64,000 nucleotides of DNA, from the NCBI GenBank assembly GCA_025458865.1, contig JALORP010000026.1, positions 1 through 64,000 of the forward strand, read 5' to 3'. The stretch comes from Steroidobacteraceae bacterium (GTDB taxonomy: Bacteria > Pseudomonadota > Gammaproteobacteria > Steroidobacterales > Steroidobacteraceae). A model generated the notes under the pieces. The model was not told where the DNA came from and ran no database searches. It was given only the letters and a program-made list of their open reading frames with translations. Positions 1 through 64,000 of the stretch are shown piece by piece (positions within the stretch are counted from its first letter, which is position 1; every line of letters begins with the position of its first letter). The position numbers and the translations under genes are program-made.

Positions 1-128
1 GCGCGCCGGCGAGGTGGCCAGTGGCCCCCCGGAGCGAGCGAGTTTTCTTCCCGAGCGAGCGAAGCGGGGGCCCGGCCGGATCCCGCCGGCGCGCGAGGCT
101 GAGCCCATATCCTCGTTGCGGCGCAGGC

Positions 129-995
129 TCAGCCGCCGGATCTCGGTCGCGACGGTGATCTTCGGTTCGTTCCGCGCGCCGCCACGCCGATCGCGACCGG
201 GTGCGTCGGCGGGCTGCGGGCCGCGCGGTAGTATGGCTCCATCTGCGGCGCGAGCTGCGCCAGCGACTGCTGGCGGTTGCCCGGCGCCGGGTGGGTGCTG
301 AGGAACTGCGGTGGGTTCTTGCCGCCCACCGCCCCCATCTTCTGCCACAGCGTGGCTGCTGCATTCGGGTCGTAACCCGCCCTGGCGGCGAGCTCGATGC
401 CGATGCGGTCCGCCTCGGTCTCTGCCGTGCGGCTGTTCGGCAGCAGGATCGCGAGCTGCGCCGCGGTGGCGGCGAGCGCCATGTTCCGGCCCGGCTGGTC
501 TGAGGCCACGCCGACGGCGATGACGCCGATCTGCGAGGCCATCGCGATGGACATGCGCTCGGCCGTGTGGTTTGCGAGCGCGTGGGCGATCTCGTGGCCC
601 ATCACCTGCGCGAGTTCGTCGTCGGTCGGGTCCAGCTTTCGGATCAGGCCGGTGTAGAGCGCCATGCGGCCGCCGGCCATGCACCAGGCGTTGACCGTTT
701 CCGGCTCGTCGATCACCTCGACGCTCCACTGCCAGTTCGCGGTCGCCGGACGCATGATCACCGCCTGCGCGACCAGCCTTTCGGTGATCCGCTCGACGCG
801 CGCGAGCAGCCGCGGTTCGGTAACCAGCTTTCCCTCGTCCTTGAGCTTGCCCATGCTCTGCACGTAGGCTTGCCGTGAGGCGCTGATGGCCTGGTCCTCG
901 GACACCAGCATCAGCTGCGACCGGCCCGTGGGGCTCGTGGCGCAGGCGCCGAGCGCAAGCGCGGCGAGGGTGATCAGGGCGATCCTGGCCAGCAT
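129..995 (-). CDS. M48 family metallopeptidase, probable lipoprotein
   Basis: HExxH motif (MGHEIAHALANH) and lipobox-like N-terminus MLARIALITLAALALGAC; start trimmed from the 129..1073 ORF to this Met. Confidence 0.85.
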   Translation of the reverse strand: MLARIALITLAALALGACATSPTGRSQLMLVSEDQAISASRQAYVQSMGKLKDEGKLVTEPRLLARVERITERLVAQAVIMRPATANWQWSVEVIDEPETVNAWCMAGGRMALYTGLIRKLDPTDDELAQVMGHEIAHALANHTAERMSIAMASQIGVIAVGVASDQPGRNMALAATAAQLAILLPNSRTAETEADRIGIELAARAGYDPNAAATLWQKMGAVGGKNPPQFLSTHPAPGNRQQSLAQLAPQMEPYYRAARSPPTHPVAIGVAARGTNRRSPSRPRSGG

Positions 996-1285
996 GGGGT
1001 CGTTTCTCCTGCGGAAGGCGACCCGGTCAAGTCTGCCGTAGCGCCCCTCAAAAATACACGTGGATTCAGTCATCTAGCGGCGTGTCGGCGCCGGTTCGTT
1101 GCGCTCAAGCAACAGCCGGTGGAAGCCTTGGGACGCTCCGCTCGTCCCGGCGGGGCCAGCCGCGGCCGAGCCGAGCGCAATGCGGTTTGCCGCGCTTCAG
1201 GATCGCGCCCGCCTTCCTGTAACATTCGTGCGCTGCAATAACCGCCTGTCGCTATCCCACCACAGGCTCAGGGGAGAAAAATCCG

Positions 1286-4200
1286 ATGACCACCCGCCGC
1301 TCCACCCGGCTCGCCATGGCCGTGTCCTCGATCCTTGCCGCGCCCGCCATTGCAACGGGCTTTGGCCTCGTCGCCACGTTGGGTGTCGCGCCCGAAGCGC
1401 GCGCGCAGGAAACCGCCACCCAGGTCACCGGCACGGTGGTGGATGCCGCGGGCGCCCCCGTCGGCGGCGCGCAGGTCACGCTGCTGCACGTGCCAACCGG
1501 CACGGTCGCGACGGCGACGACCACGCCGAGCGGCCAGTTCGTTGCCACCGGCCTGCGCGTGGGCGGTCCCTTCACCGTGACGGCCCAGGCAAGCGGCTAC
1601 GCGAGCGGCGCGGTCGAGAACGTCTACACGGAGCTTGGTCGACGCGTGAACGTCACGCTGGCGATCCAGCCGGTCGCGGAACTCGCCGCGATCGAGGTGG
1701 TCGGCCAGGGCGAGCGCGCCGCCGCCGTCGGTGTCGGCAGCGACTTCGACCGGGACAGGATCGCGGCGATCCCGAGCATTGCACGCGACCCCAAGAACGC
1801 CCTGTCGATCGATCCGAAGGCGTTCATCGATCCCACGAACTCCGACGCACTCGAGGTCGCCGGCGTCAACAACCGCTACAACAGCCTTACCGTCGACGGC
1901 GTCCGGCAGAACGACGACTTCGGCCTGAACAACAACGGCTACCCGACCCAGCGTTCGCCGATATCGATCGACGCGATCGAGCAGGTGTCGCTTCTGACCG
2001 CGCCCTTCGACGTTCAGTACTCGAACTTCCGCGGCTCGACGATCAACATCGTGACCAAGTCGGGCACGAACGAGTTCGAGGGCTCGGCCTTCTACTACAC
2101 CTATGACGACGGCCTCGTGGGCGACAAGAGCAAGGGCCAGGACCTGAAGTTCTCCTTCGACCAGGAGACCTACGGCTTCACGCTGGGCGGGCCGATACTG
2201 AAGGACCGGCTGTTCTTCTTCACGTCCTACGAGAAGCTCGAGCGCGAGGCGCCGCAGGAGTTCGGCGCCGGCGACTCGGACGCGGCGATCACGATTTCGG
2301 GCACGACCCAGGCCGAGTACGACCAGGTCGTCCAGATCACGCGCGACGTCTATGGCTTCGACCCGCTCGATGTTCCCAGCACCCTGCCGGCCGAGGATGA
2401 GAAGATCCTCGCCAAGATCGACTGGAACATCACCGACGGCCATCGCGCGTCGCTGTCCTACCAGCGGACCGAGGGCAACGAGGTCATCCAGAGCAACAAC
2501 AGCACGAACTTCCGCGAGCTGTCGACGCCGTCGACCTGGTACGACCGGTCGATCCTGATGGAGACCTACTCGCTGCAGGTCTTCTCCGACTGGACCCAGA
2601 CCTTCTCGACCGAAGTCAAGATCGGCCGCAAGGAGGTCGAGACCCAGCAGGTCTCCCTGAACGGCACGGAGTTCGCCAACATGCGTGTCACCACGCCGGG
2701 TGGCGGCACGATCATCGTCGGTCCGGACATCTCCCGACACGCCAACCAGCTGACCAACGACCTGGACCAGGCCAAGCTCAAGGGCATCCTGTTCCTCGGC
2801 GACCATACGATCTCGGGCGGCGTCGAATACGAGTCCCTCGACATCTTCAACCTGTTCGTTCAGCGCGCCGAGGGCGAGTACTACTTCAACAGCATCGCCG
2901 ACTACGCGGCGCAGCGCGCCCAGCGGCTGCGCTACGGAAATGCCTTCACCAACGACAAGAACGACGCGGCCGCGGCGTTCAGCTACGACGTGCTGGGCTT
3001 CTTCCTGCAGGACCAGTGGCGCATCACGCCGGACCTCGAGATCCAGTACGGCCTGCGCTACGACACCTTCTCGTCGAGCGATGAGCCCAACTTCAACCAG
3101 AACTTCGTCAACCGCTACGGCTACTCCAACCAGGAGACGCTGGACGGCCGCGACCTGCTGATGCCGCGTTTCGGCTTCAACTGGGCGGTGGCCGACCAGA
3201 CGATCGTCCGCGGTGGCGTTGGACTCTTCGGTGGTGGCTCGCCGAACGTGTGGATTTCGAACAGCTTCTCGAACGACGGCGTCACCGTCGTCAGCCAGGA
3301 CTTCAGCCGCCCCGGCTCGGGCATCGAGCCGCGCCTCGACAACGTGGACGGCTTCGACCTGCCGCAGGCGGTGCTGGACACGCACGAGACGCTGCGTGGA
3401 GACGGCGGCGTGAATGCGGTCGCCCCCGGGTTCGAGATCCCGTCGCAGTGGCGCTACAACCTCGGCCTCGAGCACACATTCGAGAACGGCTGGCGCGTCA
3501 ACACGGACGTCGTCTACTCGCGTGTGAAGGACGAGGTCGTATGGTTCGACGCGCGGCTGGTCCAGACCGGAACTGCACCCGATGGCAGGCCGATCTATGG
3601 CAAGCGGCCGGGCGACAGTCGCGCCTTCACCACGCAGGACCTGATTCTCGACAACACCAGCGACGGCGAAGGGCTGGTCTTCTCGGTCGAGCTGGACAAG
3701 CGCTGGGACACCTCGGCCGGGCGATTCGACCTGTTCCTCGGCTACGCCAACCAGGACATCAAGGACATCAACTCGGCGACCAGCTCGACCGCCAACTCGA
3801 ACTGGGGCAATGTCGGGACCTCGGTGGCCAACGATCCCGGGCTGGCGGCGTCGAACTACGACATCGAGCACCGCTTCTCGGCGTCGCTCAACTGGCGCAA
3901 GGCTTTCTTCGGCGAGTACTTCACCAGTGCCGGACTGTTCATGGAGCACCGCTCAGGCCGTGCCTTCAGCTACACCTTCGGCGGCGCTTCGCTCGGAGTA
4001 TTCGGCGATCCGGCCAACACGACCACTTCGCCTCGCCAGCTCCTCTACGTTCCGCTGGTGGATGATCCGAACGTGGTCTATTCCTCGGACGCGTTCAGGG
4101 ACGCCGTCAACGCGTTCATCGACTCGAGCGAGCTGGCGGCCTACCGCGGGCAGATCGCGCCTCGCAATGCCTTCCGCAGCCCGTGGATTACGCTCGCCAA

Positions 4201-4483
4201 CCTGCGTCTGTCGCAGGAGATCCCGACCGGCATCCCGGGCACGCGCGGCGTGCTGACGCTCGACATCGAGAACCTGACCAACCTGCTGAACGACGACTGG
4301 GGCCGCGTATCGCAGGTCCCGTTCCCGTACTTCGCGCCGGTGCTCGAGACCTCCATCAACGCCAACGGGCAGTATGTCTATCGTCCACGCCAGGGCACGA
4401 CTGCCCCGACGGGTCCGGACTTCTCGGTCTCCGCGCTGCCGTCGGTGTATCGCGTCCAGTTGGGCATCCGCATCGAGTTCTGA
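1286..4483 (+). CDS. TonB-dependent receptor with N-terminal carboxypeptidase-regulatory-like domain (Oar-like)
   Basis: 1065 aa; N-terminal VTGTVVDAAGAPVGGAQVTL repeat, plug and beta-barrel, ends in aromatic residue (RIEF). Confidence 0.85.
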   Translation: MTTRRSTRLAMAVSSILAAPAIATGFGLVATLGVAPEARAQETATQVTGTVVDAAGAPVGGAQVTLLHVPTGTVATATTTPSGQFVATGLRVGGPFTVTAQASGYASGAVENVYTELGRRVNVTLAIQPVAELAAIEVVGQGERAAAVGVGSDFDRDRIAAIPSIARDPKNALSIDPKAFIDPTNSDALEVAGVNNRYNSLTVDGVRQNDDFGLNNNGYPTQRSPISIDAIEQVSLLTAPFDVQYSNFRGSTINIVTKSGTNEFEGSAFYYTYDDGLVGDKSKGQDLKFSFDQETYGFTLGGPILKDRLFFFTSYEKLEREAPQEFGAGDSDAAITISGTTQAEYDQVVQITRDVYGFDPLDVPSTLPAEDEKILAKIDWNITDGHRASLSYQRTEGNEVIQSNNSTNFRELSTPSTWYDRSILMETYSLQVFSDWTQTFSTEVKIGRKEVETQQVSLNGTEFANMRVTTPGGGTIIVGPDISRHANQLTNDLDQAKLKGILFLGDHTISGGVEYESLDIFNLFVQRAEGEYYFNSIADYAAQRAQRLRYGNAFTNDKNDAAAAFSYDVLGFFLQDQWRITPDLEIQYGLRYDTFSSSDEPNFNQNFVNRYGYSNQETLDGRDLLMPRFGFNWAVADQTIVRGGVGLFGGGSPNVWISNSFSNDGVTVVSQDFSRPGSGIEPRLDNVDGFDLPQAVLDTHETLRGDGGVNAVAPGFEIPSQWRYNLGLEHTFENGWRVNTDVVYSRVKDEVVWFDARLVQTGTAPDGRPIYGKRPGDSRAFTTQDLILDNTSDGEGLVFSVELDKRWDTSAGRFDLFLGYANQDIKDINSATSSTANSNWGNVGTSVANDPGLAASNYDIEHRFSASLNWRKAFFGEYFTSAGLFMEHRSGRAFSYTFGGASLGVFGDPANTTTSPRQLLYVPLVDDPNVVYSSDAFRDAVNAFIDSSELAAYRGQIAPRNAFRSPWITLANLRLSQEIPTGIPGTRGVLTLDIENLTNLLNDDWGRVSQVPFPYFAPVLETSINANGQYVYRPRQGTTAPTGPDFSVSALPSVYRVQLGIRIEF

Positions 4484-4508
4484 CGCGGGCCTGCCCTTGC
4501 GATGACGA

Positions 4509-4540
4509 GGCGCGGCGGGGGCCACCCGCCGCGCCTTTTT
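4509..4540 (+). terminator. Rho-independent terminator
   Basis: 11-bp perfect stem ggcgcggcggg / cccgccgcgcc followed by TTTTT, 25 bp after the receptor stop. Confidence 0.9.
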
Positions 4541-4718
4541 CGTTCAGGGTGGGCCTTCCTGGTGTATAGAGATTGACCTGAACAAAACCTTTGCAAGGCG
4601 GTCTGAAGCAGCGAAGTGCATCACGGTCATTGCTATACTCGCGCGAAATTTCGCACAAGCTGCGCGTCCCTGAATCCGCGTCGCTGAGCCCCCCGAAACA
4701 CGGAGTACGGAACTCGAC

Positions 4719-5276
4719 ATGTCCGAGTCCCTGATGACAAGGATCGCGCGCGGTGAAGACGCGGCGGTCGCCGAAGTGATAGACCAGTACGGCGCGCTCG
4801 TCTGGTCCATCGCCCGCCGGCTGACCCGCAACCCGTCGGACGCCGAGGACGCGGTGCAGGAAATTTTCACCGACGTGTGGCGCAGCGCTCACCGCTTCGA
4901 CCCGTCGGCCGGTACGGAGAAAGTGTTCATCACCACCATCGCCAGGAGGCGCCTGATCGACCGGATGCGCCGGCTCTCCAACCGCGTGCCGACGGAGTCG
5001 ACGGACGTGCTCGACGAACTCGGCTTCCACACGCCGGACACCGCCGGTGAGATCAGCGTCGAGGCCGAGCGCGCCGCCCGCGTGCTCGCCACGCTGCGCC
5101 CCGAGCAGCGCCAGGTCATCGAGCTCGGGCTGCTGCAGGGCCTGTCCCATTCCGAGATTGCGGCCGTCACCGGCATGCCGCTCGGCACCGTGAAGACCTT
5201 CATGCGCCGCGGGCTCATCCAGGTGCGCGAGATGCTCGGCGTCACGCCGGGCGAGGTCGCGGGAGGCGAGGCATGA
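4719..5276 (+). CDS. ECF-type sigma-70 family RNA polymerase sigma factor
   Basis: Sigma2 (DAEDAVQEIFTDVWR) and sigma4 HTH (LSHSEIAAVTGMPLGTVKTFMRRGL). Confidence 0.92.
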   Translation: MSESLMTRIARGEDAAVAEVIDQYGALVWSIARRLTRNPSDAEDAVQEIFTDVWRSAHRFDPSAGTEKVFITTIARRRLIDRMRRLSNRVPTESTDVLDELGFHTPDTAGEISVEAERAARVLATLRPEQRQVIELGLLQGLSHSEIAAVTGMPLGTVKTFMRRGLIQVREMLGVTPGEVAGGEA

Positions 5277-6130
5277 GCGCGCATTTCCTCGACGACGAAC
5301 GCATCGCCGACCTGCTGGTCCTCGAGGTCACCGAGGGCCTCGACCCGGCCCAGCGGCAGGAACTCGAGGCCTTGCTGGCCGGCACGTCAGGCATGCCCGA
5401 TGCGCTGGCCGGCGCCGCAGCCGCGGTGACGCTCGCCGCGCGCCTGCCTTCCGAGCCGCTGCCGGCCGCACTGCGCGAGACCCTCATCAAGCAGGGCGAG
5501 ACCGTGGTCAGGGTCAAGGCCGCGAACAAGGTCCAGCCGCTGCCGGTGCGCAAGCCGGCGGTCGCTGCGCCGTCCGCACGGACCCCGGCCGTGCCCGTCG
5601 GCACGGCCGCCGGCGCGCGCTACGGCTGGTATGCCGCCGCCGCATCACTGCTCATCGCGCTGGCAGCCTGGTTCCCCCGCTTCGAGACCGAGGCGCCCCC
5701 CGCGCTCGTCGAGGCCCCTGTCCCCAGCGTCGCCGAGCAGCGCGAGGCGCTGCTTGCGGCGGCGCCCGCGGCCCTGAAGGAGGAGTGGGCCCGCACCGAG
5801 GATCCGGCATCGGTGGCCGTCCAGGGCGACGTCGTATGGGACGAGGCGACGCAGACCGGCTACATGCGCTTCAGCGGCCTGCCGGCGAACGACCCCTCCG
5901 AGTCCCAGTACCAGCTGTGGATCTTCGACGGCACCCGCGACGATCGCTTCCCCGTGGACGGCGGCGTGTTCGACGTTCCCGCCGGGGCGACCGAGGTGGT
6001 CGTGCCGATCAAGGCCACGTTGCCGGTGCGCCAGGCCGCGCTGTTCGCGGTGACCGTCGAGGCCCCGGGCGGCGTCATGGTGTCCTCGCGCGAGCGCATC
6101 GTCGCCCTGGCGCAGGTGGCGAGCGGCTGA
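5273..6130 (+). CDS. anti-sigma factor, RskA-like
   Basis: Overlaps sigma gene stop (ATGA); single TM segment (YAAAASLLIALAAWF) and C-terminal RskA-like domain (YQLWIFDGTRDDRFPVDGGVFDVP). Confidence 0.85.
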   Translation: MSAHFLDDERIADLLVLEVTEGLDPAQRQELEALLAGTSGMPDALAGAAAAVTLAARLPSEPLPAALRETLIKQGETVVRVKAANKVQPLPVRKPAVAAPSARTPAVPVGTAAGARYGWYAAAASLLIALAAWFPRFETEAPPALVEAPVPSVAEQREALLAAAPAALKEEWARTEDPASVAVQGDVVWDEATQTGYMRFSGLPANDPSESQYQLWIFDGTRDDRFPVDGGVFDVPAGATEVVVPIKATLPVRQAALFAVTVEAPGGVMVSSRERIVALAQVASG

Positions 6131-6137
6131 TCCAGCC

Positions 6138-7088
6138 GTGACCACGGCCACCGAAGCCGGCCGTCGCGCACAGTGCGCGTCGGCCGTGCTGGTGGTCAGG
6201 CCGGCGGCCTTCGGCGCGAATCCCGAGACAGCCTCGACCAACGCCTTCCAGGCGGCGGGCACCGCGGGAGCCGACCTGCGCGAGCAGGCCCGTGCCGAGA
6301 GCGACGCGCTCGCCGCGGCGCTCGACGCGGCCGGGGTCGAGGTGCTCGTCCTCGAAGACACGCCGGAGCCGGCCAGGCCCGACGCCTGCTTCCCCAACAA
6401 CTGGCTGTCCCTGCACCACGACGGCACCGCGGTCCTCTACCCCATGCTCGCGCCCAGCCGGCGTCGCGAGCGCCGCGATGAGGCGCTCGCGCTCGTCCGG
6501 CAGCGCGGCTTCGTCGTCCGGCGCGTGGTGGACCTGACGTACTTCGAGGGCCAGGGAGCCTTCCTCGAGGGAACGGGCAGCCTCGTGCTCGACCATCGGG
6601 CGCGCGTGGCGTATGCCTGCCGCTCGCCGCGCACCCACGCGGCGCCGCTCCTCGCCTTCGGGCGCGAGCTCGGCTATGCGACGCAGGCGTTCGACGCGAC
6701 CGGCCCGGCGGGCGAGGCCGTCTACCACACCAATGTCGTGATGAGCGTCGGCGAGGGCTTTGCCGTGGCCTGCCTCGAGGCGGTCGCGGACGACTCCCGG
6801 CGGCATCGCCTTCGCGGCTCGCTCGAGGCCGCGGGGCGAGAGGTGCTCGAGGTCAGCCGCGCCGAAATGAACGCCTTCGCCGGCAACCTGCTGCAGCTCG
6901 CGACGCGCAAGGGCGGGCGCGTGATCGCGCTGTCCGCCACGGCGCTGGCGGCGCTGGGGGCGGACCTCAGGCGACGGCTCGAGCGCCACGGCGGGCTGGT
7001 GGCCGCGCCGGTCCCGGTCATCGAGCGCTATGGCGGCGGCAGCGTGCGCTGCATGCTCGCCGAGGTGTTTCTGCCGCGCGAACCGTGA
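6138..7088 (+). CDS. ctlX: citrulline-utilization hydrolase CtlX-type / amidinotransferase superfamily
   Basis: VLVVRPAAFGANPETASTNAFQ, DACFPNNWLSLH and GGGSVRCMLAEVFLP motifs. Confidence 0.8.
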   Translation: MTTATEAGRRAQCASAVLVVRPAAFGANPETASTNAFQAAGTAGADLREQARAESDALAAALDAAGVEVLVLEDTPEPARPDACFPNNWLSLHHDGTAVLYPMLAPSRRRERRDEALALVRQRGFVVRRVVDLTYFEGQGAFLEGTGSLVLDHRARVAYACRSPRTHAAPLLAFGRELGYATQAFDATGPAGEAVYHTNVVMSVGEGFAVACLEAVADDSRRHRLRGSLEAAGREVLEVSRAEMNAFAGNLLQLATRKGGRVIALSATALAALGADLRRRLERHGGLVAAPVPVIERYGGGSVRCMLAEVFLPREP

Positions 7089-7179
7089 CTGCCGGCACGC
7101 GCGCGGGACCTTGCGCGGGCCTGCCTGGACGCGGTGCTAGAATCGGCCGGCGCGAGGCCTGCGGCGGAGTCCCCCGCGA

Positions 7180-7833
7180 GTGTTCGAACTGGCCCTGAAG
7201 TCACTGTTTGCCTACCTGCTCGGCTCGCTGATGGGCGCGCTGATCGCCGGGCGCGTGCGCGGCGTGGATATCCGCCGGATGGGCAGCGGCAACGCCGGCG
7301 GGACCAACGCGCTGCGCACGCAGGGCTTCGGCTTCGCGCTGGCCGTGGTGGTGGTGGACGTCGGCAAGGCGCTCGTCGCCGTCGGGCTGCTGCCGGGGCT
7401 CGACATCCCGGGCGTGGGGCTCGACCCCGCCGTGGATCGAATCTGGCTCGCGGTGGCCTGCGCGACGGCGGTGGTCGCGGGCCATGTCTGGCCGCTCTAC
7501 CACGACTTCCAGGGCGGCAAGGGCGCGGCCACGCTGGTCGGCGCGGTGGCCGTGCTGCAGCCGCTGGTGCTGGCGCCCATTTTCCTGCTCTGGCTCGTCG
7601 TCGTGATGCTGACCGGTTTCGTAGGGCTTGCGACCATGCTCGCCTGCGCCACGCTGCCGGTTGCCTTCGCCGCGATCGGCGGGCCGGGCGCGCAGCCGCT
7701 CGTGGCCTTCGGGATCGCCATGGCCGTCTTCATCGCCTGGACGCACCGCGCGAACATCGTCCGCATGCGCGCCGGCACCGAGAACCGGGCGCGGCGGCTG
7801 TGGCTGCTGCGGCCGCGGGACGCCGGCCGGTGA
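7180..7833 (+). CDS. plsY: glycerol-3-phosphate acyltransferase PlsY
   Basis: 217 aa multi-TM protein; GSGNAGGTNALR and GGKGAAT motifs; GTG start. Confidence 0.92.
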   Translation: MFELALKSLFAYLLGSLMGALIAGRVRGVDIRRMGSGNAGGTNALRTQGFGFALAVVVVDVGKALVAVGLLPGLDIPGVGLDPAVDRIWLAVACATAVVAGHVWPLYHDFQGGKGAATLVGAVAVLQPLVLAPIFLLWLVVVMLTGFVGLATMLACATLPVAFAAIGGPGAQPLVAFGIAMAVFIAWTHRANIVRMRAGTENRARRLWLLRPRDAGR

Positions 7834-8816
7834 CGCGCCGCACGGACGTGCTTCGCCTGCTGTCGGACGGCGCGGTTCACTCGGGCGAGTCGCTCGCGGC
7901 CGCGCTGGGCGTGAGCCGCGCTGCGGTCTGGAAGCAGGTGCAGCAGCTCGACGCCTGGGGCCTCGAGGTCGAGGCCGTTCCGGGCCGCGGCTACCGGCTC
8001 GCGCAGCGGCTCGACCTGCTCGACGAGGCCGCGCTTCGTTCGGCGCTGCCCGAGGCCGCAGTGGCGCGGCTGCGCACGCTCACCGTGGCCGACGAGATCG
8101 AGTCCACCAACGAGGCGCTGCTCGCGGCGCCGGCCCTGCCGCCCGGCCGCATGGACGCCTGCCTCGCCGAGTTCCAGACCCGCGGCCGGGGACGGCGCGG
8201 CCGCAGCTGGGTCGCGCCCTTCGCTTCCGGCCTGTGCCTGTCGCTCAGCTGGACCTTCCGGGAGACGCCGCCGCAGTTTTCGGCGCTGTCGCTCGCCGTC
8301 GGCGTGGGCGTGCTTCGCGCGCTTCGGACCCTCGGCGTGGCGGGCGTCGGCCTCAAGTGGCCGAACGACCTGCTGCACGAGCTTCGCAAGCTCGGCGGTA
8401 TCCTGATCGAGCTTCGCGCCGAGGCCGCTGGGCCCGCCTTTGCGGTGATCGGCCTCGGCCTCAACGTCACGCTGCCGGAGGCCGCGCGGGCGCAGGTGGC
8501 TGCGTCAGGGCTTGCGGTCGCGAGCCTCGATGATTTCTGCGCGGTGACGCCTTCCCGAACGCAGCTCGCCGCCGCGGTGATCGGTGAGCTCGAGCGCGTG
8601 CTGACCGAGTTCGAGGTCCGCGGCTTCGCGCCCTTCGCCGACGAGTGGCGTGCGGCGGACGCGCTTGCCGCCCGGCCCGCGTTCGTGGTGCAGGGCGAGT
8701 CGCGCGTGGACGGCCTCGCCCGCGGCATCGACGAGGATGGCGCGCTGCTCCTCGAGGTGGCTGGCTGCAACCGGCGCTTCGTGTCGGGCGAGGTCAGCCT
8801 GAGGCCGGTCGCATGA
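7830..8816 (+). CDS. birA: bifunctional biotin operon repressor / biotin-[acetyl-CoA-carboxylase] ligase
   Basis: N-terminal HTH, GRGRRGRSWVAPF and LKWPNDLL motifs; GTG start overlaps plsY stop. Confidence 0.93.
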   Translation: MTRRTDVLRLLSDGAVHSGESLAAALGVSRAAVWKQVQQLDAWGLEVEAVPGRGYRLAQRLDLLDEAALRSALPEAAVARLRTLTVADEIESTNEALLAAPALPPGRMDACLAEFQTRGRGRRGRSWVAPFASGLCLSLSWTFRETPPQFSALSLAVGVGVLRALRTLGVAGVGLKWPNDLLHELRKLGGILIELRAEAAGPAFAVIGLGLNVTLPEAARAQVAASGLAVASLDDFCAVTPSRTQLAAAVIGELERVLTEFEVRGFAPFADEWRAADALAARPAFVVQGESRVDGLARGIDEDGALLLEVAGCNRRFVSGEVSLRPVA

Positions 8817-9565
8817 AGCTGCTGATCGACGTCGGCAACACCCGCCTCAAGTGGGCCGCGCTCGAGGCGGGCCGCCTCGGCGCCCGCGGGGCGGTGACCC
8901 ACCGCGGCGCTGCGCCGGCCGAGTGGCTGGCTCCGCTCGACGCCGCCGCCGGCCGGCCCGATGCGATTCTCGTCGCGAACGTGGCGGGTCCCGCGGTGGC
9001 GCACTCGATCGGCGAGTGGGCGCTCGAGCGCCATGGCCTGCGGCCGCGGTTCCTGAAGGCGTCCGCCCGCGCCGGGGGCGTCACCAATGCCTACGAGCAC
9101 CCGGATGCGCTCGGAGTGGACCGCTGGCTCGGCCTCGTCGGCGCCTGGCGCAGGGTGGGAAGCCCGCTGGTGTGCATCGCCGCCGGCACCGCCTTCACCG
9201 TGGACGCGGTGGACGGTTCCGGGCGCCACCTCGGCGGCCTGATCGCGCCAGGCTACCAGCTCATGATCGAGACCCTTCTCAAGCGCACCAGCGACATCGC
9301 GCCCGGCCTCGCGCGCGGCCCGGCGGCCGCCGATGGCCTGTTCGGCCGAAACACGGCCGCGGCCGTCGAACTCGGCGCGCTGCACGCCCTCGCGGCGCTC
9401 GCGGCGCGCGCGGTGGAGGCGGCCGCCGGGCGTTGCGGCGCCGCGCCGCGCGTGTTCCTCGGCGGCGGCGACGCCGCGCGGCTCGCGCCGCACCTTGGCC
9501 GGCCCGCGGAGATCGCGCCCGACCTCGTGCTGGAAGGGCTCGCCGTGATGGCGGGGGAGGACTGA
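8813..9565 (+). CDS. coaX: type III pantothenate kinase
   Basis: MKLLIDVGNTRLKWA, PDALGVDRWLGLVGAW, AGTAFTVDAV; overlaps birA stop. Confidence 0.94.
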   Translation: MKLLIDVGNTRLKWAALEAGRLGARGAVTHRGAAPAEWLAPLDAAAGRPDAILVANVAGPAVAHSIGEWALERHGLRPRFLKASARAGGVTNAYEHPDALGVDRWLGLVGAWRRVGSPLVCIAAGTAFTVDAVDGSGRHLGGLIAPGYQLMIETLLKRTSDIAPGLARGPAAADGLFGRNTAAAVELGALHALAALAARAVEAAAGRCGAAPRVFLGGGDAARLAPHLGRPAEIAPDLVLEGLAVMAGED

Positions 9566-9567
9566 TC

Positions 9568-10269
9568 TTGCGTGCCCTGCTGCTCCTGCTGCTGTTCGCC
9601 AACCTCGCGTTCTTCGCCTGGTCGCGCTGGATCGCCGTGCCGCTGGTGACCGGACTCTCGCCGCTGCCCGCGGCGGCGCCACTCGTCCTCGCGCGCGAGG
9701 CGCAGCCCACGCCCCGGACGGCTGCGGCCGCGGAGGAAGAGGCGCTGGCGAGCTGCGTCAGCATCGGGCCGTTCCTGGACCTGACCGAGGCGGCGCGGGC
9801 GTCCACGCGGTTGCGAGAGCTTGGCTACGGTCCGCGCCAGCGCGTGAGCGACGGGCCGGTGTGGTCCGGCTGGTGGGTGGCGCTCGAGCGCCTCGAGGGG
9901 CGCGAGGCCGCGGAGCAGGTGGTTGCCCGGCTGCGGCAGTTCGGCGTCACGGACGCCTACATCATGCCGGGCGAGGAGGCGGGCGTGACCGTGTCGCTCG
10001 GGCTCTTCTCGGAGCAGCCGCGCGCGCTGCGCCGTCTCGATGAGGTCAAGGCCCTCGGCTACGAGCCCGTGGTCACGGAGCGCCAGCGCACCGGCACCGT
10101 CTACTGGATCGACGCCGACCTGCCGGTGCCGGGGCGGTTCCCGGATCCCGCCTCGTTCGAGGGCGAGCAGGGCCGCATCACGCGCCTCGAGATGCGGCCC
10201 TGCGATGCCGACGGGCGTGCCAGCCAGCCGGTCGAGCCCGCCATGGTGCCGGCCGGCGTGCCCGGCTGA
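9568..10269 (+). CDS. SPOR domain-containing protein
   Basis: N-terminal TM, ASCVSIGPFLDLTEAARASTRLRELGY SPOR-like segment; downstream of coaX; TTG start assumed. Confidence 0.7.
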   Translation: MRALLLLLLFANLAFFAWSRWIAVPLVTGLSPLPAAAPLVLAREAQPTPRTAAAAEEEALASCVSIGPFLDLTEAARASTRLRELGYGPRQRVSDGPVWSGWWVALERLEGREAAEQVVARLRQFGVTDAYIMPGEEAGVTVSLGLFSEQPRALRRLDEVKALGYEPVVTERQRTGTVYWIDADLPVPGRFPDPASFEGEQGRITRLEMRPCDADGRASQPVEPAMVPAGVPG

Positions 10270-10288
10270 AGTAGAATTGCAGGGCAGC

Positions 10289-10364
10289 GCCGGGTTAGCT
10301 CAGACGGTAGAGCAGCTGATTTGTAATCAGAAGGTCGCGGGTTCGATTCCTGCACCCGGCACCA
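10289..10364 (+). tRNA. tRNA-Thr (anticodon TGT)
   Basis: 76-nt cloverleaf gccgggttagctcagacggtagagcagctgatttgtaatcagaaggtcgcgggttcgattcctgcacccggcacca with encoded CCA. Confidence 0.95.
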
Positions 10365-10533
10365 ACCGCCCTCGCCGCGAGCGGTCACGTGTGCGCTTTG
10401 CCATGTTTGTGACATTTCTACCGACGAAGATCCACGAGCCTCCGGCGGTTGCGCGCCGTGACAGGAAGGATCCCCGGACGCTTCATCCGGGGAGCGCGCC
10501 GACAGCTTCAGATCACTCGAGGGAGACCGATCG

Positions 10534-12456
10534 ATGAACCTGCTTCGAGCCAGGGCCCTGGCCCTTGTCACCGCCGTCGCGGCGTTGCCCGCCTACGGCG
10601 CCACCGCCGACCGCATCTGGACGGGCGGCACCATCCTGACCATGAACGACGCCGCGATGCGGGCCGAGGCGGTTGCGGTCAAGGACGGCCGCATCCTCGC
10701 GGTGGGCAGCGAGGAGTCGGTGATGGCGCACCGGGGCAAGGCGACCGAGGTGATCGACCTCGGCGGCCGAGCGCTGCTGCCCGGGTTCGTGGACAGCCAC
10801 GGCCACGTCTACATGGGCGGGCTGCAGGCGCTGTCGGCGAACCTGCTGGCCCCGCCGGACGGCGTGGTGACCGACATCGCCTCGCTGCAGCGGGCGATCC
10901 GCGACTGGATGGCCGCCAACCAGAAGATCGTCGAGAGCATCGACCTGGTGATCGGCTTCGGGTACGACAACGCGCAGCTCGCGGAGCTGCGCCATCCCAC
11001 GCGGGAGGACCTCGACGCGATCTCGACCACGGTGCCGATCATGCTGATCCACCAGTCCGGCCACATCGGCGCGGCGAACACCAAGGCCCTCGACGTCGCC
11101 GGCATCACGGCGCAGTCCGAGAACCCGCCCGGCGGCGTGATCCGCCGCCTCGCCGGTGGCGAGCCGGACGGCGTGCTCGAGGAGACGGCATTCTTCGGCG
11201 CGCTGCTCAAGCTCGTTCCCCGGATCGGCCAGGCCGGCGCCAAGGCCATGATCAAGGCGGGCGCCGACCTGTGGGCGCGCTTCGGCTACACGACGGCGCA
11301 GGAAGGCCGCACGGAGCCCGGTGGCGCCGAGGTCATCCGCGCGGTCGCCGACGAAGGCGGGCTCGCGATCGACGTGGTCGCCTACTCCGACGTGCTGGCC
11401 GACCGCAGCTACACGGTCAAGAACGTCGGCCGGGAGTACCGGAACCGCTACCGTCTCGGCGGCGCCAAGCTCACGATCGACGGCTCGCCGCAGGGCTTCA
11501 CGGCCTGGCGTGACCGGCCCTACTACGCCCCGGTCGGCAACTACCCGCCGGGCTACGTCGGCTACGCCGCAGTGACGAACGAGCAAGTCCTCGACGCCGT
11601 GAACTGGGCCTACGAGAACGGCATCCAGCTGCTCACCCACTCGAACGGCGAGGCGGCGTCGGACCTGCTGATCGCCGCACACGGCGCCGCGCAGCAGAAG
11701 CACGGCGCCGAGGGCCGCCGCGACGTGCTGATCCACGGCCAGTTCCTGCGCGAGGACCAGGTCGCGGCCTACGACCGGCTCGGGATCTTCCCCTCGCTGT
11801 TCCCGATGCACACCTTCTACTGGGGCGACTGGCACCGCGACCACACGGTCGGGCCGGTCAACGCAGAGAACATCTCGCCGACGGGTTGGGTGCTGGCGCG
11901 CGGCATGAAGTTCGGCTCTCACCACGACGCGCCGGTGGCGTTCCCGGACTCCATGCGGATCCTCGATGCGACGGTCACGCGCCGCAGCCGCTCGGGCGAC
12001 ATCCTCGGTCCCGCGCACCGGGTGGATGTACTCACCGCGCTCAAGGCGATGACCATCTGGCCGGCCTGGCAGCACTTCGAGGAGGACCGCAAGGGCTCGA
12101 TCGAGGCGGGCAAGCTCGCCGATTTCGTGTTGCTGTCCGCCGACCCGACCGCCGTCGATCCGGAGACCCTCGACCAGCTGAAGGTCGTCGAGACCATCAA
12201 GGAAGGCAGGACGGTTTTCGCCCTGGACACCGGGGCGGCAGCGGCGTCGCGGCTCGGCGGAGAGGGCAATCCCGCCGTGGCGCGGCTGCTCGTGGCGCTC
12301 GGCGGCCACGGTGCGCTGCCGAGCTTCGCGCCCGTGCCGTCCTCCAGGGCAGCCGGGGACGGCGCCGCCCCGGTGCCGGCGACCTGCATGAGCGACGGCA
12401 TCCTTACTCTCACCGCGGCGATACTCGGCGACCGCGCCTCCAACCGAAGCTATTGA
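10534..12456 (+). CDS. amidohydrolase family protein (amidohydrolase_3-like), secreted
   Basis: Signal peptide; IWTGGTILTMNDAAMRAEAVAVKDGRILAVG, LLPGFVDSHGHVYMGG, SIEAGKLADFVLLSADP. Confidence 0.88.
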   Translation: MNLLRARALALVTAVAALPAYGATADRIWTGGTILTMNDAAMRAEAVAVKDGRILAVGSEESVMAHRGKATEVIDLGGRALLPGFVDSHGHVYMGGLQALSANLLAPPDGVVTDIASLQRAIRDWMAANQKIVESIDLVIGFGYDNAQLAELRHPTREDLDAISTTVPIMLIHQSGHIGAANTKALDVAGITAQSENPPGGVIRRLAGGEPDGVLEETAFFGALLKLVPRIGQAGAKAMIKAGADLWARFGYTTAQEGRTEPGGAEVIRAVADEGGLAIDVVAYSDVLADRSYTVKNVGREYRNRYRLGGAKLTIDGSPQGFTAWRDRPYYAPVGNYPPGYVGYAAVTNEQVLDAVNWAYENGIQLLTHSNGEAASDLLIAAHGAAQQKHGAEGRRDVLIHGQFLREDQVAAYDRLGIFPSLFPMHTFYWGDWHRDHTVGPVNAENISPTGWVLARGMKFGSHHDAPVAFPDSMRILDATVTRRSRSGDILGPAHRVDVLTALKAMTIWPAWQHFEEDRKGSIEAGKLADFVLLSADPTAVDPETLDQLKVVETIKEGRTVFALDTGAAAASRLGGEGNPAVARLLVALGGHGALPSFAPVPSSRAAGDGAAPVPATCMSDGILTLTAAILGDRASNRSY

Positions 12457-12519
12457 GCATGAACCGCCAGGAGAAACTCGCCGCGTTCGCGCTTGCCTGC
12501 CTGTGGTTCGCCCCGTCCG

Positions 12520-13974
12520 TCAGCGGCCCTCAGCCCGCCGGCAGATGCTCGAGGTCATGCACCTGAAGATGAACAGGTGCGCCGGCACGAGCGTGTACCA
12601 GTAGGCGAGGCCCCACACGCCGGCGGGGTGCCAGTACGCGGTCGCGGTCACGCGCGCGCCGCCCGAGGGCCGCGGCTCCACCTCGAATTCGAGCACGCCG
12701 GCACCCGGCGCCTTCATGCCCATCATGAGGGTGAGGCGCCGGCCGGGCTCGAGCCCGATGACGTGCCAGGAATCCACGTGGTCGCCGACGCGCAGCGTCT
12801 CCGGGTCGCGCCGCCCGCGATTGCGCCCGGGACCGCCGATGGTCCAGTCGAGCAGCTCGCGCAGCCACCACAGCCAGCCGGAGCAGTAGTAGCGGTTGCC
12901 GCCGCCGATGGCCTCGACGACCTTCCACGCGGCTTCGGGCGGCGCGTCGGTCTCGGCGGTGCCGCTCGCGCGCTTGGCGTAGTAGGCGTGTTCGACTCGG
13001 TAGCCGCGCATCGGGAAGGCGCCCTCGGTCCAGCGCGCCTGCACCTCGTGGCGGCGCTCGGCCTCGAACACGGCCTCGACCGACTCGTCGAAGTCGAGGA
13101 GTCGCTGGGGCACGAGGCGCCTGAGCTCCGCGTCGTTTGCATGGAAGTCGTGCTTGAGGCCACCGATCAGCGCGCGGGCGATCGGCGTGGGCACCGCCGT
13201 GACGAGCCTCAGCCAGTAAGAGGACAGCGTCGGCGTGAGGACCGGGACGGGGATGATCCAGGGCCTGCGCTGACCGGCGGCGACGGCAAGGCGCTTCATC
13301 ATCTCGGCGTAGGTGATGACCTCCGGGCCACCTGCGTCGAAGATCCGGCCCTGCGCCTCGGGCACGGAGGGCAGGCGTACGAGGTACTCCAGCAGGTTGT
13401 CGAGGGCGATGGGCGGCGACTTCGCCTGCACCCAGCGCGGCGTGACCATCATGGGCAGGTTGAGCACGAGGTCGCGCATCACCTCGAAGGCGGCGGAGCC
13501 GGGGCCGACGATGATGCCGGCGCGCAGCTCGATGACCGGCACCGGGCCTTCGCGCAGGACGTCGCCGGTGTCGCGGCGGGAGACGATGTGCTCGCTGTCC
13601 GCGCCTTCGGGCACCAGGCCGCCGAGGTAGACGATGCAGCGCACGCCGGCCGTGGCCGCGGCCGCGGCGAAGTGACGGGCGGCCGCGAGGTCGAGCGCGC
13701 CGAAACCGCGCCCGGCGGACATGGAGTGCACGAGGTAGTAGGCGGTGTCGACGCCGTCGAGCGCGGGCACCAGGGTCTCGGGCCGCAGCGCATCGGCCTC
13801 GACCAGCTCGGCGCCGGCCCAGCCGCGCGCCTCCAGCACCCGGCGTGAGCGCGCCGCGGCCCGCACGACCACGCTGCTCTCGCGCAGCAGCCGCGGCACG
13901 AGGTTGGTGCCGATGTAGCCGCTGGCGCCGAATACCAGTACCTTGCGGCGTGAGGGAGAGGTGTCGTTCTGCAT
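12520..13974 (-). CDS. SDR/NmrA-like NAD(P)-binding oxidoreductase with C-terminal DUF2867-type domain
   Basis: VLVFGASGYIGTNLVPRLL Rossmann motif; C-terminal YYCSGWLWWLRELLDWTIGGPGRNRGRR. Confidence 0.82.
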   Translation of the reverse strand: MQNDTSPSRRKVLVFGASGYIGTNLVPRLLRESSVVVRAAARSRRVLEARGWAGAELVEADALRPETLVPALDGVDTAYYLVHSMSAGRGFGALDLAAARHFAAAAATAGVRCIVYLGGLVPEGADSEHIVSRRDTGDVLREGPVPVIELRAGIIVGPGSAAFEVMRDLVLNLPMMVTPRWVQAKSPPIALDNLLEYLVRLPSVPEAQGRIFDAGGPEVITYAEMMKRLAVAAGQRRPWIIPVPVLTPTLSSYWLRLVTAVPTPIARALIGGLKHDFHANDAELRRLVPQRLLDFDESVEAVFEAERRHEVQARWTEGAFPMRGYRVEHAYYAKRASGTAETDAPPEAAWKVVEAIGGGNRYYCSGWLWWLRELLDWTIGGPGRNRGRRDPETLRVGDHVDSWHVIGLEPGRRLTLMMGMKAPGAGVLEFEVEPRPSGGARVTATAYWHPAGVWGLAYWYTLVPAHLFIFRCMTSSICRRAEGR

Positions 13975-14017
13975 GCGCGCAGGAGACCCTAGTCCCGCGA
14001 CAAAGACAAGGACCTCC

Positions 14018-15340
14018 GTGAGTCACCCATCGCTCGACAGCCCGCTGATCCTGCCCTGTGGCGCGACGCTGCCGAACCGGCTGTGCAAGGCCGCCATGAC
14101 GGAGGGTCTCTCGGACGACCGGCTGCGAGCCGCGCCGCGCCTGGCGGCGCTGTATCGGGTCTGGTCGAAGGGCGGCGCGGGGCTGTCCATCACGGGCAAC
14201 GTTCAGGTGGACCGGCGGGTGCTGGAGCGTCCCGGCAACGTCGCCATCGACCCGACCGATCCCGCGACGACGGACGCCGAGGCGCGCGCGCGCCTGTTTG
14301 CCTGGACGCGCGCCGGCACCGAGGTGGGCAACCACCTCTGGATGCAGATCTCCCACGCAGGCCGCCAGTCGCCGCGCTACGTGACGGGCGAGCCGCTCGG
14401 GCCTTCGGCCGTGCAGCTGGAGCTGCTCGGCAACTATGCGCGGCCCCGGGCGGTCACCGAGGCGGAGATCCGCGATTTCATCGGCCGCTTTGCGACGGTC
14501 GCTGCGATCGCGCGCGAGACGGGTTTCACCGGCGTGCAGGTGCACGGCGCCCACGGCTACCTGCTGAGCTCATTCCTATCGCCGGTGACCAACCGGCGCG
14601 AGGACGCCTGGGGTGGCCCGCTCGAGAACCGCGCGCGGATCCTGCTCGAGGCCGTGAGGGCGGTGCGCGCGGCGGTGGGCACCGACTTCCCGGTGGCGGT
14701 GAAGCTCAACTCGGACGATTTCCGGCAGGGCGGATTCAGCAACGAGGAATGCGTGCAGGTCGTGCGCTGGCTCAACGCCGAGCGCATCGACCTGCTGGAA
14801 GTCTCCGGCGGCACCTACGAGCAACCGCGGCTGCTCGGCTTCGAAGGCAAGCGCGACAGCGCGGTGCCGATGCGCGAGAGCACGCGCCGGCGCGAGGCCT
14901 ACTTCGCGGAGTATGCCCACGCGATCCGCGCGGTTGCGTCCATGCCGCTCATGATCACGGGCGGCTTCCGCACGCGCGCAGGCATGGCCGAGGCGCTGGC
15001 GACGCGTGACTGCGACGTCATCGGCCTCGGCCGTCCGGTCATCACCGAGCCGGACCTGCCGCTGCGGCTGCTCTCCGGCGAGGCGCAGGCGGCGGTGCGC
15101 CACGAGGACCGTCTGCGCCTTGCGCAATCGGGCTGGCGCTCACCCACGAGTCCCTTCCTGCCGATGCGCGTGGTGAACGTGCTCGGTGCGCAGGCCTGGT
15201 ACTACCAGCAGATCTTCCGCCTGGCCGATCACGGCGAGCCGGATCTCGATCTCGGGCTGTTGCCCGCGGCGGCCGCCTATCTCGCCGACGAACACGGCAA
15301 GGCCCGCCGGATGCACCGCGCGCGGCGGCGCGCGGCCTGA
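14018..15340 (+). CDS. NADH:flavin oxidoreductase, Old Yellow Enzyme family
   Basis: LPNRLCKAAMTEGL, GVQVHGAHGYLLSSFLSPVTNRREDAWGG; GTG start. Confidence 0.9.
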   Translation: MSHPSLDSPLILPCGATLPNRLCKAAMTEGLSDDRLRAAPRLAALYRVWSKGGAGLSITGNVQVDRRVLERPGNVAIDPTDPATTDAEARARLFAWTRAGTEVGNHLWMQISHAGRQSPRYVTGEPLGPSAVQLELLGNYARPRAVTEAEIRDFIGRFATVAAIARETGFTGVQVHGAHGYLLSSFLSPVTNRREDAWGGPLENRARILLEAVRAVRAAVGTDFPVAVKLNSDDFRQGGFSNEECVQVVRWLNAERIDLLEVSGGTYEQPRLLGFEGKRDSAVPMRESTRRREAYFAEYAHAIRAVASMPLMITGGFRTRAGMAEALATRDCDVIGLGRPVITEPDLPLRLLSGEAQAAVRHEDRLRLAQSGWRSPTSPFLPMRVVNVLGAQAWYYQQIFRLADHGEPDLDLGLLPAAAAYLADEHGKARRMHRARRRAA

Positions 15341-15507
15341 GCTGACCTGGTCCCGGCGCGGGCCTCTCCGCGCCCGTCACGTGCCTGCAACACCGCCGCC
15401 ACGCAGCCGCAACGCCACCGCCACCGTATGTTCAACATCGCCCCTTAACGTTCGCGCTCCTCGCCGGCGCGCATGGTGCGCGTCCGTGGCGACTGTGCAA
15501 CAAGGGG

Positions 15508-17607
15508 ATGAACGTGAACAGCAGGAATGGCGTGGCGAAGGCGGTCCGTCGGTCGCTCGGCGTGGCGCCGCTGATGTTGGTGTCCGGACTGGCGCTGGCC
15601 GACGAGGCCGCCGCGACCGGGCCGGTGCTCGAGGAGGTCGTGGTCTTCGGCCGCGGCGAGACGCGCCAGGTGCAGAGCGTCGCCGCGGTGCAGATCGAAC
15701 AGCTGCCGCCGGGCACGAGCCCGCTCAAGGCGGTCGAGAAGCTGCCGGGCGTGAACTTCCAGTCGGCGGATCCCTACGGCGCCTACGAGTGGTCCACGCG
15801 TATCTCCATCCGCGGCTTCAACCAGAACCAGCTCGGCTTCACGCTCGACGGCGTGCCGCTCGGCGACATGTCCTACGGCAACCACAACGGCCTGCACGCG
15901 AGCCGCGCGGTGTCCTCGGAGAACATCGGCCGCATCGTCGTGTCGCAGGGCGCCGGCGCGCTCGACACCGCCTCGACGAGCAATCTCGGTGGCACCCTCG
16001 AGTTCCTGACCGATGACCCGGCCAGCGAGTTCGGCGTGCGCGCCGCGCTCACCGGCGGCAGCGACAGCGCGCTGCGCATCTTCGGGCGCCTCGACAGCGG
16101 CGAGCTCGGCAGCCTGGGCACCCGCGCCTACCTGAGCTACACCGACCAGGACATGGACAAGTGGAAGGGCGGCGGCGTGCAGGAGCAGCAGCAGGTCAAC
16201 TTCAAGCTCCTGCAGCCGATCGGCAGCGCGACCGTGACAGCCTACTACGCCTGGTCAGACCGCGCCGAGCAGGACTACCAGGACCTGTCGCTCGACATCA
16301 TCGAGCGCCTCGGGCCTAACACCGATAACTTCTTCCCCGACTGGAACGCGGCGGTGGCCGCGGCCGACGCCTGCGCCGCGGCCGGCTTCAACGCCACGAT
16401 CTGCGACGACCAGTACTGGAACGCCTCGGGCCTGCGCGAGGACACGCTGGCCTATATCGATCTCGAGATCCCCTTCGGCGAGGCGCTGACCTGGAAGACG
16501 ACCGGCTACCTGCACCAGAACGAGGGCATGGGCCTGTGGGGCACGCCCTATGTGCCGACGCCGGGCGGCGCGCCGATCTCGGTGCGCACGACCGAATACG
16601 AGATCGACCGCTATGGCGTGATCTCGGCGCTGACGGCCCGCTTCGGCAACCATGAGGTCAATGGCGGCGTGTGGGTGGAGGACAACGACTTCGACCAGGC
16701 GCGGCGCTTCTACGGCGAGCCGACCCGCACCGCGCCGACCCGCTCCTTCCTCGACTTCCCCAAGGACCCGTTCTTCACCCAGTGGGAGTACACGTTCAAC
16801 ACCCGCACGGTGCAGTGGCACCTGCAGGACACCTGGTCTGTCACCGACGCGGTGAAGCTCAGCTTCGGGTTCATGCGCGCCTTCGTCTCCGCGGCGACCG
16901 CCGGTCCGTTCAGCACCACGCAGAACGGGTTCGACGCGATCGTGGGTTCCCTCGAGCCCGAGACCTCGAAGACCTACGAGCTGGGCTGGCGCTTCCGCCT
17001 CGGCGGCGTGCAGGGCGTCGCCTCCGTCTACCAGGTGGACTTCGAGGACCGCCTGCTCGCCATCTCGCTGGGCTCGGCCATCGTCGGCGCGCCGTCCGCG
17101 CTCGCCAACGTGGGATCCGTGGAGACGAAGGGCTTCGAGGTCGGCGTCCTGTGGGAGCCGATCGAGTACTTCAGTGTCCTCGGCAGCTACAGCTACACCG
17201 ACTCTACCTACGAGGACGATGTCGTGACCGGCACCGGCGCGGTCATCCCGACCGGTGGCAAGACGGTGGTCGACACGCCCGAGAACATGCTCAAGGGCGA
17301 GGTGGGCTACGACAATGGCCGGCTGTTCGCGAAGGTCGGGTTCGACTACATCGACGCGCGTTACTTCACCTACCTCAACGACCAGGAGGTGGACTCGCGC
17401 ACGCTGGTGGACCTGTCGCTCGGCTACCGCATGAAGGACCTCGGCTTCCTGCGCCAGCTGACCCTCCAGGCGAACGTGGCCAACGCGACGGACGAGGACT
17501 ACATCTCGACGGTCGGCTCGGGCGGCTTCGGCAATTCCGGCGACCGGCAGACGCTGCTGAACGGCGCGCCGCGGCAGTACTTCATCACGCTCGACGGAAG
17601 GTTCTGA
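15508..17607 (+). CDS. TonB-dependent receptor
   Basis: 699 aa; TonB-box-like EEVVVFGRGE, plug region PYGAYEWSTRISIRGFNQNQLGFTLDGVPLGD, C-terminal GRF. Confidence 0.9.
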   Translation: MNVNSRNGVAKAVRRSLGVAPLMLVSGLALADEAAATGPVLEEVVVFGRGETRQVQSVAAVQIEQLPPGTSPLKAVEKLPGVNFQSADPYGAYEWSTRISIRGFNQNQLGFTLDGVPLGDMSYGNHNGLHASRAVSSENIGRIVVSQGAGALDTASTSNLGGTLEFLTDDPASEFGVRAALTGGSDSALRIFGRLDSGELGSLGTRAYLSYTDQDMDKWKGGGVQEQQQVNFKLLQPIGSATVTAYYAWSDRAEQDYQDLSLDIIERLGPNTDNFFPDWNAAVAAADACAAAGFNATICDDQYWNASGLREDTLAYIDLEIPFGEALTWKTTGYLHQNEGMGLWGTPYVPTPGGAPISVRTTEYEIDRYGVISALTARFGNHEVNGGVWVEDNDFDQARRFYGEPTRTAPTRSFLDFPKDPFFTQWEYTFNTRTVQWHLQDTWSVTDAVKLSFGFMRAFVSAATAGPFSTTQNGFDAIVGSLEPETSKTYELGWRFRLGGVQGVASVYQVDFEDRLLAISLGSAIVGAPSALANVGSVETKGFEVGVLWEPIEYFSVLGSYSYTDSTYEDDVVTGTGAVIPTGGKTVVDTPENMLKGEVGYDNGRLFAKVGFDYIDARYFTYLNDQEVDSRTLVDLSLGYRMKDLGFLRQLTLQANVANATDEDYISTVGSGGFGNSGDRQTLLNGAPRQYFITLDGRF

Positions 17608-17609
17608 GG

Positions 17610-18755
17610 ATGGCCGGCTTCGATCCGTCGCGGCGGGAGTGGCTGCGCCAGTCGCTGGCGCTCGGCGGCGCGGCCGCGGCCGGGCTGGCGGGAATGGGTA
17701 GTGCGGGTGCCGGGGCTTCCCCGGCACCCGACCCGCACCCGGCGTCCGGGCGGGCCATCACCCGCATCGGCTTCGGCTCCTGCGCGAAGCAGGACAAGCC
17801 GCAGCCGATCTGGGACGCGATCAACGCCCTCGAGCCGGAACTGTTCATCTTCCTGGGCGACAACATCTACGGCGACACGGTGGACATGGCCGAGCTCGCT
17901 GCCAAGTACGAGATGCTCGGTGCGATTCCCGGTTTCCGCCGCCTGAGCGAGCGCACCGAGGTGCTCGCGATCTGGGACGATCACGACTACGGCGAGAACG
18001 ATGCCGGCGCCGGGTACCCCATGAAGGAAGAGTCGCGGCGCATCTTCTGCGACTTCTGGGGCGAGGCTGCCGATTCGCCCCGTCGCCGGCGGGACGGCAT
18101 CTACGCCGCCTACGTCTTCGGGCCGGCCGGCCAGCGCCTGCAGCTGATCCTTCCCGACCTGCGCTTCAACCGCACGCCCATCCTGGCGCGCGACCTCGCT
18201 GGCACCGAATACAAGGCCTGGGCGGAGTCGCTGCACGAGGCCGGCAAGCCGGTATACGGTCCCTACGAACGCAACCCGGAGCCCGCGGCCACGATGCTGG
18301 GCGAGAACCAGTGGCGCTGGCTCGAGGACCAGCTCTCCGTGCCCGCGGAGGTGCGCCTCCTCTGCTCCAGCCTGCAGGTGGTCGCCGACTTTCCGGGCTG
18401 GGAAGCCTGGATCAACTACGCCCACGACCACCAGCGACTCATCGACGCCATACGCCGCCAGCGCGCGAATGGCCTCATCTGCATCAGCGGCGACACGCAC
18501 TACGCCGAGCTGTCGCGCCTCGACGTGAACGTGCCCTATCCCCTGTGGGATCTCACCTCGAGCGGGCTCACTGAGGTCTGGCCGGTGCTTCCCCCGAACG
18601 CCCTGCGCGTCGGCGAGGCTTACCGGGACGTCAACTTCGGCTGGATCGAGATCGACTGGACCGAACGCGTGCCGTCCGTGCGGCTGCAGGTCAGGGACAT
18701 ATCGGGCGCCGTCCGCATCGAGCACCGGCTGGACGTCGGTTCGCTGGCGGTCTGA
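17610..18755 (+). CDS. alkaline phosphatase D / metallophosphatase family protein
   Basis: RIGFGSCAKQDKPQPIWDAIN, LFIFLGDNIYGDT, AIWDDHDYGENDAG, CISGDTHYAEL; starts 2 bp after receptor stop. Confidence 0.88.
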   Translation: MAGFDPSRREWLRQSLALGGAAAAGLAGMGSAGAGASPAPDPHPASGRAITRIGFGSCAKQDKPQPIWDAINALEPELFIFLGDNIYGDTVDMAELAAKYEMLGAIPGFRRLSERTEVLAIWDDHDYGENDAGAGYPMKEESRRIFCDFWGEAADSPRRRRDGIYAAYVFGPAGQRLQLILPDLRFNRTPILARDLAGTEYKAWAESLHEAGKPVYGPYERNPEPAATMLGENQWRWLEDQLSVPAEVRLLCSSLQVVADFPGWEAWINYAHDHQRLIDAIRRQRANGLICISGDTHYAELSRLDVNVPYPLWDLTSSGLTEVWPVLPPNALRVGEAYRDVNFGWIEIDWTERVPSVRLQVRDISGAVRIEHRLDVGSLAV

Positions 18756-18941
18756 GCGCCGCGCCGAGGCCGGTCGGCCGTGAGCTGTACTGGACGGTCG
18801 CGTGGGCCGTTCGACGACGCGCATATCGGGCGAGCCGGAGAATCCGGACCGTTGCGGCAGCCGAAAAGGTGTGGCGCGTCACGACATCCATGGCTTGATG
18901 CGGCCCCGACAACCCCAACGAATTGCAGAGGAGTCCAAGCG

Positions 18942-19466
18942 GTGAAGATTTCTTTCAAGGCGATCGCGGCGGCCTTCGCGGCCTCCGTCCTCCTGGCCGG
19001 CCCGGCCGCGGCCAGCGGCAAGGGCGCTCCCGAGATCAACAAGATCGTGCGCGTGAAGGGCACGATCGTGGACGTCGCCGTGTCGAACCCGGCGTTCAGC
19101 ACGCTGGTCACCGCCCTCAAGGCGGCACAGCTGGTCGACGTCCTGCAGGGCCCCGGCCCGTTCACGGTGTTCGCACCGACCAACGACGCCTTCGGCAAGA
19201 TCCCGGCCGACGTGCTGACGGGGCTCGTGAACGACGTTCCCGCGCTCACCGAGGTCCTGCTCTACCACGTGACGCCGGGCAGGCAGGACCTGCGCTTCTC
19301 CTACCTCGCGCGCGACCTGCGCACCGTGCAGGGCCAGGAGGTTTTCGCCGAGCGTGAGCGCAACACGCTGTTCATCAACAACTCGCAGGTGGCCGGCAGC
19401 GCGATCGTGACCGACAACGGCGTGATCTACGTGATCGACAGCGTGCTGCTGCCGCAGTACCGCTGA
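18942..19466 (+). CDS. fasciclin domain-containing secreted protein
   Basis: Signal peptide; FSTLVTALKAAQLVDVLQGPGPFTVFAPTNDAFGKIP and VIYVIDSVLLP; GTG start. Confidence 0.9.
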   Translation: MKISFKAIAAAFAASVLLAGPAAASGKGAPEINKIVRVKGTIVDVAVSNPAFSTLVTALKAAQLVDVLQGPGPFTVFAPTNDAFGKIPADVLTGLVNDVPALTEVLLYHVTPGRQDLRFSYLARDLRTVQGQEVFAERERNTLFINNSQVAGSAIVTDNGVIYVIDSVLLPQYR

Positions 19467-19504
19467 TCGCCCGGGCCGCCGCGCGCGGCGGCAAGGTGTG
19501 AAGG

Positions 19505-19545
19505 GCGGGTGGCCGGCGAGGAGCTGGCCACCCGCTCTTCGTTTC
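19505..19545. terminator. probable bidirectional terminator between convergent genes
   Basis: 10-bp perfect stem gcgggtggcc/ggccacccgc then tcttcgttt, between convergent CDSs. Confidence 0.55.
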
Positions 19546-19550
19546 AGGGA

Positions 19551-20231
19551 TCAGCCGAGCGAAGGCTTCAGGATGCCCAGCAGGGCCGAGAGCAGGATCC
19601 CCGCCCAGATCGCAAGCACCCAGGGCCGGCATCGGGCGAGGCCGTCGATCATGAGGCGGTCGCTCTCGGGCGTGGGCCCGGTGGTGGCGAGCGTCCGGAA
19701 GCCCTCGATGAACGGTGGCAACAGGCGGCGGATCATCAGCCCGCAGAAGACGAGGAAGGCGAAGATCAGGAGCTTGGCCGAGAACCACTCGAGCCCGGCG
19801 AGCCGTCCGGTCCAGTGCGAGTGCGCGACCGACGCCACGATCGATGCGATCACGATCCAGCGGAACCAGACGTCCACGCGCTTGAGCGTCCGGCCCGCGG
19901 CCGAGCCTTCCTTCGCGTGCACGAGCACGACGAGCGCGAGCCACACCGGGCCGAGGAGCACGATCGCGACCATCTCCCAGGTGGGGTGGGCGATGCCGGT
20001 CAGCTCCGCCAGGATGCCGCCGACGGTCAGCATCAGCGCCATGCAGTAGCGCGGCAGCATGTCGAGGTCGAGGAAGATCCTTGCCGCGGTCATGCGGGCG
20101 TCGCGCGAGAGTTTCGGGTTGACGACGAAGCTGCTCGAGTAGAACACGCCGGCATCGCCGCCGAGCCAGTACACGAACAGCAGCAGGTGCAGGAAGCGCG
20201 CGAGGCCCTGCGCGAGGCCGATGTCTTCCAA
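19551..20231 (-). CDS. integral membrane protein, CopD-like
   Basis: 226 aa, several TM segments, LARFLHLLLFVYWLGGDAGVFY. Confidence 0.6.
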   Translation of the reverse strand: MEDIGLAQGLARFLHLLLFVYWLGGDAGVFYSSSFVVNPKLSRDARMTAARIFLDLDMLPRYCMALMLTVGGILAELTGIAHPTWEMVAIVLLGPVWLALVVLVHAKEGSAAGRTLKRVDVWFRWIVIASIVASVAHSHWTGRLAGLEWFSAKLLIFAFLVFCGLMIRRLLPPFIEGFRTLATTGPTPESDRLMIDGLARCRPWVLAIWAGILLSALLGILKPSLG

Positions 20232-20306
20232 GGCCGGGGCTCCGGGCGGGTGGACCGCGGCGAGGTTAGCGGCTCGCCCCCGAAACGGGAAGCGCCCCGT
20301 GCCGGC

Positions 20307-21911
20307 TCAGAGACGCCGCGGCCGCGGGTCGCCGGGGACCAGTTCGAAGCTCGCGAGTGTCTCCCGGCCGCTGCGGGGATCGCGCATGTCGGCGATGCCC
20401 ACGATGTCCGCGCGCAGCCGGACAGGAGCGACGTCGAAGCGGACGTAGCCGCTGTGCTCGCTGTCCTGGTAGACCATGCGCGGGTTGAGCGGCTGCTGGG
20501 CGGCGAGATTCGTCGTCTCCGCGGCGATCGAGGAGGCCACGAACTCGGCTGCCTGGAGCTGGCCGCGGGCGTTCTCCACCTCGTTGACGGCGAAGGCGTG
20601 CACGTCGCCGGTGAGCACCACCGGGTTGGCGACGCGGTGTCGCGCGAGCGAGCCGAGCAGCCGCTCGCGCGCCGCCGGGTAGCCGGACCAGTTGTCGGTG
20701 CGCACGCGTGGCGACTCACGGCTGCCCTCGATGAGGGGCGCGAACATCACGGCCTGCGCGAGCAGGTTCCAGCGCGCGCGGCTGTCGCCGAAGGCGCCGT
20801 CGAGCCAGCGCTCCTGCTCCTCCCCGAGGAAGGTGCGGGAGGGGTCCTCGAGTGCCGCCTTGCAGGCGGGCTCGGCGGGATCAACGCGCCCGCCGCCGCC
20901 GGTGCCGCCTGGGCGCAGCTTGCGGCCGGCGACGCTGTCGCAGCGCATCTCGGTGGGCGGCGGGTTGCAGGCCTGCGGCGAGCGGAACTGCCGCGTGTCG
21001 AGCAGGTAGAACCGCGCCAGCGATCCCCAGTCCACCGTGCCCCACAGGCGGATGGCGCCCCCGGGCAGGAGCCGCGACGGCCGCACCGGCATGTGCTCGA
21101 ACCAGGCCTTGTAGGCCGCGGCGCGCCTCGCCGGGAACGACTCGCGCACCTGCTCGCCGCCGCAGAGTTCGTGCTCGCTCGTGAAGCCGACGTAATCGTT
21201 GGCGACCTCGTGGTCGTCCCAGGTGACGAGCCAGGGGCAGGCGGCGTGCGCCGCCTGGAGGTCCGGATCCGTGCGGTACTGGCAGTAGCGGCGGCGGTAG
21301 TCGTCGAGCGTGACGGCGTCGAAGACGTCGAACAGGCGCACGCGCCGCGCGCCCCAGCTGCCCTCGTAGATGTAGTCGCCGAGCGCGAGCATGAGGTCGA
21401 GCCCGTCCGCCGCCATGTGCCGGTAGGCCGCGAAGAAGCCCTGCTCGTAGTGCGCGCAGGAAGAGATGCCGAAGCGCAGGCTTTCCGCGGGAGCGCCTGC
21501 GGCGGGGGCCGTCACCGCGCGGCCGACCGGGCTCTCGTAGCGGCCGAGCCTGAACCGGTAGAAATACTCGCTCGCGGGCGCGAGGCCCCCGACCTCGACG
21601 TGCACGGCGTGTGCGAGGTGGGGCCGCGCGAAAGCCGTGCCGCTCGCCGCGATGCGACCGAAGTCGCGGTCGGTGGCGACCTCCCACTCGAGCTCGAACA
21701 CCGTCGTCCCGAGTTGCCCGGGCTCGAACGGCTCTGGCGCAACGCGGGTCCACAGGACGAAGCCGTCGGCGGCGGGCTCGCCCGAGGCGACGCCGAGCTG
21801 GAAGGGCTCTGACCTGAAACGCACCGCGGCGGCGAGGCGCTCGAACGGGGCGAAGGCGAGGGCGGACGCTGCGAGGCTGCGCGCGAGGAAGTCCCGGCGG
21901 GAGAAGGTCAT
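20307..21911 (-). CDS. phoD: Tat-exported alkaline phosphatase D family protein
   Basis: SRRDFL Tat motif; FQLGVASGEPAADGFVLWTR, LALGDYIYEG, TWDDHEVANDYVG; start set to MTFSRRDFL. Confidence 0.88.
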   Translation of the reverse strand: MTFSRRDFLARSLAASALAFAPFERLAAAVRFRSEPFQLGVASGEPAADGFVLWTRVAPEPFEPGQLGTTVFELEWEVATDRDFGRIAASGTAFARPHLAHAVHVEVGGLAPASEYFYRFRLGRYESPVGRAVTAPAAGAPAESLRFGISSCAHYEQGFFAAYRHMAADGLDLMLALGDYIYEGSWGARRVRLFDVFDAVTLDDYRRRYCQYRTDPDLQAAHAACPWLVTWDDHEVANDYVGFTSEHELCGGEQVRESFPARRAAAYKAWFEHMPVRPSRLLPGGAIRLWGTVDWGSLARFYLLDTRQFRSPQACNPPPTEMRCDSVAGRKLRPGGTGGGGRVDPAEPACKAALEDPSRTFLGEEQERWLDGAFGDSRARWNLLAQAVMFAPLIEGSRESPRVRTDNWSGYPAARERLLGSLARHRVANPVVLTGDVHAFAVNEVENARGQLQAAEFVASSIAAETTNLAAQQPLNPRMVYQDSEHSGYVRFDVAPVRLRADIVGIADMRDPRSGRETLASFELVPGDPRPRRL

Positions 21912-21925
21912 TGGCGGTGGCTCGT

Positions 21926-22025
21926 GAGAATCGGCAGGGGACCTTCCCTTCGATCTTTCCCGTGACATCACGCCGTCGAATGGAGTGGCCGGAAAGATCG
22001 AAGGGAATGTCCCCTGCCGATTCTC
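21926..22025. repeat. 100-bp REPIN/MITE-like inverted repeat
   Basis: 35-bp arms gagaatcggcaggggaccttcccttcgatctttcc / ggaaagatcgaagggaatgtcccctgccgattctc, 34/35 complementary, 30-bp spacer. Confidence 0.85.
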
Positions 22026-22928
22026 CTATATTCCGGCGCCGGACTCGAAGCCGGATTCCTGCGGCTCGGCCTGGTAGACGCGGGATTCGGGCGGCACGCT
22101 GTGGGTGAGCCATACGTTGCCGCCGATGACGCTGCCGCGGCCGATGCGCACGCGCCCGAGCACCGTGGCGCTCGCGTAGACGGTGACGTCGTCCTCGACG
22201 ATGGGGTGGCGCGGCTGGCCCTTCACGAGGTGGCCCGACTCGTCCACCTGGAAGCTCTTCGCGCCGAGCGTCACGCCCTGGTAGAGCGTCACGCGGTCGC
22301 CGATCACGGCCGTCTCGCCGATCACCACGCCCGTGCCATGGTCGATGAAGAACTCCCGGCCGATGCTGGCGCCGGGGTGGATGTCGATGCCCGTCAGGCG
22401 GTGCGAGTGCTCGGCGATGAGCCGCGGCAGCAGCGGCACCTGCTCGCGCTGCAGCACGTGGGCGATGCGGTGGCGCGTGATGGCGAACACGCCCGGGAAG
22501 GCGTAGATCGCCTCGACCGGGTCGCGGCACGAAGGATCGCCGCGGTAGGCGGCCCAGGCGTCCTCGAACAACCGCTCGCGCAGTTCGGGCAGGGAGTCGA
22601 ACAGCACCGCGGCGATGGCGTAGCTGGCGGCGTCGCGCTGTTCCGGGCTGCGCTCGCGCGCCTCGAGCCGGTCGCCGAAATCGAGCGCGAGCCTGATCTG
22701 GGAGGCGAGCAGCGGCTCGAGCGACTCGAGCTCCGCGCCGATCCAGCGCTGGCGCTCGTTGATCCCGCAGCAGATCTCCGGGTGCATCTCGGCGGCCAGC
22801 AGGGCGTGAATGCGCTCGACCGCGGCGAGGACCGCCTCCCGGTCCGGCAGCGCGCCCGCGCCGAGCGCGACGTAGCCCCGTCGCGTGACGGGACGGGTGA
22901 GTCCGGCGATGCGGGGCCCGTTGCGCAC
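22026..22928 (-). CDS. cysE: serine O-acetyltransferase (EpsC-type)
   Basis: Hexapeptide repeats: GIDIHPGASIGREFFIDHGTGVVIGETAVIGDRVTLYQGVTLG. Confidence 0.92.
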   Translation of the reverse strand: MRNGPRIAGLTRPVTRRGYVALGAGALPDREAVLAAVERIHALLAAEMHPEICCGINERQRWIGAELESLEPLLASQIRLALDFGDRLEARERSPEQRDAASYAIAAVLFDSLPELRERLFEDAWAAYRGDPSCRDPVEAIYAFPGVFAITRHRIAHVLQREQVPLLPRLIAEHSHRLTGIDIHPGASIGREFFIDHGTGVVIGETAVIGDRVTLYQGVTLGAKSFQVDESGHLVKGQPRHPIVEDDVTVYASATVLGRVRIGRGSVIGGNVWLTHSVPPESRVYQAEPQESGFESGAGI

Positions 22929-22935
22929 CCTGGCC

Positions 22936-23898
22936 TCAGCGGTTCACGACCAGCTTCAGGTCCTGCGGCGCGTCCTCGTACAGCCAGGTCGAGAGGTAAC
23001 GCTCGCCGAAGCTCGGGATGATGACGACGATCAGCTTGCCGCGGTTCTCCTCGCGGGCCGCGAGCTTGAGCGCCGCGGCCAGCGCCGCGCCGGAGCTGAT
23101 GCCGACCAGCACGCCTTCCTCCCGGCCGAGGCGGCGTGCGCAATCGCCTGCCTCTTCATTCGACACCTGGATGATCTCGTCGATGATGCTGGTGTTGAGC
23201 ACCTCGGGCACGAAGCCCGCGCCGATGCCCTGGATCTTGTGGGGTCCCGGCGCGCCGCCCGAGAGCACCGGGCTCGCCGCCGGTTCCACGGCCACGGCCT
23301 TGAAGCCGGGCCTGCGCGACTTGATGACCTCGGCGACGCCGGTGATCGTGCCACCCGTGCCCACGCCGGAAACGAGGAAGTCCACCTGCCCGTCGGTGTC
23401 CGCCCAGATTTCCTCGGCGGTCGTGCGGCGATGGATCTCGGGATTGGCCGGGTTGGTGAACTGTCCGACGAGCAGGAAGCGCGCGGGGTCGCTCGCGACG
23501 ATTTCCTGGGCCTTCGCGATCGCGCCCTTCATGCCCTTGGCGCCTTCCGTGAGCACGAGCTCGGCGCCGAAGGCCTGCAGCATGCGCCGCCGCTCGAGGC
23601 TCATGGTCTCGGGCATCGCCAGCACCAGCCGGTAGCCCTTGGCCGCGGCGACGAAGGCCAGGCCTATGCCGGTGTTGCCGCTGGTCGGCTCGACCAGCAC
23701 GGTGTCCGGGCCGATCTTGCCCTGAGCCTCCAGCGACTCGATCATGCTCACCGCAATGCGGTCCTTGACGCTGGAGCAGGGATTGAAGAACTCCAGCTTC
23801 AGGACGACGCGCCCTGGCAGGCCCTGGCCGAGTTTCTTGAGGCCGACGAGCGGCGTGCGGCCGATCGTGTCGAGGATGCTGTCGTAGATGCGTGCCAT
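22936..23898 (-). CDS. cysK: cysteine synthase A
   Basis: [20 protein letters not shown]-Lys motif, [24 protein letters not shown]. Confidence 0.95.
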
Positions 23899-24046
23899 GA
23901 GTGCCGCCTCCGGCGGATGGGAAAAACGCCACGACGGCCCGTTGGCGGGGCCGCTGTCCTCGCAGCCTAGGCCCCGCCCCGCGGGGCCGGAAATGCCTGC
24001 TCGGCCTGCCGCGATGCCCGCCGGTTATGCGCGGGTCGAGCCCGCC

Positions 24047-24580
24047 TCAGCGGCGGGCGGGAAACCGCTCCAGCATCGCGCGGGCGGCCGTCAGGATGCC
24101 GCGGCGGAACTCCCGACGCGTGGTGGTCGCGCCCGATGCCGTCGCCTGCCAGAGCACCTTCTCGTCCGCGCCGCCCAGCGCCATCAGGACGAACGTGCCT
24201 TCACGCACCAGGCCCTCCTGGCCGGCCGGGTCGAAGGCCACCTCCTGGCCGAGGATGGCGGTCGGGTCGCGCACCGGGGAGTACACGTCGCGCCCGCCCT
24301 CGTGGACGAACATCGCGGCGCGGTAGGTCACGATGAAATCCGGGCGGGCGCCTTCGGCGGCCGGGACGTAGCCCTTGGCCACGAGCTGCTGGCGCACCAG
24401 GTCGCCGAGCCGGGCATCGGCCTCCTGCGTGCCGCCGCCGGCCGTGGTGGCCGTCTCCCAGGAGCGGAAGGCGAAGGTCGAGAGCGTGGCCGGATCAGTG
24501 CCGGGCTGGCTCACGACCAGCTGGGGCGGGGCTGCGCACGCGGCGAGCAGCAGCGCGGCGGCGAGAATCAGGAAGCGCAT
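24047..24580 (-). CDS. DUF4136-type lipoprotein
   Basis: MRFLILAAALLLAACAAPP lipobox; YVPAAEGARPDFIVTYRAAM typical of the family. Confidence 0.75.
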   Translation of the reverse strand: MRFLILAAALLLAACAAPPQLVVSQPGTDPATLSTFAFRSWETATTAGGGTQEADARLGDLVRQQLVAKGYVPAAEGARPDFIVTYRAAMFVHEGGRDVYSPVRDPTAILGQEVAFDPAGQEGLVREGTFVLMALGGADEKVLWQATASGATTTRREFRRGILTAARAMLERFPARR

Positions 24581-24741
24581 CTTTTCTCCCTCCGGGGACG
24601 CAGGTCGCCCGGCACGCCTCCCATGGTAGTGCAACGCCACCGGCGCGGTCGTCAGGGAAAAAAAGAAGGGGTAACCGGGCCAGACGGCACCGGCACCCCC
24701 CGACATGGAAATCGTTGGTCTCGCGCGGACTGGCCGCGCGG

Positions 24742-25017
24742 TCACTGGCCGGCGTAGCTCTCCATCCTGAGGCCGGTGCCCCCGCGAGTGACGTGGGCCA
24801 CGACGGCTTGGCGGCGATGGATCTTCGTCACCTTGCCGAGGTTGATTGCGAACGCGAGCTCGACGATCGTGCCCTTGGCGAGCCCGAGGTTGTCTGTCTG
24901 CACGAACACCCCGTTGGCGCTCAGGTTGTGCGCGCGGCACAGCTTGCCGCCGCGTCCCGGCACGCTGATGTAGACAGTCGTACGCGCGCGGTGGCGCGTG
25001 TGCAAGCGACGTTCCAT
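24742..25017 (-). CDS. PilZ domain-containing protein
   Basis: 91 aa; MERRLHTRHRARTTVYI and CRAHNLSANGVFVQT (PilZ RxxxR ... D/NxSxxG). Confidence 0.8.
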   Translation of the reverse strand: MERRLHTRHRARTTVYISVPGRGGKLCRAHNLSANGVFVQTDNLGLAKGTIVELAFAINLGKVTKIHRRQAVVAHVTRGGTGLRMESYAGQ

Positions 25018-25210
25018 CTCCCGATCCCCGTTTATTGTTCGTGGAGAGGCCAGCGGGACCGAGTATGCCGAGCCGGGAAAGCGGAGGGAAGCGCTTCGAT
25101 GGCCGTGCCGTTCCGAGAGGCGGACGGACGAGCAAAATCAGGGGATTACGTTCAAAACCCCTGGAATATGTCTAAACGCGGCAAGCCGGCGGGGGGGCTG
25201 CCCCGGCCGT

Positions 25211-25405
25211 TCAGTCGTCCTTTCTGCGGATGGCCAGTGGGCTCGGGGCCTCGATGCCCATCTTGACGCGCCGGCCGCTGCCGCCGAGCAGGGTGATCTG
25301 GATCGGGCCCTGCGCGAACAGTTCGGCCAGGGTCATGCGGGTATCGGTGCCGTCGGCGGGCACGATGACGATGGACTCGTCGGCACGTCGGGTCAGCACC
25401 AGCAT
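25211..25405 (-). CDS. csrA: CsrA/RsmA family RNA-binding protein, RsmN/RsmF-like variant with internal insertion
   Basis: MLVLTRRADESIVIV...IQITLLGGSGRRVKMGIEAPSPLAIRRKDD: CsrA N- and C-terminal motifs with about 17 extra residues between them. Confidence 0.85.
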   Translation of the reverse strand: MLVLTRRADESIVIVPADGTDTRMTLAELFAQGPIQITLLGGSGRRVKMGIEAPSPLAIRRKDD

Positions 25406-25429
25406 GTTGAACCTCGGTGTTCCTGCGTA

Positions 25430-25942
25430 TCAGGCGCGCAGCGAGGCGCGGCCGGCGAAGGTCCCGACCGGCAGTCCCGCCGGTCCGTAGGTCGAAGGCT
25501 CGGGCGAGCCGCCACGCAGGATTCCCAGCGCCTGCTGCACCCGGCGGTGCAGGCCGCCGACCACGATCCCGTTCGCCTCGTTCGCCGCGCGGCAGTTGCG
25601 CAGCAGGGTCGTCAGCGCGTCGATCCGCTCGCGGAGCCGGCGCGCCCGATCGCTGCCGTCCGAGAAACTGTCCAGCCACGCCGCGAGCTCGGCGTGTCCG
25701 GGGCCCGCGCCGATGCGGCCACACAGCGTCCGCCGCTGCTGCTCGAGGGTCTCCAGACGGGCGATGGCCCGGCTCTTGTCGGCGCTGGCGCGGGCGAGCG
25801 CCTCGGCATCGCGCCGCTCCAGCGAGGTGTGCTCGCCCTCGAGCGCGTCGCGCAGCGCGCGCGCAGCCTCGAGCTGGTCATGGACCAGGGAATCGAGTTC
25901 GGTCAGGAGCCTGCCGCCGTCCATGCGGAGAGCCTCGTTCAC
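25430..25942 (-). CDS. flgN: flagellar chaperone FlgN
   Basis: LVHDQLEAARALRDALEGEHTSLERRDAEAL; adjacent to flgM. Confidence 0.85.
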   Translation of the reverse strand: MNEALRMDGGRLLTELDSLVHDQLEAARALRDALEGEHTSLERRDAEALARASADKSRAIARLETLEQQRRTLCGRIGAGPGHAELAAWLDSFSDGSDRARRLRERIDALTTLLRNCRAANEANGIVVGGLHRRVQQALGILRGGSPEPSTYGPAGLPVGTFAGRASLRA

Positions 25943-26250
25943 TGGCCGGCCAGTTCGCGCTCGAGCGCGATCATCCTGTCGGCGACCCGCTGGGCGTCCG
26001 GCCGGTACTCGCCGCGGTTCACGGCGTCCTTGAGCGCCGCGACCCGGGCGGGGTCGAAGTCCGGGGCCGCCGCCACCGCCTCGGCGAGCCGCTGCAGCTG
26101 GCGGGCCGAGTCGGTGAGCGTGACGCGGTCGGCCGCGCTCGCGGGAGCGACCGCGCGGTCGTCGCCGTCGCCGCGTCCGGCCCGGTCGGTCCGGCTGCCA
26201 CCGTCGACCTGCACGGGCCGCTGCCCGAATCCATCGATCTTGTTGCTCAT
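25939..26250 (-). CDS. flgM: anti-sigma-28 factor FlgM
   Basis: MSNKIDGFGQRPV ... DRVTLTDSARQLQRL ... FDPARVAALKDAVNRGEYRPDAQRVADRMI. Confidence 0.93.
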   Translation of the reverse strand: MSNKIDGFGQRPVQVDGGSRTDRAGRGDGDDRAVAPASAADRVTLTDSARQLQRLAEAVAAAPDFDPARVAALKDAVNRGEYRPDAQRVADRMIALERELAGQ

Positions 26251-26289
26251 CCTGGAAATCTCCGCGCCCTTCGGCGCCTGTTGGTCCAG

Positions 26290-26316
26290 CTATCGTCCCG
26301 GCGCCATCAAACTTGA
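26290..26316 (-). promoter_or_regulatory. sigma-28 (FliA) promoter for flgM
   Basis: Minus strand TCAAGTTT-N11-GACGATAG vs consensus TAAAGTTT-N11-GCCGATAA, 40 bp upstream of flgM. Confidence 0.8.
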
Positions 26317-26326
26317 GTGGGGCGTC

Positions 26327-27025
26327 TCACATCGGCACCTCGACCACCCCGGCGGAGCGCACGATGCCCTCGACTTCCCGGGCCGAGGACAGGTTGCGCA
26401 CCCGGACGCGGTGGCCGACGCCGCCGTCGGCGAGGGCCTCGCCCTTCATTCGCACGGAGATGCCGTCCGCGCGGGCCAGCAGGATCACCTGCTGGCCGCG
26501 GCGCACGACGGTCCCTGCCCGGGCCACGGCCGGCGTCAGCGCCTCGCCCGCGCCGATCGCCCGCCCGACCTCCAGCCCGACCGCGTCCTCGATCCGGGTG
26601 TAGTACCCCCGTGGAAGGGCGTGGAGGTCACGCTCGGCGAGGACCAGGTCCTCCGCAGCCAGCGCCACGCCCAGCGGCAGGGGCCGGGCGGCGACGACGA
26701 CCGGCACCTGGGCCGCGATCGACACGGGCACGAACACCCGCCAGGCCGGCGACGGGCAGCTCACCTCGATGGTCGCGCGCCCGCCGGCCCGGCTGCCGGG
26801 AGCGGCCTTCGCGGCGAGCGGGCGGCTGCAGCGCGCCAGCCTGAGCCGGGGATCGACCCGAGCCTCGCCGACCTTGAGCCCGCGGGCGGCTGGGTCGGCG
26901 AGGCGCAGCGCCTCTGCGCCAGCGGCCGCCTTGATTTCCTCCACCGGATGGTCGGCGGCGAGCGCCGCGCCCGGGAGGGCGAGGGCGACGGCAAGACCAG
27001 CGATCACGGAGCCGAGGAACGCCAT
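26327..27025 (-). CDS. flgA: flagellar basal body P-ring formation chaperone FlgA
   Basis: Signal peptide MAFLGSVIAGLAVALALPGAALA; C-terminal SAF-like region; position next to flgM and divergent from flgB. Confidence 0.88.
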   Translation of the reverse strand: MAFLGSVIAGLAVALALPGAALAADHPVEEIKAAAGAEALRLADPAARGLKVGEARVDPRLRLARCSRPLAAKAAPGSRAGGRATIEVSCPSPAWRVFVPVSIAAQVPVVVAARPLPLGVALAAEDLVLAERDLHALPRGYYTRIEDAVGLEVGRAIGAGEALTPAVARAGTVVRRGQQVILLARADGISVRMKGEALADGGVGHRVRVRNLSSAREVEGIVRSAGVVEVPM

Positions 27026-27036
27026 GCAGATCGTCC

Positions 27037-27052
27037 TGCAACCCCCGTGCCA
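27037..27052 (-). promoter_or_regulatory. sigma-54 promoter for flgA
   Basis: Minus strand TGGCAC-ggggg-TTGCA; ideal -24/-12. Confidence 0.85.
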
Positions 27053-27287
27053 ATCAGGCGCGGCGGCAAGTCCTTGATCGTACTGGGCTCGATTGCCGCC
27101 CTGCGGACCGGCCCCGGGCAGCCCGACGGGCAGGGGGCCGGCCGGCGTCAATTTACCGGCAGGGCCGGCCGGCGGCACGGCATCTTGCCGCCCGGGCGGC
27201 GAGGTCTTGCCGCTCGCCGCCCTCCCTCGGCCCCCGCGACCCGCCCGTGGACGGCATTTCGGGCCTCGGGACGGCATGCCCGGGGCT

Positions 27288-27303
27288 TGGCACGCGACTT
27301 GCT
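27288..27303 (+). promoter_or_regulatory. sigma-54 promoter for flgB operon
   Basis: TGGCAC-gcgac-TTGCT; 44 bp upstream of flgB ATG. Confidence 0.92.
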
Positions 27304-27347
27304 GTATGTCCCGTGACACCGGCCGGGGCCGGGAGCGGGACGGCACG

Positions 27348-27740
27348 ATGGGCTTCTTCAACGACGTGTTCGGGATCCACGAGACCTCGCTGCTGCTGCG
27401 CGGCCAGCGCGCCGGCGTGCTCGCGACCAACATCGCCAATGCCGACACGCCCAACTACAAGGCGCGCGACCTCGACTTCGCCGCGGTGCTGAACGGCGAA
27501 CTCGGCGCGGCGGGGCTCGGCCTGGTGCGGACCCGGGGCGGCCACATCCCCGCCGCGGGCGACGCCGTCGATGGAGCGCTCAAGTACCGCAATCCCTACC
27601 AGCCCTCGCTCGACGGCAACACGGTCGAGGCGCAGGTCGAGCAGGCGGCCTTCGCGGACAACGCGGTCCGCTACCAGGCGAGCCTGATGTTCATCAACCG
27701 GCGGATCAGCTCGGTCGAGCTGGCCATCAGCGGACAGTGA
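27348..27740 (+). CDS. flgB: flagellar basal body rod protein FlgB
   Basis: LLLRGQRAGVLATNIANADTPNYKARDLDF. Confidence 0.95.
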   Translation: MGFFNDVFGIHETSLLLRGQRAGVLATNIANADTPNYKARDLDFAAVLNGELGAAGLGLVRTRGGHIPAAGDAVDGALKYRNPYQPSLDGNTVEAQVEQAAFADNAVRYQASLMFINRRISSVELAISGQ

Positions 27741-28171
27741 CGGAGCAGGCCTTGTCCCTCTTCAACATCTTCAACGTCGCCGGCTCGGCGCTCAATGCCC
27801 AGAGCATCCGGCTCAACGTCGTGTCCAGCAACCTCGCCAACGCCGACTCGGTGGCCGCGGACCCGGCCTCGGCCTACCGCGCGCGCCACCCCGTGTTCCA
27901 GGCGGCGATGCAGGAAGCATGGGGCGCCGAACCCGAGGCCTCCGCAGGCGTGCGCGTGCTCGGCGTCTGGCAGAGCCCCGCGGCGCCGGTGAAGCGTCAC
28001 GAGCCCGGCCACCCGCTCGCGGACGGCGACGGGTACGTCTGGGGCTCGAACGTCAACGTGGTGGAGGAGATGGCCAACATGATCTCCGCCTCGCGCTCCT
28101 TCCAGACCAACGTCGAGGTGATGAACACCTCGCGCGACCTGCTCATGAAGACACTGTCCATGGGCCGCTGA
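27737..28171 (+). CDS. flgC: flagellar basal body rod protein FlgC
   Basis: LFNIFNVAGSALNAQSIRLNVVSSNLANADS; GTG start overlapping flgB stop. Confidence 0.95.
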   Translation: MTEQALSLFNIFNVAGSALNAQSIRLNVVSSNLANADSVAADPASAYRARHPVFQAAMQEAWGAEPEASAGVRVLGVWQSPAAPVKRHEPGHPLADGDGYVWGSNVNVVEEMANMISASRSFQTNVEVMNTSRDLLMKTLSMGR

Positions 28172-28191
28172 GCGGCGCCGCGGAGACCCAC

Positions 28192-28869
28192 ATGACCATA
28201 CCCAGCATCAACCCGGAACTCGAGGCGCTCGGCCTGTCGCGCGACCTGCGGCCCCGCGAATCCGCCGGGCAGGAGCTCGGCGCCGAGGCCTTCCTGAAGC
28301 TGATGATCACGCAGTTCCGCAACCAGGACCCGTTCAAGCCGCTCGAGAGCGGCGAGTTCCTCGGCCAGCTTGCGCAGTTCGGCACGGTGTCGGGCCTGAC
28401 GGAGCTGAAGAAGGAATTCCAGGGCCTGGCCGGCTCGCTCGTGTCGAACCAGGCGCTGCAGGCCTCTTCGCTGCTCGGCCGAGACGTCCTGGTGGCGCGT
28501 CAGGCCGGCTACCTCGCCGCCGGCGAGTCCGTGCGCGGCGCGGTGGACCTGCCCTCGGCCGCACAGCAGGTGCGGGTGCAGGTGGTCACGCCCGGCGGAG
28601 CCGTGGTCCGCACGCTCGAGCTCGGCCCCCAGGGCGCGGGACTGGCCCGGTTCAGCTGGGACGGCGTGGCCGACGACGGCTCGGTGCTGCCCGAGGGCGC
28701 CTACACGTTCCGCGCCCAGGCCATCAACGGCACGAGCCAGAGCGCCGTGCAGTCGCTGGTCGCCGCCCCGGTCGAGAGCGTCACGATGGGCGGTGGCCAG
28801 ACCGGCCTGTCGCTGACGCTGCGCGGCCTCGGCGAGGTTCCCTTCCGCGACGTCCGCCAGATCGGCTGA
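28192..28869 (+). CDS. flgD: flagellar hook assembly protein FlgD
   Basis: FLKLMITQFRNQDPFKPLESGEFLGQLAQFGTVSGL. Confidence 0.95.
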   Translation: MTIPSINPELEALGLSRDLRPRESAGQELGAEAFLKLMITQFRNQDPFKPLESGEFLGQLAQFGTVSGLTELKKEFQGLAGSLVSNQALQASSLLGRDVLVARQAGYLAAGESVRGAVDLPSAAQQVRVQVVTPGGAVVRTLELGPQGAGLARFSWDGVADDGSVLPEGAYTFRAQAINGTSQSAVQSLVAAPVESVTMGGGQTGLSLTLRGLGEVPFRDVRQIG

Positions 28870-28904
28870 CGCGCCCGCCCCGCATTCATCGGAGGAGCTG
28901 AGAG

Positions 28905-30122
28905 ATGCCTTTCAGAATCGCCTTGAGCGGCCTCAACGCCTCGAGCTCGCAGCTCGACGTCACGGCCAACAACATCGCCAACGCCAACACCACGGGCTTC
29001 AAGGGCTCGCGGGCGGAGTTCGCCGACGTGTTCGCCGCCGGCACGCTCGACTCCGGTGGCGTCGCCATCGGCAACGGCGTGCGCCTCGCCAACGTCGCCC
29101 AGCAGTTCACGCAGGGCAACATCGGCTTCACGAGCTCGGGCCTCGACCTTGCCATCAACGGCCAGGGCTTCTTCACCCTGCGCGACGGCTCGGGCTACGT
29201 GTACACGCGCAACGGCGCCTTCAGCGTCGACCGGGACGGCTACGTGGTCAACGCCAACAACCAGCGGCTGCAGGTCTATCCGCAGGTTCCAACGGGCGGC
29301 TTCAACACCGGCACGCTGATCGACCTCAGGCTGCAGACCGCGCAGAGCACGCCGCAGGCGACCACGAGCGGCGAGGTGGTGGTCAACCTTCCCGCCGGCG
29401 CGGGGCTGCCCGTGGTGCCGGTGTTCGACCCGGCCGACTCGCAGAGCTACAGCCACTCGACTTCGACCGCCGTCTACGACTCCCTCGGCAACCTGCACCA
29501 GGCGACCTTCTTCTTCATCAAGACCCCGAACCCGAACGAGTGGCAGGTCGCGCTCGCCGTGGACGGGACCCAGGTCGGCACGCCGCAGACGCTGCAGTTC
29601 TCGGCCAGCGGCCTGCAGACCGCCCCGGCCGGCGGCGACATCGCGTTCCCGCCGTACGACCCGGCGAACGGCGCGCTGCCGCTCGCGATGACCTTCGACT
29701 TCGCGCAGGCGACCCAGTACGGCGGCCAGTTCGCCGTCAGCGCGCTGAACCAGGACGGCTTCTCGTCGGGGCGACTGACGAGCATCGACATCTCCGACAC
29801 GGGTGTCGTCTTCGCGCGCTTCACCAACGGGCGTGCGCTCGAGCTCGGCCAGGTCGCGATGTCGAACTTCCCGAACGCGCAGGGCCTTCGCCAGCTGGGC
29901 GAGACGACCTGGGGGGAATCGTTCGCATCGGGCGGCGTGATCCGCGGCGAGGCGGGGGCGGCCAGCTTCGGCCTGATCCAGGCCGGCGCGCTCGAGGGCG
30001 CCAACGTGGACCTCACGCAGGAGCTGGTGGCCATGATCACCGCGCAGCGCAGCTTCCAGGCGAACGCGCAGATGATCAGCACCGCCGACTCGATCACACA
30101 GACCATCATCAACATCCGCTGA
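28905..30122 (+). CDS. flgE: flagellar hook protein FlgE
   Basis: MPFRIALSGLNASSSQLDVTANNIANANTTGFKGSRAEFADVF; C-terminal MITAQRSFQANAQMISTAD. Confidence 0.97.
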   Translation: MPFRIALSGLNASSSQLDVTANNIANANTTGFKGSRAEFADVFAAGTLDSGGVAIGNGVRLANVAQQFTQGNIGFTSSGLDLAINGQGFFTLRDGSGYVYTRNGAFSVDRDGYVVNANNQRLQVYPQVPTGGFNTGTLIDLRLQTAQSTPQATTSGEVVVNLPAGAGLPVVPVFDPADSQSYSHSTSTAVYDSLGNLHQATFFFIKTPNPNEWQVALAVDGTQVGTPQTLQFSASGLQTAPAGGDIAFPPYDPANGALPLAMTFDFAQATQYGGQFAVSALNQDGFSSGRLTSIDISDTGVVFARFTNGRALELGQVAMSNFPNAQGLRQLGETTWGESFASGGVIRGEAGAASFGLIQAGALEGANVDLTQELVAMITAQRSFQANAQMISTADSITQTIINIR

Positions 30123-30147
30123 CGGCGGCCGGGACGGGGCAAGGCGA

Positions 30148-30891
30148 ATGGACCGGCTTCTGTACGTGGCGATGGGCGGGGCGAGGCAGATGCTCGATGC
30201 CCAGGGCATCGTCGCGCACAACCTCGCCAACGCGTCGACGCACGGCTACCGCGCCGACCTGCACGCCTTCTCGAGCTACCTCGTGCAGGGGCCGGGCTAC
30301 GGCACCCGCGTCAACGTGGTGGCCGAGCAGCTGGGCTTCGATCCGCGGCCGGGCGTGCGGCAGGAGACCGGCCGCGCGCTCGACGTGGCCATCGACGGCG
30401 CAGGCTGGCTCGCCGTGCAGGCGCCCGACGGCAGCGAGGCCTACACGCGCGCGGGCAACCTGCGGGTGTCCCCGAGCGGGGTGGTCGAGACCGCCGCCGG
30501 TCACCCGGTGCTGGGCGACACGGGGACGATGACCCTGCCGGCCTTCGACCAGCTGGCCATCGGCCCGGACGGCACCGTGACGGTCGTGCCCGAGGGCCTC
30601 GGTCCCGAGTCGCTGGTCCAGGTCGGCCGCCTGAAGCTGGTGGACCCGCCGCTCACGGACCTCGCGAAGGGCGCCGACGGTCTCGTGCGCCTGCGCGAGG
30701 GCGCGCCGGCGCCGCAGGCGGATGCGGCGGTCCGGGTCGCCGGCGGCGCGCTCGAGGGCGGCAACGTGAACGTGGCCGAGGCGCTGGTGGAGATGATCCA
30801 GGTGTCGCGCGCCTTCGAGATGCAGGTGCGGCTCATGAACACCGCGAACGACAACGACTCCGCGCTGCAGCAGCTGCTGCGCGCGGGCTGA
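30148..30891 (+). CDS. flgF: flagellar basal body rod protein FlgF
   Basis: [43 protein letters not shown]. Confidence 0.95.
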
Positions 30892-30919
30892 CGCCGGCCA
30901 ACGGCAGGCAGGAGCAGGC

Positions 30920-31705
30920 ATGATCGGAGCACTGTGGGCATCGAAGACCGGCCTCGAGGCGCAGCAGACGCGCATGGCCGTCGTCTCGAACAACATCGCC
31001 AACGTCAATACGACCGGCTTCAAGCGCGGCCGCGCCGTGTTCGAGGACCTGCTGTACCAGAACGTGCGCCAGGTCGGCGCGCAGACCTCGCAGGACACCT
31101 CCTACCCGACGGGCATGTACCTCGGAACGGGCGTACGGGTCGTCGCGACCGAGAAGCTGTACACCCAGGGCGGCATCAACCAGACCGGCGGCATCTTCGA
31201 CCTCGCCGTCCAGGGCCAGGGATTCTTCGAGGTGCTCATGCCCGACGGCGGCAGCGCCTACACGCGCGACGGCTCGTTCCAGATCAACGCCGACGGCCAG
31301 CTCGTCACCGCCAGCGGCTACCAGGTCCAGCCGCCGGTCACGGTGCCGTCCGATGCGCTGTCCGTCACCATCGGCTCGGATGGCACGGTGACCGTCACCA
31401 CGCCGGGCAGCTCGACCCCGACGACCATCGGCCAGCTGCAGCTGTCCGACTTCGTCAACGCGGCCGGCCTCGAGCCGCGCGGCCAGAACCTGTTCGCGGA
31501 ATCGGCCGCGAGCGGGGCGCCGCAGGTCGGCTCGCCCGGCCTCAATGGACTCGGGACGCTCGTGCAGGGCGCGCTCGAGACATCGAACGTCAACGTCGTC
31601 GAGGAGCTGGTCAACATGATCGAGACGCAGCGCGCGTACGAGATGAACGCGCGCGCCATCTCGACCATCGACCAGATGGCCGGCTTCCTGACGAGCCAGG
31701 TCTGA
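30920..31705 (+). CDS. flgG: flagellar basal body rod protein FlgG
   Basis: [44 protein letters not shown]. Confidence 0.97.
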
Positions 31706-31719
31706 GGAGCGGGCAGGCA

Positions 31720-32412
31720 GTGAAACGACGGCACGCGACGGCGGCGGCAGCCGCAACGGTCCTCGCGGCGGCGCAGCTCGCCGGCTGCGGGATGGTCACG
31801 GGCTACAGCCAGCCGTATCCGCTCGAGCCCTCGCCCCAGCCCATGCCGCTGCAGGCCAGGCCGGCGCCCGGCGCCATATTCGCGGACGGCCACGAGGTCG
31901 CGCTGTTCGAGGACGTCCGCGCGAAGCGCGTCGGAGACATCCTCACCATCGTGCTGCGCGAGTCCACCTCGGCCTCCAAGAGCACCTCGACCAGCACCAA
32001 CAAGGACAGCGAGATCAGCCTGCCCGGCCCGGTCATCGCCGGCCGGCCCGTCACCGCGAACGGCACGGAGATCCTCGACACGTCCATCACGGGCAACCGC
32101 CAGTTCGCGGGCGCGGGCTCCGCGAGCCAGAGCAACCAGCTGGCCGGCAACATCACCGTCACGGTCGTGCAGCGCCTCGCCAACGGAAACCTCGTCGTGC
32201 AGGGCCAGAAGTGGCTGCGCCTCAACCACGGCGACGAATTCGTGCAGATCGTCGGCATCGTGCGTCCTTTCGACGTGCGCACCGACAACTCGATCACCTC
32301 GGACCGCGTCGCCGACGCGCGCATCAGCTACGGCGGCCGCGGGGTGATCGCGAACGCCAACCAGCCCGGCTGGCTGGACCGGTTCTTCAACTCGCCCGTG
32401 ATGCCCTACTGA
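31720..32412 (+). CDS. flgH: flagellar L-ring lipoprotein FlgH
   Basis: Lipobox [64 protein letters not shown] start. Confidence 0.95.
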
Positions 32413-32420
32413 GGCCCGTC

Positions 32421-33542
32421 ATGAAAGCCTCCGCCTCGATACTGCTCGGCGCGCTGCTCAGCGCGGCGGCGCTGCTGCTGCCGGGCGCCGCGCAGGCCGA
32501 CCGCATCAAGGACCTCGCCTCCGTCGCGGGCGTGCGCACCAACCAGCTGGTGGGCTACGGCCTCGTCGTCGGCCTCGACGGCACCGGCGACCAGACGACC
32601 CAGGCGCCGTTCACCACGCAGAGCCTGCGCAACTTCCTCGCGCAGGTCGGCGTCAACCTGCCGGCGGACGTGAATCCGCAGCTCAAGAACGTCGCCGCGG
32701 TCGCCATCCACGCGACGCTGCCGCCCTTCTCCAAGGCGGGCCAGGTGATCGACGTGACCGTGAGCGCGATCGGCAACGCCAAGAGCCTCCGCGGCGGCTC
32801 GCTGCTGGTCGCCCCGCTGCGGGGCCTCGACGGCCAGGTCTACGCCATCGCGCAGGGCAACCTCGTGGTCGGCGGCCTCGGTGTCGACGGCCGCGACGGC
32901 TCGCGCGTGTCGATCAACGTGCCGAGTGCCGGGCGGATTCCCGGCGGCGCGACGGTCGAGCGCGAGGTGCCCACGGAGATCGGCGGCGCGGACTCGTTCG
33001 TGCTCAACCTCAATGCGCCGGACTTCACGACCGCGACCCGCATGGCCGAGCGGATCAACCGCGAGTTCGGCGGAGGCGTGGCGATGCCGCTCGACGCGGT
33101 CGCGGTGCGCGTGGCCGCCCCGCCGCAGCTGCCCGAGCGCGTCGCTTTCGTCTCGATGGTCGAGAACCTCGAGATCGAGCCCGGCAGCGCCCCGGCCAGG
33201 GTGGTGGTCAACTCGCGCACCGGCACGGTCGTCATCGGCAGCAACGTGCGGGTCACCGCTGCGGCGGTCTCGCACGGCTCGCTCACCGTCAGCATCCAGG
33301 AGGACCTCCTGGTCAGCCAGCCGGCGCCCTTCGCGGAACGCGGCCAGACGGTGGTGGTGCCCGACAGCGCGATCGACGTCAGCGTGCAGGGCAGCCGCAT
33401 GTTCCTGTTCGAGCCGGGCGTGTCGCTCGACGAGATCGTGCGCGCGGTGAACGAGGTGGGTGCGGCGCCGGGCGACCTGGTCGCCATACTCGAGGCGCTG
33501 CACCAGGCGGGCGCGCTGCGCGCCCAGCTGATCGTGATCTGA
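32421..33542 (+). CDS. flgI: flagellar P-ring protein FlgI
   Basis: [42 protein letters not shown]. Confidence 0.97.
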
Positions 33543-33550
33543 GGGCCCGC

Positions 33551-34468
33551 GTGAGCATCGGAAACCCCGGCTTCCGTCCGCAAATGCCGCCACCGTCCAC
33601 GGTGGACCTCGCGGACGTTCGCGCGCTGCGCACGCAGGCCGGGCAGGATGCGCCGGGAGCGCTCGAGGCAGTCGCGCAGCAGTTCGAGGCCCTGTTCATC
33701 GGCATGATGCTCGACAGCATGCGCGCCGCCACGGTGACGTCGGATCTGTCGGACTCCGGGGAGATGGAGCTCTACCAGCAGATGTTCGACCGCGAGATCG
33801 CCTCGGGCCTCGCCGCCGGCGGCGGGCTCGGGCTCGCCCGCCTGATCGTGGAGCAGATGTCGCGCAACCTGCCGGCGTCCGCGGCGGGCGAGGTCGCGGC
33901 TCCGGGCGGGGCCGCCGGGCGGCCGGCGGACGGCCCGGCGCCGAGCGGCGAGGGGCCGCGCGCCTCCTCGCCGGGCGAGTTCATTCGCGAGGTGCTGCCG
34001 CACGCGCGCCGCGCCGCCGCGGAACTCGGCGTGCACCCGATGGCCCTGGTGGCGCAGGCTGCGCTGGAGACGGGCTGGGGCGGGCGCCTGCCGCGACGCG
34101 CCGACGGCGAAAGCTCGCACAACCTGTTCGGCGTCAAGGCCGGCGAGGGCTGGGGCGGCCAGCGCGCCGTGGCCCGCACCCTGGAGTTCGAGGGCGGCGT
34201 TGCCGTGCAGCGGCGCGAGCAGTTCCGCGCCTACGACGACATGGGCTCGGCCTTTGCCGACTACGTGCGGCTGATCCGCGATAGCCCGCGGTATGCCGAG
34301 GCTCGGGCCGCCGGCGCCGACCCGGTCCGTTACGCCGAGGCGCTGCAGTCGGCCGGCTACGCGACCGACCCGGCCTACGCCCGGAAGATCGGCGCCATCC
34401 TGGCCAGCGAGCCGATGGCGGCGGCCTGGGAATCGCTCAAGGACGGGCGCGAGGAGCCGACCATATGA
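33551..34468 (+). CDS. flgJ: flagellar rod assembly protein / muramidase FlgJ
   Basis: Rod-binding domain (QQFEALFIGMMLDSMRAA) plus glucosaminidase domain (ALVAQAALETGWGGRLPR, ESSHNLFGVKAGEGW). Confidence 0.95.
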   Translation: MSIGNPGFRPQMPPPSTVDLADVRALRTQAGQDAPGALEAVAQQFEALFIGMMLDSMRAATVTSDLSDSGEMELYQQMFDREIASGLAAGGGLGLARLIVEQMSRNLPASAAGEVAAPGGAAGRPADGPAPSGEGPRASSPGEFIREVLPHARRAAAELGVHPMALVAQAALETGWGGRLPRRADGESSHNLFGVKAGEGWGGQRAVARTLEFEGGVAVQRREQFRAYDDMGSAFADYVRLIRDSPRYAEARAAGADPVRYAEALQSAGYATDPAYARKIGAILASEPMAAAWESLKDGREEPTI

Positions 34469-34514
34469 ACCACCGCTCCCGGCACCGTGCCGCTGAGCGC
34501 GGCGAGGACTGCGC

Positions 34515-36410
34515 ATGACCGATATCCTCAGCACCGGCGTGTCCGGGCTGCTCGCCTTCCAGCGCGGGCTCGCCACCACCAGCCAGAACATCGCCAATGC
34601 CGCGACCGAGGGCTACAGCCGCCAGCGGATCGAGCTCGACGCGCGCGACCCGCGACCCTTCGGCAGCGGCTTCGTCGGGACGGGTGTCGACGTCACCACG
34701 ATCCGCCGCCTGCTGGACCAGTTCGCGGTCAACCAGTGGCGCGCCTCCAGCTCGGACCTCGGCAGGCTGTCGGCCTACTCGGAGCTGGCCGGCCGCGTGG
34801 ACGACCTGCTGGCGGACCCGGATGGCGGGCTGCCCGCCACCTTGCAGGCGTTTTTCGCCGCCTGGCAGGAAGTGGCGAACAACCCGTCGTCCTCGACCGC
34901 GCGCCAGCTGCTCCTGTCGCAGGCGGAGAGCGTCTCGGACCGCTTCCGGGCGACGATCCAGCGCATCGACCAGCTGGAGGTCGACATCAACGGCCGCCTG
35001 AACGCGCGCGTGACGGAGGTGAATTCGCTGGCGACCTCCATCGCGCGCCTGAACGCGGACATCGAATCGTCATCGGCGGCCTTCAACGGCCAGCCGCCCA
35101 ACGACCTGATGGACGAGCGCGACCGGTTGATCCTGCGCCTGTCCGAGCTCGTCAACGTGACCACCGTCCCCGATTCCGGCGGCGCCCTGAACGTCTTCAT
35201 CGGCAACGGACAGACCCTGGTGCTGCGGGACTACGCCGCCAGCCTGGGCACCGCGCCGAGCGCGCTCGACGCGGGCCGCCTCGACATCGTCTACCGCAGC
35301 ACGGGGCTGCAGCAGGTGGTGACGCAGTCGATCACGGGCGGGGAGATCGGCGGGCTGCTGGACGTCCGCCGCGAGGTATTCGACCCGGCCCGGCAGCAGC
35401 TGGGCCTGGTCGCCGCCGTGCTCGGCTACTCGGTCAACGAGCAGCAGGCCGCCGGCATGGACCTGAACGGCCGGCTGGGCGCGGCGATGTTCGCCGTGCC
35501 GCCGCCGCAGGTCGCCCCCGCGATGACCAATGCCGGCAGCGCCACGGCGTCCGCGGCCGTCACGGACTTCCGTGCGCTGACGGGCGACGACTACGTGCTG
35601 CGTTTCGACGGCGCGGCCTGGACGGTGGCCCGCGCGGCCACCGGCGCCGCCGTGACGGTCACCGGCAGCGGCAGCGCGGCGGACCCGCTCGTCTTCGACG
35701 GCCTGTCGGTCGCCGTCGGCGCCGGTGCCGCGGCTGGCGACCGGTTCACGCTGCGCGGCACGCGTGATGCCGCCGCGGGTCTCGCCGTGGCGCTGGCCGA
35801 TCCGAGGAGCGTCGCCGCGGCCGCGCCCATCCGCAGCGCGGCGCTTGCCGCCAATCTCGGCACCGGGAGCATCAGCGCGGGCGAGGTGGTGGATGCCGCC
35901 GACCCGAACCTGCTCGCGACCGTGGACATCCGCTTCCTCACGCCGACCACCTACAGCATCAACGGCGCCGGCAGCTTCGCCTACGTCCCGGGCGGCGACA
36001 TCGTCGTCAACGGCTGGCGCGTGCAGGTTTCGGGCGCTCCCCTCGCGGGAGACACGTTCCGCATCGAGCGCAACGCGGGCGGCGTCGGCGACAATCGCAA
36101 TGCCCTCGCGATCGCCCGGCTGCAGGGCGGGCTGCTCGTCGGCGGCGGCACCGCGACGCTGGGCGATGCCCTCATCGGGACCATCGGCCAGGTCGGCACC
36201 CAGGCGAACCGGTCCGGCGTGGCGCTCGCGGCGCAGCAGACCATCCAGTCGAGCGCGCGCGACGCCGTCCTGTCCGTCTCCGGCGTCAACCTCGACGAGG
36301 AGGCCGCCGACCTGCTCAAGTGGCAGCGGGCCTACCAGGCCGCCGCCCAGACCATCACGGTCGCGGACACCCTGTTCCAGACCCTGCTGGCCGCGACTTC
36401 CAGGAGATAG
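34515..36410 (+). CDS. flgK: flagellar hook-associated protein FlgK
   Basis: ILSTGVSGLLAFQRGLATTSQNIANAATEGYSRQRIE; C-terminal VNLDEEAADLLKWQRAYQAAAQTI. Confidence 0.95.
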   Translation: MTDILSTGVSGLLAFQRGLATTSQNIANAATEGYSRQRIELDARDPRPFGSGFVGTGVDVTTIRRLLDQFAVNQWRASSSDLGRLSAYSELAGRVDDLLADPDGGLPATLQAFFAAWQEVANNPSSSTARQLLLSQAESVSDRFRATIQRIDQLEVDINGRLNARVTEVNSLATSIARLNADIESSSAAFNGQPPNDLMDERDRLILRLSELVNVTTVPDSGGALNVFIGNGQTLVLRDYAASLGTAPSALDAGRLDIVYRSTGLQQVVTQSITGGEIGGLLDVRREVFDPARQQLGLVAAVLGYSVNEQQAAGMDLNGRLGAAMFAVPPPQVAPAMTNAGSATASAAVTDFRALTGDDYVLRFDGAAWTVARAATGAAVTVTGSGSAADPLVFDGLSVAVGAGAAAGDRFTLRGTRDAAAGLAVALADPRSVAAAAPIRSAALAANLGTGSISAGEVVDAADPNLLATVDIRFLTPTTYSINGAGSFAYVPGGDIVVNGWRVQVSGAPLAGDTFRIERNAGGVGDNRNALAIARLQGGLLVGGGTATLGDALIGTIGQVGTQANRSGVALAAQQTIQSSARDAVLSVSGVNLDEEAADLLKWQRAYQAAAQTITVADTLFQTLLAATSRR

Positions 36411-36412
36411 CC

Positions 36413-37606
36413 GTGCGCGTCGCCTTCCTGTCCGAGCGGGCGTCCTACCTCGACGCCGTCTCCCAGTCCCAGTCGGCCATCGCCCGCACCCAGGAGCAGA
36501 TCGCCACCGGGCGCAAGTTCACGACCGCCGGCCAGGATCCGGTGGCCGCGACGCAGTCGCTGTCCATCGAGACGCTGCTCGCGAACTACGAGCGCTACGA
36601 CCGCAACGCGACGCTCGCCGCAAACCGGCTCGGGTTCGAAGAGACTGCGCTGAAGGGGGCGAACGAGGTGCTGATGCGGGTTCGCGAACTCGTGCTGCAG
36701 GCCGCGAACGGCCCGCAGTCCGCCGAGGCCCGCGCCGCCATCGCGGCCGAGGTGCGGGAGCGGCTCGACGAGCTGGTCGCCACGGCCAACACCCGCGACG
36801 GCAACGGCGAGTATCTCTTCGCGGGCTCGGCCACGCGCACGCAGCCTTTCGTGCAGAGCGGCGGCGCCGTCGCCTACCAGGGCGACCAGGGCCGGCGCCT
36901 GCAGCAGATCGCCGAGGACCAGTTCGTGGCCGACGGCGATTCCGGCGCCGCGGTGTTCGAGCTGATCCGCAACGGCAACGGCACGTTCAACGTGACCCAG
37001 GCCGCGGGCAACGCGGGCACGGCCCGCATGGGCGAGTTCACGGTGACCGATGCGTCGCAGTACGACGCCGGCAGCTACCGGATCGTGTTCACCGCGCCGG
37101 ACGCGTGGGAGGCGCGCGACGCCTCCAACGCCGTCGTGGCGGGCGGCGCCTACCAGCCGGGCGACGCCGTGAGCTTTCGCGGCATGTCCATCGAGTTCGC
37201 GGGCACCCCCGCGGCCGGCGACACCTTCAACGTGGAGCCGAGCGCGAACCAGAGCGCCTTCGCCACCATCGAGCGGCTGCTCGCGGCGCTCGCGAGGCCC
37301 GACGGCACTTCCGCGGACCGGGCGGCGCTGTCCAACGAGCTGTCGAATGCGCTGGTGGACATCGACCAGGCCATCGGCAACGTGCTCGACGTGCGCGCGG
37401 GCGTCGGCGCGCGACTCTCCGCGATCGAGTCCCGGCAGTCCCAGAACCAGGATGCCACCCTCGAGCTCAAGGGCGCGCTCTCGGGCCTGCGCGACACCGA
37501 CTACGCCGCTGCCCTCACCCTGCTGGAGCAGCAGCTGACGGCGCTCGAGGCGGCGCAGAAGTCCTACGTGCGGGCCGAGGGCCTGTCGCTGTTCGACTAC
37601 CTGTAG
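36413..37606 (+). CDS. flgL: flagellar hook-associated protein FlgL
   Basis: SQSAIARTQEQIATGRKFTTAGQDPVAA; flagellin-like termini; GTG start. Confidence 0.9.
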   Translation: MRVAFLSERASYLDAVSQSQSAIARTQEQIATGRKFTTAGQDPVAATQSLSIETLLANYERYDRNATLAANRLGFEETALKGANEVLMRVRELVLQAANGPQSAEARAAIAAEVRERLDELVATANTRDGNGEYLFAGSATRTQPFVQSGGAVAYQGDQGRRLQQIAEDQFVADGDSGAAVFELIRNGNGTFNVTQAAGNAGTARMGEFTVTDASQYDAGSYRIVFTAPDAWEARDASNAVVAGGAYQPGDAVSFRGMSIEFAGTPAAGDTFNVEPSANQSAFATIERLLAALARPDGTSADRAALSNELSNALVDIDQAIGNVLDVRAGVGARLSAIESRQSQNQDATLELKGALSGLRDTDYAAALTLLEQQLTALEAAQKSYVRAEGLSLFDYL

Positions 37607-37646
37607 TCGCCCGCCTTGGGGCGGCTGCGCGCGGGGGCTGACCTGG

Positions 37647-37668
37647 CCGGCCGGGGACCCCCGGCCGG
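37647..37668 (+). terminator. GC hairpin after flgL (terminator-like, no T-run)
   Basis: ccggccgggg-ac-ccccggccgg, 10-bp perfect stem 40 bp after flgL stop. Confidence 0.45.
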
Positions 37669-37745
37669 GGCCGCCGCTGGCGGTGCGGCCGTTCATGCCC
37701 GGTTCCGATCGTCCATTCCGCGCGGTACGTCACCTTTTCCAGCCT

Positions 37746-37772
37746 TAAAGATTTCCCGGCGCCGTCCGATAC
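37746..37772 (+). promoter_or_regulatory. sigma-28 (FliA) promoter for fliC
   Basis: TAAAGATT-N11-TCCGATAC vs TAAAGTTT-N11-GCCGATAA; 99 bp upstream of fliC ATG. Confidence 0.85.
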
Positions 37773-37791
37773 ATCGCCTGAGCGTGGTTAC

Positions 37792-37815
37792 CGGACCCCT
37801 CGGAGGGGCTATCCG
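37792..37815 (+). promoter_or_regulatory. fliC 5'UTR hairpin with GGA in the loop (candidate CsrA/Rsm site)
   Basis: cgga-cccc-[tcgga]-gggg-(cta)-tccg. Confidence 0.45.
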
Positions 37816-37871
37816 ACCGACGCGTCAGAGGCCCACAGGGCCGGGAAATCAACCATCAGGAGCTGGAAACC

Positions 37872-38696
37872 ATGACCGGGCAAGTGATCAACACCAACAT
37901 GCTGTCGCTCAATGCGCAGCGCAACCTTTCGAGCTCGCAGTCGAGCCTCGCGACGGCGCTGCAGCGCCTGTCCTCGGGCCTGCGCATCAACAGCGCCAAG
38001 GACGACGCGGCCGGCCTCGCCATCAGCGAGCGCTTCACGGCGCAGATCCGCGGCCTCAACCAGGCCGTGCGCAATGCGAGCGACGGCATCTCCCTGGCCC
38101 AGACCGCCGAAGGCGCGCTGGCCGAGGTGACCAATAACCTGCAGCGGATCCGCGAGCTGGCGGTGCAGTCGGCCAATGCGACGAACTCGCCCTCCGACCG
38201 GGCGTCGCTGCAGGCCGAGGTAACCCAGCTGCTGGAGGAGATCGGCCGCGTCGCCGCGCAGACCACCTTCAACGGTACGGAGTTGCTTGACGGGTCGTTC
38301 ACGTCGGCCGTCTTCCAGGTTGGCGCGAACGCCGGCGAGACCATCACCGTGACCTCCACGGTGGACGCGACGACGGCCACCCTCGGCATCGCGACTGCCG
38401 ACATCAGCACGGTCGGGGGCGCCAGCGCGGCCATCACGGCGGTCGACGGCGCGCTCGACGACATCAACGGCTTCCGCGCCGAGTTCGGCGCCATCCAGAA
38501 CCGCTTCGAGTCCGTGATCGCCAACCTGACCACGGCCGCCGAGAACCTGACGGCCTCGCGCAGCCGGATCCAGGACGCGGACTTCGCCGCTGAGACCGCG
38601 GCGCTGACCCGCGCGCAGATCCTGCAGCAGGCCGGCGTGGCGATCCTCGCGCAGGCGAACGCCGCGCCGCAGAACGTCCTCGGCCTGCTGCGGTAA
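37872..38696 (+). CDS. fliC: flagellin FliC
   Basis: [56 protein letters not shown]-terminal [40 protein letters not shown]. Confidence 0.97.
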
Positions 38697-38722
38697 TCGC
38701 AGTCGTCGAGGGCTGGTCGAAG

Positions 38723-38809
38723 GTCGGGGACTCCCGCTCATCGGCGGGAGTCCCCGACAGGGTCCCGGCGCCCTCGGCGCCGGGAACGCCGCCCGGCCAG
38801 AGGCCGGGC
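38723..38809 (+). repeat. three tandem perfect hairpins in the fliC-flaG spacer
   Basis: 38723-38758 gtcggggactcccgc/gcgggagtccccgac; 38763-38785 tcccggcgcc/ggcgccggga; 38791-38809 gcccggcc/ggccgggc. Confidence 0.85.
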
Positions 38810-38825
38810 CCGAGGGAATGGGCAC

Positions 38826-39185
38826 ATGCCATACGAGATTGCACCGGTCACGAGGCCGGATGCGCGTATGGCGCAGGGAAGCGCAGCGCCATCCGCCGAG
38901 CCGCCCAGGGTCAGGGACGGTGGCGCCTTGCCGCCCGGCGGCAAGGCCGTGCCGCCGGCACCCGACCTGTCGAAGGTCGTCGAGGCCATCGAGCGGTTCA
39001 TCCGCGACTCCGCGCGCAGCGTCTCCTTCTCCTATGACGACGCGGCGGGCCGCAGCGTGATCGTCGTGCGCGACGGCTCTACCGGCGAGGTTCTCCGGCA
39101 GTTTCCGCTCGAGGAGGCGCTCGCGGTGGCGCGCCGCCTCGCCGACAGCGCCGGCGCGGGCGGCCTCCTCGACCTGCGGGCCTGA
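38826..39185 (+). CDS. flaG: FlaG family flagellar protein
   Basis: LSKVVEAIERFIRDSARSVSFSYDDAAGRSVIVVRDGSTGEVLRQFPLEEAL. Confidence 0.9.
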   Translation: MPYEIAPVTRPDARMAQGSAAPSAEPPRVRDGGALPPGGKAVPPAPDLSKVVEAIERFIRDSARSVSFSYDDAAGRSVIVVRDGSTGEVLRQFPLEEALAVARRLADSAGAGGLLDLRA

Positions 39186-39312
39186 GAGTCGAAACTGCTC
39201 CGCCACCGGGGCCGTGTCCACCCGGGCGCGGCAGGTGGACTGCGCGTGAGGCGCCCGTCCGCTCAAGGCGCGCCATCTCGCGCCGTTAAACTGTTCGTGG
39301 GGCGGGCTCCGG

Positions 39313-39328
39313 TGGTACGGAACTTGCT
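39313..39328 (+). promoter_or_regulatory. sigma-54 promoter for fliD operon
   Basis: TGGTAC-ggaac-TTGCT, 33 bp upstream of fliD ATG. Confidence 0.85.
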
Positions 39329-39361
39329 CTTTTAAGCCCAGTTTCACGGCGTGGACCTTCC

Positions 39362-40720
39362 ATGAGCATCATCGCCTCGGGCATCGGCTCCGGCCTCGAC
39401 ATCGACGGCATCGTCCGCCAGCTGCTGGCAGCCGAGGGGCAGCCGCAGCAGCAGCGGCTCGACCAGCGACAGTCCTCGCTGCAGGCGCGGCTGTCGGCCT
39501 TTGGCCAGTTTCGCAGTGCCATCGAGGCCCTGCGCGAGGCACTGCGGCCGCTGACTTCGCTCGACGGCTTCCAGGGCCGGACGGCCGTCGTCGCCAGCGA
39601 GGCGCTGCTCGGCGCGAGCGCCACGCTCGAGGCCGCACCGGGCAGCTACACCGTCGAAGTGCTGCAGCTCGCCGCCGCGCAGAAGCTCGCCAGCGGGCCG
39701 TTCGCCAGCGCCCAGGACGTGGTCGGCAACGGCACGCTGACCCTCGCGGTCGGCGGCGAATCCTTCGACGTCGTGATCGAGCCGGGGCGCGAGACCCTGG
39801 CGGACATCCGCAGCGCCATCAACGCAGCCACGGGCAACTCCGGCGTCACGGCCACACTGGTCAACGCGAGCGACGGCACGCGCCTCGTGCTGACCGCCGC
39901 GCAGAGCGGCGCCGCCAGCACCATCAGCGTGTCCGCGTCGGGCGGGGATGGCGGGCTCGCCGCGCTCACCACCCTGACCGAGGTGCAGCCGGCGCGCGAT
40001 GCGCAGCTTCGGGTGGATGGCTTCACGATCAACTCGGCCACCAACGTCGTTTCGGACGCCGTCAGCGGCCTGACGCTCGCGCTCAAGTCCGCTGCCCCGG
40101 GCAGCCCGACCACGGTGACCGTCGGCAACGACGCCGAGGGCTCGCGCGCCAAGGTCGACGGGTTCGTGCAGGCCTACAACGCCCTCGTGAACGCCCTCCG
40201 GCCCTTGACGGCGTTCAACGCCGACACCGGCACGCGCGGACCGCTGCTCGGCGACCCGACCGCGCGGAACTTCCTGAACGCGGTGCGCACGGAGGTCGTG
40301 CGCGCCGTGGCCGGCGGCGGGTCGGTCGGCTCGCTCGCCGAGCTCGGCATCACGACCCGTGCCGACGGCACGCTCTCGATCGATGCGACGCGCCTCGGGG
40401 AGGCGCTCGCCGGCCGGTTCGAGGATGTCGGCCGGTTCTTCTCCGCGGGAGAGACCGGTCTTGCCGGGCGCCTCGACGCGTTGCTCGGCCAGTACGTTGG
40501 AAGCGACGGGCTGATCAAGGCCCGCACCGATGGACTGCAGGCCCGCCTGCGCGACGTCGCGGACGCCCGCACGGCGCTCGAGTTCCGCCTCGAGAAGATC
40601 GAGGCGCGACTGCGGCGCGAGTTCGGCGCCCTCGATTCGCTGGTGGCGCAGCTGCGCCAGACCAGCGACTTCCTCACGCGCCAGCTCGCGACGCTGACGC
40701 CCACCAACCAGCAGCGATAG
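39362..40720 (+). CDS. fliD: flagellar filament capping protein FliD
   Basis: MSIIASGIGSGLDIDGIVRQLLAAEGQPQQQRL. Confidence 0.95.
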   Translation: MSIIASGIGSGLDIDGIVRQLLAAEGQPQQQRLDQRQSSLQARLSAFGQFRSAIEALREALRPLTSLDGFQGRTAVVASEALLGASATLEAAPGSYTVEVLQLAAAQKLASGPFASAQDVVGNGTLTLAVGGESFDVVIEPGRETLADIRSAINAATGNSGVTATLVNASDGTRLVLTAAQSGAASTISVSASGGDGGLAALTTLTEVQPARDAQLRVDGFTINSATNVVSDAVSGLTLALKSAAPGSPTTVTVGNDAEGSRAKVDGFVQAYNALVNALRPLTAFNADTGTRGPLLGDPTARNFLNAVRTEVVRAVAGGGSVGSLAELGITTRADGTLSIDATRLGEALAGRFEDVGRFFSAGETGLAGRLDALLGQYVGSDGLIKARTDGLQARLRDVADARTALEFRLEKIEARLRREFGALDSLVAQLRQTSDFLTRQLATLTPTNQQR

Positions 40721-40736
40721 GCGAGGAGGCGAGACG

Positions 40737-41141
40737 ATGACCTACGGGACCGGATCCGCGGTCAAGGCCTACCAGTCCGCAGGCGCCCACGGGCGCGTCG
40801 CCGAGGCCGACCCGCACCGCCTCGTGCAGCTGCTGCTCGAGGGCGCGCTCGACCGGCTCGCGATCGCCCGGGGCCACCTGCAGGCCGGGCGGATCCCGCA
40901 GAAAGGCGAGACCCTCTCGCGCGCCATCGCGATCGTGGATTCGCTCAACGCCCACCTCGACCTCGAGCGCGGCGGCGAGATCGCCGCCAACCTGCGCGGC
41001 CTGTACGACTACGCCACGCGCCGCCTGCTCGAGGCCAACCTGCGCAACGATGCCCAGGCCATCGACGAAGTCGCCGGCCTCCTGCGCGAAGTGAAGGCGG
41101 GCTGGGACGCGATCGGCGCCGCGGCCCGGACTCCGCAATGA
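40737..41141 (+). CDS. fliS: flagellar export chaperone FliS
   Basis: VKAYQSAGAHGRVAEADPHRLVQLLLEGALDRLAIARG; LNAHLDLERGGEIAANLRGLYDY. Confidence 0.95.
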   Translation: MTYGTGSAVKAYQSAGAHGRVAEADPHRLVQLLLEGALDRLAIARGHLQAGRIPQKGETLSRAIAIVDSLNAHLDLERGGEIAANLRGLYDYATRRLLEANLRNDAQAIDEVAGLLREVKAGWDAIGAAARTPQ

Positions 41142-41470
41142 CGGCAGTCGCGCGCGCCGCGGAGCCGGTCGACGGGCTCGAGCAGGCGCTCGCGCTCACC
41201 GCCGAGCTGCGCGCCTGCGTCGAGGCGGGCGACTTCGAGGCGGCCGCCGACCTCGAGGCGGCGCGCCGCGCGCTGCTCGAGGATTTTTTCGCCGTTCGGC
41301 CGCCGGCCGCGGACCTCGAGCGCTGCGTTGGCCTGCTGCGCGAGCTCGTGGCGGCCAACGACGTGCTGGTCGGCCTCGCCGACCACCTGCAGCGCGCGCT
41401 CGCGCGCGAGGTCGAGACGCTCGGCACGGGTCGCCGCGCCGTCCGCGCCTATGGCGCCGCCGGGCCATGA
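41138..41470 (+). CDS. fliT: FliT-like flagellar chaperone
   Basis: 110 aa helical protein, overlaps fliS stop; assigned mainly by position. Confidence 0.6.
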   Translation: MTAVARAAEPVDGLEQALALTAELRACVEAGDFEAAADLEAARRALLEDFFAVRPPAADLERCVGLLRELVAANDVLVGLADHLQRALAREVETLGTGRRAVRAYGAAGP

Positions 41471-42053
41471 GCCTGCCTTGAGCGCCAGCGGCGACAGCGA
41501 CTTCACCGACGGCCTGCACTTCGACGGGCAGCTGTCGCTTGCCTTCGAGGGCGACGACGCCGAGCCGCTGCCCGCGACGCTCGCGCGCCTCAATGCCGAC
41601 AACCTCCAGGTGCTGCAGTCCGACGCATCGCTGGCCGAGTCGCACCGCATGGTGGACGCCAAGGACGAAGAGCGGCCCTGGCTGGCGGACCTTGCCCGCC
41701 TCGAGTTCAAGCTCGACGTGCTGCTCGGCACGCTCGGCCGGGTGCTCGCGCGCGAAGCCGTGATGCCGGCCGCCGTCCCGGTCCGGATGTACGCGGGCGG
41801 CATCGAGTGGCTGGCGCAGGACGATCGCCCCGTGACCGGCGCCCGCGGCCGCCTGACGCTCTACGTGAATCCGTCCTTCCCGCAGCCGCTGCAGGTATAT
41901 GGCCGGGTGATCGGCTACCGCAGCGACGGGCATGGACTCTGGGCGCAGTTCGCCTTCGGCGGGCTGAGCGCCCCGGTGGTGGACATGCTCGAGCGACTGG
42001 TCTTCCGGCAGCACCGCCGGCAGGTGGCGGGCGCGCGCGGGGCGGGTGCCTGA
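41451..42053 (+). CDS. PilZ-like cyclic-di-GMP receptor domain protein
   Basis: ARGRLTLYVNPSFPQPLQVYGRVIGY...GLWAQFAFGGLSAPVVDMLERLVFRQHRR; start uncertain (ATG 41451 or TTG 41478). Confidence 0.65.
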   Translation: MAPPGHEPALSASGDSDFTDGLHFDGQLSLAFEGDDAEPLPATLARLNADNLQVLQSDASLAESHRMVDAKDEERPWLADLARLEFKLDVLLGTLGRVLAREAVMPAAVPVRMYAGGIEWLAQDDRPVTGARGRLTLYVNPSFPQPLQVYGRVIGYRSDGHGLWAQFAFGGLSAPVVDMLERLVFRQHRRQVAGARGAGA

Positions 42054-42167
42054 CGCCCCCAGGCATCCGGATCAGCAATTTGTCGTGGACAGGCATTAAG
42101 GTAATTCCTTAGATTGCTTTCAGGGTTTTGCGCATAACGGTATCGGTGGTTATTTCTCTAGGATTCG

Positions 42168-42206
42168 AAGCGTCTGGAAGGGCAGCCTGTCTGCATTCAG
42201 ACGCTT
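42168..42206 (+). promoter_or_regulatory. inverted repeat in fleQ upstream region
   Basis: aagcgtctg (42168-42176) / cagacgctt (42198-42206), with competing gtctg-catt-cagac. Confidence 0.5.
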
Positions 42207-42268
42207 AGATCGAAAATCTCGAACAATAACCAGATCCGCATGAGGCGGGTCGCTGACTGCGGGATGCC

Positions 42269-43621
42269 GTGACCGACACGAAAGTCGCCGTCATCGAGCC
42301 TGACGCCAGCCGGATTCCGGCCTGGCACAGCGCCCTCCACTTCCTCGACTACCAGCCGGTCATCGCCCCGACGCTCGAGGCGCTGGACTGGCCCCGGCGG
42401 GCAGCGCCCGACTGGGCCGCCCTGGTCATCGGGCACGCCCGCCCGCGCCGGATCCTGGAGGAAGTGGCGGCGCGGCTTGGCGTCGCGGGCGGGCCGCTGC
42501 CCGTCGTCTGCACCGAACCGCTCGGCCACGACCCGGCGCTGGGGTCGATGCTCGTGCCGCTGCCGCTCGAGTTGCCGCTGCGCTATCCGCAGCTGTCGGC
42601 CGTCCTGCACGAGGCGCGCCGGCTGCGCGCGGCCCAGGCGCCCGGGGCGAGCGCGTGGCGCCCGGGCGGCTCATCTCCGGCCATCGGAGCCGTGCACCGC
42701 CTGTCGGAGCAGGTCGCCGCATTCGACACGAGCGTGCTGATCCTCGGCGAATCCGGCACCGGCAAGGAAATGGTGGCGCGCTACATACACGAGCTGTCGC
42801 CGCGCGCGCACCGGCCCTTCGTGCCGGTCAACTGCGGGGCGATCCCGCCGGACCTGCTCGAGAGCGAGCTGTTCGGCCACGAGAAAGGGGCTTTCACCGG
42901 CGCCCTCACGACGCGCGTGGGGCGCTTCGAGTTCGCCGAGGGTGGCACCCTGTTCCTCGACGAGATCGGCGACATGCCGCACGCCATGCAGGTCAAGCTG
43001 CTGCGCGTGCTGCAGGAACGCAGCTTCGAGCGTGTCGGCAGCAACCGCAGCCAGCGCTGCGACGTGCGGGTCATCGCCGCGACCCACCGCGACCTCGAGG
43101 CCGCGATCGCCGATGGCCGCTTCCGCGAGGACCTCTACTACCGCCTCAACGTGTTCCCGATCCAGATGCCGCCGCTCAGGGATCGCATCGCCGACCTGCC
43201 TGCGCTGATCGACCAGCTCGGCGCGCGCCTCGAGGCGTCCACGGGGCGGCGCGTCAGCCTGACCGCCGCGGGGCTCGCCGCCCTCGGCCGCTACGGCTGG
43301 CCGGGCAACGTGCGCGAGCTCGCCAACCTGCTCGAACGCCTGGTGATCCTGTATCCCGGCGAGCGGATCGGGCCGGAACTGCTGCCCGAGCGCTACCGCG
43401 CCGGCGTGGCGACCGGGCCGGTGCCGGAGGCGGGCCTTGCGCTCCCCGGCGAGGGCGTGAGCCTCAAGGATCACCTCGCGCAGCTCGAGGTCACCATGAT
43501 CCGCGAGGCGCTCGCCCGCGCGGACGGCACCGTTTCCGAGGCAGCCCGCCTGCTCGGCCTGCAGCGCACCACCCTGGTCGAGAAGCTGCGCAAGTACCGC
43601 CTCGAGGCCCGCGCTGCCTGA
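42269..43621 (+). CDS. fleQ: sigma-54-dependent flagellar master regulator FleQ
   Basis: AAA+ [29 protein letters not shown]-terminal [25 protein letters not shown]; flagellar locus. Confidence 0.9.
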
Positions 43622-43739
43622 GCCCGGCCCCGCTGCCGTGGCCGCGCCGTCCCGGCCAGACTCCTCCGTCGACGGTTTTTTGACGCGGGCCCGCCGCGTC
43701 GAGTCACGCTAAGTCATTGTTTTATAGATGGTCAGTGTC

Positions 43740-43755
43740 TGGCACGGATATTGCT
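43740..43755 (+). promoter_or_regulatory. sigma-54 promoter for fleSR
   Basis: TGGCAC-ggata-TTGCT, 33 bp upstream of fleS ATG. Confidence 0.9.
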
Positions 43756-43788
43756 GGACTGTCCGGTGGTATTCCCCGGCGAGGGTCC

Positions 43789-44966
43789 ATGTCGGCCGCC
43801 ATCGAACAACGCCAGCTGAACGACGCGTTTCGCGCCTTCAACGAGCTGTCCACCTCGCTCGAGCGCTCCTACCGCGACCTCGAGTCGCAGGTGTCGCGGC
43901 TGAACGAGGAGCTCGCCTCCGTCCGGCGCGCGCGGCTGGAGGAGCACCGCGCCCGGGAGCGCATCGCCTCGCGCCTCGAGCGGCTGCTGGCGCTGCTGCC
44001 GGGCGGCGTGCTGGTGCTGGACGCGGACGACGTCGTGCGCGAGTGCAACGCGGCCGCGCGCGAGATGCTCGGCAGTCCCCTCGAGGGCGAGCCTTGGTCG
44101 GCCGTCTGCGCGCGCGCGATGCAGCGCGCGAGCGTTTTCGGCGGCGAGGTGCCGCTCGCCAGCGGTCGCCACGTCTCGCTCGCACAGCGCAGCCTCGGCG
44201 ACGAGCCCGGCCGGATCGTCCTGGTGACCGACGTGACCGAGGCGCACCTGGTGCGCGAGCTGCTGGAGCGCAACGGGCGCCTCGCCGAGATGGGCGAGAT
44301 GGCGGCGCGACTCGCCCACCAGCTGCGCACGCCGCTGACCACGGCGCTGCTTTACGCCTCGCGGCTGGCCTCGCCCTCGCTGCCGCCGGAGCAGCGCGAG
44401 CCGCTCGCCGCGCGCACGGTCGACCGCCTGAAACACCTCGAGCAGCAGGTGGCGGACATGCTCGCCTACGCGCGCGGTGGCGCGAGCGGGCTTGCGCCGC
44501 TGTCGCTGGATGCGGTCCTCGAGGACGTCGCGCAGACCCTCGCCGGGCGCCTGAAGGCCGGCGGGCGGCTGACGCTGCGCACGCGTGCCCCGGGCCTGAC
44601 CGTCCTCGGCAACCGCGATGCCCTCGCGGGCGCGGTGGCGAACCTCGTGATCAACGCCCTCGACGCCGGCGGCGCCGGCGCGGAGGTCCTGGTCGAGGCC
44701 AGCCGGCCGCAGCCCGGCATCGCGCGCATCACCGTCGCCGACAACGGCCCGGGCGTGCCCGAGGCCCTTCGCGACCGGATCTTCGAGCCCTTCTTCACGA
44801 CCCGTTCGGCGGGCACGGGCCTCGGCCTCGCGGTCGTGCGCTCGGTCGCCGTGGCGCACGGCGGCTGCGCGCGCCTCGAGCCCGGCGCCGCCGGCGCCAC
44901 GTTCGTGATCGAGATTCCCCTCGGCGACGGTGCGGCGGCGCCGGCGGGCGCGACGGAGGCAGCCTG

Positions 44967-44967
<1 letters not shown>
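43789..44967 (+). CDS. fleS: sensor histidine kinase FleS
   Basis: PAS-like region, HisKA ([14 protein letters not shown]), HATPase ([28 protein letters not shown]). Confidence 0.9.
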
Positions 44968-46319
<1,352 letters not shown>

Positions 46320-46333
46320 ACGGAGGAAACGAC

Positions 46334-46666
46334 TTGAACACCATCGACTCGACGAGGCTGCTGCTCGAGATGCGCGCGCTGGCGCTCAAGGCGCAGGCCG
46401 GTGCCGGCGCCGTGGAGGCAACCGGCGCCTCGGGCGCGCCGCCCGTCGAGTTCGCCGCCGCGATGAAGGCGGCGGCCAGCCAGGTCAGCGCGGCGCAGCA
46501 GGGCGCGCGCGCGATGGCCGAGGCCTTCGAGGCGGGCGCGCCGGGCGCCGACCTGACGCGAGTCATGCTGGAGGTGCAGAAGGCGAGCCTGTCGTTCAAG
46601 GCCATGACCGAGGTGCGCAACAAGCTGGTCGCGGCGTACCAGGAAGTCATGAACATGCCGATCTGA
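46334..46666 (+). CDS. fliE: flagellar hook-basal body complex protein FliE
   Basis: [41 protein letters not shown] start with SD gaggaaac. Confidence 0.93.
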
Positions 46667-46688
46667 CCGCGCCGCGAGGAACTGATCC

Positions 46689-48332
46689 ATGGCCGACGCC
46701 TCAAGCCTTCCCGCCCGCAGCCTGGTCGACACCGTCCCGGGCCTGAGGCAGCTGTCGCTGCTCATCGGCGTCGCGGCCGCGGTGGCCGCCGCCCTGTGGC
46801 TGGTGCTCTGGTCCCAGGGCCCGAACTACTCGATGCTGTACGGCCGCCTGTCCGACAGCGACGCCGCCGCCGTGGTTCAGGCGCTGTCCGCGGCGGGCAT
46901 ACAGCACCGTCTCGATCCCGGCAGCGGCGCCGTCATGGTGCCCGCCGACCGGCTCCACGACGCGCGCCTGACGCTCGCCGGCGAGGGCCTGCCGCAGGGC
47001 GACGGGCTCGGCCTCGAAATGCTGCGCGGCCAGGAGGGCTTCGGCACCAGCCAGTTCATGGAGTCGGCCCGCTACCAGCACGCGCTCGAGACGGAGCTGG
47101 CTCGGACGATCATCCGCGTGCAGGGCGTGCAGGCCGCGCGCGTGCACCTCGCCCTGCCGAAGCAGTCCGTGTTCATCCGCGACCGGCGGCGCGCCAGCGC
47201 CTCGGTGATGCTGCAGCTCCACGCCGGGCGCAGGCTGGACCCCGGCCAGGTGTCCGCGATCGTGAACCTCGTCGCGTCGAGCGTGCCCGAACTCGAGGCC
47301 GGCCAGGTCACCGTCGTGGACCAGAACGGCACGCTCCTGTCCTCGCCCCGGGAGGACGACGGCTTCGCGGCGACCGCGCGCCAGCTCGACTACCAGCGGC
47401 AGCTGGAGGACCGCTATGAGCAGCGCATCGAGGAACTTCTCGGCCCGCTCGTGGGCGTGGGCCGCGTGCGCGCCGGGGTCACGGCTGACGTGGACTTCAC
47501 GATCGCGGAGCGCACGCGTGAGGACTTCGACCGCGAGCAGCAGGTGGTGCGCAGCGAGCAGACGAGCGCCGACGCGCGGCCCGCCGGCGACCTCGCCGCG
47601 GGCATCCCCGGCGCGCTCAGCAACCAGCCGCCCGCGACGACTCCGGCGCCACCCGCGGCGGCCCAGCAGGCCGGCGACGGCGCGGCGGAGGACGAGCCGG
47701 CGCCGCCGATGGCAACCAGTCAGCGCGCGACGCGCAACTACGAGATCGGCCGCACCATCAGCCACGTCCGCGAGCCGACCGGCTCCGTGCGCCGGCTGTC
47801 GGTGGCCGTGATCCTGGACAACAAGCCGGCGCCGGCGGGCGCGGCGGAAGCGGACGGGCCGGCGGCGGGCGTCGCCTGGACGGCGGAGGAACTCGATCGA
47901 TTCACGACCATCGTCAAGGAGGCGGTCGGCTTCGACGAGGCGCGCGGCGATCGCGTGCAGGTCCTGAACGCGGGCTTCACGCCGGTGCCGGGACTGGACA
48001 GCATTGAGGCGCCGCCTGTCTGGAAGAGCCCGGCGCTCTGGAGCTTCGGCCGGCAGGCGCTCGGCGCGGCGCTCGTGCTCGTGCTCGCGTTCGTGGTGCT
48101 GCGGCCGCTCATGAAATCCATCACCGTGGGGCCGTCCGCGGGCGGCGCCCTCGTGCCCGTGCCGGGAGCCGGGGTTGCGGACCTGGCGCAGGACCGGGTG
48201 ACGCTGTCGCGGGGCGGCGCGCCGGCGGCGAATTACGAGCAGCAGGTCGCTGCCGCCCGCAGCCTGATCGGGCAGGATCCCCGCAGGGCCGCCGATGTGG
48301 TCAAGGACTGGGTGACGGCCGATGGCCGGTAA
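46689..48332 (+). CDS. fliF: flagellar MS-ring protein FliF
   Basis: NYSMLYGRLSDSDAAAVVQALSAAGIQHRLDPGSGAVMVPADRLHDARLTLAGEGLPQG. Confidence 0.96.
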   Translation: MADASSLPARSLVDTVPGLRQLSLLIGVAAAVAAALWLVLWSQGPNYSMLYGRLSDSDAAAVVQALSAAGIQHRLDPGSGAVMVPADRLHDARLTLAGEGLPQGDGLGLEMLRGQEGFGTSQFMESARYQHALETELARTIIRVQGVQAARVHLALPKQSVFIRDRRRASASVMLQLHAGRRLDPGQVSAIVNLVASSVPELEAGQVTVVDQNGTLLSSPREDDGFAATARQLDYQRQLEDRYEQRIEELLGPLVGVGRVRAGVTADVDFTIAERTREDFDREQQVVRSEQTSADARPAGDLAAGIPGALSNQPPATTPAPPAAAQQAGDGAAEDEPAPPMATSQRATRNYEIGRTISHVREPTGSVRRLSVAVILDNKPAPAGAAEADGPAAGVAWTAEELDRFTTIVKEAVGFDEARGDRVQVLNAGFTPVPGLDSIEAPPVWKSPALWSFGRQALGAALVLVLAFVVLRPLMKSITVGPSAGGALVPVPGAGVADLAQDRVTLSRGGAPAANYEQQVAAARSLIGQDPRRAADVVKDWVTADGR

Positions 48333-49335
48333 CGTGGCGGAGGCTTCGGGGGCCGAGCGCGCGGCGATCCTGCTGCTGTCGCTCGGCGAGCAGGAGGCGG
48401 CCGCCATCATCCGCCACATGGACGCCCGCGAGGTGCAGCGGGTCAGCGAGGCCATGGCCGCGCTCAAGGACGTGCCGCGGGAGCGGACCCAGACGGTCGT
48501 CGCCGGATTCATCGATTCGGTCGAGAAGCGTGGCGCCGGAGGCAGCGGCGCGCGCGAATTCGTCCGCAGGATGCTCACCACCTCGCTCGGCCGCGAGCGC
48601 GCCGAGCGGTTCCTCGAGCGCCTCGCCCCGGACGCGGAGACCGGCGCGGGCATGGACCAGCTCAAGTGGATGCACCCGCGCCAGGTCGCGGACCTGCTGC
48701 GGGAGGAACACCCCCAGGTCGTTGCCACCGTGCTGGCGCACCTCGACCCGGAGCAGGGCGGTGCCGTTGCCGCGCTGCTGCCGGAATCGCTGCGTTCGGA
48801 CGTGGTGCTCAGGGTGGCGACGATCGACGAGGTGCCGCAGTCGGCGCTCAAGGAGCTCGACGGGCTGGTGGAGCAGCGCGCGGCCGAGGCTACCTCGGGC
48901 GCGCCGCGGAGGCTCGGCGGCAAGCGGCTGGCGGCCAACATCCTCAATGCGCTCGGGACCGACCAGAAAGGCGCCGCGCTCGCGTTCATCGAGGAGCGCG
49001 ACGCCGAGCTGTGCCAGCAGATCAAGGACCAGATGTTCGTGTTCGAGAACCTGATGCAGGTGGACGACCGCGGCATCCAGGCCGTGCTCCGCGAGGTTCC
49101 GTCCGACGTGCTGGCGACCGCGCTGCGCGGCGCGGACCCCGAGGTGCAGGAGAAACTGTTCCGCAACATGTCGAAGCGCGCCGCCGAGATCCTCAAGGAC
49201 GAGATGGAGGTGCGCGGGCCGGTGCGGCTGGCCGAGGTGGAGGCGGCGCAGCGCGAGATCGTCGGCGTCGCGCAGCGGCTCGCGGAGGACGGCACCATCG
49301 TGATCGGCGGCAGCGGCGGCGGCGACTATGTCTAG
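48322..49335 (+). CDS. fliG: flagellar motor switch protein FliG
   Basis: GAERAAILLLSLGEQEAAAIIRHMD; MFVFENLMQVDDRGIQAVLREV. Confidence 0.97.
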   Translation: MAGNVAEASGAERAAILLLSLGEQEAAAIIRHMDAREVQRVSEAMAALKDVPRERTQTVVAGFIDSVEKRGAGGSGAREFVRRMLTTSLGRERAERFLERLAPDAETGAGMDQLKWMHPRQVADLLREEHPQVVATVLAHLDPEQGGAVAALLPESLRSDVVLRVATIDEVPQSALKELDGLVEQRAAEATSGAPRRLGGKRLAANILNALGTDQKGAALAFIEERDAELCQQIKDQMFVFENLMQVDDRGIQAVLREVPSDVLATALRGADPEVQEKLFRNMSKRAAEILKDEMEVRGPVRLAEVEAAQREIVGVAQRLAEDGTIVIGGSGGGDYV

Positions 49336-49975
49336 GGTGATCGACGCCGGCGCCGCGACGGAGGCGCGGCCGTGGCAGGCGCCGGCCATGGGCGAGGCCG
49401 CGGCGGCGCCGCGCGGCGCCTCGCCGGAGGGCGGAGTGCTGACCGCGGGCGTGCTGGCCGACCTGCAGCGTGAGGCCTGGGAGGAAGCGTGGCAGGCCGG
49501 CCACCAGGCCGGCTGGCGCGCGGGCGAACAGCAGCTGCGCGAGCGCGTCGAGCGGCTGGACGCGCTGATCGCGGACCTGGCGCGACCCTTCGACGCGCTC
49601 GACTCGCAGGTCGAGGAGGAGCTCGTGGGGCTGGCCATGGCGCTCGCGAAGCAGATCGTACGCCGCGAGATCCGGCTCGACCCGACCCAGATCATCGCGG
49701 TGGTCCGCGAGGCGGTTTCGGCCCTGCCGGTGTCCGCGCGCGAAGTCCGGGTGCACCTGCACCCCGAGGATGCGGCGGTCATCCGCCAGTACCTCGCGCC
49801 GACCGAGAACGAGCGCGCGTGGCAGGTCGTCGAGGACCCGGTGATGATGCGCGGCGGTTGCCAGGTGCTGACAGCCACCTCGAGGGTGGACGCGCGGCTC
49901 GAGACCCGGCTCGGCAAGGTGCTCTCCCAGCTGCTCGGCGGCGAGCGCGCCGCGGACGCGCGGGGCGGCGCGTGA
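49328..49975 (+). CDS. fliH: flagellar assembly protein FliH
   Basis: LVGLAMALAKQIVRREIRLDPTQIIAVVREAVSALP. Confidence 0.92.
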   Translation: MSRVIDAGAATEARPWQAPAMGEAAAAPRGASPEGGVLTAGVLADLQREAWEEAWQAGHQAGWRAGEQQLRERVERLDALIADLARPFDALDSQVEEELVGLAMALAKQIVRREIRLDPTQIIAVVREAVSALPVSAREVRVHLHPEDAAVIRQYLAPTENERAWQVVEDPVMMRGGCQVLTATSRVDARLETRLGKVLSQLLGGERAADARGGA

Positions 49976-51333
49976 TCGCCTCGCCCGGCCGGGAGGGCCG
50001 GCAGGCTCGCTGGGCGGGGCGGCTCGCGGCCCATCGTTCACGCTGCGCGGAGATCGAGCCTCTGCAGGTGGAAGGCCTGCTGTCGCGCATGGTCGGGCTC
50101 ACGCTCGAGGCGGTCGGCTGCGAGGCGGCCGTCGGCGCGCGCTGCAGCGTGGCGGCGGCCGATGGCCGCGAGGTCGAGGCCGAGGTCGTGGGCTTCGCCG
50201 GCGAGCGCATCTTCCTGATGCCCACGGGCGACATGCGCGGCCTCATGCCCGGCGCGCGGGTCGTGCCGGTGCAGTCGGTTTCGGCGGTGAGCGTGGGCGA
50301 CGGCCTGCTCGGCCGCGTCCTCGACGGCGCCGGCCGGCCGCTCGACGGGCTCGGCGCGGTGGACTGCGACGACGTCCGGCCGCTCATGGGCGTGCCGCTG
50401 AACCCGCTGAAGCGCAACGCCATCCGCGATCCGCTCGACGTCGGCGTCCGGTCGATCAACGGCCTGCTCACGGTCGGCCGCGGCCAGCGGATCGGCCTGT
50501 TCGCCGGTTCCGGCGTCGGCAAGTCGGTGCTGCTCGGCATGATGACGCGCTACACCGAGGCGGACGTGACCGTGGTCGGCCTCATCGGGGAGCGCGGCCG
50601 CGAGGTGCAGGAGTTCGTCAACGACACGCTCGGCCCGGACGGCCTCAGGCGGGCGGTCGTGGTCGCCACGCCGGCGGACGTTCCCCCGCTGATGCGCCTG
50701 CACGGCGCCTGGCTCGCCACGGCGATCGCCGAGCACTTCCGCGACGAGGGTCGCAAGGTGCTGCTGCTCCTCGATTCGCTGACGCGCTTCGCGCAGGCGC
50801 AGCGCGAGATCGCGCTCGCCATCGGCGAGCCGCCGGCGACCAAGGGCTACCCGCCGAGCGTATTCGCGCGCCTGCCGCAGCTCGTCGAGCGCGCGGGAAA
50901 CAGCGACCGCGGTCCGGGCTCGATCACGGCCATCTATACCGTCCTCGCCGAGGGCGACGACCAGAACGACCCGATCGCCGATGCCGCGCGCGCCATCCTC
51001 GACGGGCACATCGTGCTGTCGCGCCCGCTGGCCGAGGCGGGTGTCTACCCCGCCGTGGACATCGAGAGCTCGATCAGCCGCGCCATGCACCAGGTGATAC
51101 CGCGCGAGCACCAGGACCTCGCGCTGCGCGTGCGGCAGCTCTACGCGGTCTATCGCCAGCACCGCGACCTGATCTCGGTGGGCGCCTACAAGCGGGGCAG
51201 CGACCCGCGGGTGGACGCCGCGATCGAGGCCTGGCCGCGAATCGTCGACTTCCTCTCGCAGGACATGTACGACCGCGTTTCCTTCGGCGACAGCGCCCGG
51301 GCGCTCGCGGCGCTGCTCGGTCCGTCGCCGTGA
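49972..51333 (+). CDS. fliI: flagellum-specific ATPase FliI
   Basis: GLFAGSGVGKSVLLGMM Walker A; LLLLDSLTRFAQAQREI Walker B; GTG start overlapping fliH. Confidence 0.97.
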   Translation: MIASPGREGRQARWAGRLAAHRSRCAEIEPLQVEGLLSRMVGLTLEAVGCEAAVGARCSVAAADGREVEAEVVGFAGERIFLMPTGDMRGLMPGARVVPVQSVSAVSVGDGLLGRVLDGAGRPLDGLGAVDCDDVRPLMGVPLNPLKRNAIRDPLDVGVRSINGLLTVGRGQRIGLFAGSGVGKSVLLGMMTRYTEADVTVVGLIGERGREVQEFVNDTLGPDGLRRAVVVATPADVPPLMRLHGAWLATAIAEHFRDEGRKVLLLLDSLTRFAQAQREIALAIGEPPATKGYPPSVFARLPQLVERAGNSDRGPGSITAIYTVLAEGDDQNDPIADAARAILDGHIVLSRPLAEAGVYPAVDIESSISRAMHQVIPREHQDLALRVRQLYAVYRQHRDLISVGAYKRGSDPRVDAAIEAWPRIVDFLSQDMYDRVSFGDSARALAALLGPSP

Positions 51334-51770
51334 AGCGCAGCGACCGACTCAAGCCGGTCCGCGACCTCGCCGGAGGGCGCGAGCGGGACGCCGGGCTCGC
51401 GCTCGCGGATCTGCGGCGCCAGGTGGAGGAGCAGGAGCGCCGGCTCGAGCAGCTGAGGGGCTTCCGCGAGGAATACGTCTCGGGGCGCCCGCCCGGCCTC
51501 GGCACCACCGATGCGGTGAGGCTCGCGAACTACGGCGCCTTTCTCGGCCGCCTCCACGACGCGATCCGCGAGCAGGAGAAGCGGGTTGCGGAACTGCGCA
51601 ACGAGGCGGAACGCCAGGCGCAGGCGTGGCGCGAACGGCGCTCGGAGACGGCGGCGCTCGACCGGGCCGTCGAGCGGCTGCACGCCGACGAGCGGCGGAC
51701 CGCGGACCGCCGCGAGCAGCACGACCAGGACGAGCTGGCCCAGTCGGTCCCGCGGCCGCGCCAGCCCTGA
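51330..51770 (+). CDS. fliJ: flagellar export protein FliJ
   Basis: Coiled-coil protein following fliI with overlapping GTGA start. Confidence 0.88.
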   Translation: MKRSDRLKPVRDLAGGRERDAGLALADLRRQVEEQERRLEQLRGFREEYVSGRPPGLGTTDAVRLANYGAFLGRLHDAIREQEKRVAELRNEAERQAQAWRERRSETAALDRAVERLHADERRTADRREQHDQDELAQSVPRPRQP

Positions 51771-51779
51771 CGGGTGTCG

Positions 51780-51795
51780 TGGCACGTCACTTGCA
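51780..51795 (+). promoter_or_regulatory. sigma-54 promoter for fliK
   Basis: TGGCAC-gtcac-TTGCA. Confidence 0.85.
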
Positions 51796-51808
51796 CCTTG
51801 CCGGGTGC

Positions 51809-53068
51809 ATGGACGTCCCTGTGCCTCAGATCACCCCCGTACCGGCCTTCGCCGCGCCGTCGCTCGCGCCGGGGAATCGCGCGGCCACGGGCCCGCCCGA
51901 GGCCGCGGCATCGGATCAGGCCGGCTTCGCGCTGCTGCTCGAGGCGGGTGAAACCGGCAACGGCTTGCCGCCGGATGGCAACCCGTTGCCGCTGGTCGTC
52001 CCGTCGATGCCGACCGTCACGCCCGCACTGCCGGCGGCGTCCGGCCCCTCGCCGGCGGCCAGTGTCCTGGCGCAGGCCTCGGCCGGTTTCTTCCGGGACC
52101 GCGCGCCACTGTCTGCCGGTCCGGGTCCGGCCCCGGGCCCGACCCCCGCGACGCTCGCGGCGGCCGCCGCGTCGTCTCCGGCCGTCGCCGTAGCCGCGAC
52201 CGCGACGCCACTCGCGCCGGGGTTCCCGGCCGACGCGTCGGCGACGTCCGCGCCGGCTCCGGCCCAGGCCGTCCCGCCACCGGCGCCGCAGGCGGGCGGG
52301 GCCGCGACGCGACCCTGGCCGTTGCCAGCGGCCCCGCCGGGAGCCGGGCCGGAATTGTTCCCGGCCACGACGCGCCCGCCGCCCTCGACACCGCCGGCCG
52401 GTCGCGCGACGGTGGGACCGGCGGCGGCGCCGACCGTCGCGGGGTATCCGCTGCCCGTGGTTGCGGACGCCGCGCCCCGAGTCGAGCCGAGCGCGTCCCA
52501 GGCCCCTGCGCCTGCGTCGGTCGCGGCCCTGGGAACCTCGGCAGAGCTGGAAACGGGCCTGCCCGGCACCGCCGCAGGATCCGCGCCCCAGCCCGCGCCG
52601 GTCGCGCTGCCCGCCGCGCAGCCACGCGAGGCGCCGCCGCCCGCGGCCATGCAGATCGCGCAGCCGCCCGGCTCGGACGCCTGGTCGCAAGCCCTCGGCG
52701 AGCGCGTGGTCGTCATGGCCGACCGGGAGCTGACCCACGCCCGAATCGCCCTCAACCCGCCGCAGCTCGGGCCGCTGGAGGTCCGGGTCCAGGTCAGCGG
52801 CGACCACGCAAGCGTGGCGTTCACCACCCACAGCCAGCTCACGCGCGAGGCGATCGAGCAGGCGTTGCCGCGGCTGCGGGAAATGCTCGGCGGCCAGGGC
52901 TTCACGCAGGTGGACGTCAACGTGTCGCAGCATTCCTTCAGCGAGCGGTCGCCGCCGACGCCGGGCTGGGCGATGCTGCCCGGCGGGCGCCTCGCGGATC
53001 TCCCCGCCGAGGCGGCCGCGCCGGTCCGGCGCGCACCCTCCAGCGCGCGCCTGGACCTCTACGCCTAG
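51809..53068 (+). CDS. fliK: flagellar hook-length control protein FliK
   Basis: Pro/Ala-rich N-terminal half; C-terminal core ARIALNPPQLGPLEVRVQVSGDHASVAFTTHSQLTREAIEQALPRLREML. Confidence 0.93.
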   Translation: MDVPVPQITPVPAFAAPSLAPGNRAATGPPEAAASDQAGFALLLEAGETGNGLPPDGNPLPLVVPSMPTVTPALPAASGPSPAASVLAQASAGFFRDRAPLSAGPGPAPGPTPATLAAAAASSPAVAVAATATPLAPGFPADASATSAPAPAQAVPPPAPQAGGAATRPWPLPAAPPGAGPELFPATTRPPPSTPPAGRATVGPAAAPTVAGYPLPVVADAAPRVEPSASQAPAPASVAALGTSAELETGLPGTAAGSAPQPAPVALPAAQPREAPPPAAMQIAQPPGSDAWSQALGERVVVMADRELTHARIALNPPQLGPLEVRVQVSGDHASVAFTTHSQLTREAIEQALPRLREMLGGQGFTQVDVNVSQHSFSERSPPTPGWAMLPGGRLADLPAEAAAPVRRAPSSARLDLYA

Positions 53069-53084
53069 AAAAGCTGCGCAGGCG
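53065..53084. repeat. left copy of direct repeat flanking the two-gene cassette
   Basis: ctagaaaagctgcgcaggcg; 18/20 identical to 54644-54663. Confidence 0.7.
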
Positions 53085-53187
53085 TGGCGCGCACGCGGCG
53101 CGCCTCGCGCCGCCCGTGCAGAGTTTCCCTGGGGCCCGTCGGCTAGAATGCCGGGGCCGTCGCGACCGCGGCCCGGGGAAAGCGCCA

Positions 53188-54183
53188 GTGCAGCCCAGCC
53201 TCACCATCGGCGAGATCCGCGCCGCGCGCCGCCAGCTCGGCGACCTCGTGCTCACCACGCCCGTGCACGAGCTGACCGGGCCGGCCGTGGACCTGGCGCT
53301 CGCGCCCGGCACGCGAGCGGTGCTGAAGCTCGAGCTGCTGCAGCGGACCGGCAGCTTCAAGCCGCGCGGCGCGCTCCTCAACATGATGTCGCTGTCGCGC
53401 GATGAACTGGTGCGCGGAGTCTGCGCGATCAGCGCCGGCAACCACGCGGTGGCGACCGCCTACGCCGCCTCCCGGCTCGGGACGCACGCGAAGATCGTCA
53501 TGATCGCGACCGCGAATCCCTTCCGCGTCGCGCAGTGCCGGGCCTTCGGCGCCGAGGTGGAGTTCGCCGCCGATGCGCACGCCGGGTTCCAGCGGGTCGA
53601 GGAGCTGCAGATCGCGGAGGCCCGCCCGCTGATCCACCCCTTCGAGGGCCTGCGCACGGCGCTCGGCACGGCTACGCTGGGGCTGGAGTTCATGGAACAG
53701 GCGCCGGACCTCGAGGCGGTGGTGGTGCCCATCGGTGGGGGCGGCCTGTGCGCGGGCGTCGCCGCGGCGGTGAAGCTGGTCAACCCGGGCTGCGAGGTGT
53801 TCGGCGTCGAGCCCGAGGGCGCCGACTCCATGCACCGCAGCTTCGCCGCCGGACGGCCGGTCGCGATCGAGCGGGTAGCCACCATCGCCGACAGCCTCGG
53901 CGCGCCGTACGCGCTGCCGGTGTCCTTCGCGCTCTGTCGCGACAACGTGGATGAACTCGTGCGCGTGGACGACCGGGCCCTGGTGGGCGCCATGCGCTTC
54001 CTGCTCGAGCAGGCCAAGCTCGCGGTCGAGCCCGCGGGCGCGGCTGCGACCGCGGCGCTGCTCGGGCCGCTGCGCCACCGGCTCGCCGGTCGCCGCGTCG
54101 GCCTCGTCGTCTGCGGCGCGAACATCGACGCCGATTCCTACGCGCGCCTGGTCCTGCAGGCCGCGCCCGCGCCGGCCGGCTGA
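53188..54183 (+). CDS. PLP-dependent threonine/serine dehydratase-like protein
   Basis: LQRTGSFKPRGALLNMM PLP-Lys motif; SAGNHAVATAYAA; IGGGGLCAG; GTG start. Confidence 0.88.
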   Translation: MQPSLTIGEIRAARRQLGDLVLTTPVHELTGPAVDLALAPGTRAVLKLELLQRTGSFKPRGALLNMMSLSRDELVRGVCAISAGNHAVATAYAASRLGTHAKIVMIATANPFRVAQCRAFGAEVEFAADAHAGFQRVEELQIAEARPLIHPFEGLRTALGTATLGLEFMEQAPDLEAVVVPIGGGGLCAGVAAAVKLVNPGCEVFGVEPEGADSMHRSFAAGRPVAIERVATIADSLGAPYALPVSFALCRDNVDELVRVDDRALVGAMRFLLEQAKLAVEPAGAAATAALLGPLRHRLAGRRVGLVVCGANIDADSYARLVLQAAPAPAG

Positions 54184-54194
54184 GGGGTCCTCGC

Positions 54195-54647
54195 GTGCCC
54201 TGGGACGCCGTGTTCGCCTACCTGCACCTCCTCGCGGCCGGCGTGTCGGCGGCGCTCAAGGTCGCGGAGCACTGGCTGCTGGCGCGTCCGCCGGACCGTC
54301 TCCAGGTCCGCCTGCTCGGGCAGGCGCGGCTCGGATACCTGCTGGCCATCACCACCGTGCTGGCGACGGGACTCGTCCGGCTCCAGGGGATGGGGGGCTC
54401 GCCGGTCCTGGCCTCCGGAAGCAGCCTGTTCGCCGTGAAGATCGCGCTGTACGTCCTGCTGCTGCTGCTCGCGGTGCCCACGACGGGCACCATCGTGCGC
54501 TGGAATCGCGAGGCGCACAGCCCGCCCGCCTTCGCGCCGCGGCTGCGGGAACTCGAGGCGCTGCGCGCGACGGTCTCGCTGGAGATCGGCCTGCTGGCGC
54601 TCGTGCCGCTGCCGGCCGTGATGCTCGCGCGCGGCGCAGGCTTCTAG
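54195..54647 (+). CDS. DUF2214-like integral membrane protein
   Basis: FAYLHLLAAGVSAALKVAEHWLL and further TM segments. Confidence 0.65.
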   Translation: MPWDAVFAYLHLLAAGVSAALKVAEHWLLARPPDRLQVRLLGQARLGYLLAITTVLATGLVRLQGMGGSPVLASGSSLFAVKIALYVLLLLLAVPTTGTIVRWNREAHSPPAFAPRLRELEALRATVSLEIGLLALVPLPAVMLARGAGF

Positions 54648-54663
54648 AAACACTGCGCAGGCG
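54644..54663. repeat. right copy of direct repeat flanking the two-gene cassette
   Basis: ctagaaacactgcgcaggcg; begins at the stop codon of the DUF2214-like gene, as the left copy begins at the fliK stop. Confidence 0.7.
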
Positions 54664-54793
54664 GCACGAGCCGCGTCGCGCTCGCCGCCACGCGCCAAAA
54701 TTCTGACGGCGACCATGGCCGAGGGCTGCAAGGGCCTTCGCTGAATCTCTACAGTACTCTGAATAATATAGGAATTTCCTCGAACCCCTGCCG

Positions 54794-54809
54794 TGGCACG
54801 TAAATTGCT
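54794..54809 (+). promoter_or_regulatory. sigma-54 promoter for fliL operon
   Basis: TGGCAC-gtaaa-TTGCT. Confidence 0.92.
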
Positions 54810-54838
54810 TCGGTCGACTGCGTAGTTTCCTGCGCAGG

Positions 54839-56245
54839 GTGATGGTCATGGCTGAAGAACAGCAGGCAGCGCCGCCGGCCAAGTCGGGCGGCGCGCTCGG
54901 CATGGTCATAAACGGCGTGGGCATCTTCGTGCTGACGCTTGCCGCCGTGGTGGCCGGCGGCTTCATCAACGCCAGGCTGCATCCGCCGCAGGAACTGGTC
55001 CTCGATAAGGAGGGCAGGCTCACGCTCAAGGCGCCCCCGGCCGCCGCGGCAGGCGCCAAGGGCGGCGCGAAGCCGGCGGGGCCGGCCGTCTACTACGCCT
55101 TCGACCCGCCCATCGTCGTCAATTTCCAGCAGGACGGCGCGGTGCGTTTCCTGCAGGTGACGGTCGAGGTGATGGCGCGTGACGCGGCGACGATCACCGC
55201 CGTGCAGCAGAACGGGCCGCTCATCCGCAACAACCTGACGCTGATGATGAGCAGCCTCGAGCATGACCAGGTGATGTCCCGAGGCAAGGCCCCGCTGATC
55301 ACCGACGAGGAAGTCCAGGCGCTGCTCGACCGCGCCGGCCCCGCCCTGCGCCGGCCCGCCGAGGCCCGCGCCTACGATCTCGCGGGCACGCAGCGCATCA
55401 CGCGCGGCCGGCTGCCGACGCTCGAGCTGCTGCTGGAGTCCTTCGCCCGGCAGTTCCGCACCCACCTTGCCGACCTCGTCCGTCGCGAGCTTCAGGTCAC
55501 CTACGAGGGCGTGCAGGCCCAGCGCTGCGGCGATTACCTCGCGGCGCTGCCGTCCCCGGCGTGCCTCGACATCGTCCGTGCGCGGCCGCTTCCCGGCCAG
55601 GTGATGTTCGCGATCGACCCGGACCTGCTCGGACTGCTCGTGGATGCGTTCTACGGCGGAGCGGGGCGCAGCGGCGCACGCCACGCCGACCGCGGGCTCA
55701 CGCCGACCGAGTCGCGCTTCGCGCGCCTGGTCATCAGGCACGCGATGGCGGACCTGGCCGCGGCCTTCGCGCCGGTGGCGAAGCTCGAGCTCGAGCCGGT
55801 CAAGCAGGAGCGCAGCGCGCATTTCGTGGACATCGCCGGTCCGACCGAGACCCTGCTGGTCAATCGCTTCCGGGTCGAGCTCGGCGCCGCCGCCGGCTCC
55901 ATCGACTTCGTCCTGCCCTCCGCGGCGATCGAGCCGCTGCGCGAGGTGCTCGCCTCGGGCACCGCGCTGCGCGAGACGCAAGGCGCGGCCCCCTGGGCGC
56001 CCGCGCTGGCGCGCGGCCTCGCCGAGGCGAAGGTCGAGGTGCGCGCGGTGCTGGCCGAGGTGGACATCAGCCTCGGAGAACTGGTGCGCCTCAAGCCCGG
56101 CGACGTCGTGCCGATCGAGGCGCCCCGCGAGGCGGTCCTGCTCGCCGGCGAAGTGCCGCTGTACCGCGCCCGTTTCGGCGTCTCCCGCGGCCGCAATGCC
56201 CTCACCGTGACCGAAGCCCTGCGCCCGGGTGAGGCCCGGCGCTGA
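54839..56245 (+). CDS. fliL-fliM: FliL-FliM continuous reading frame (FliL about 54848-55273; FliM could initiate internally at ATG 55274)
   Basis: N-terminal FliL TM and core (GMVINGVGIFVLTLAAVVAGGF, YYAFDPPIVVNFQQDGAVRFLQVTVEVMARD) runs in frame into FliM (LITDEEVQALL, YDLAGTQRITRGRLPTLELLLESFARQFRTHL). Confidence 0.9.
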   Translation: MMVMAEEQQAAPPAKSGGALGMVINGVGIFVLTLAAVVAGGFINARLHPPQELVLDKEGRLTLKAPPAAAAGAKGGAKPAGPAVYYAFDPPIVVNFQQDGAVRFLQVTVEVMARDAATITAVQQNGPLIRNNLTLMMSSLEHDQVMSRGKAPLITDEEVQALLDRAGPALRRPAEARAYDLAGTQRITRGRLPTLELLLESFARQFRTHLADLVRRELQVTYEGVQAQRCGDYLAALPSPACLDIVRARPLPGQVMFAIDPDLLGLLVDAFYGGAGRSGARHADRGLTPTESRFARLVIRHAMADLAAAFAPVAKLELEPVKQERSAHFVDIAGPTETLLVNRFRVELGAAAGSIDFVLPSAAIEPLREVLASGTALRETQGAAPWAPALARGLAEAKVEVRAVLAEVDISLGELVRLKPGDVVPIEAPREAVLLAGEVPLYRARFGVSRGRNALTVTEALRPGEARR

Positions 56246-56266
56246 ACCCGCACCAAGGAGCCGCGC

Positions 56267-56578
56267 ATGTCCACCCAGACCGCCGCCGCGATGCCCGCCG
56301 ACGCCCATGCCGCCAGCGAGGTCAGCCTGGACCTCATCCTCGATGTCGGCGTGACGCTCGCGCTGGAGATCGGGCGAACCCGGATCAAGGTCCGCGACCT
56401 TCTGCAGCTGTCCGCCGGCTCGATCCTTGAGCTCGACCGCCTCGCGGGCGAGCCGCTCGACGTGCTGGTGAACGGCGTGCGCGTCGCCCGCGGCGAGGTG
56501 GTCGTGGTCAACGACAACTTCGGCGTCCGCCTGACCGAGGTCGTGAGCCCGCGGGAGCGGATCGAGGGCGTGCGCTGA
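56267..56578 (+). CDS. fliN: flagellar motor switch protein FliN
   Basis: LDVGVTLALEIGRTRIKVRDLLQLSAGSILELDRLAGEPLDVLVNGVRVARGEVVVVNDNFGVRLTEV. Confidence 0.97.
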   Translation: MSTQTAAAMPADAHAASEVSLDLILDVGVTLALEIGRTRIKVRDLLQLSAGSILELDRLAGEPLDVLVNGVRVARGEVVVVNDNFGVRLTEVVSPRERIEGVR

Positions 56579-57006
56579 TGAGGCTTGCAGTCCCTGCCGC
56601 GGCCGTCGCGCCCGGGCTGCTGCCGGCGCTCGCGATGGCCCAGGGCGCTGCCCCGATCCCGGCCGGGGGCGCCGCGGTGGTGCAGCTCGCGCTGTCGCTG
56701 GCCGTCGTCGTCGGCCTCATCTTCGCCTTCGCCTGGCTCGCGCGGCGCCTGCGCGTGGCGCCGCTCGGCGCGGCCGGCGCGATCCGGGTGCTGGCCCAGG
56801 TCCCGGTCGGGCCGCGCGAGCGGGTCGTGCTGCTCGCGGTCGGCGACCGGCAGGCGCTGGTCGGCGTCAGCGGCTCGGGCATCACGGCGCTGACCCTGCT
56901 CGAGGGCGAGGTGACGCTGGCGGGATCCGGGCCGGGCGCGGCGGCTGGCGACGTCCCGCTCGCCGAGCGCATGCGCGCCATGCTCGAGAAGCGGGGCAGG
57001 CCGTGA
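56578..57006 (+). CDS. fliO: flagellar biosynthetic protein FliO
   Basis: TM segment then VLAQVPVGPRERVVLLAVGDRQALVGV. Confidence 0.9.
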   Translation: MRLAVPAAAVAPGLLPALAMAQGAAPIPAGGAAVVQLALSLAVVVGLIFAFAWLARRLRVAPLGAAGAIRVLAQVPVGPRERVVLLAVGDRQALVGVSGSGITALTLLEGEVTLAGSGPGAAAGDVPLAERMRAMLEKRGRP

Positions 57007-57746
57007 GGCGGCTCGCGCCGCTGCTGCTGCTGCTCGCGCTGCCGCCGGCGGCGTGGGCGCAGGTCGCCGGCGGCGTGCCCGCGTTCACCGTGACGCCCGG
57101 GCCGGACGGCACGGCCACCTGGTCCGTGTCCGTCCAGATCCTGCTGTTCATGACGGCGCTGACGCTGCTGCCGGCGATCCTGCTCAGCATGACCTCCTTC
57201 ACGCGCATCGTCATCGTGCTGGCGATCCTTCGCCAGGCCCTCGGAACGCCGACGACGCCACCGAACCAGGTGCTGATCGGGCTGGCGCTGTTCATGACCC
57301 TGTTCATCATGTCGCCGGTGCTCGGCAAGGCCTGGGAGGAGGGGGTCGGGCCCTACCTCGACGGGACGCTCGCCGCCGAGCCCGCGCTCGAGCGCAGCCT
57401 CGCGCCGCTCCGGCAGTTCATGCTCGACCAGACCCGCGAGTCCGACCTCGAGTCCTTCGCCCGCATCGCGGGCATCGAGCGGCTCGAGGCGCCCGAGAGC
57501 GTGCCCATGACCGTGCTGATACCGACCTTCATCACGAGCGAGCTGAAGACCGCGTTCCAGATCGGCTTCATGGTCTTCCTGCCTTTCCTGGTCGTGGACC
57601 TCGTGGTGGCGAGCGTCCTCATGTCCATGGGCATGATGATGCTGTCGCCGATGCTCGTCTCGCTGCCCTTCAAGATCATGCTTTTCGTGCTGGTGGACGG
57701 CTGGACGCTGCTCATGGGCACGCTCGCCGCCAGTTTCTACACGTGA
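57003..57746 (+). CDS. fliP: flagellar type III secretion protein FliP
   Basis: LLPAILLSMTSFTRIVIVLAILRQALGTPTTPPNQVLIGLALFMTLFIM. Confidence 0.97.
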   Translation: MRRLAPLLLLLALPPAAWAQVAGGVPAFTVTPGPDGTATWSVSVQILLFMTALTLLPAILLSMTSFTRIVIVLAILRQALGTPTTPPNQVLIGLALFMTLFIMSPVLGKAWEEGVGPYLDGTLAAEPALERSLAPLRQFMLDQTRESDLESFARIAGIERLEAPESVPMTVLIPTFITSELKTAFQIGFMVFLPFLVVDLVVASVLMSMGMMMLSPMLVSLPFKIMLFVLVDGWTLLMGTLAASFYT

Positions 57747-57756
57747 GGACGCACGC

Positions 57757-58026
57757 ATGACGCCCGAGGACGTGATGAGCATCGGCCAGCAGGCGCTCAC
57801 GGTGACGACGCTGCTCGCCGCGCCCCTGCTGCTCTCGGTGCTCGCCGCCGGCGTGCTGATCGGCATGCTGCAGGCGGCGACGCAGATCAACGAGATGACG
57901 CTCTCGTTCGTGCCCAAGCTGCTGGTGATGGTGGCCGCGCTGTTCCTCGCGGGCCACTGGATGCTGGGCGTGATCCTCGACTACACGCGGGGGCTCATCA
58001 TGGGGATCCCCGCCGTGCTTGGCTGA
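57757..58026 (+). CDS. fliQ: flagellar biosynthesis protein FliQ
   Basis: 89 aa; MLQAATQINEMTLSFVPKLL. Confidence 0.96.
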   Translation: MTPEDVMSIGQQALTVTTLLAAPLLLSVLAAGVLIGMLQAATQINEMTLSFVPKLLVMVAALFLAGHWMLGVILDYTRGLIMGIPAVLG

Positions 58027-58032
58027 ATCGGC

Positions 58033-58809
58033 ATGGAATTCGGCGCCGCGCAGATCACCGGCTGGGTCACGGCGCTGCTGTGGCCGCTGCTGCGCATCTC
58101 GGGCCTGATGCTGCTGGCGCCGGTTCTGGGCGCGAACGTCGTGCCCGCGCGCCTGCGGATGGTGCTCGCGCTGGCGCTCGCCGTGCTGGTGTCGCCGCTC
58201 GCGCCGCCGCCTCCGGCCTTCGATCCGCTGTCGGCCGAAGGCGTGCTCGCGATGGCCATGCAGATCGCGATCGGTGCGGCGATCGGCTTCGCCGTCCAGA
58301 TCGCCTTCGACGCGCTGGTCATGGCCGGCCAGCTGGTCGCCATGACCATGGGGCTCGGCTTCGCCACCCTGGTCGACCCCGCCCGCGGCGGCGCCACGCC
58401 GGTGCTGTCGCAGTTCCTCCTGATTCTCGGGATCCTCCTGTTCCTGTCGGTCGATGGGCACCTCGCCCTCATCGGCGTGCTCGTGGACAGCTTCCGCTGG
58501 GCGCCGGTCGGCCCCGCCGGCCTCGGCCCGGAGGGCCTGTGGTCCCTCGTGCTGTGGGGGGGAAAGGTCTTCGAGGCGGGCCTCGTGATCGCGCTGCCGG
58601 CGCTGATCGCGCTGCTCGGCGTCAACCTGGGGATGGGTGTGGTCAGCCGGGCCGCGCCCCAGCTCAACCTGTTCGCCGTCGGCTTCCCCGTCGCGATGCT
58701 GTTCGGGTTCCTGGTCCTGCTGATCTCCCTGCCCGCGCTGCAGGGCGTGTTCCTCGGCCTGCTGGAAGGGGCCTTTTCCGTCGCGGCCGGCGTTGGCGGG
58801 GGAGGCTGA
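58033..58809 (+). CDS. fliR: flagellar biosynthetic protein FliR
   Basis: WPLLRISGLMLLAPVLGANVVPARLRMVLALALAVLVSP; gene order. Confidence 0.96.
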   Translation: MEFGAAQITGWVTALLWPLLRISGLMLLAPVLGANVVPARLRMVLALALAVLVSPLAPPPPAFDPLSAEGVLAMAMQIAIGAAIGFAVQIAFDALVMAGQLVAMTMGLGFATLVDPARGGATPVLSQFLLILGILLFLSVDGHLALIGVLVDSFRWAPVGPAGLGPEGLWSLVLWGGKVFEAGLVIALPALIALLGVNLGMGVVSRAAPQLNLFAVGFPVAMLFGFLVLLISLPALQGVFLGLLEGAFSVAAGVGGGG

Positions 58810-58812
58810 GCC

Positions 58813-59940
58813 GTGGCGGAACAGGCGGACCGCGACCAGCGCACGGAACAGCCGACGCCCAAGCGGCTGCAGGACGCGCGCGAGCGGGGCCAGGTGCCCC
58901 GCTCGCGCGAGCTGGCGGGGACCGCCGTGATGGTGTCGGGCGCCGCCACGCTGCTGCTGGCCGGCGGCCTCCTCGCCGGAGGCCTCGAGTCGGTGATGCG
59001 TTCCGGCCTGTCGCTCGACCGCGCGGCGCTCGCCGACCCGATGGCGGCCCTGCACGCCTTCAACGCGGCGATCGTCGAGTCCGGTCTCGCGATGGCGCCG
59101 CTGCTCGGGATCGTCTTCCTGGTCGCGATGGTCGCCCCGCTCGCGACCGGCGGCTTCGTCTTCAGCAGCAAGGCCCTCGGGCCGGATCTCAATCGCCTGA
59201 ACCCCATCGAGGGCATCAAGCGCGTCTTCGGCCTGCAGGGGCTCGCGGAGCTCGCCAAGGCGCTCGCGAAGTTCCTCGTGGTCGGCGGCACGGCCGCAGC
59301 CGTCGTGTGGTGGATGCTGCCGGACATGATGGCGCTTTCCGGCATGCCCACCGGGCCCGCGCTCCGCGGGGCGGCGTGGCTCCTCGGCCTTGCCGGGCTG
59401 CTGATGAGCGCGGCGCTCGTGCTGGTGGCGGTGGTGGACGTGCCGTTCCAGGTCTGGTCGCACAAGCGCAACCTGCGCATGACGCGCCAGGAGCTTCTCG
59501 ACGAGATCAAGCAGACCGAGGGGCGGCCCGAGGTGCGCGCCAGGGTGCGGGCCGCGCAGCGCGAGCTGGCGCGCCGGCGCATGATGCAGGACGTGCCGCG
59601 GGCCGACGTCGTCGTCACCAACCCGACCCACTACGCCGTCGCGCTCAAGTACGAGCCGGGCCGGACGCGCGCGCCGCGCGTCCTCGCCAAGGGACGCGAC
59701 CTCGTCGCGCTCGAGATCCGCCGGGTCGCCGCCGAGCACGGCGTGCCGCTGTTCGAGGCGCCGCCGCTCGCCCGCGCCATCTACGCGACCACGGAGCTCG
59801 GTCGGGAGATCCCCTCCGGCCTCTACCTGGCCGTCGCGCAGGTGCTCACCTACGTGTACCAGCTGCGCGCCGCGCGCGGCGACGCCTCGCGCGTGCGCCG
59901 CCCGGTGCCCGAGGTCGCCGAGGAGTACCTGCAGCCGTGA
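58813..59940 (+). CDS. flhB: flagellar biosynthesis protein FlhB
   Basis: TEQPTPKRLQDARERGQVPRSREL; autocleavage motif NPTHYAVALKY. Confidence 0.97.
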   Translation: MAEQADRDQRTEQPTPKRLQDARERGQVPRSRELAGTAVMVSGAATLLLAGGLLAGGLESVMRSGLSLDRAALADPMAALHAFNAAIVESGLAMAPLLGIVFLVAMVAPLATGGFVFSSKALGPDLNRLNPIEGIKRVFGLQGLAELAKALAKFLVVGGTAAAVVWWMLPDMMALSGMPTGPALRGAAWLLGLAGLLMSAALVLVAVVDVPFQVWSHKRNLRMTRQELLDEIKQTEGRPEVRARVRAAQRELARRRMMQDVPRADVVVTNPTHYAVALKYEPGRTRAPRVLAKGRDLVALEIRRVAAEHGVPLFEAPPLARAIYATTELGREIPSGLYLAVAQVLTYVYQLRAARGDASRVRRPVPEVAEEYLQP

Positions 59941-62027
59941 ACGCGCGCTCCGCCGCCGCCATGCTGCTCGAGTTCGGCCGCAACGGGCTCGCCGTGCCCG
60001 TGCTGCTGCTCGTCATGATGGCGATGTTCGTGCTGCCGCTGCCGCCGCTCGCGCTCGACGTCCTCTTCACGTTCAACATCTCGCTGTCGCTGGTCGTCAT
60101 CCTGGCGGTGATCTACGTGCGCCGGCCGCTCGACTTCGCGGTCTTCCCGACCGTGCTGCTCGCGGCGACGCTGCTGCGGCTCGGGCTGAACGTCGCCTCG
60201 ACCCGGGTCGTGCTGATGCAGGGGCACACGGGCCCGGCCGCCGCCGGCGAGGTGATCGAGTCCTTCGGCGCCTTCGTCATCGGCGGCGACTACGCCGTGG
60301 GCATCGTGGTGTTCGCGATCCTGGTGATCATCAACTTCGTGGTGATCACCAAGGGCGCGGGCCGCGTATCCGAGGTCAGCGCGCGATTCACCCTCGACGC
60401 GATGCCCGGCAAGCAGATGGCCATCGACGCCGACCTCAATGCCGGCGTCCTGAGCCAGGCCGAGGCGCAGGCGCGCCGCCAGGAGATCCGCGAGGAGGCC
60501 GACTTCTACGGCGCGATGGACGGCGCCAGCAAGTTCGTCCGCGGCGACGCCGTCGCCGGCATCCTGATCGTCCTCATCAACCTGTTCGGCGGGCTCGCGA
60601 TCGGAACGATCCAGCACGGCCTCGGCTTCGGCGAGGCGCTGCGCAGCTACGCGCTGCTGACCGTCGGCGACGGCCTCGTCGCGCAGATCCCCGCGCTGCT
60701 GCTGTCGGTCGCCACGGCGGTGCTCGTCACGCGGATCTCCCGCTCGAGCGACATGAGCGAGCAGGTCGCCGCGCAGGTCCTGTCCCAGCCGCGGGCGCTC
60801 GGCGTCGCCGCCGTGATCATCGGCGTCATGGGCATGGTGCCCGGCATGCCGAACGTCGCCTTCCTGCTGATGGCGGCGATCTGCGCCGGCGGCGCGCTGC
60901 TGCTGCGGCGCCGGCGCGACGCAATGGCGCTCGCCGAGGTGGCGGGCGGCGCCCAGCCCGCGGCCGCCGCAGGGCCTTCGGCGGAGTCGCGGGAGCTGAC
61001 CTGGGACGACGTCGAGCAGGTGGACCTCGTCGGACTGGAGGTCGGATATCGCCTGATACCCCTGGTGGACAAGGCGCAGGGCGGCGAGCTGATGGGGCGC
61101 ATCAAGGGCGTGCGGCGAAAGCTGTCCGAGGAGCTCGGCTTCCTCATCCAGGCCGTCCACATCCGCGACAACCTCGACCTGCCGCCGAACGCGTATCGCA
61201 TCAGCGTCCTCGGCGTGCCGGTGGGCGAGTCCGAGGTCTTCCCCGATCGCGACCTCGCCATCAACCCCGGCCAGGTCAGCGGGCCGCTCGCGGGGCTCGA
61301 GACGCGCGACCCGGCCTTCGGCCTGGAGGCCGTGTGGATCGAGCGACCCCGCCGCGAGCAGGCGCAGACGCTGGGCTACACCGTCGTGGACGCCGGCACG
61401 GTGATCGCCACGCATCTCTCGCACCTGCTGCAGCAGCATGCGCACGAGCTGCTCGGCCACGAGGACGTCCAGCAGCTGCTCGACCGGCTGAAGCGCAGCG
61501 CACCCAAGCTGGTCGAGGACCTGGTGCCCAAGGTGCTGCCGCTCAGCGTCATGGTGAAGGTCCTCCAGAACCTGCTGGCCGAGCGCGTGCCGATCCGCAA
61601 CCTCCGGACCATCTGCGAAACGCTCGCCGAGCACGGTCCGCGCACCCAGGACCCGGCGCAGCTGACGACGGCGGTGCGCGTGGCCCTCGGCCGCAGCATC
61701 GTGCAGGGCATCACCGGCCTCCGGCAGGAGCTTCCGGTGATCACCCTGGACCCCAAGCTCGAGCAGATGCTGTCCGACACGATGCTCGGTGACGACGCCG
61801 GTCCGGGCTTCGAGCCGGGCCTGACCGACCGCATGCACCAGTCGCTCGCGGAAAGCGCGAGGCGGCAGGAGATGGCGGGCGAGCCGGCCGTGCTGCTGGT
61901 CTCGCCCAAGCTGCGCCCCTGGCTGGCGCGGCTGACGCGCCACAGCGTGCCGGGGCTCAACGTGCTGGCCTACAACGAGGTTCCGGAGAACCGCCGCATT
62001 CGCGTGGTCGCGGCGGTGGGCCGCTGA
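59937..62027 (+). CDS. flhA: flagellar biosynthesis protein FlhA
   Basis: RLGLNVASTRVVL; FTLDAMPGKQMAIDADLNAGVLSQAEAQARR; GTG start overlapping flhB. Confidence 0.97.
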   Translation: MNARSAAAMLLEFGRNGLAVPVLLLVMMAMFVLPLPPLALDVLFTFNISLSLVVILAVIYVRRPLDFAVFPTVLLAATLLRLGLNVASTRVVLMQGHTGPAAAGEVIESFGAFVIGGDYAVGIVVFAILVIINFVVITKGAGRVSEVSARFTLDAMPGKQMAIDADLNAGVLSQAEAQARRQEIREEADFYGAMDGASKFVRGDAVAGILIVLINLFGGLAIGTIQHGLGFGEALRSYALLTVGDGLVAQIPALLLSVATAVLVTRISRSSDMSEQVAAQVLSQPRALGVAAVIIGVMGMVPGMPNVAFLLMAAICAGGALLLRRRRDAMALAEVAGGAQPAAAAGPSAESRELTWDDVEQVDLVGLEVGYRLIPLVDKAQGGELMGRIKGVRRKLSEELGFLIQAVHIRDNLDLPPNAYRISVLGVPVGESEVFPDRDLAINPGQVSGPLAGLETRDPAFGLEAVWIERPRREQAQTLGYTVVDAGTVIATHLSHLLQQHAHELLGHEDVQQLLDRLKRSAPKLVEDLVPKVLPLSVMVKVLQNLLAERVPIRNLRTICETLAEHGPRTQDPAQLTTAVRVALGRSIVQGITGLRQELPVITLDPKLEQMLSDTMLGDDAGPGFEPGLTDRMHQSLAESARRQEMAGEPAVLLVSPKLRPWLARLTRHSVPGLNVLAYNEVPENRRIRVVAAVGR

Positions 62028-62055
62028 GGGCGCCGCCGCGCCCGGGGAGTGAACG

Positions 62056-63363
62056 ATGAAGATCCGCAGGTTCGTGGCGCCGTCGATGCGTGAGGCCCTT
62101 GCGCAGGTGCGCGAGGAACTCGGCGCCGAGGCCGTGATCATCTCGAGCGGCCGCTCCGCGGAGGGCCTCGAGGTGTTCGCCGCGGCCGACTACGACGCCG
62201 CGCTCGCGGCCAGCGCGCCGCCCGGGACGGACCGCGGCCGGGCGCAGCCGCAGGGCCGGGGGCCGGACGGCGCCGCAGGGCAGCCGGCGACCGCGCCGGG
62301 ATTCGATTCGGTCCTGGCGCGCGTAGGCGGCGGGCGCGCCGCCGCGCCGCCGCAGGAACTGGACGACGAGACGCTCGGGCTCGAGGCGGGCGCGCCGGAT
62401 GGCCCGCGCCTCGCGTGGTCGCAGGGCGCCGAGATCGTCGCGATGCGCCGCGAGGTCGAGGCGCTGCGCCGGCTGCTGGAGTACCAGCTGTCCCGTCTGG
62501 CATGGGACGACCTCGCGCGCCGCGAGCCGTTCCGCGCCAAGGTGCTGCGCGACCTGAGCTCGCTCGACATCGCCCCCGACCTCGCCCGCGACCTGGTCAA
62601 CGCGATGCCGTCGGTGACCAACCCGGAGGACGCGGGCCGCGTCGCCATGGCGCTGCTGGTCCGCCGCATACCGGTGGTGGACGACGGGCTGCTGGCCTCC
62701 GGCGGCGTGTTCGCGCTGGTCGGGCCGACCGGGATCGGCAAGACGACCACCATCGCCAAGCTGGCCGCGCACTACGTCCAGCGCCGGGGCCCGGACGCGG
62801 TCGGGCTGATCAGCATCGACAGCTACCGCATCGGCGCCCGGGAGCACCTCGGGGCCTACGCGCGGATGCTCGGCGTGCCCATGAAAGCCGCCAACAGTCC
62901 CGCCGAGCTCGCCCGCGCGCTGGAGGAGTGGTCGCGTCGCAGCCTGGTGCTGGTGGACACCGCGGGTGTCGGCCAGCAGGACCTGCGCCTGCGCGAGCAG
63001 GCGGCCCTGATCCGGTCGCGCGGCGGGGCGATCAAGCCGCTGCTGGTGCTGCCGGCCAATGCCGACGTGGCCAGCCTCGACGACATCGTGCGCGCGCACG
63101 CCCCGCTCGCCCCGGCCGCCTGCGTCGTCACCAAGATCGACGAGGCCGCGAGCCTCGGGCCCGTGCTCTCGGCGACGATGCGCGCCAGCCTGCCGATCGC
63201 CCACCTCTGCGACGGCCAGCGGGTGCCGGAGGACCTGCACGCGGCCGCGCCACGCAAGGTCTGGCTGGTCCGGCGCGCGGTGAAGCTGCGCGCCCGCACG
63301 GGCCGGGTGGCCGACGACCACTACCTGGCCGAGCATTTCGGCGGAGCGCGCGCCCATGGGTGA
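62056..63363 (+). CDS. flhF: flagellar SRP-like GTPase FlhF
   Basis: MKIRRFVAPSMREALAQVREELGAEAVIIS; FALVGPTGIGKTTTIAKLAAHYV; VLVDTAGVGQQD. Confidence 0.96.
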   Translation: MKIRRFVAPSMREALAQVREELGAEAVIISSGRSAEGLEVFAAADYDAALAASAPPGTDRGRAQPQGRGPDGAAGQPATAPGFDSVLARVGGGRAAAPPQELDDETLGLEAGAPDGPRLAWSQGAEIVAMRREVEALRRLLEYQLSRLAWDDLARREPFRAKVLRDLSSLDIAPDLARDLVNAMPSVTNPEDAGRVAMALLVRRIPVVDDGLLASGGVFALVGPTGIGKTTTIAKLAAHYVQRRGPDAVGLISIDSYRIGAREHLGAYARMLGVPMKAANSPAELARALEEWSRRSLVLVDTAGVGQQDLRLREQAALIRSRGGAIKPLLVLPANADVASLDDIVRAHAPLAPAACVVTKIDEAASLGPVLSATMRASLPIAHLCDGQRVPEDLHAAAPRKVWLVRRAVKLRARTGRVADDHYLAEHFGGARAHG

Positions 63364-64000
63364 CTTGCGGCGATTCCCCGGCCAGGCGGCCGGGCTGGCG
63401 CGCTGCGGCGCCCCGAGGCCGGTCAAGGTGATCGCCGTGACGGGCGGCAAGGGGGGGGTGGGCAAGACCTGTGTCGCCACCAACCTCGGCGTCGCGCTCG
63501 CCGCCCGCGGCCTCGAGGTCATGCTGCTCGACGCCGATCTCGGCCTGGCCAACGCGGACGTCCTGCTCGGGCTCGCGCCGCGGCGGACGCTCGCAGACGT
63601 CCTCGCCGGGGCGTGCTCGATCGAGGACATCGTCGTCACCGGGCCGCGCGGCCTTCGGCTGGTGCCCGCCGCGTCTGGCCTTGCCGGCATGGCCGACCTC
63701 GGCAACGCCGAGCACGCCGGCATCATCCACGCCTTCAGCGAACTGGCCGGCCGGCTGGACGTGCTGCTGGTGGACACGGCGGCCGGGTTGTCGCGCTCGG
63801 TCACCACCTTCGCCCGGGCCGCCCACCACGTCCTCGTGGTGGTGTGCGACGAGCCGGCCTCGATCACCGACGCCTATGCCGTGATCAAGGTCCTGTCGCG
63901 CGACCACGGGGTAAGGCGTTTCGAGCTCCTGGCGAACCAGGTTCGGTCGGCGGAGGAGGGCCGGGCCCTATATGAGCAGCTCCACCGGGTGTGTGACCGG
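63356..64000 (+). CDS. flhG: flagellar number regulator FlhG/FleN, MinD-like ATPase (truncated by window end)
   Basis: VIAVTGGKGGVGKTCVATNLGVALAARGLEVMLLDADLGLANADVLLGL; overlaps flhF stop. Confidence 0.94.
   Translation, partial: MGDLRRFPGQAAGLARCGAPRPVKVIAVTGGKGGVGKTCVATNLGVALAARGLEVMLLDADLGLANADVLLGLAPRRTLADVLAGACSIEDIVVTGPRGLRLVPAASGLAGMADLGNAEHAGIIHAFSELAGRLDVLLVDTAAGLSRSVTTFARAAHHVLVVVCDEPASITDAYAVIKVLSRDHGVRRFELLANQVRSAEEGRALYEQLHRVCDR

Follow-up and report, generated by a model that had tools for sequence, protein, structure and literature searches.

Do FliL, a stator-associated membrane protein, and FliM, a protein of the flagellar rotor ring, form a single polypeptide in this bacterium? 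The question is raised by one reading frame in the flagellar gene cluster of a Steroidobacteraceae bacterium, which begins as FliL and ends as FliM. The window analysed here is the 64,000-nucleotide stretch of contig JALORP010000026.1 that holds this frame. The source genome is a draft of 3.09 Mb in 105 contigs, 87% complete, and the species is represented by this one genome.

Reading Frame and Domain Content

The main features of the locus are the following.

54839-56245, + strand: joined open frame, from ORF reading
54848-55288, + strand: truncated fliL, comprising the cytoplasmic tail, the transmembrane segment and the periplasmic domain up to MSR(GK); PF03748 positions 1-67 of 103, and alignment with 12 relatives
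55274-56245, + strand: fliM from an internal ATG, 323 aa, complete, with the N-terminal motif ITDEEVQALL; from the sequence and Pfam
56267-56578, + strand: fliN, intact, the next gene of the operon; PF01052 positions 2-72 of 73

The first-pass annotation had claimed that FliL passes without interruption into a full FliM, and this is confirmed both by reading the frame, which is free of stops over 468 codons, and by domain matches to the two families. The FliL profile is matched with an E-value of 2.2e-9 at 38.2 bits, above the curated cut-off of 24.6, over the first two thirds of its length only. The middle domain of FliM is complete (PF02154, 1-192 of 192, E-value 1.2e-43), and so is the FliMN_C domain (PF01052, 3-72 of 73). 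Accidental long open frames are common in this region because its stop density is low (72% GC, with only one stop per 270 codons in one alternative frame). Since the domain matches are real in both halves, the FliL-FliM join is not a chance open frame. The frame itself opens at GTG 54839 as annotated; the FliL protein, however, is more likely to start at ATG 54848 (MAEEQQ..., compare MAEE or MADE in the aligned relatives). The FliL part has a predicted single N-terminal transmembrane segment and a short cytoplasmic tail, but in alignment with relatives it falls short of a complete periplasmic domain with the final FTSFVVQ strand, the last 37 or so residues being missing.

Comparison with Related Genomes

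The distance between the two genes was measured from the R of the FliL motif MSR/MTR to the start of the ISDEE-like motif of FliM. It is 15 nt here (MSR to ITDEE), as against 134-239 nt in 14 relatives. Aligned with relatives, FliL homology extends through MSR(GK), and FliM homology restarts at PLITDEE / PLLSEQE. Relatives have 37-38 FliL codons between MSR and the stop, which bears out the earlier estimate that about 35 FliL residues were lost, and the comparison likewise supports the proposal that the FliL stop and the FliM start went with them. A further suggestion concerned a possible remnant of the ancestral boundary.

55272-55276, + strand: TGATG, suspected stop/start overlap; GTG ATG here encodes V-M, the counterpart of LM in relatives

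The pentamer is indeed present, but it fails as evidence of a stop/start overlap: relatives encode LM at this place, and it is uninformative because any xTG-ATG codon pair spells TGATG. With the FliL MSR match standing at the right place, an ancestral overlap at 55272 appears less likely.

FliL is present in 144 of the 217 genomes of the family and in 149 of 276 in a sample of the class. Among the matches listed in these two surveys, which are the stronger ones, it reaches the end of the profile except in the copy described here and in copies cut by a contig end, and none of the other listed copies is joined to FliM. Only our match runs through both proteins as one chain among those listed for a sample of the order. 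The first-pass annotation had named close relatives with a normal stop and start, together with evidence of local misassembly, as grounds against its proposal, and such relatives were found: in about 25 relatives whose junction DNA was read, FliL ends in ...FTSFV(V/M)Q or similar and has its own stop, adjoining or overlapping a separate fliM start. Long open frames in relatives were considered as possible further fusions and rejected, the DNA showing stops between FliL and FliM; a short FliL match (G133) proved to be a copy cut by a contig end rather than a truncated protein, and the matches of another genome (G169) are spread over two contigs. A contig scan with the whole joined protein as query returned no match, and one with the FliM alignment returned 12 loci. 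Literature searches turned up no fliL-fliM fusion.

Two relatives, FW602_bin.2 (G191, the nearest) and Steroidobacteraceae LE19-196.1M (G025), share with our locus the gene order fliL-fliM-fliN, a sigma-54 promoter upstream of fliL and a full FliM. They differ in that their FliL is complete and has a stop of its own, which overlaps or adjoins a separate fliM start, whereas our locus has lost both of these signals and about 37 FliL codons.

Promoter and Genome Context

Two regulatory features lie upstream of fliL.

54794-54809, + strand: sigma-54 promoter TGGCACGTAAATTGCT of the fliL operon, from a consensus scan
54694-54707, + strand: FleQ-like palindromic motif GCCAAAATTCTGAC, a possible enhancer, with no second motif of this kind found in the window

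The promoter is conserved, a sigma-54 element being present upstream of fliL in all nine loci of named relatives tested, and in four loci (L085, L088, L089 and L094) a similar palindromic motif precedes the sigma-54 site by about 100-110 nt. By its consensus, GCCAAAATTCTGAC is presumably a FleQ site. Further sigma-54 consensus sites are found at 27288-27303, 39313-39327, 43740-43755 and 51780-51795 on the forward strand and at 27037-27052 on the reverse strand; several of the sigma-54 sites are near flagellar gene starts, and the cluster encodes two sigma-54 activator-type proteins (42269-43621 and within 43728-46319). A gene for an atypical PilZ (tPilZ) c-di-GMP receptor (41328-42053) adjoins fliS/fliT. 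Between fliK and fliL lie genes for a PLP-dependent enzyme (PF00291) and a DUF2214 membrane protein (53116-54647); in G191 (locus L085), in contrast, fliK is directly upstream of fliL.

No second match to FliL or FliM was found in the genome itself, at 87% completeness in 105 contigs. The genome carries a near-complete flagellar cluster, in contrast to the five others of the genus (G001-G005), in which no match to FliL, FlhA or the query was found. This absence is firmest for the genus-mate that is 96% complete, because the other four are less than 90% complete. From flgB to motB, each cluster gene that was tested aligns with its family over the greater part of the profile, flgB only weakly, and none of them shows a second sign of decay. 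This is compatible both with a deletion of recent date and with an error of assembly.

Discussion

We favour, with a probability of about 0.56, a single deletion that is present in the organism, with any working FliM made from ATG 55274 and motility impaired. Such an event would have removed about 120-170 nt (131 nt by comparison with G191), taking away the end of fliL, some 37 codons and the stop, together with the start of fliM, and the join would have brought the FliL frame into the FliM frame. The breakpoints may have been short direct repeats.

55283-55288, + strand: GGCAAG at the inferred deletion junction, a 6-nt repeat present at both edges in G191

At the edges in G191, GGCAAG is the only common repeat of at least 6 nt, lying in EGK of FliL and in NGK of FliM, and a deletion between its two copies would yield MSREGK-PLLSEQE, near our MSRGKAPLITDEE. 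Our sequence is without the E of MSREGK, so that these breakpoints are only approximate; a comparison with this one relative, at about 50-60% identity, suggests a deletion by way of the short repeat.

Translation from the fliL start would yield a membrane protein whose FliM part ends up outside the cytoplasm, and hence a useless one. Working FliM would thus have to start at ATG 55274, originally a methionine of FliL (the M of MSREGK) and now 8 codons before the N-terminal motif of FliM. The first-pass annotation had singled out this in-frame ATG, and it does give a FliM of normal length with that motif. ITDEEVQALL is the CheY-binding motif, and whether the N-terminus of FliM is free in the cytoplasm depends on initiation at 55274. 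The Shine-Dalgarno sequence there is weak: AGGUG abuts the start, with a duplex of -3.8 kcal/mol compared to -7.7 for fliN. With this poor ribosome site, and without translational coupling to a fliL stop, FliM would be scarce. The leftover N-terminus and transmembrane segment of FliL would in addition be expected to impair motility.

The deletion might also exist only in the assembly of this single genome. That the organism has a normal fliL and fliM, and that the contig lost about 130 nt at the junction by misassembly or strain mixing, is a possible explanation to which we give real but lesser credence. It is consistent with a fragmented and incomplete draft and with the normal state of the nearest relatives, and a lone motility-damaging lesion is odd in a cluster whose other tested genes look complete. 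On the other hand, usual assembly word sizes exceed 6 nt, the length of the edge repeat in the nearest relative. An assembler would not be expected simply to collapse so short a repeat, and DNA carrying this junction probably did exist; for this reason a real deletion is given somewhat more weight.

It is improbable that the loss of FliL is fixed and tolerated, with cells swimming on FliM started at ATG 55274 and what is left of fliL persisting as a harmless pseudogene that has yet to decay. In PMC10127578 FliL is considered dispensable for motility, the promoter is retained here, and both FliM and the remaining flagellar genes of the cluster appear complete; the remnant, however, retains the N-terminus and the whole transmembrane segment, as do alleles reported to impair motility, and the ribosome site at 55274 is weak.

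A real, functional fusion linking the stator-associated protein to the rotor ring, the headline of the first-pass annotation, can hardly be upheld. The frame is open and coding-like in composition over its whole length (GC3 0.92), and conserved FliM positions are retained. Nevertheless, FliL is oriented N-in/C-out (PMC10127578, PMC6426602) and FliM is cytoplasmic; the FliL domain lacks its end, and with it the residues that correspond to L160 and V165 of Vibrio; fliL alleles of this type are reported to impair motility (PMC10127578); and no relative has such a join among the matches listed. It is just as hard to credit that one gene gives both a membrane-inserted FliL-FliM fusion and, in parallel, free FliM from the internal start. 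The two explanations offered earlier beside the rotor-stator link, an internal translation start in a fused gene whose FliL is truncated and an assembly or strain artefact, both survive. The cause is thus most likely an ordinary one, a deletion by a single genetic accident in the organism or by an error of assembly.

Should the organism itself carry the junction, this would be a natural counterpart of laboratory fliL alleles that damage motility, and it may show a flagellar system at the onset of loss, next to five genus-mates without detectable FliL or FlhA. Should the junction have arisen in assembly, the case warns against inferring fusions from single draft genomes.

The known fliL alleles provide the closest comparison for a real deletion. 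Motility is kept in full fliL deletions and in alleles without the N-terminal region, and is lost in alleles that have the N-terminus and the transmembrane segment but not the C-terminal periplasmic domain (PMC10127578). The allele described here resembles the delta-fliL3 class of that study, with the N-terminus and transmembrane segment kept and the C-terminal domain damaged, but it retains about two thirds of the domain profile and its frame continues into FliM; because part of the periplasmic domain is kept, impaired motility is a prediction from this likeness. The periplasmic core of Vibrio FliL (6ahp, 6ahq) gives a profile match over the domain, and the part lost here aligns with the end of that core, where two residues of known role are found: localization requires L160, and V165 is important in activating the stator.
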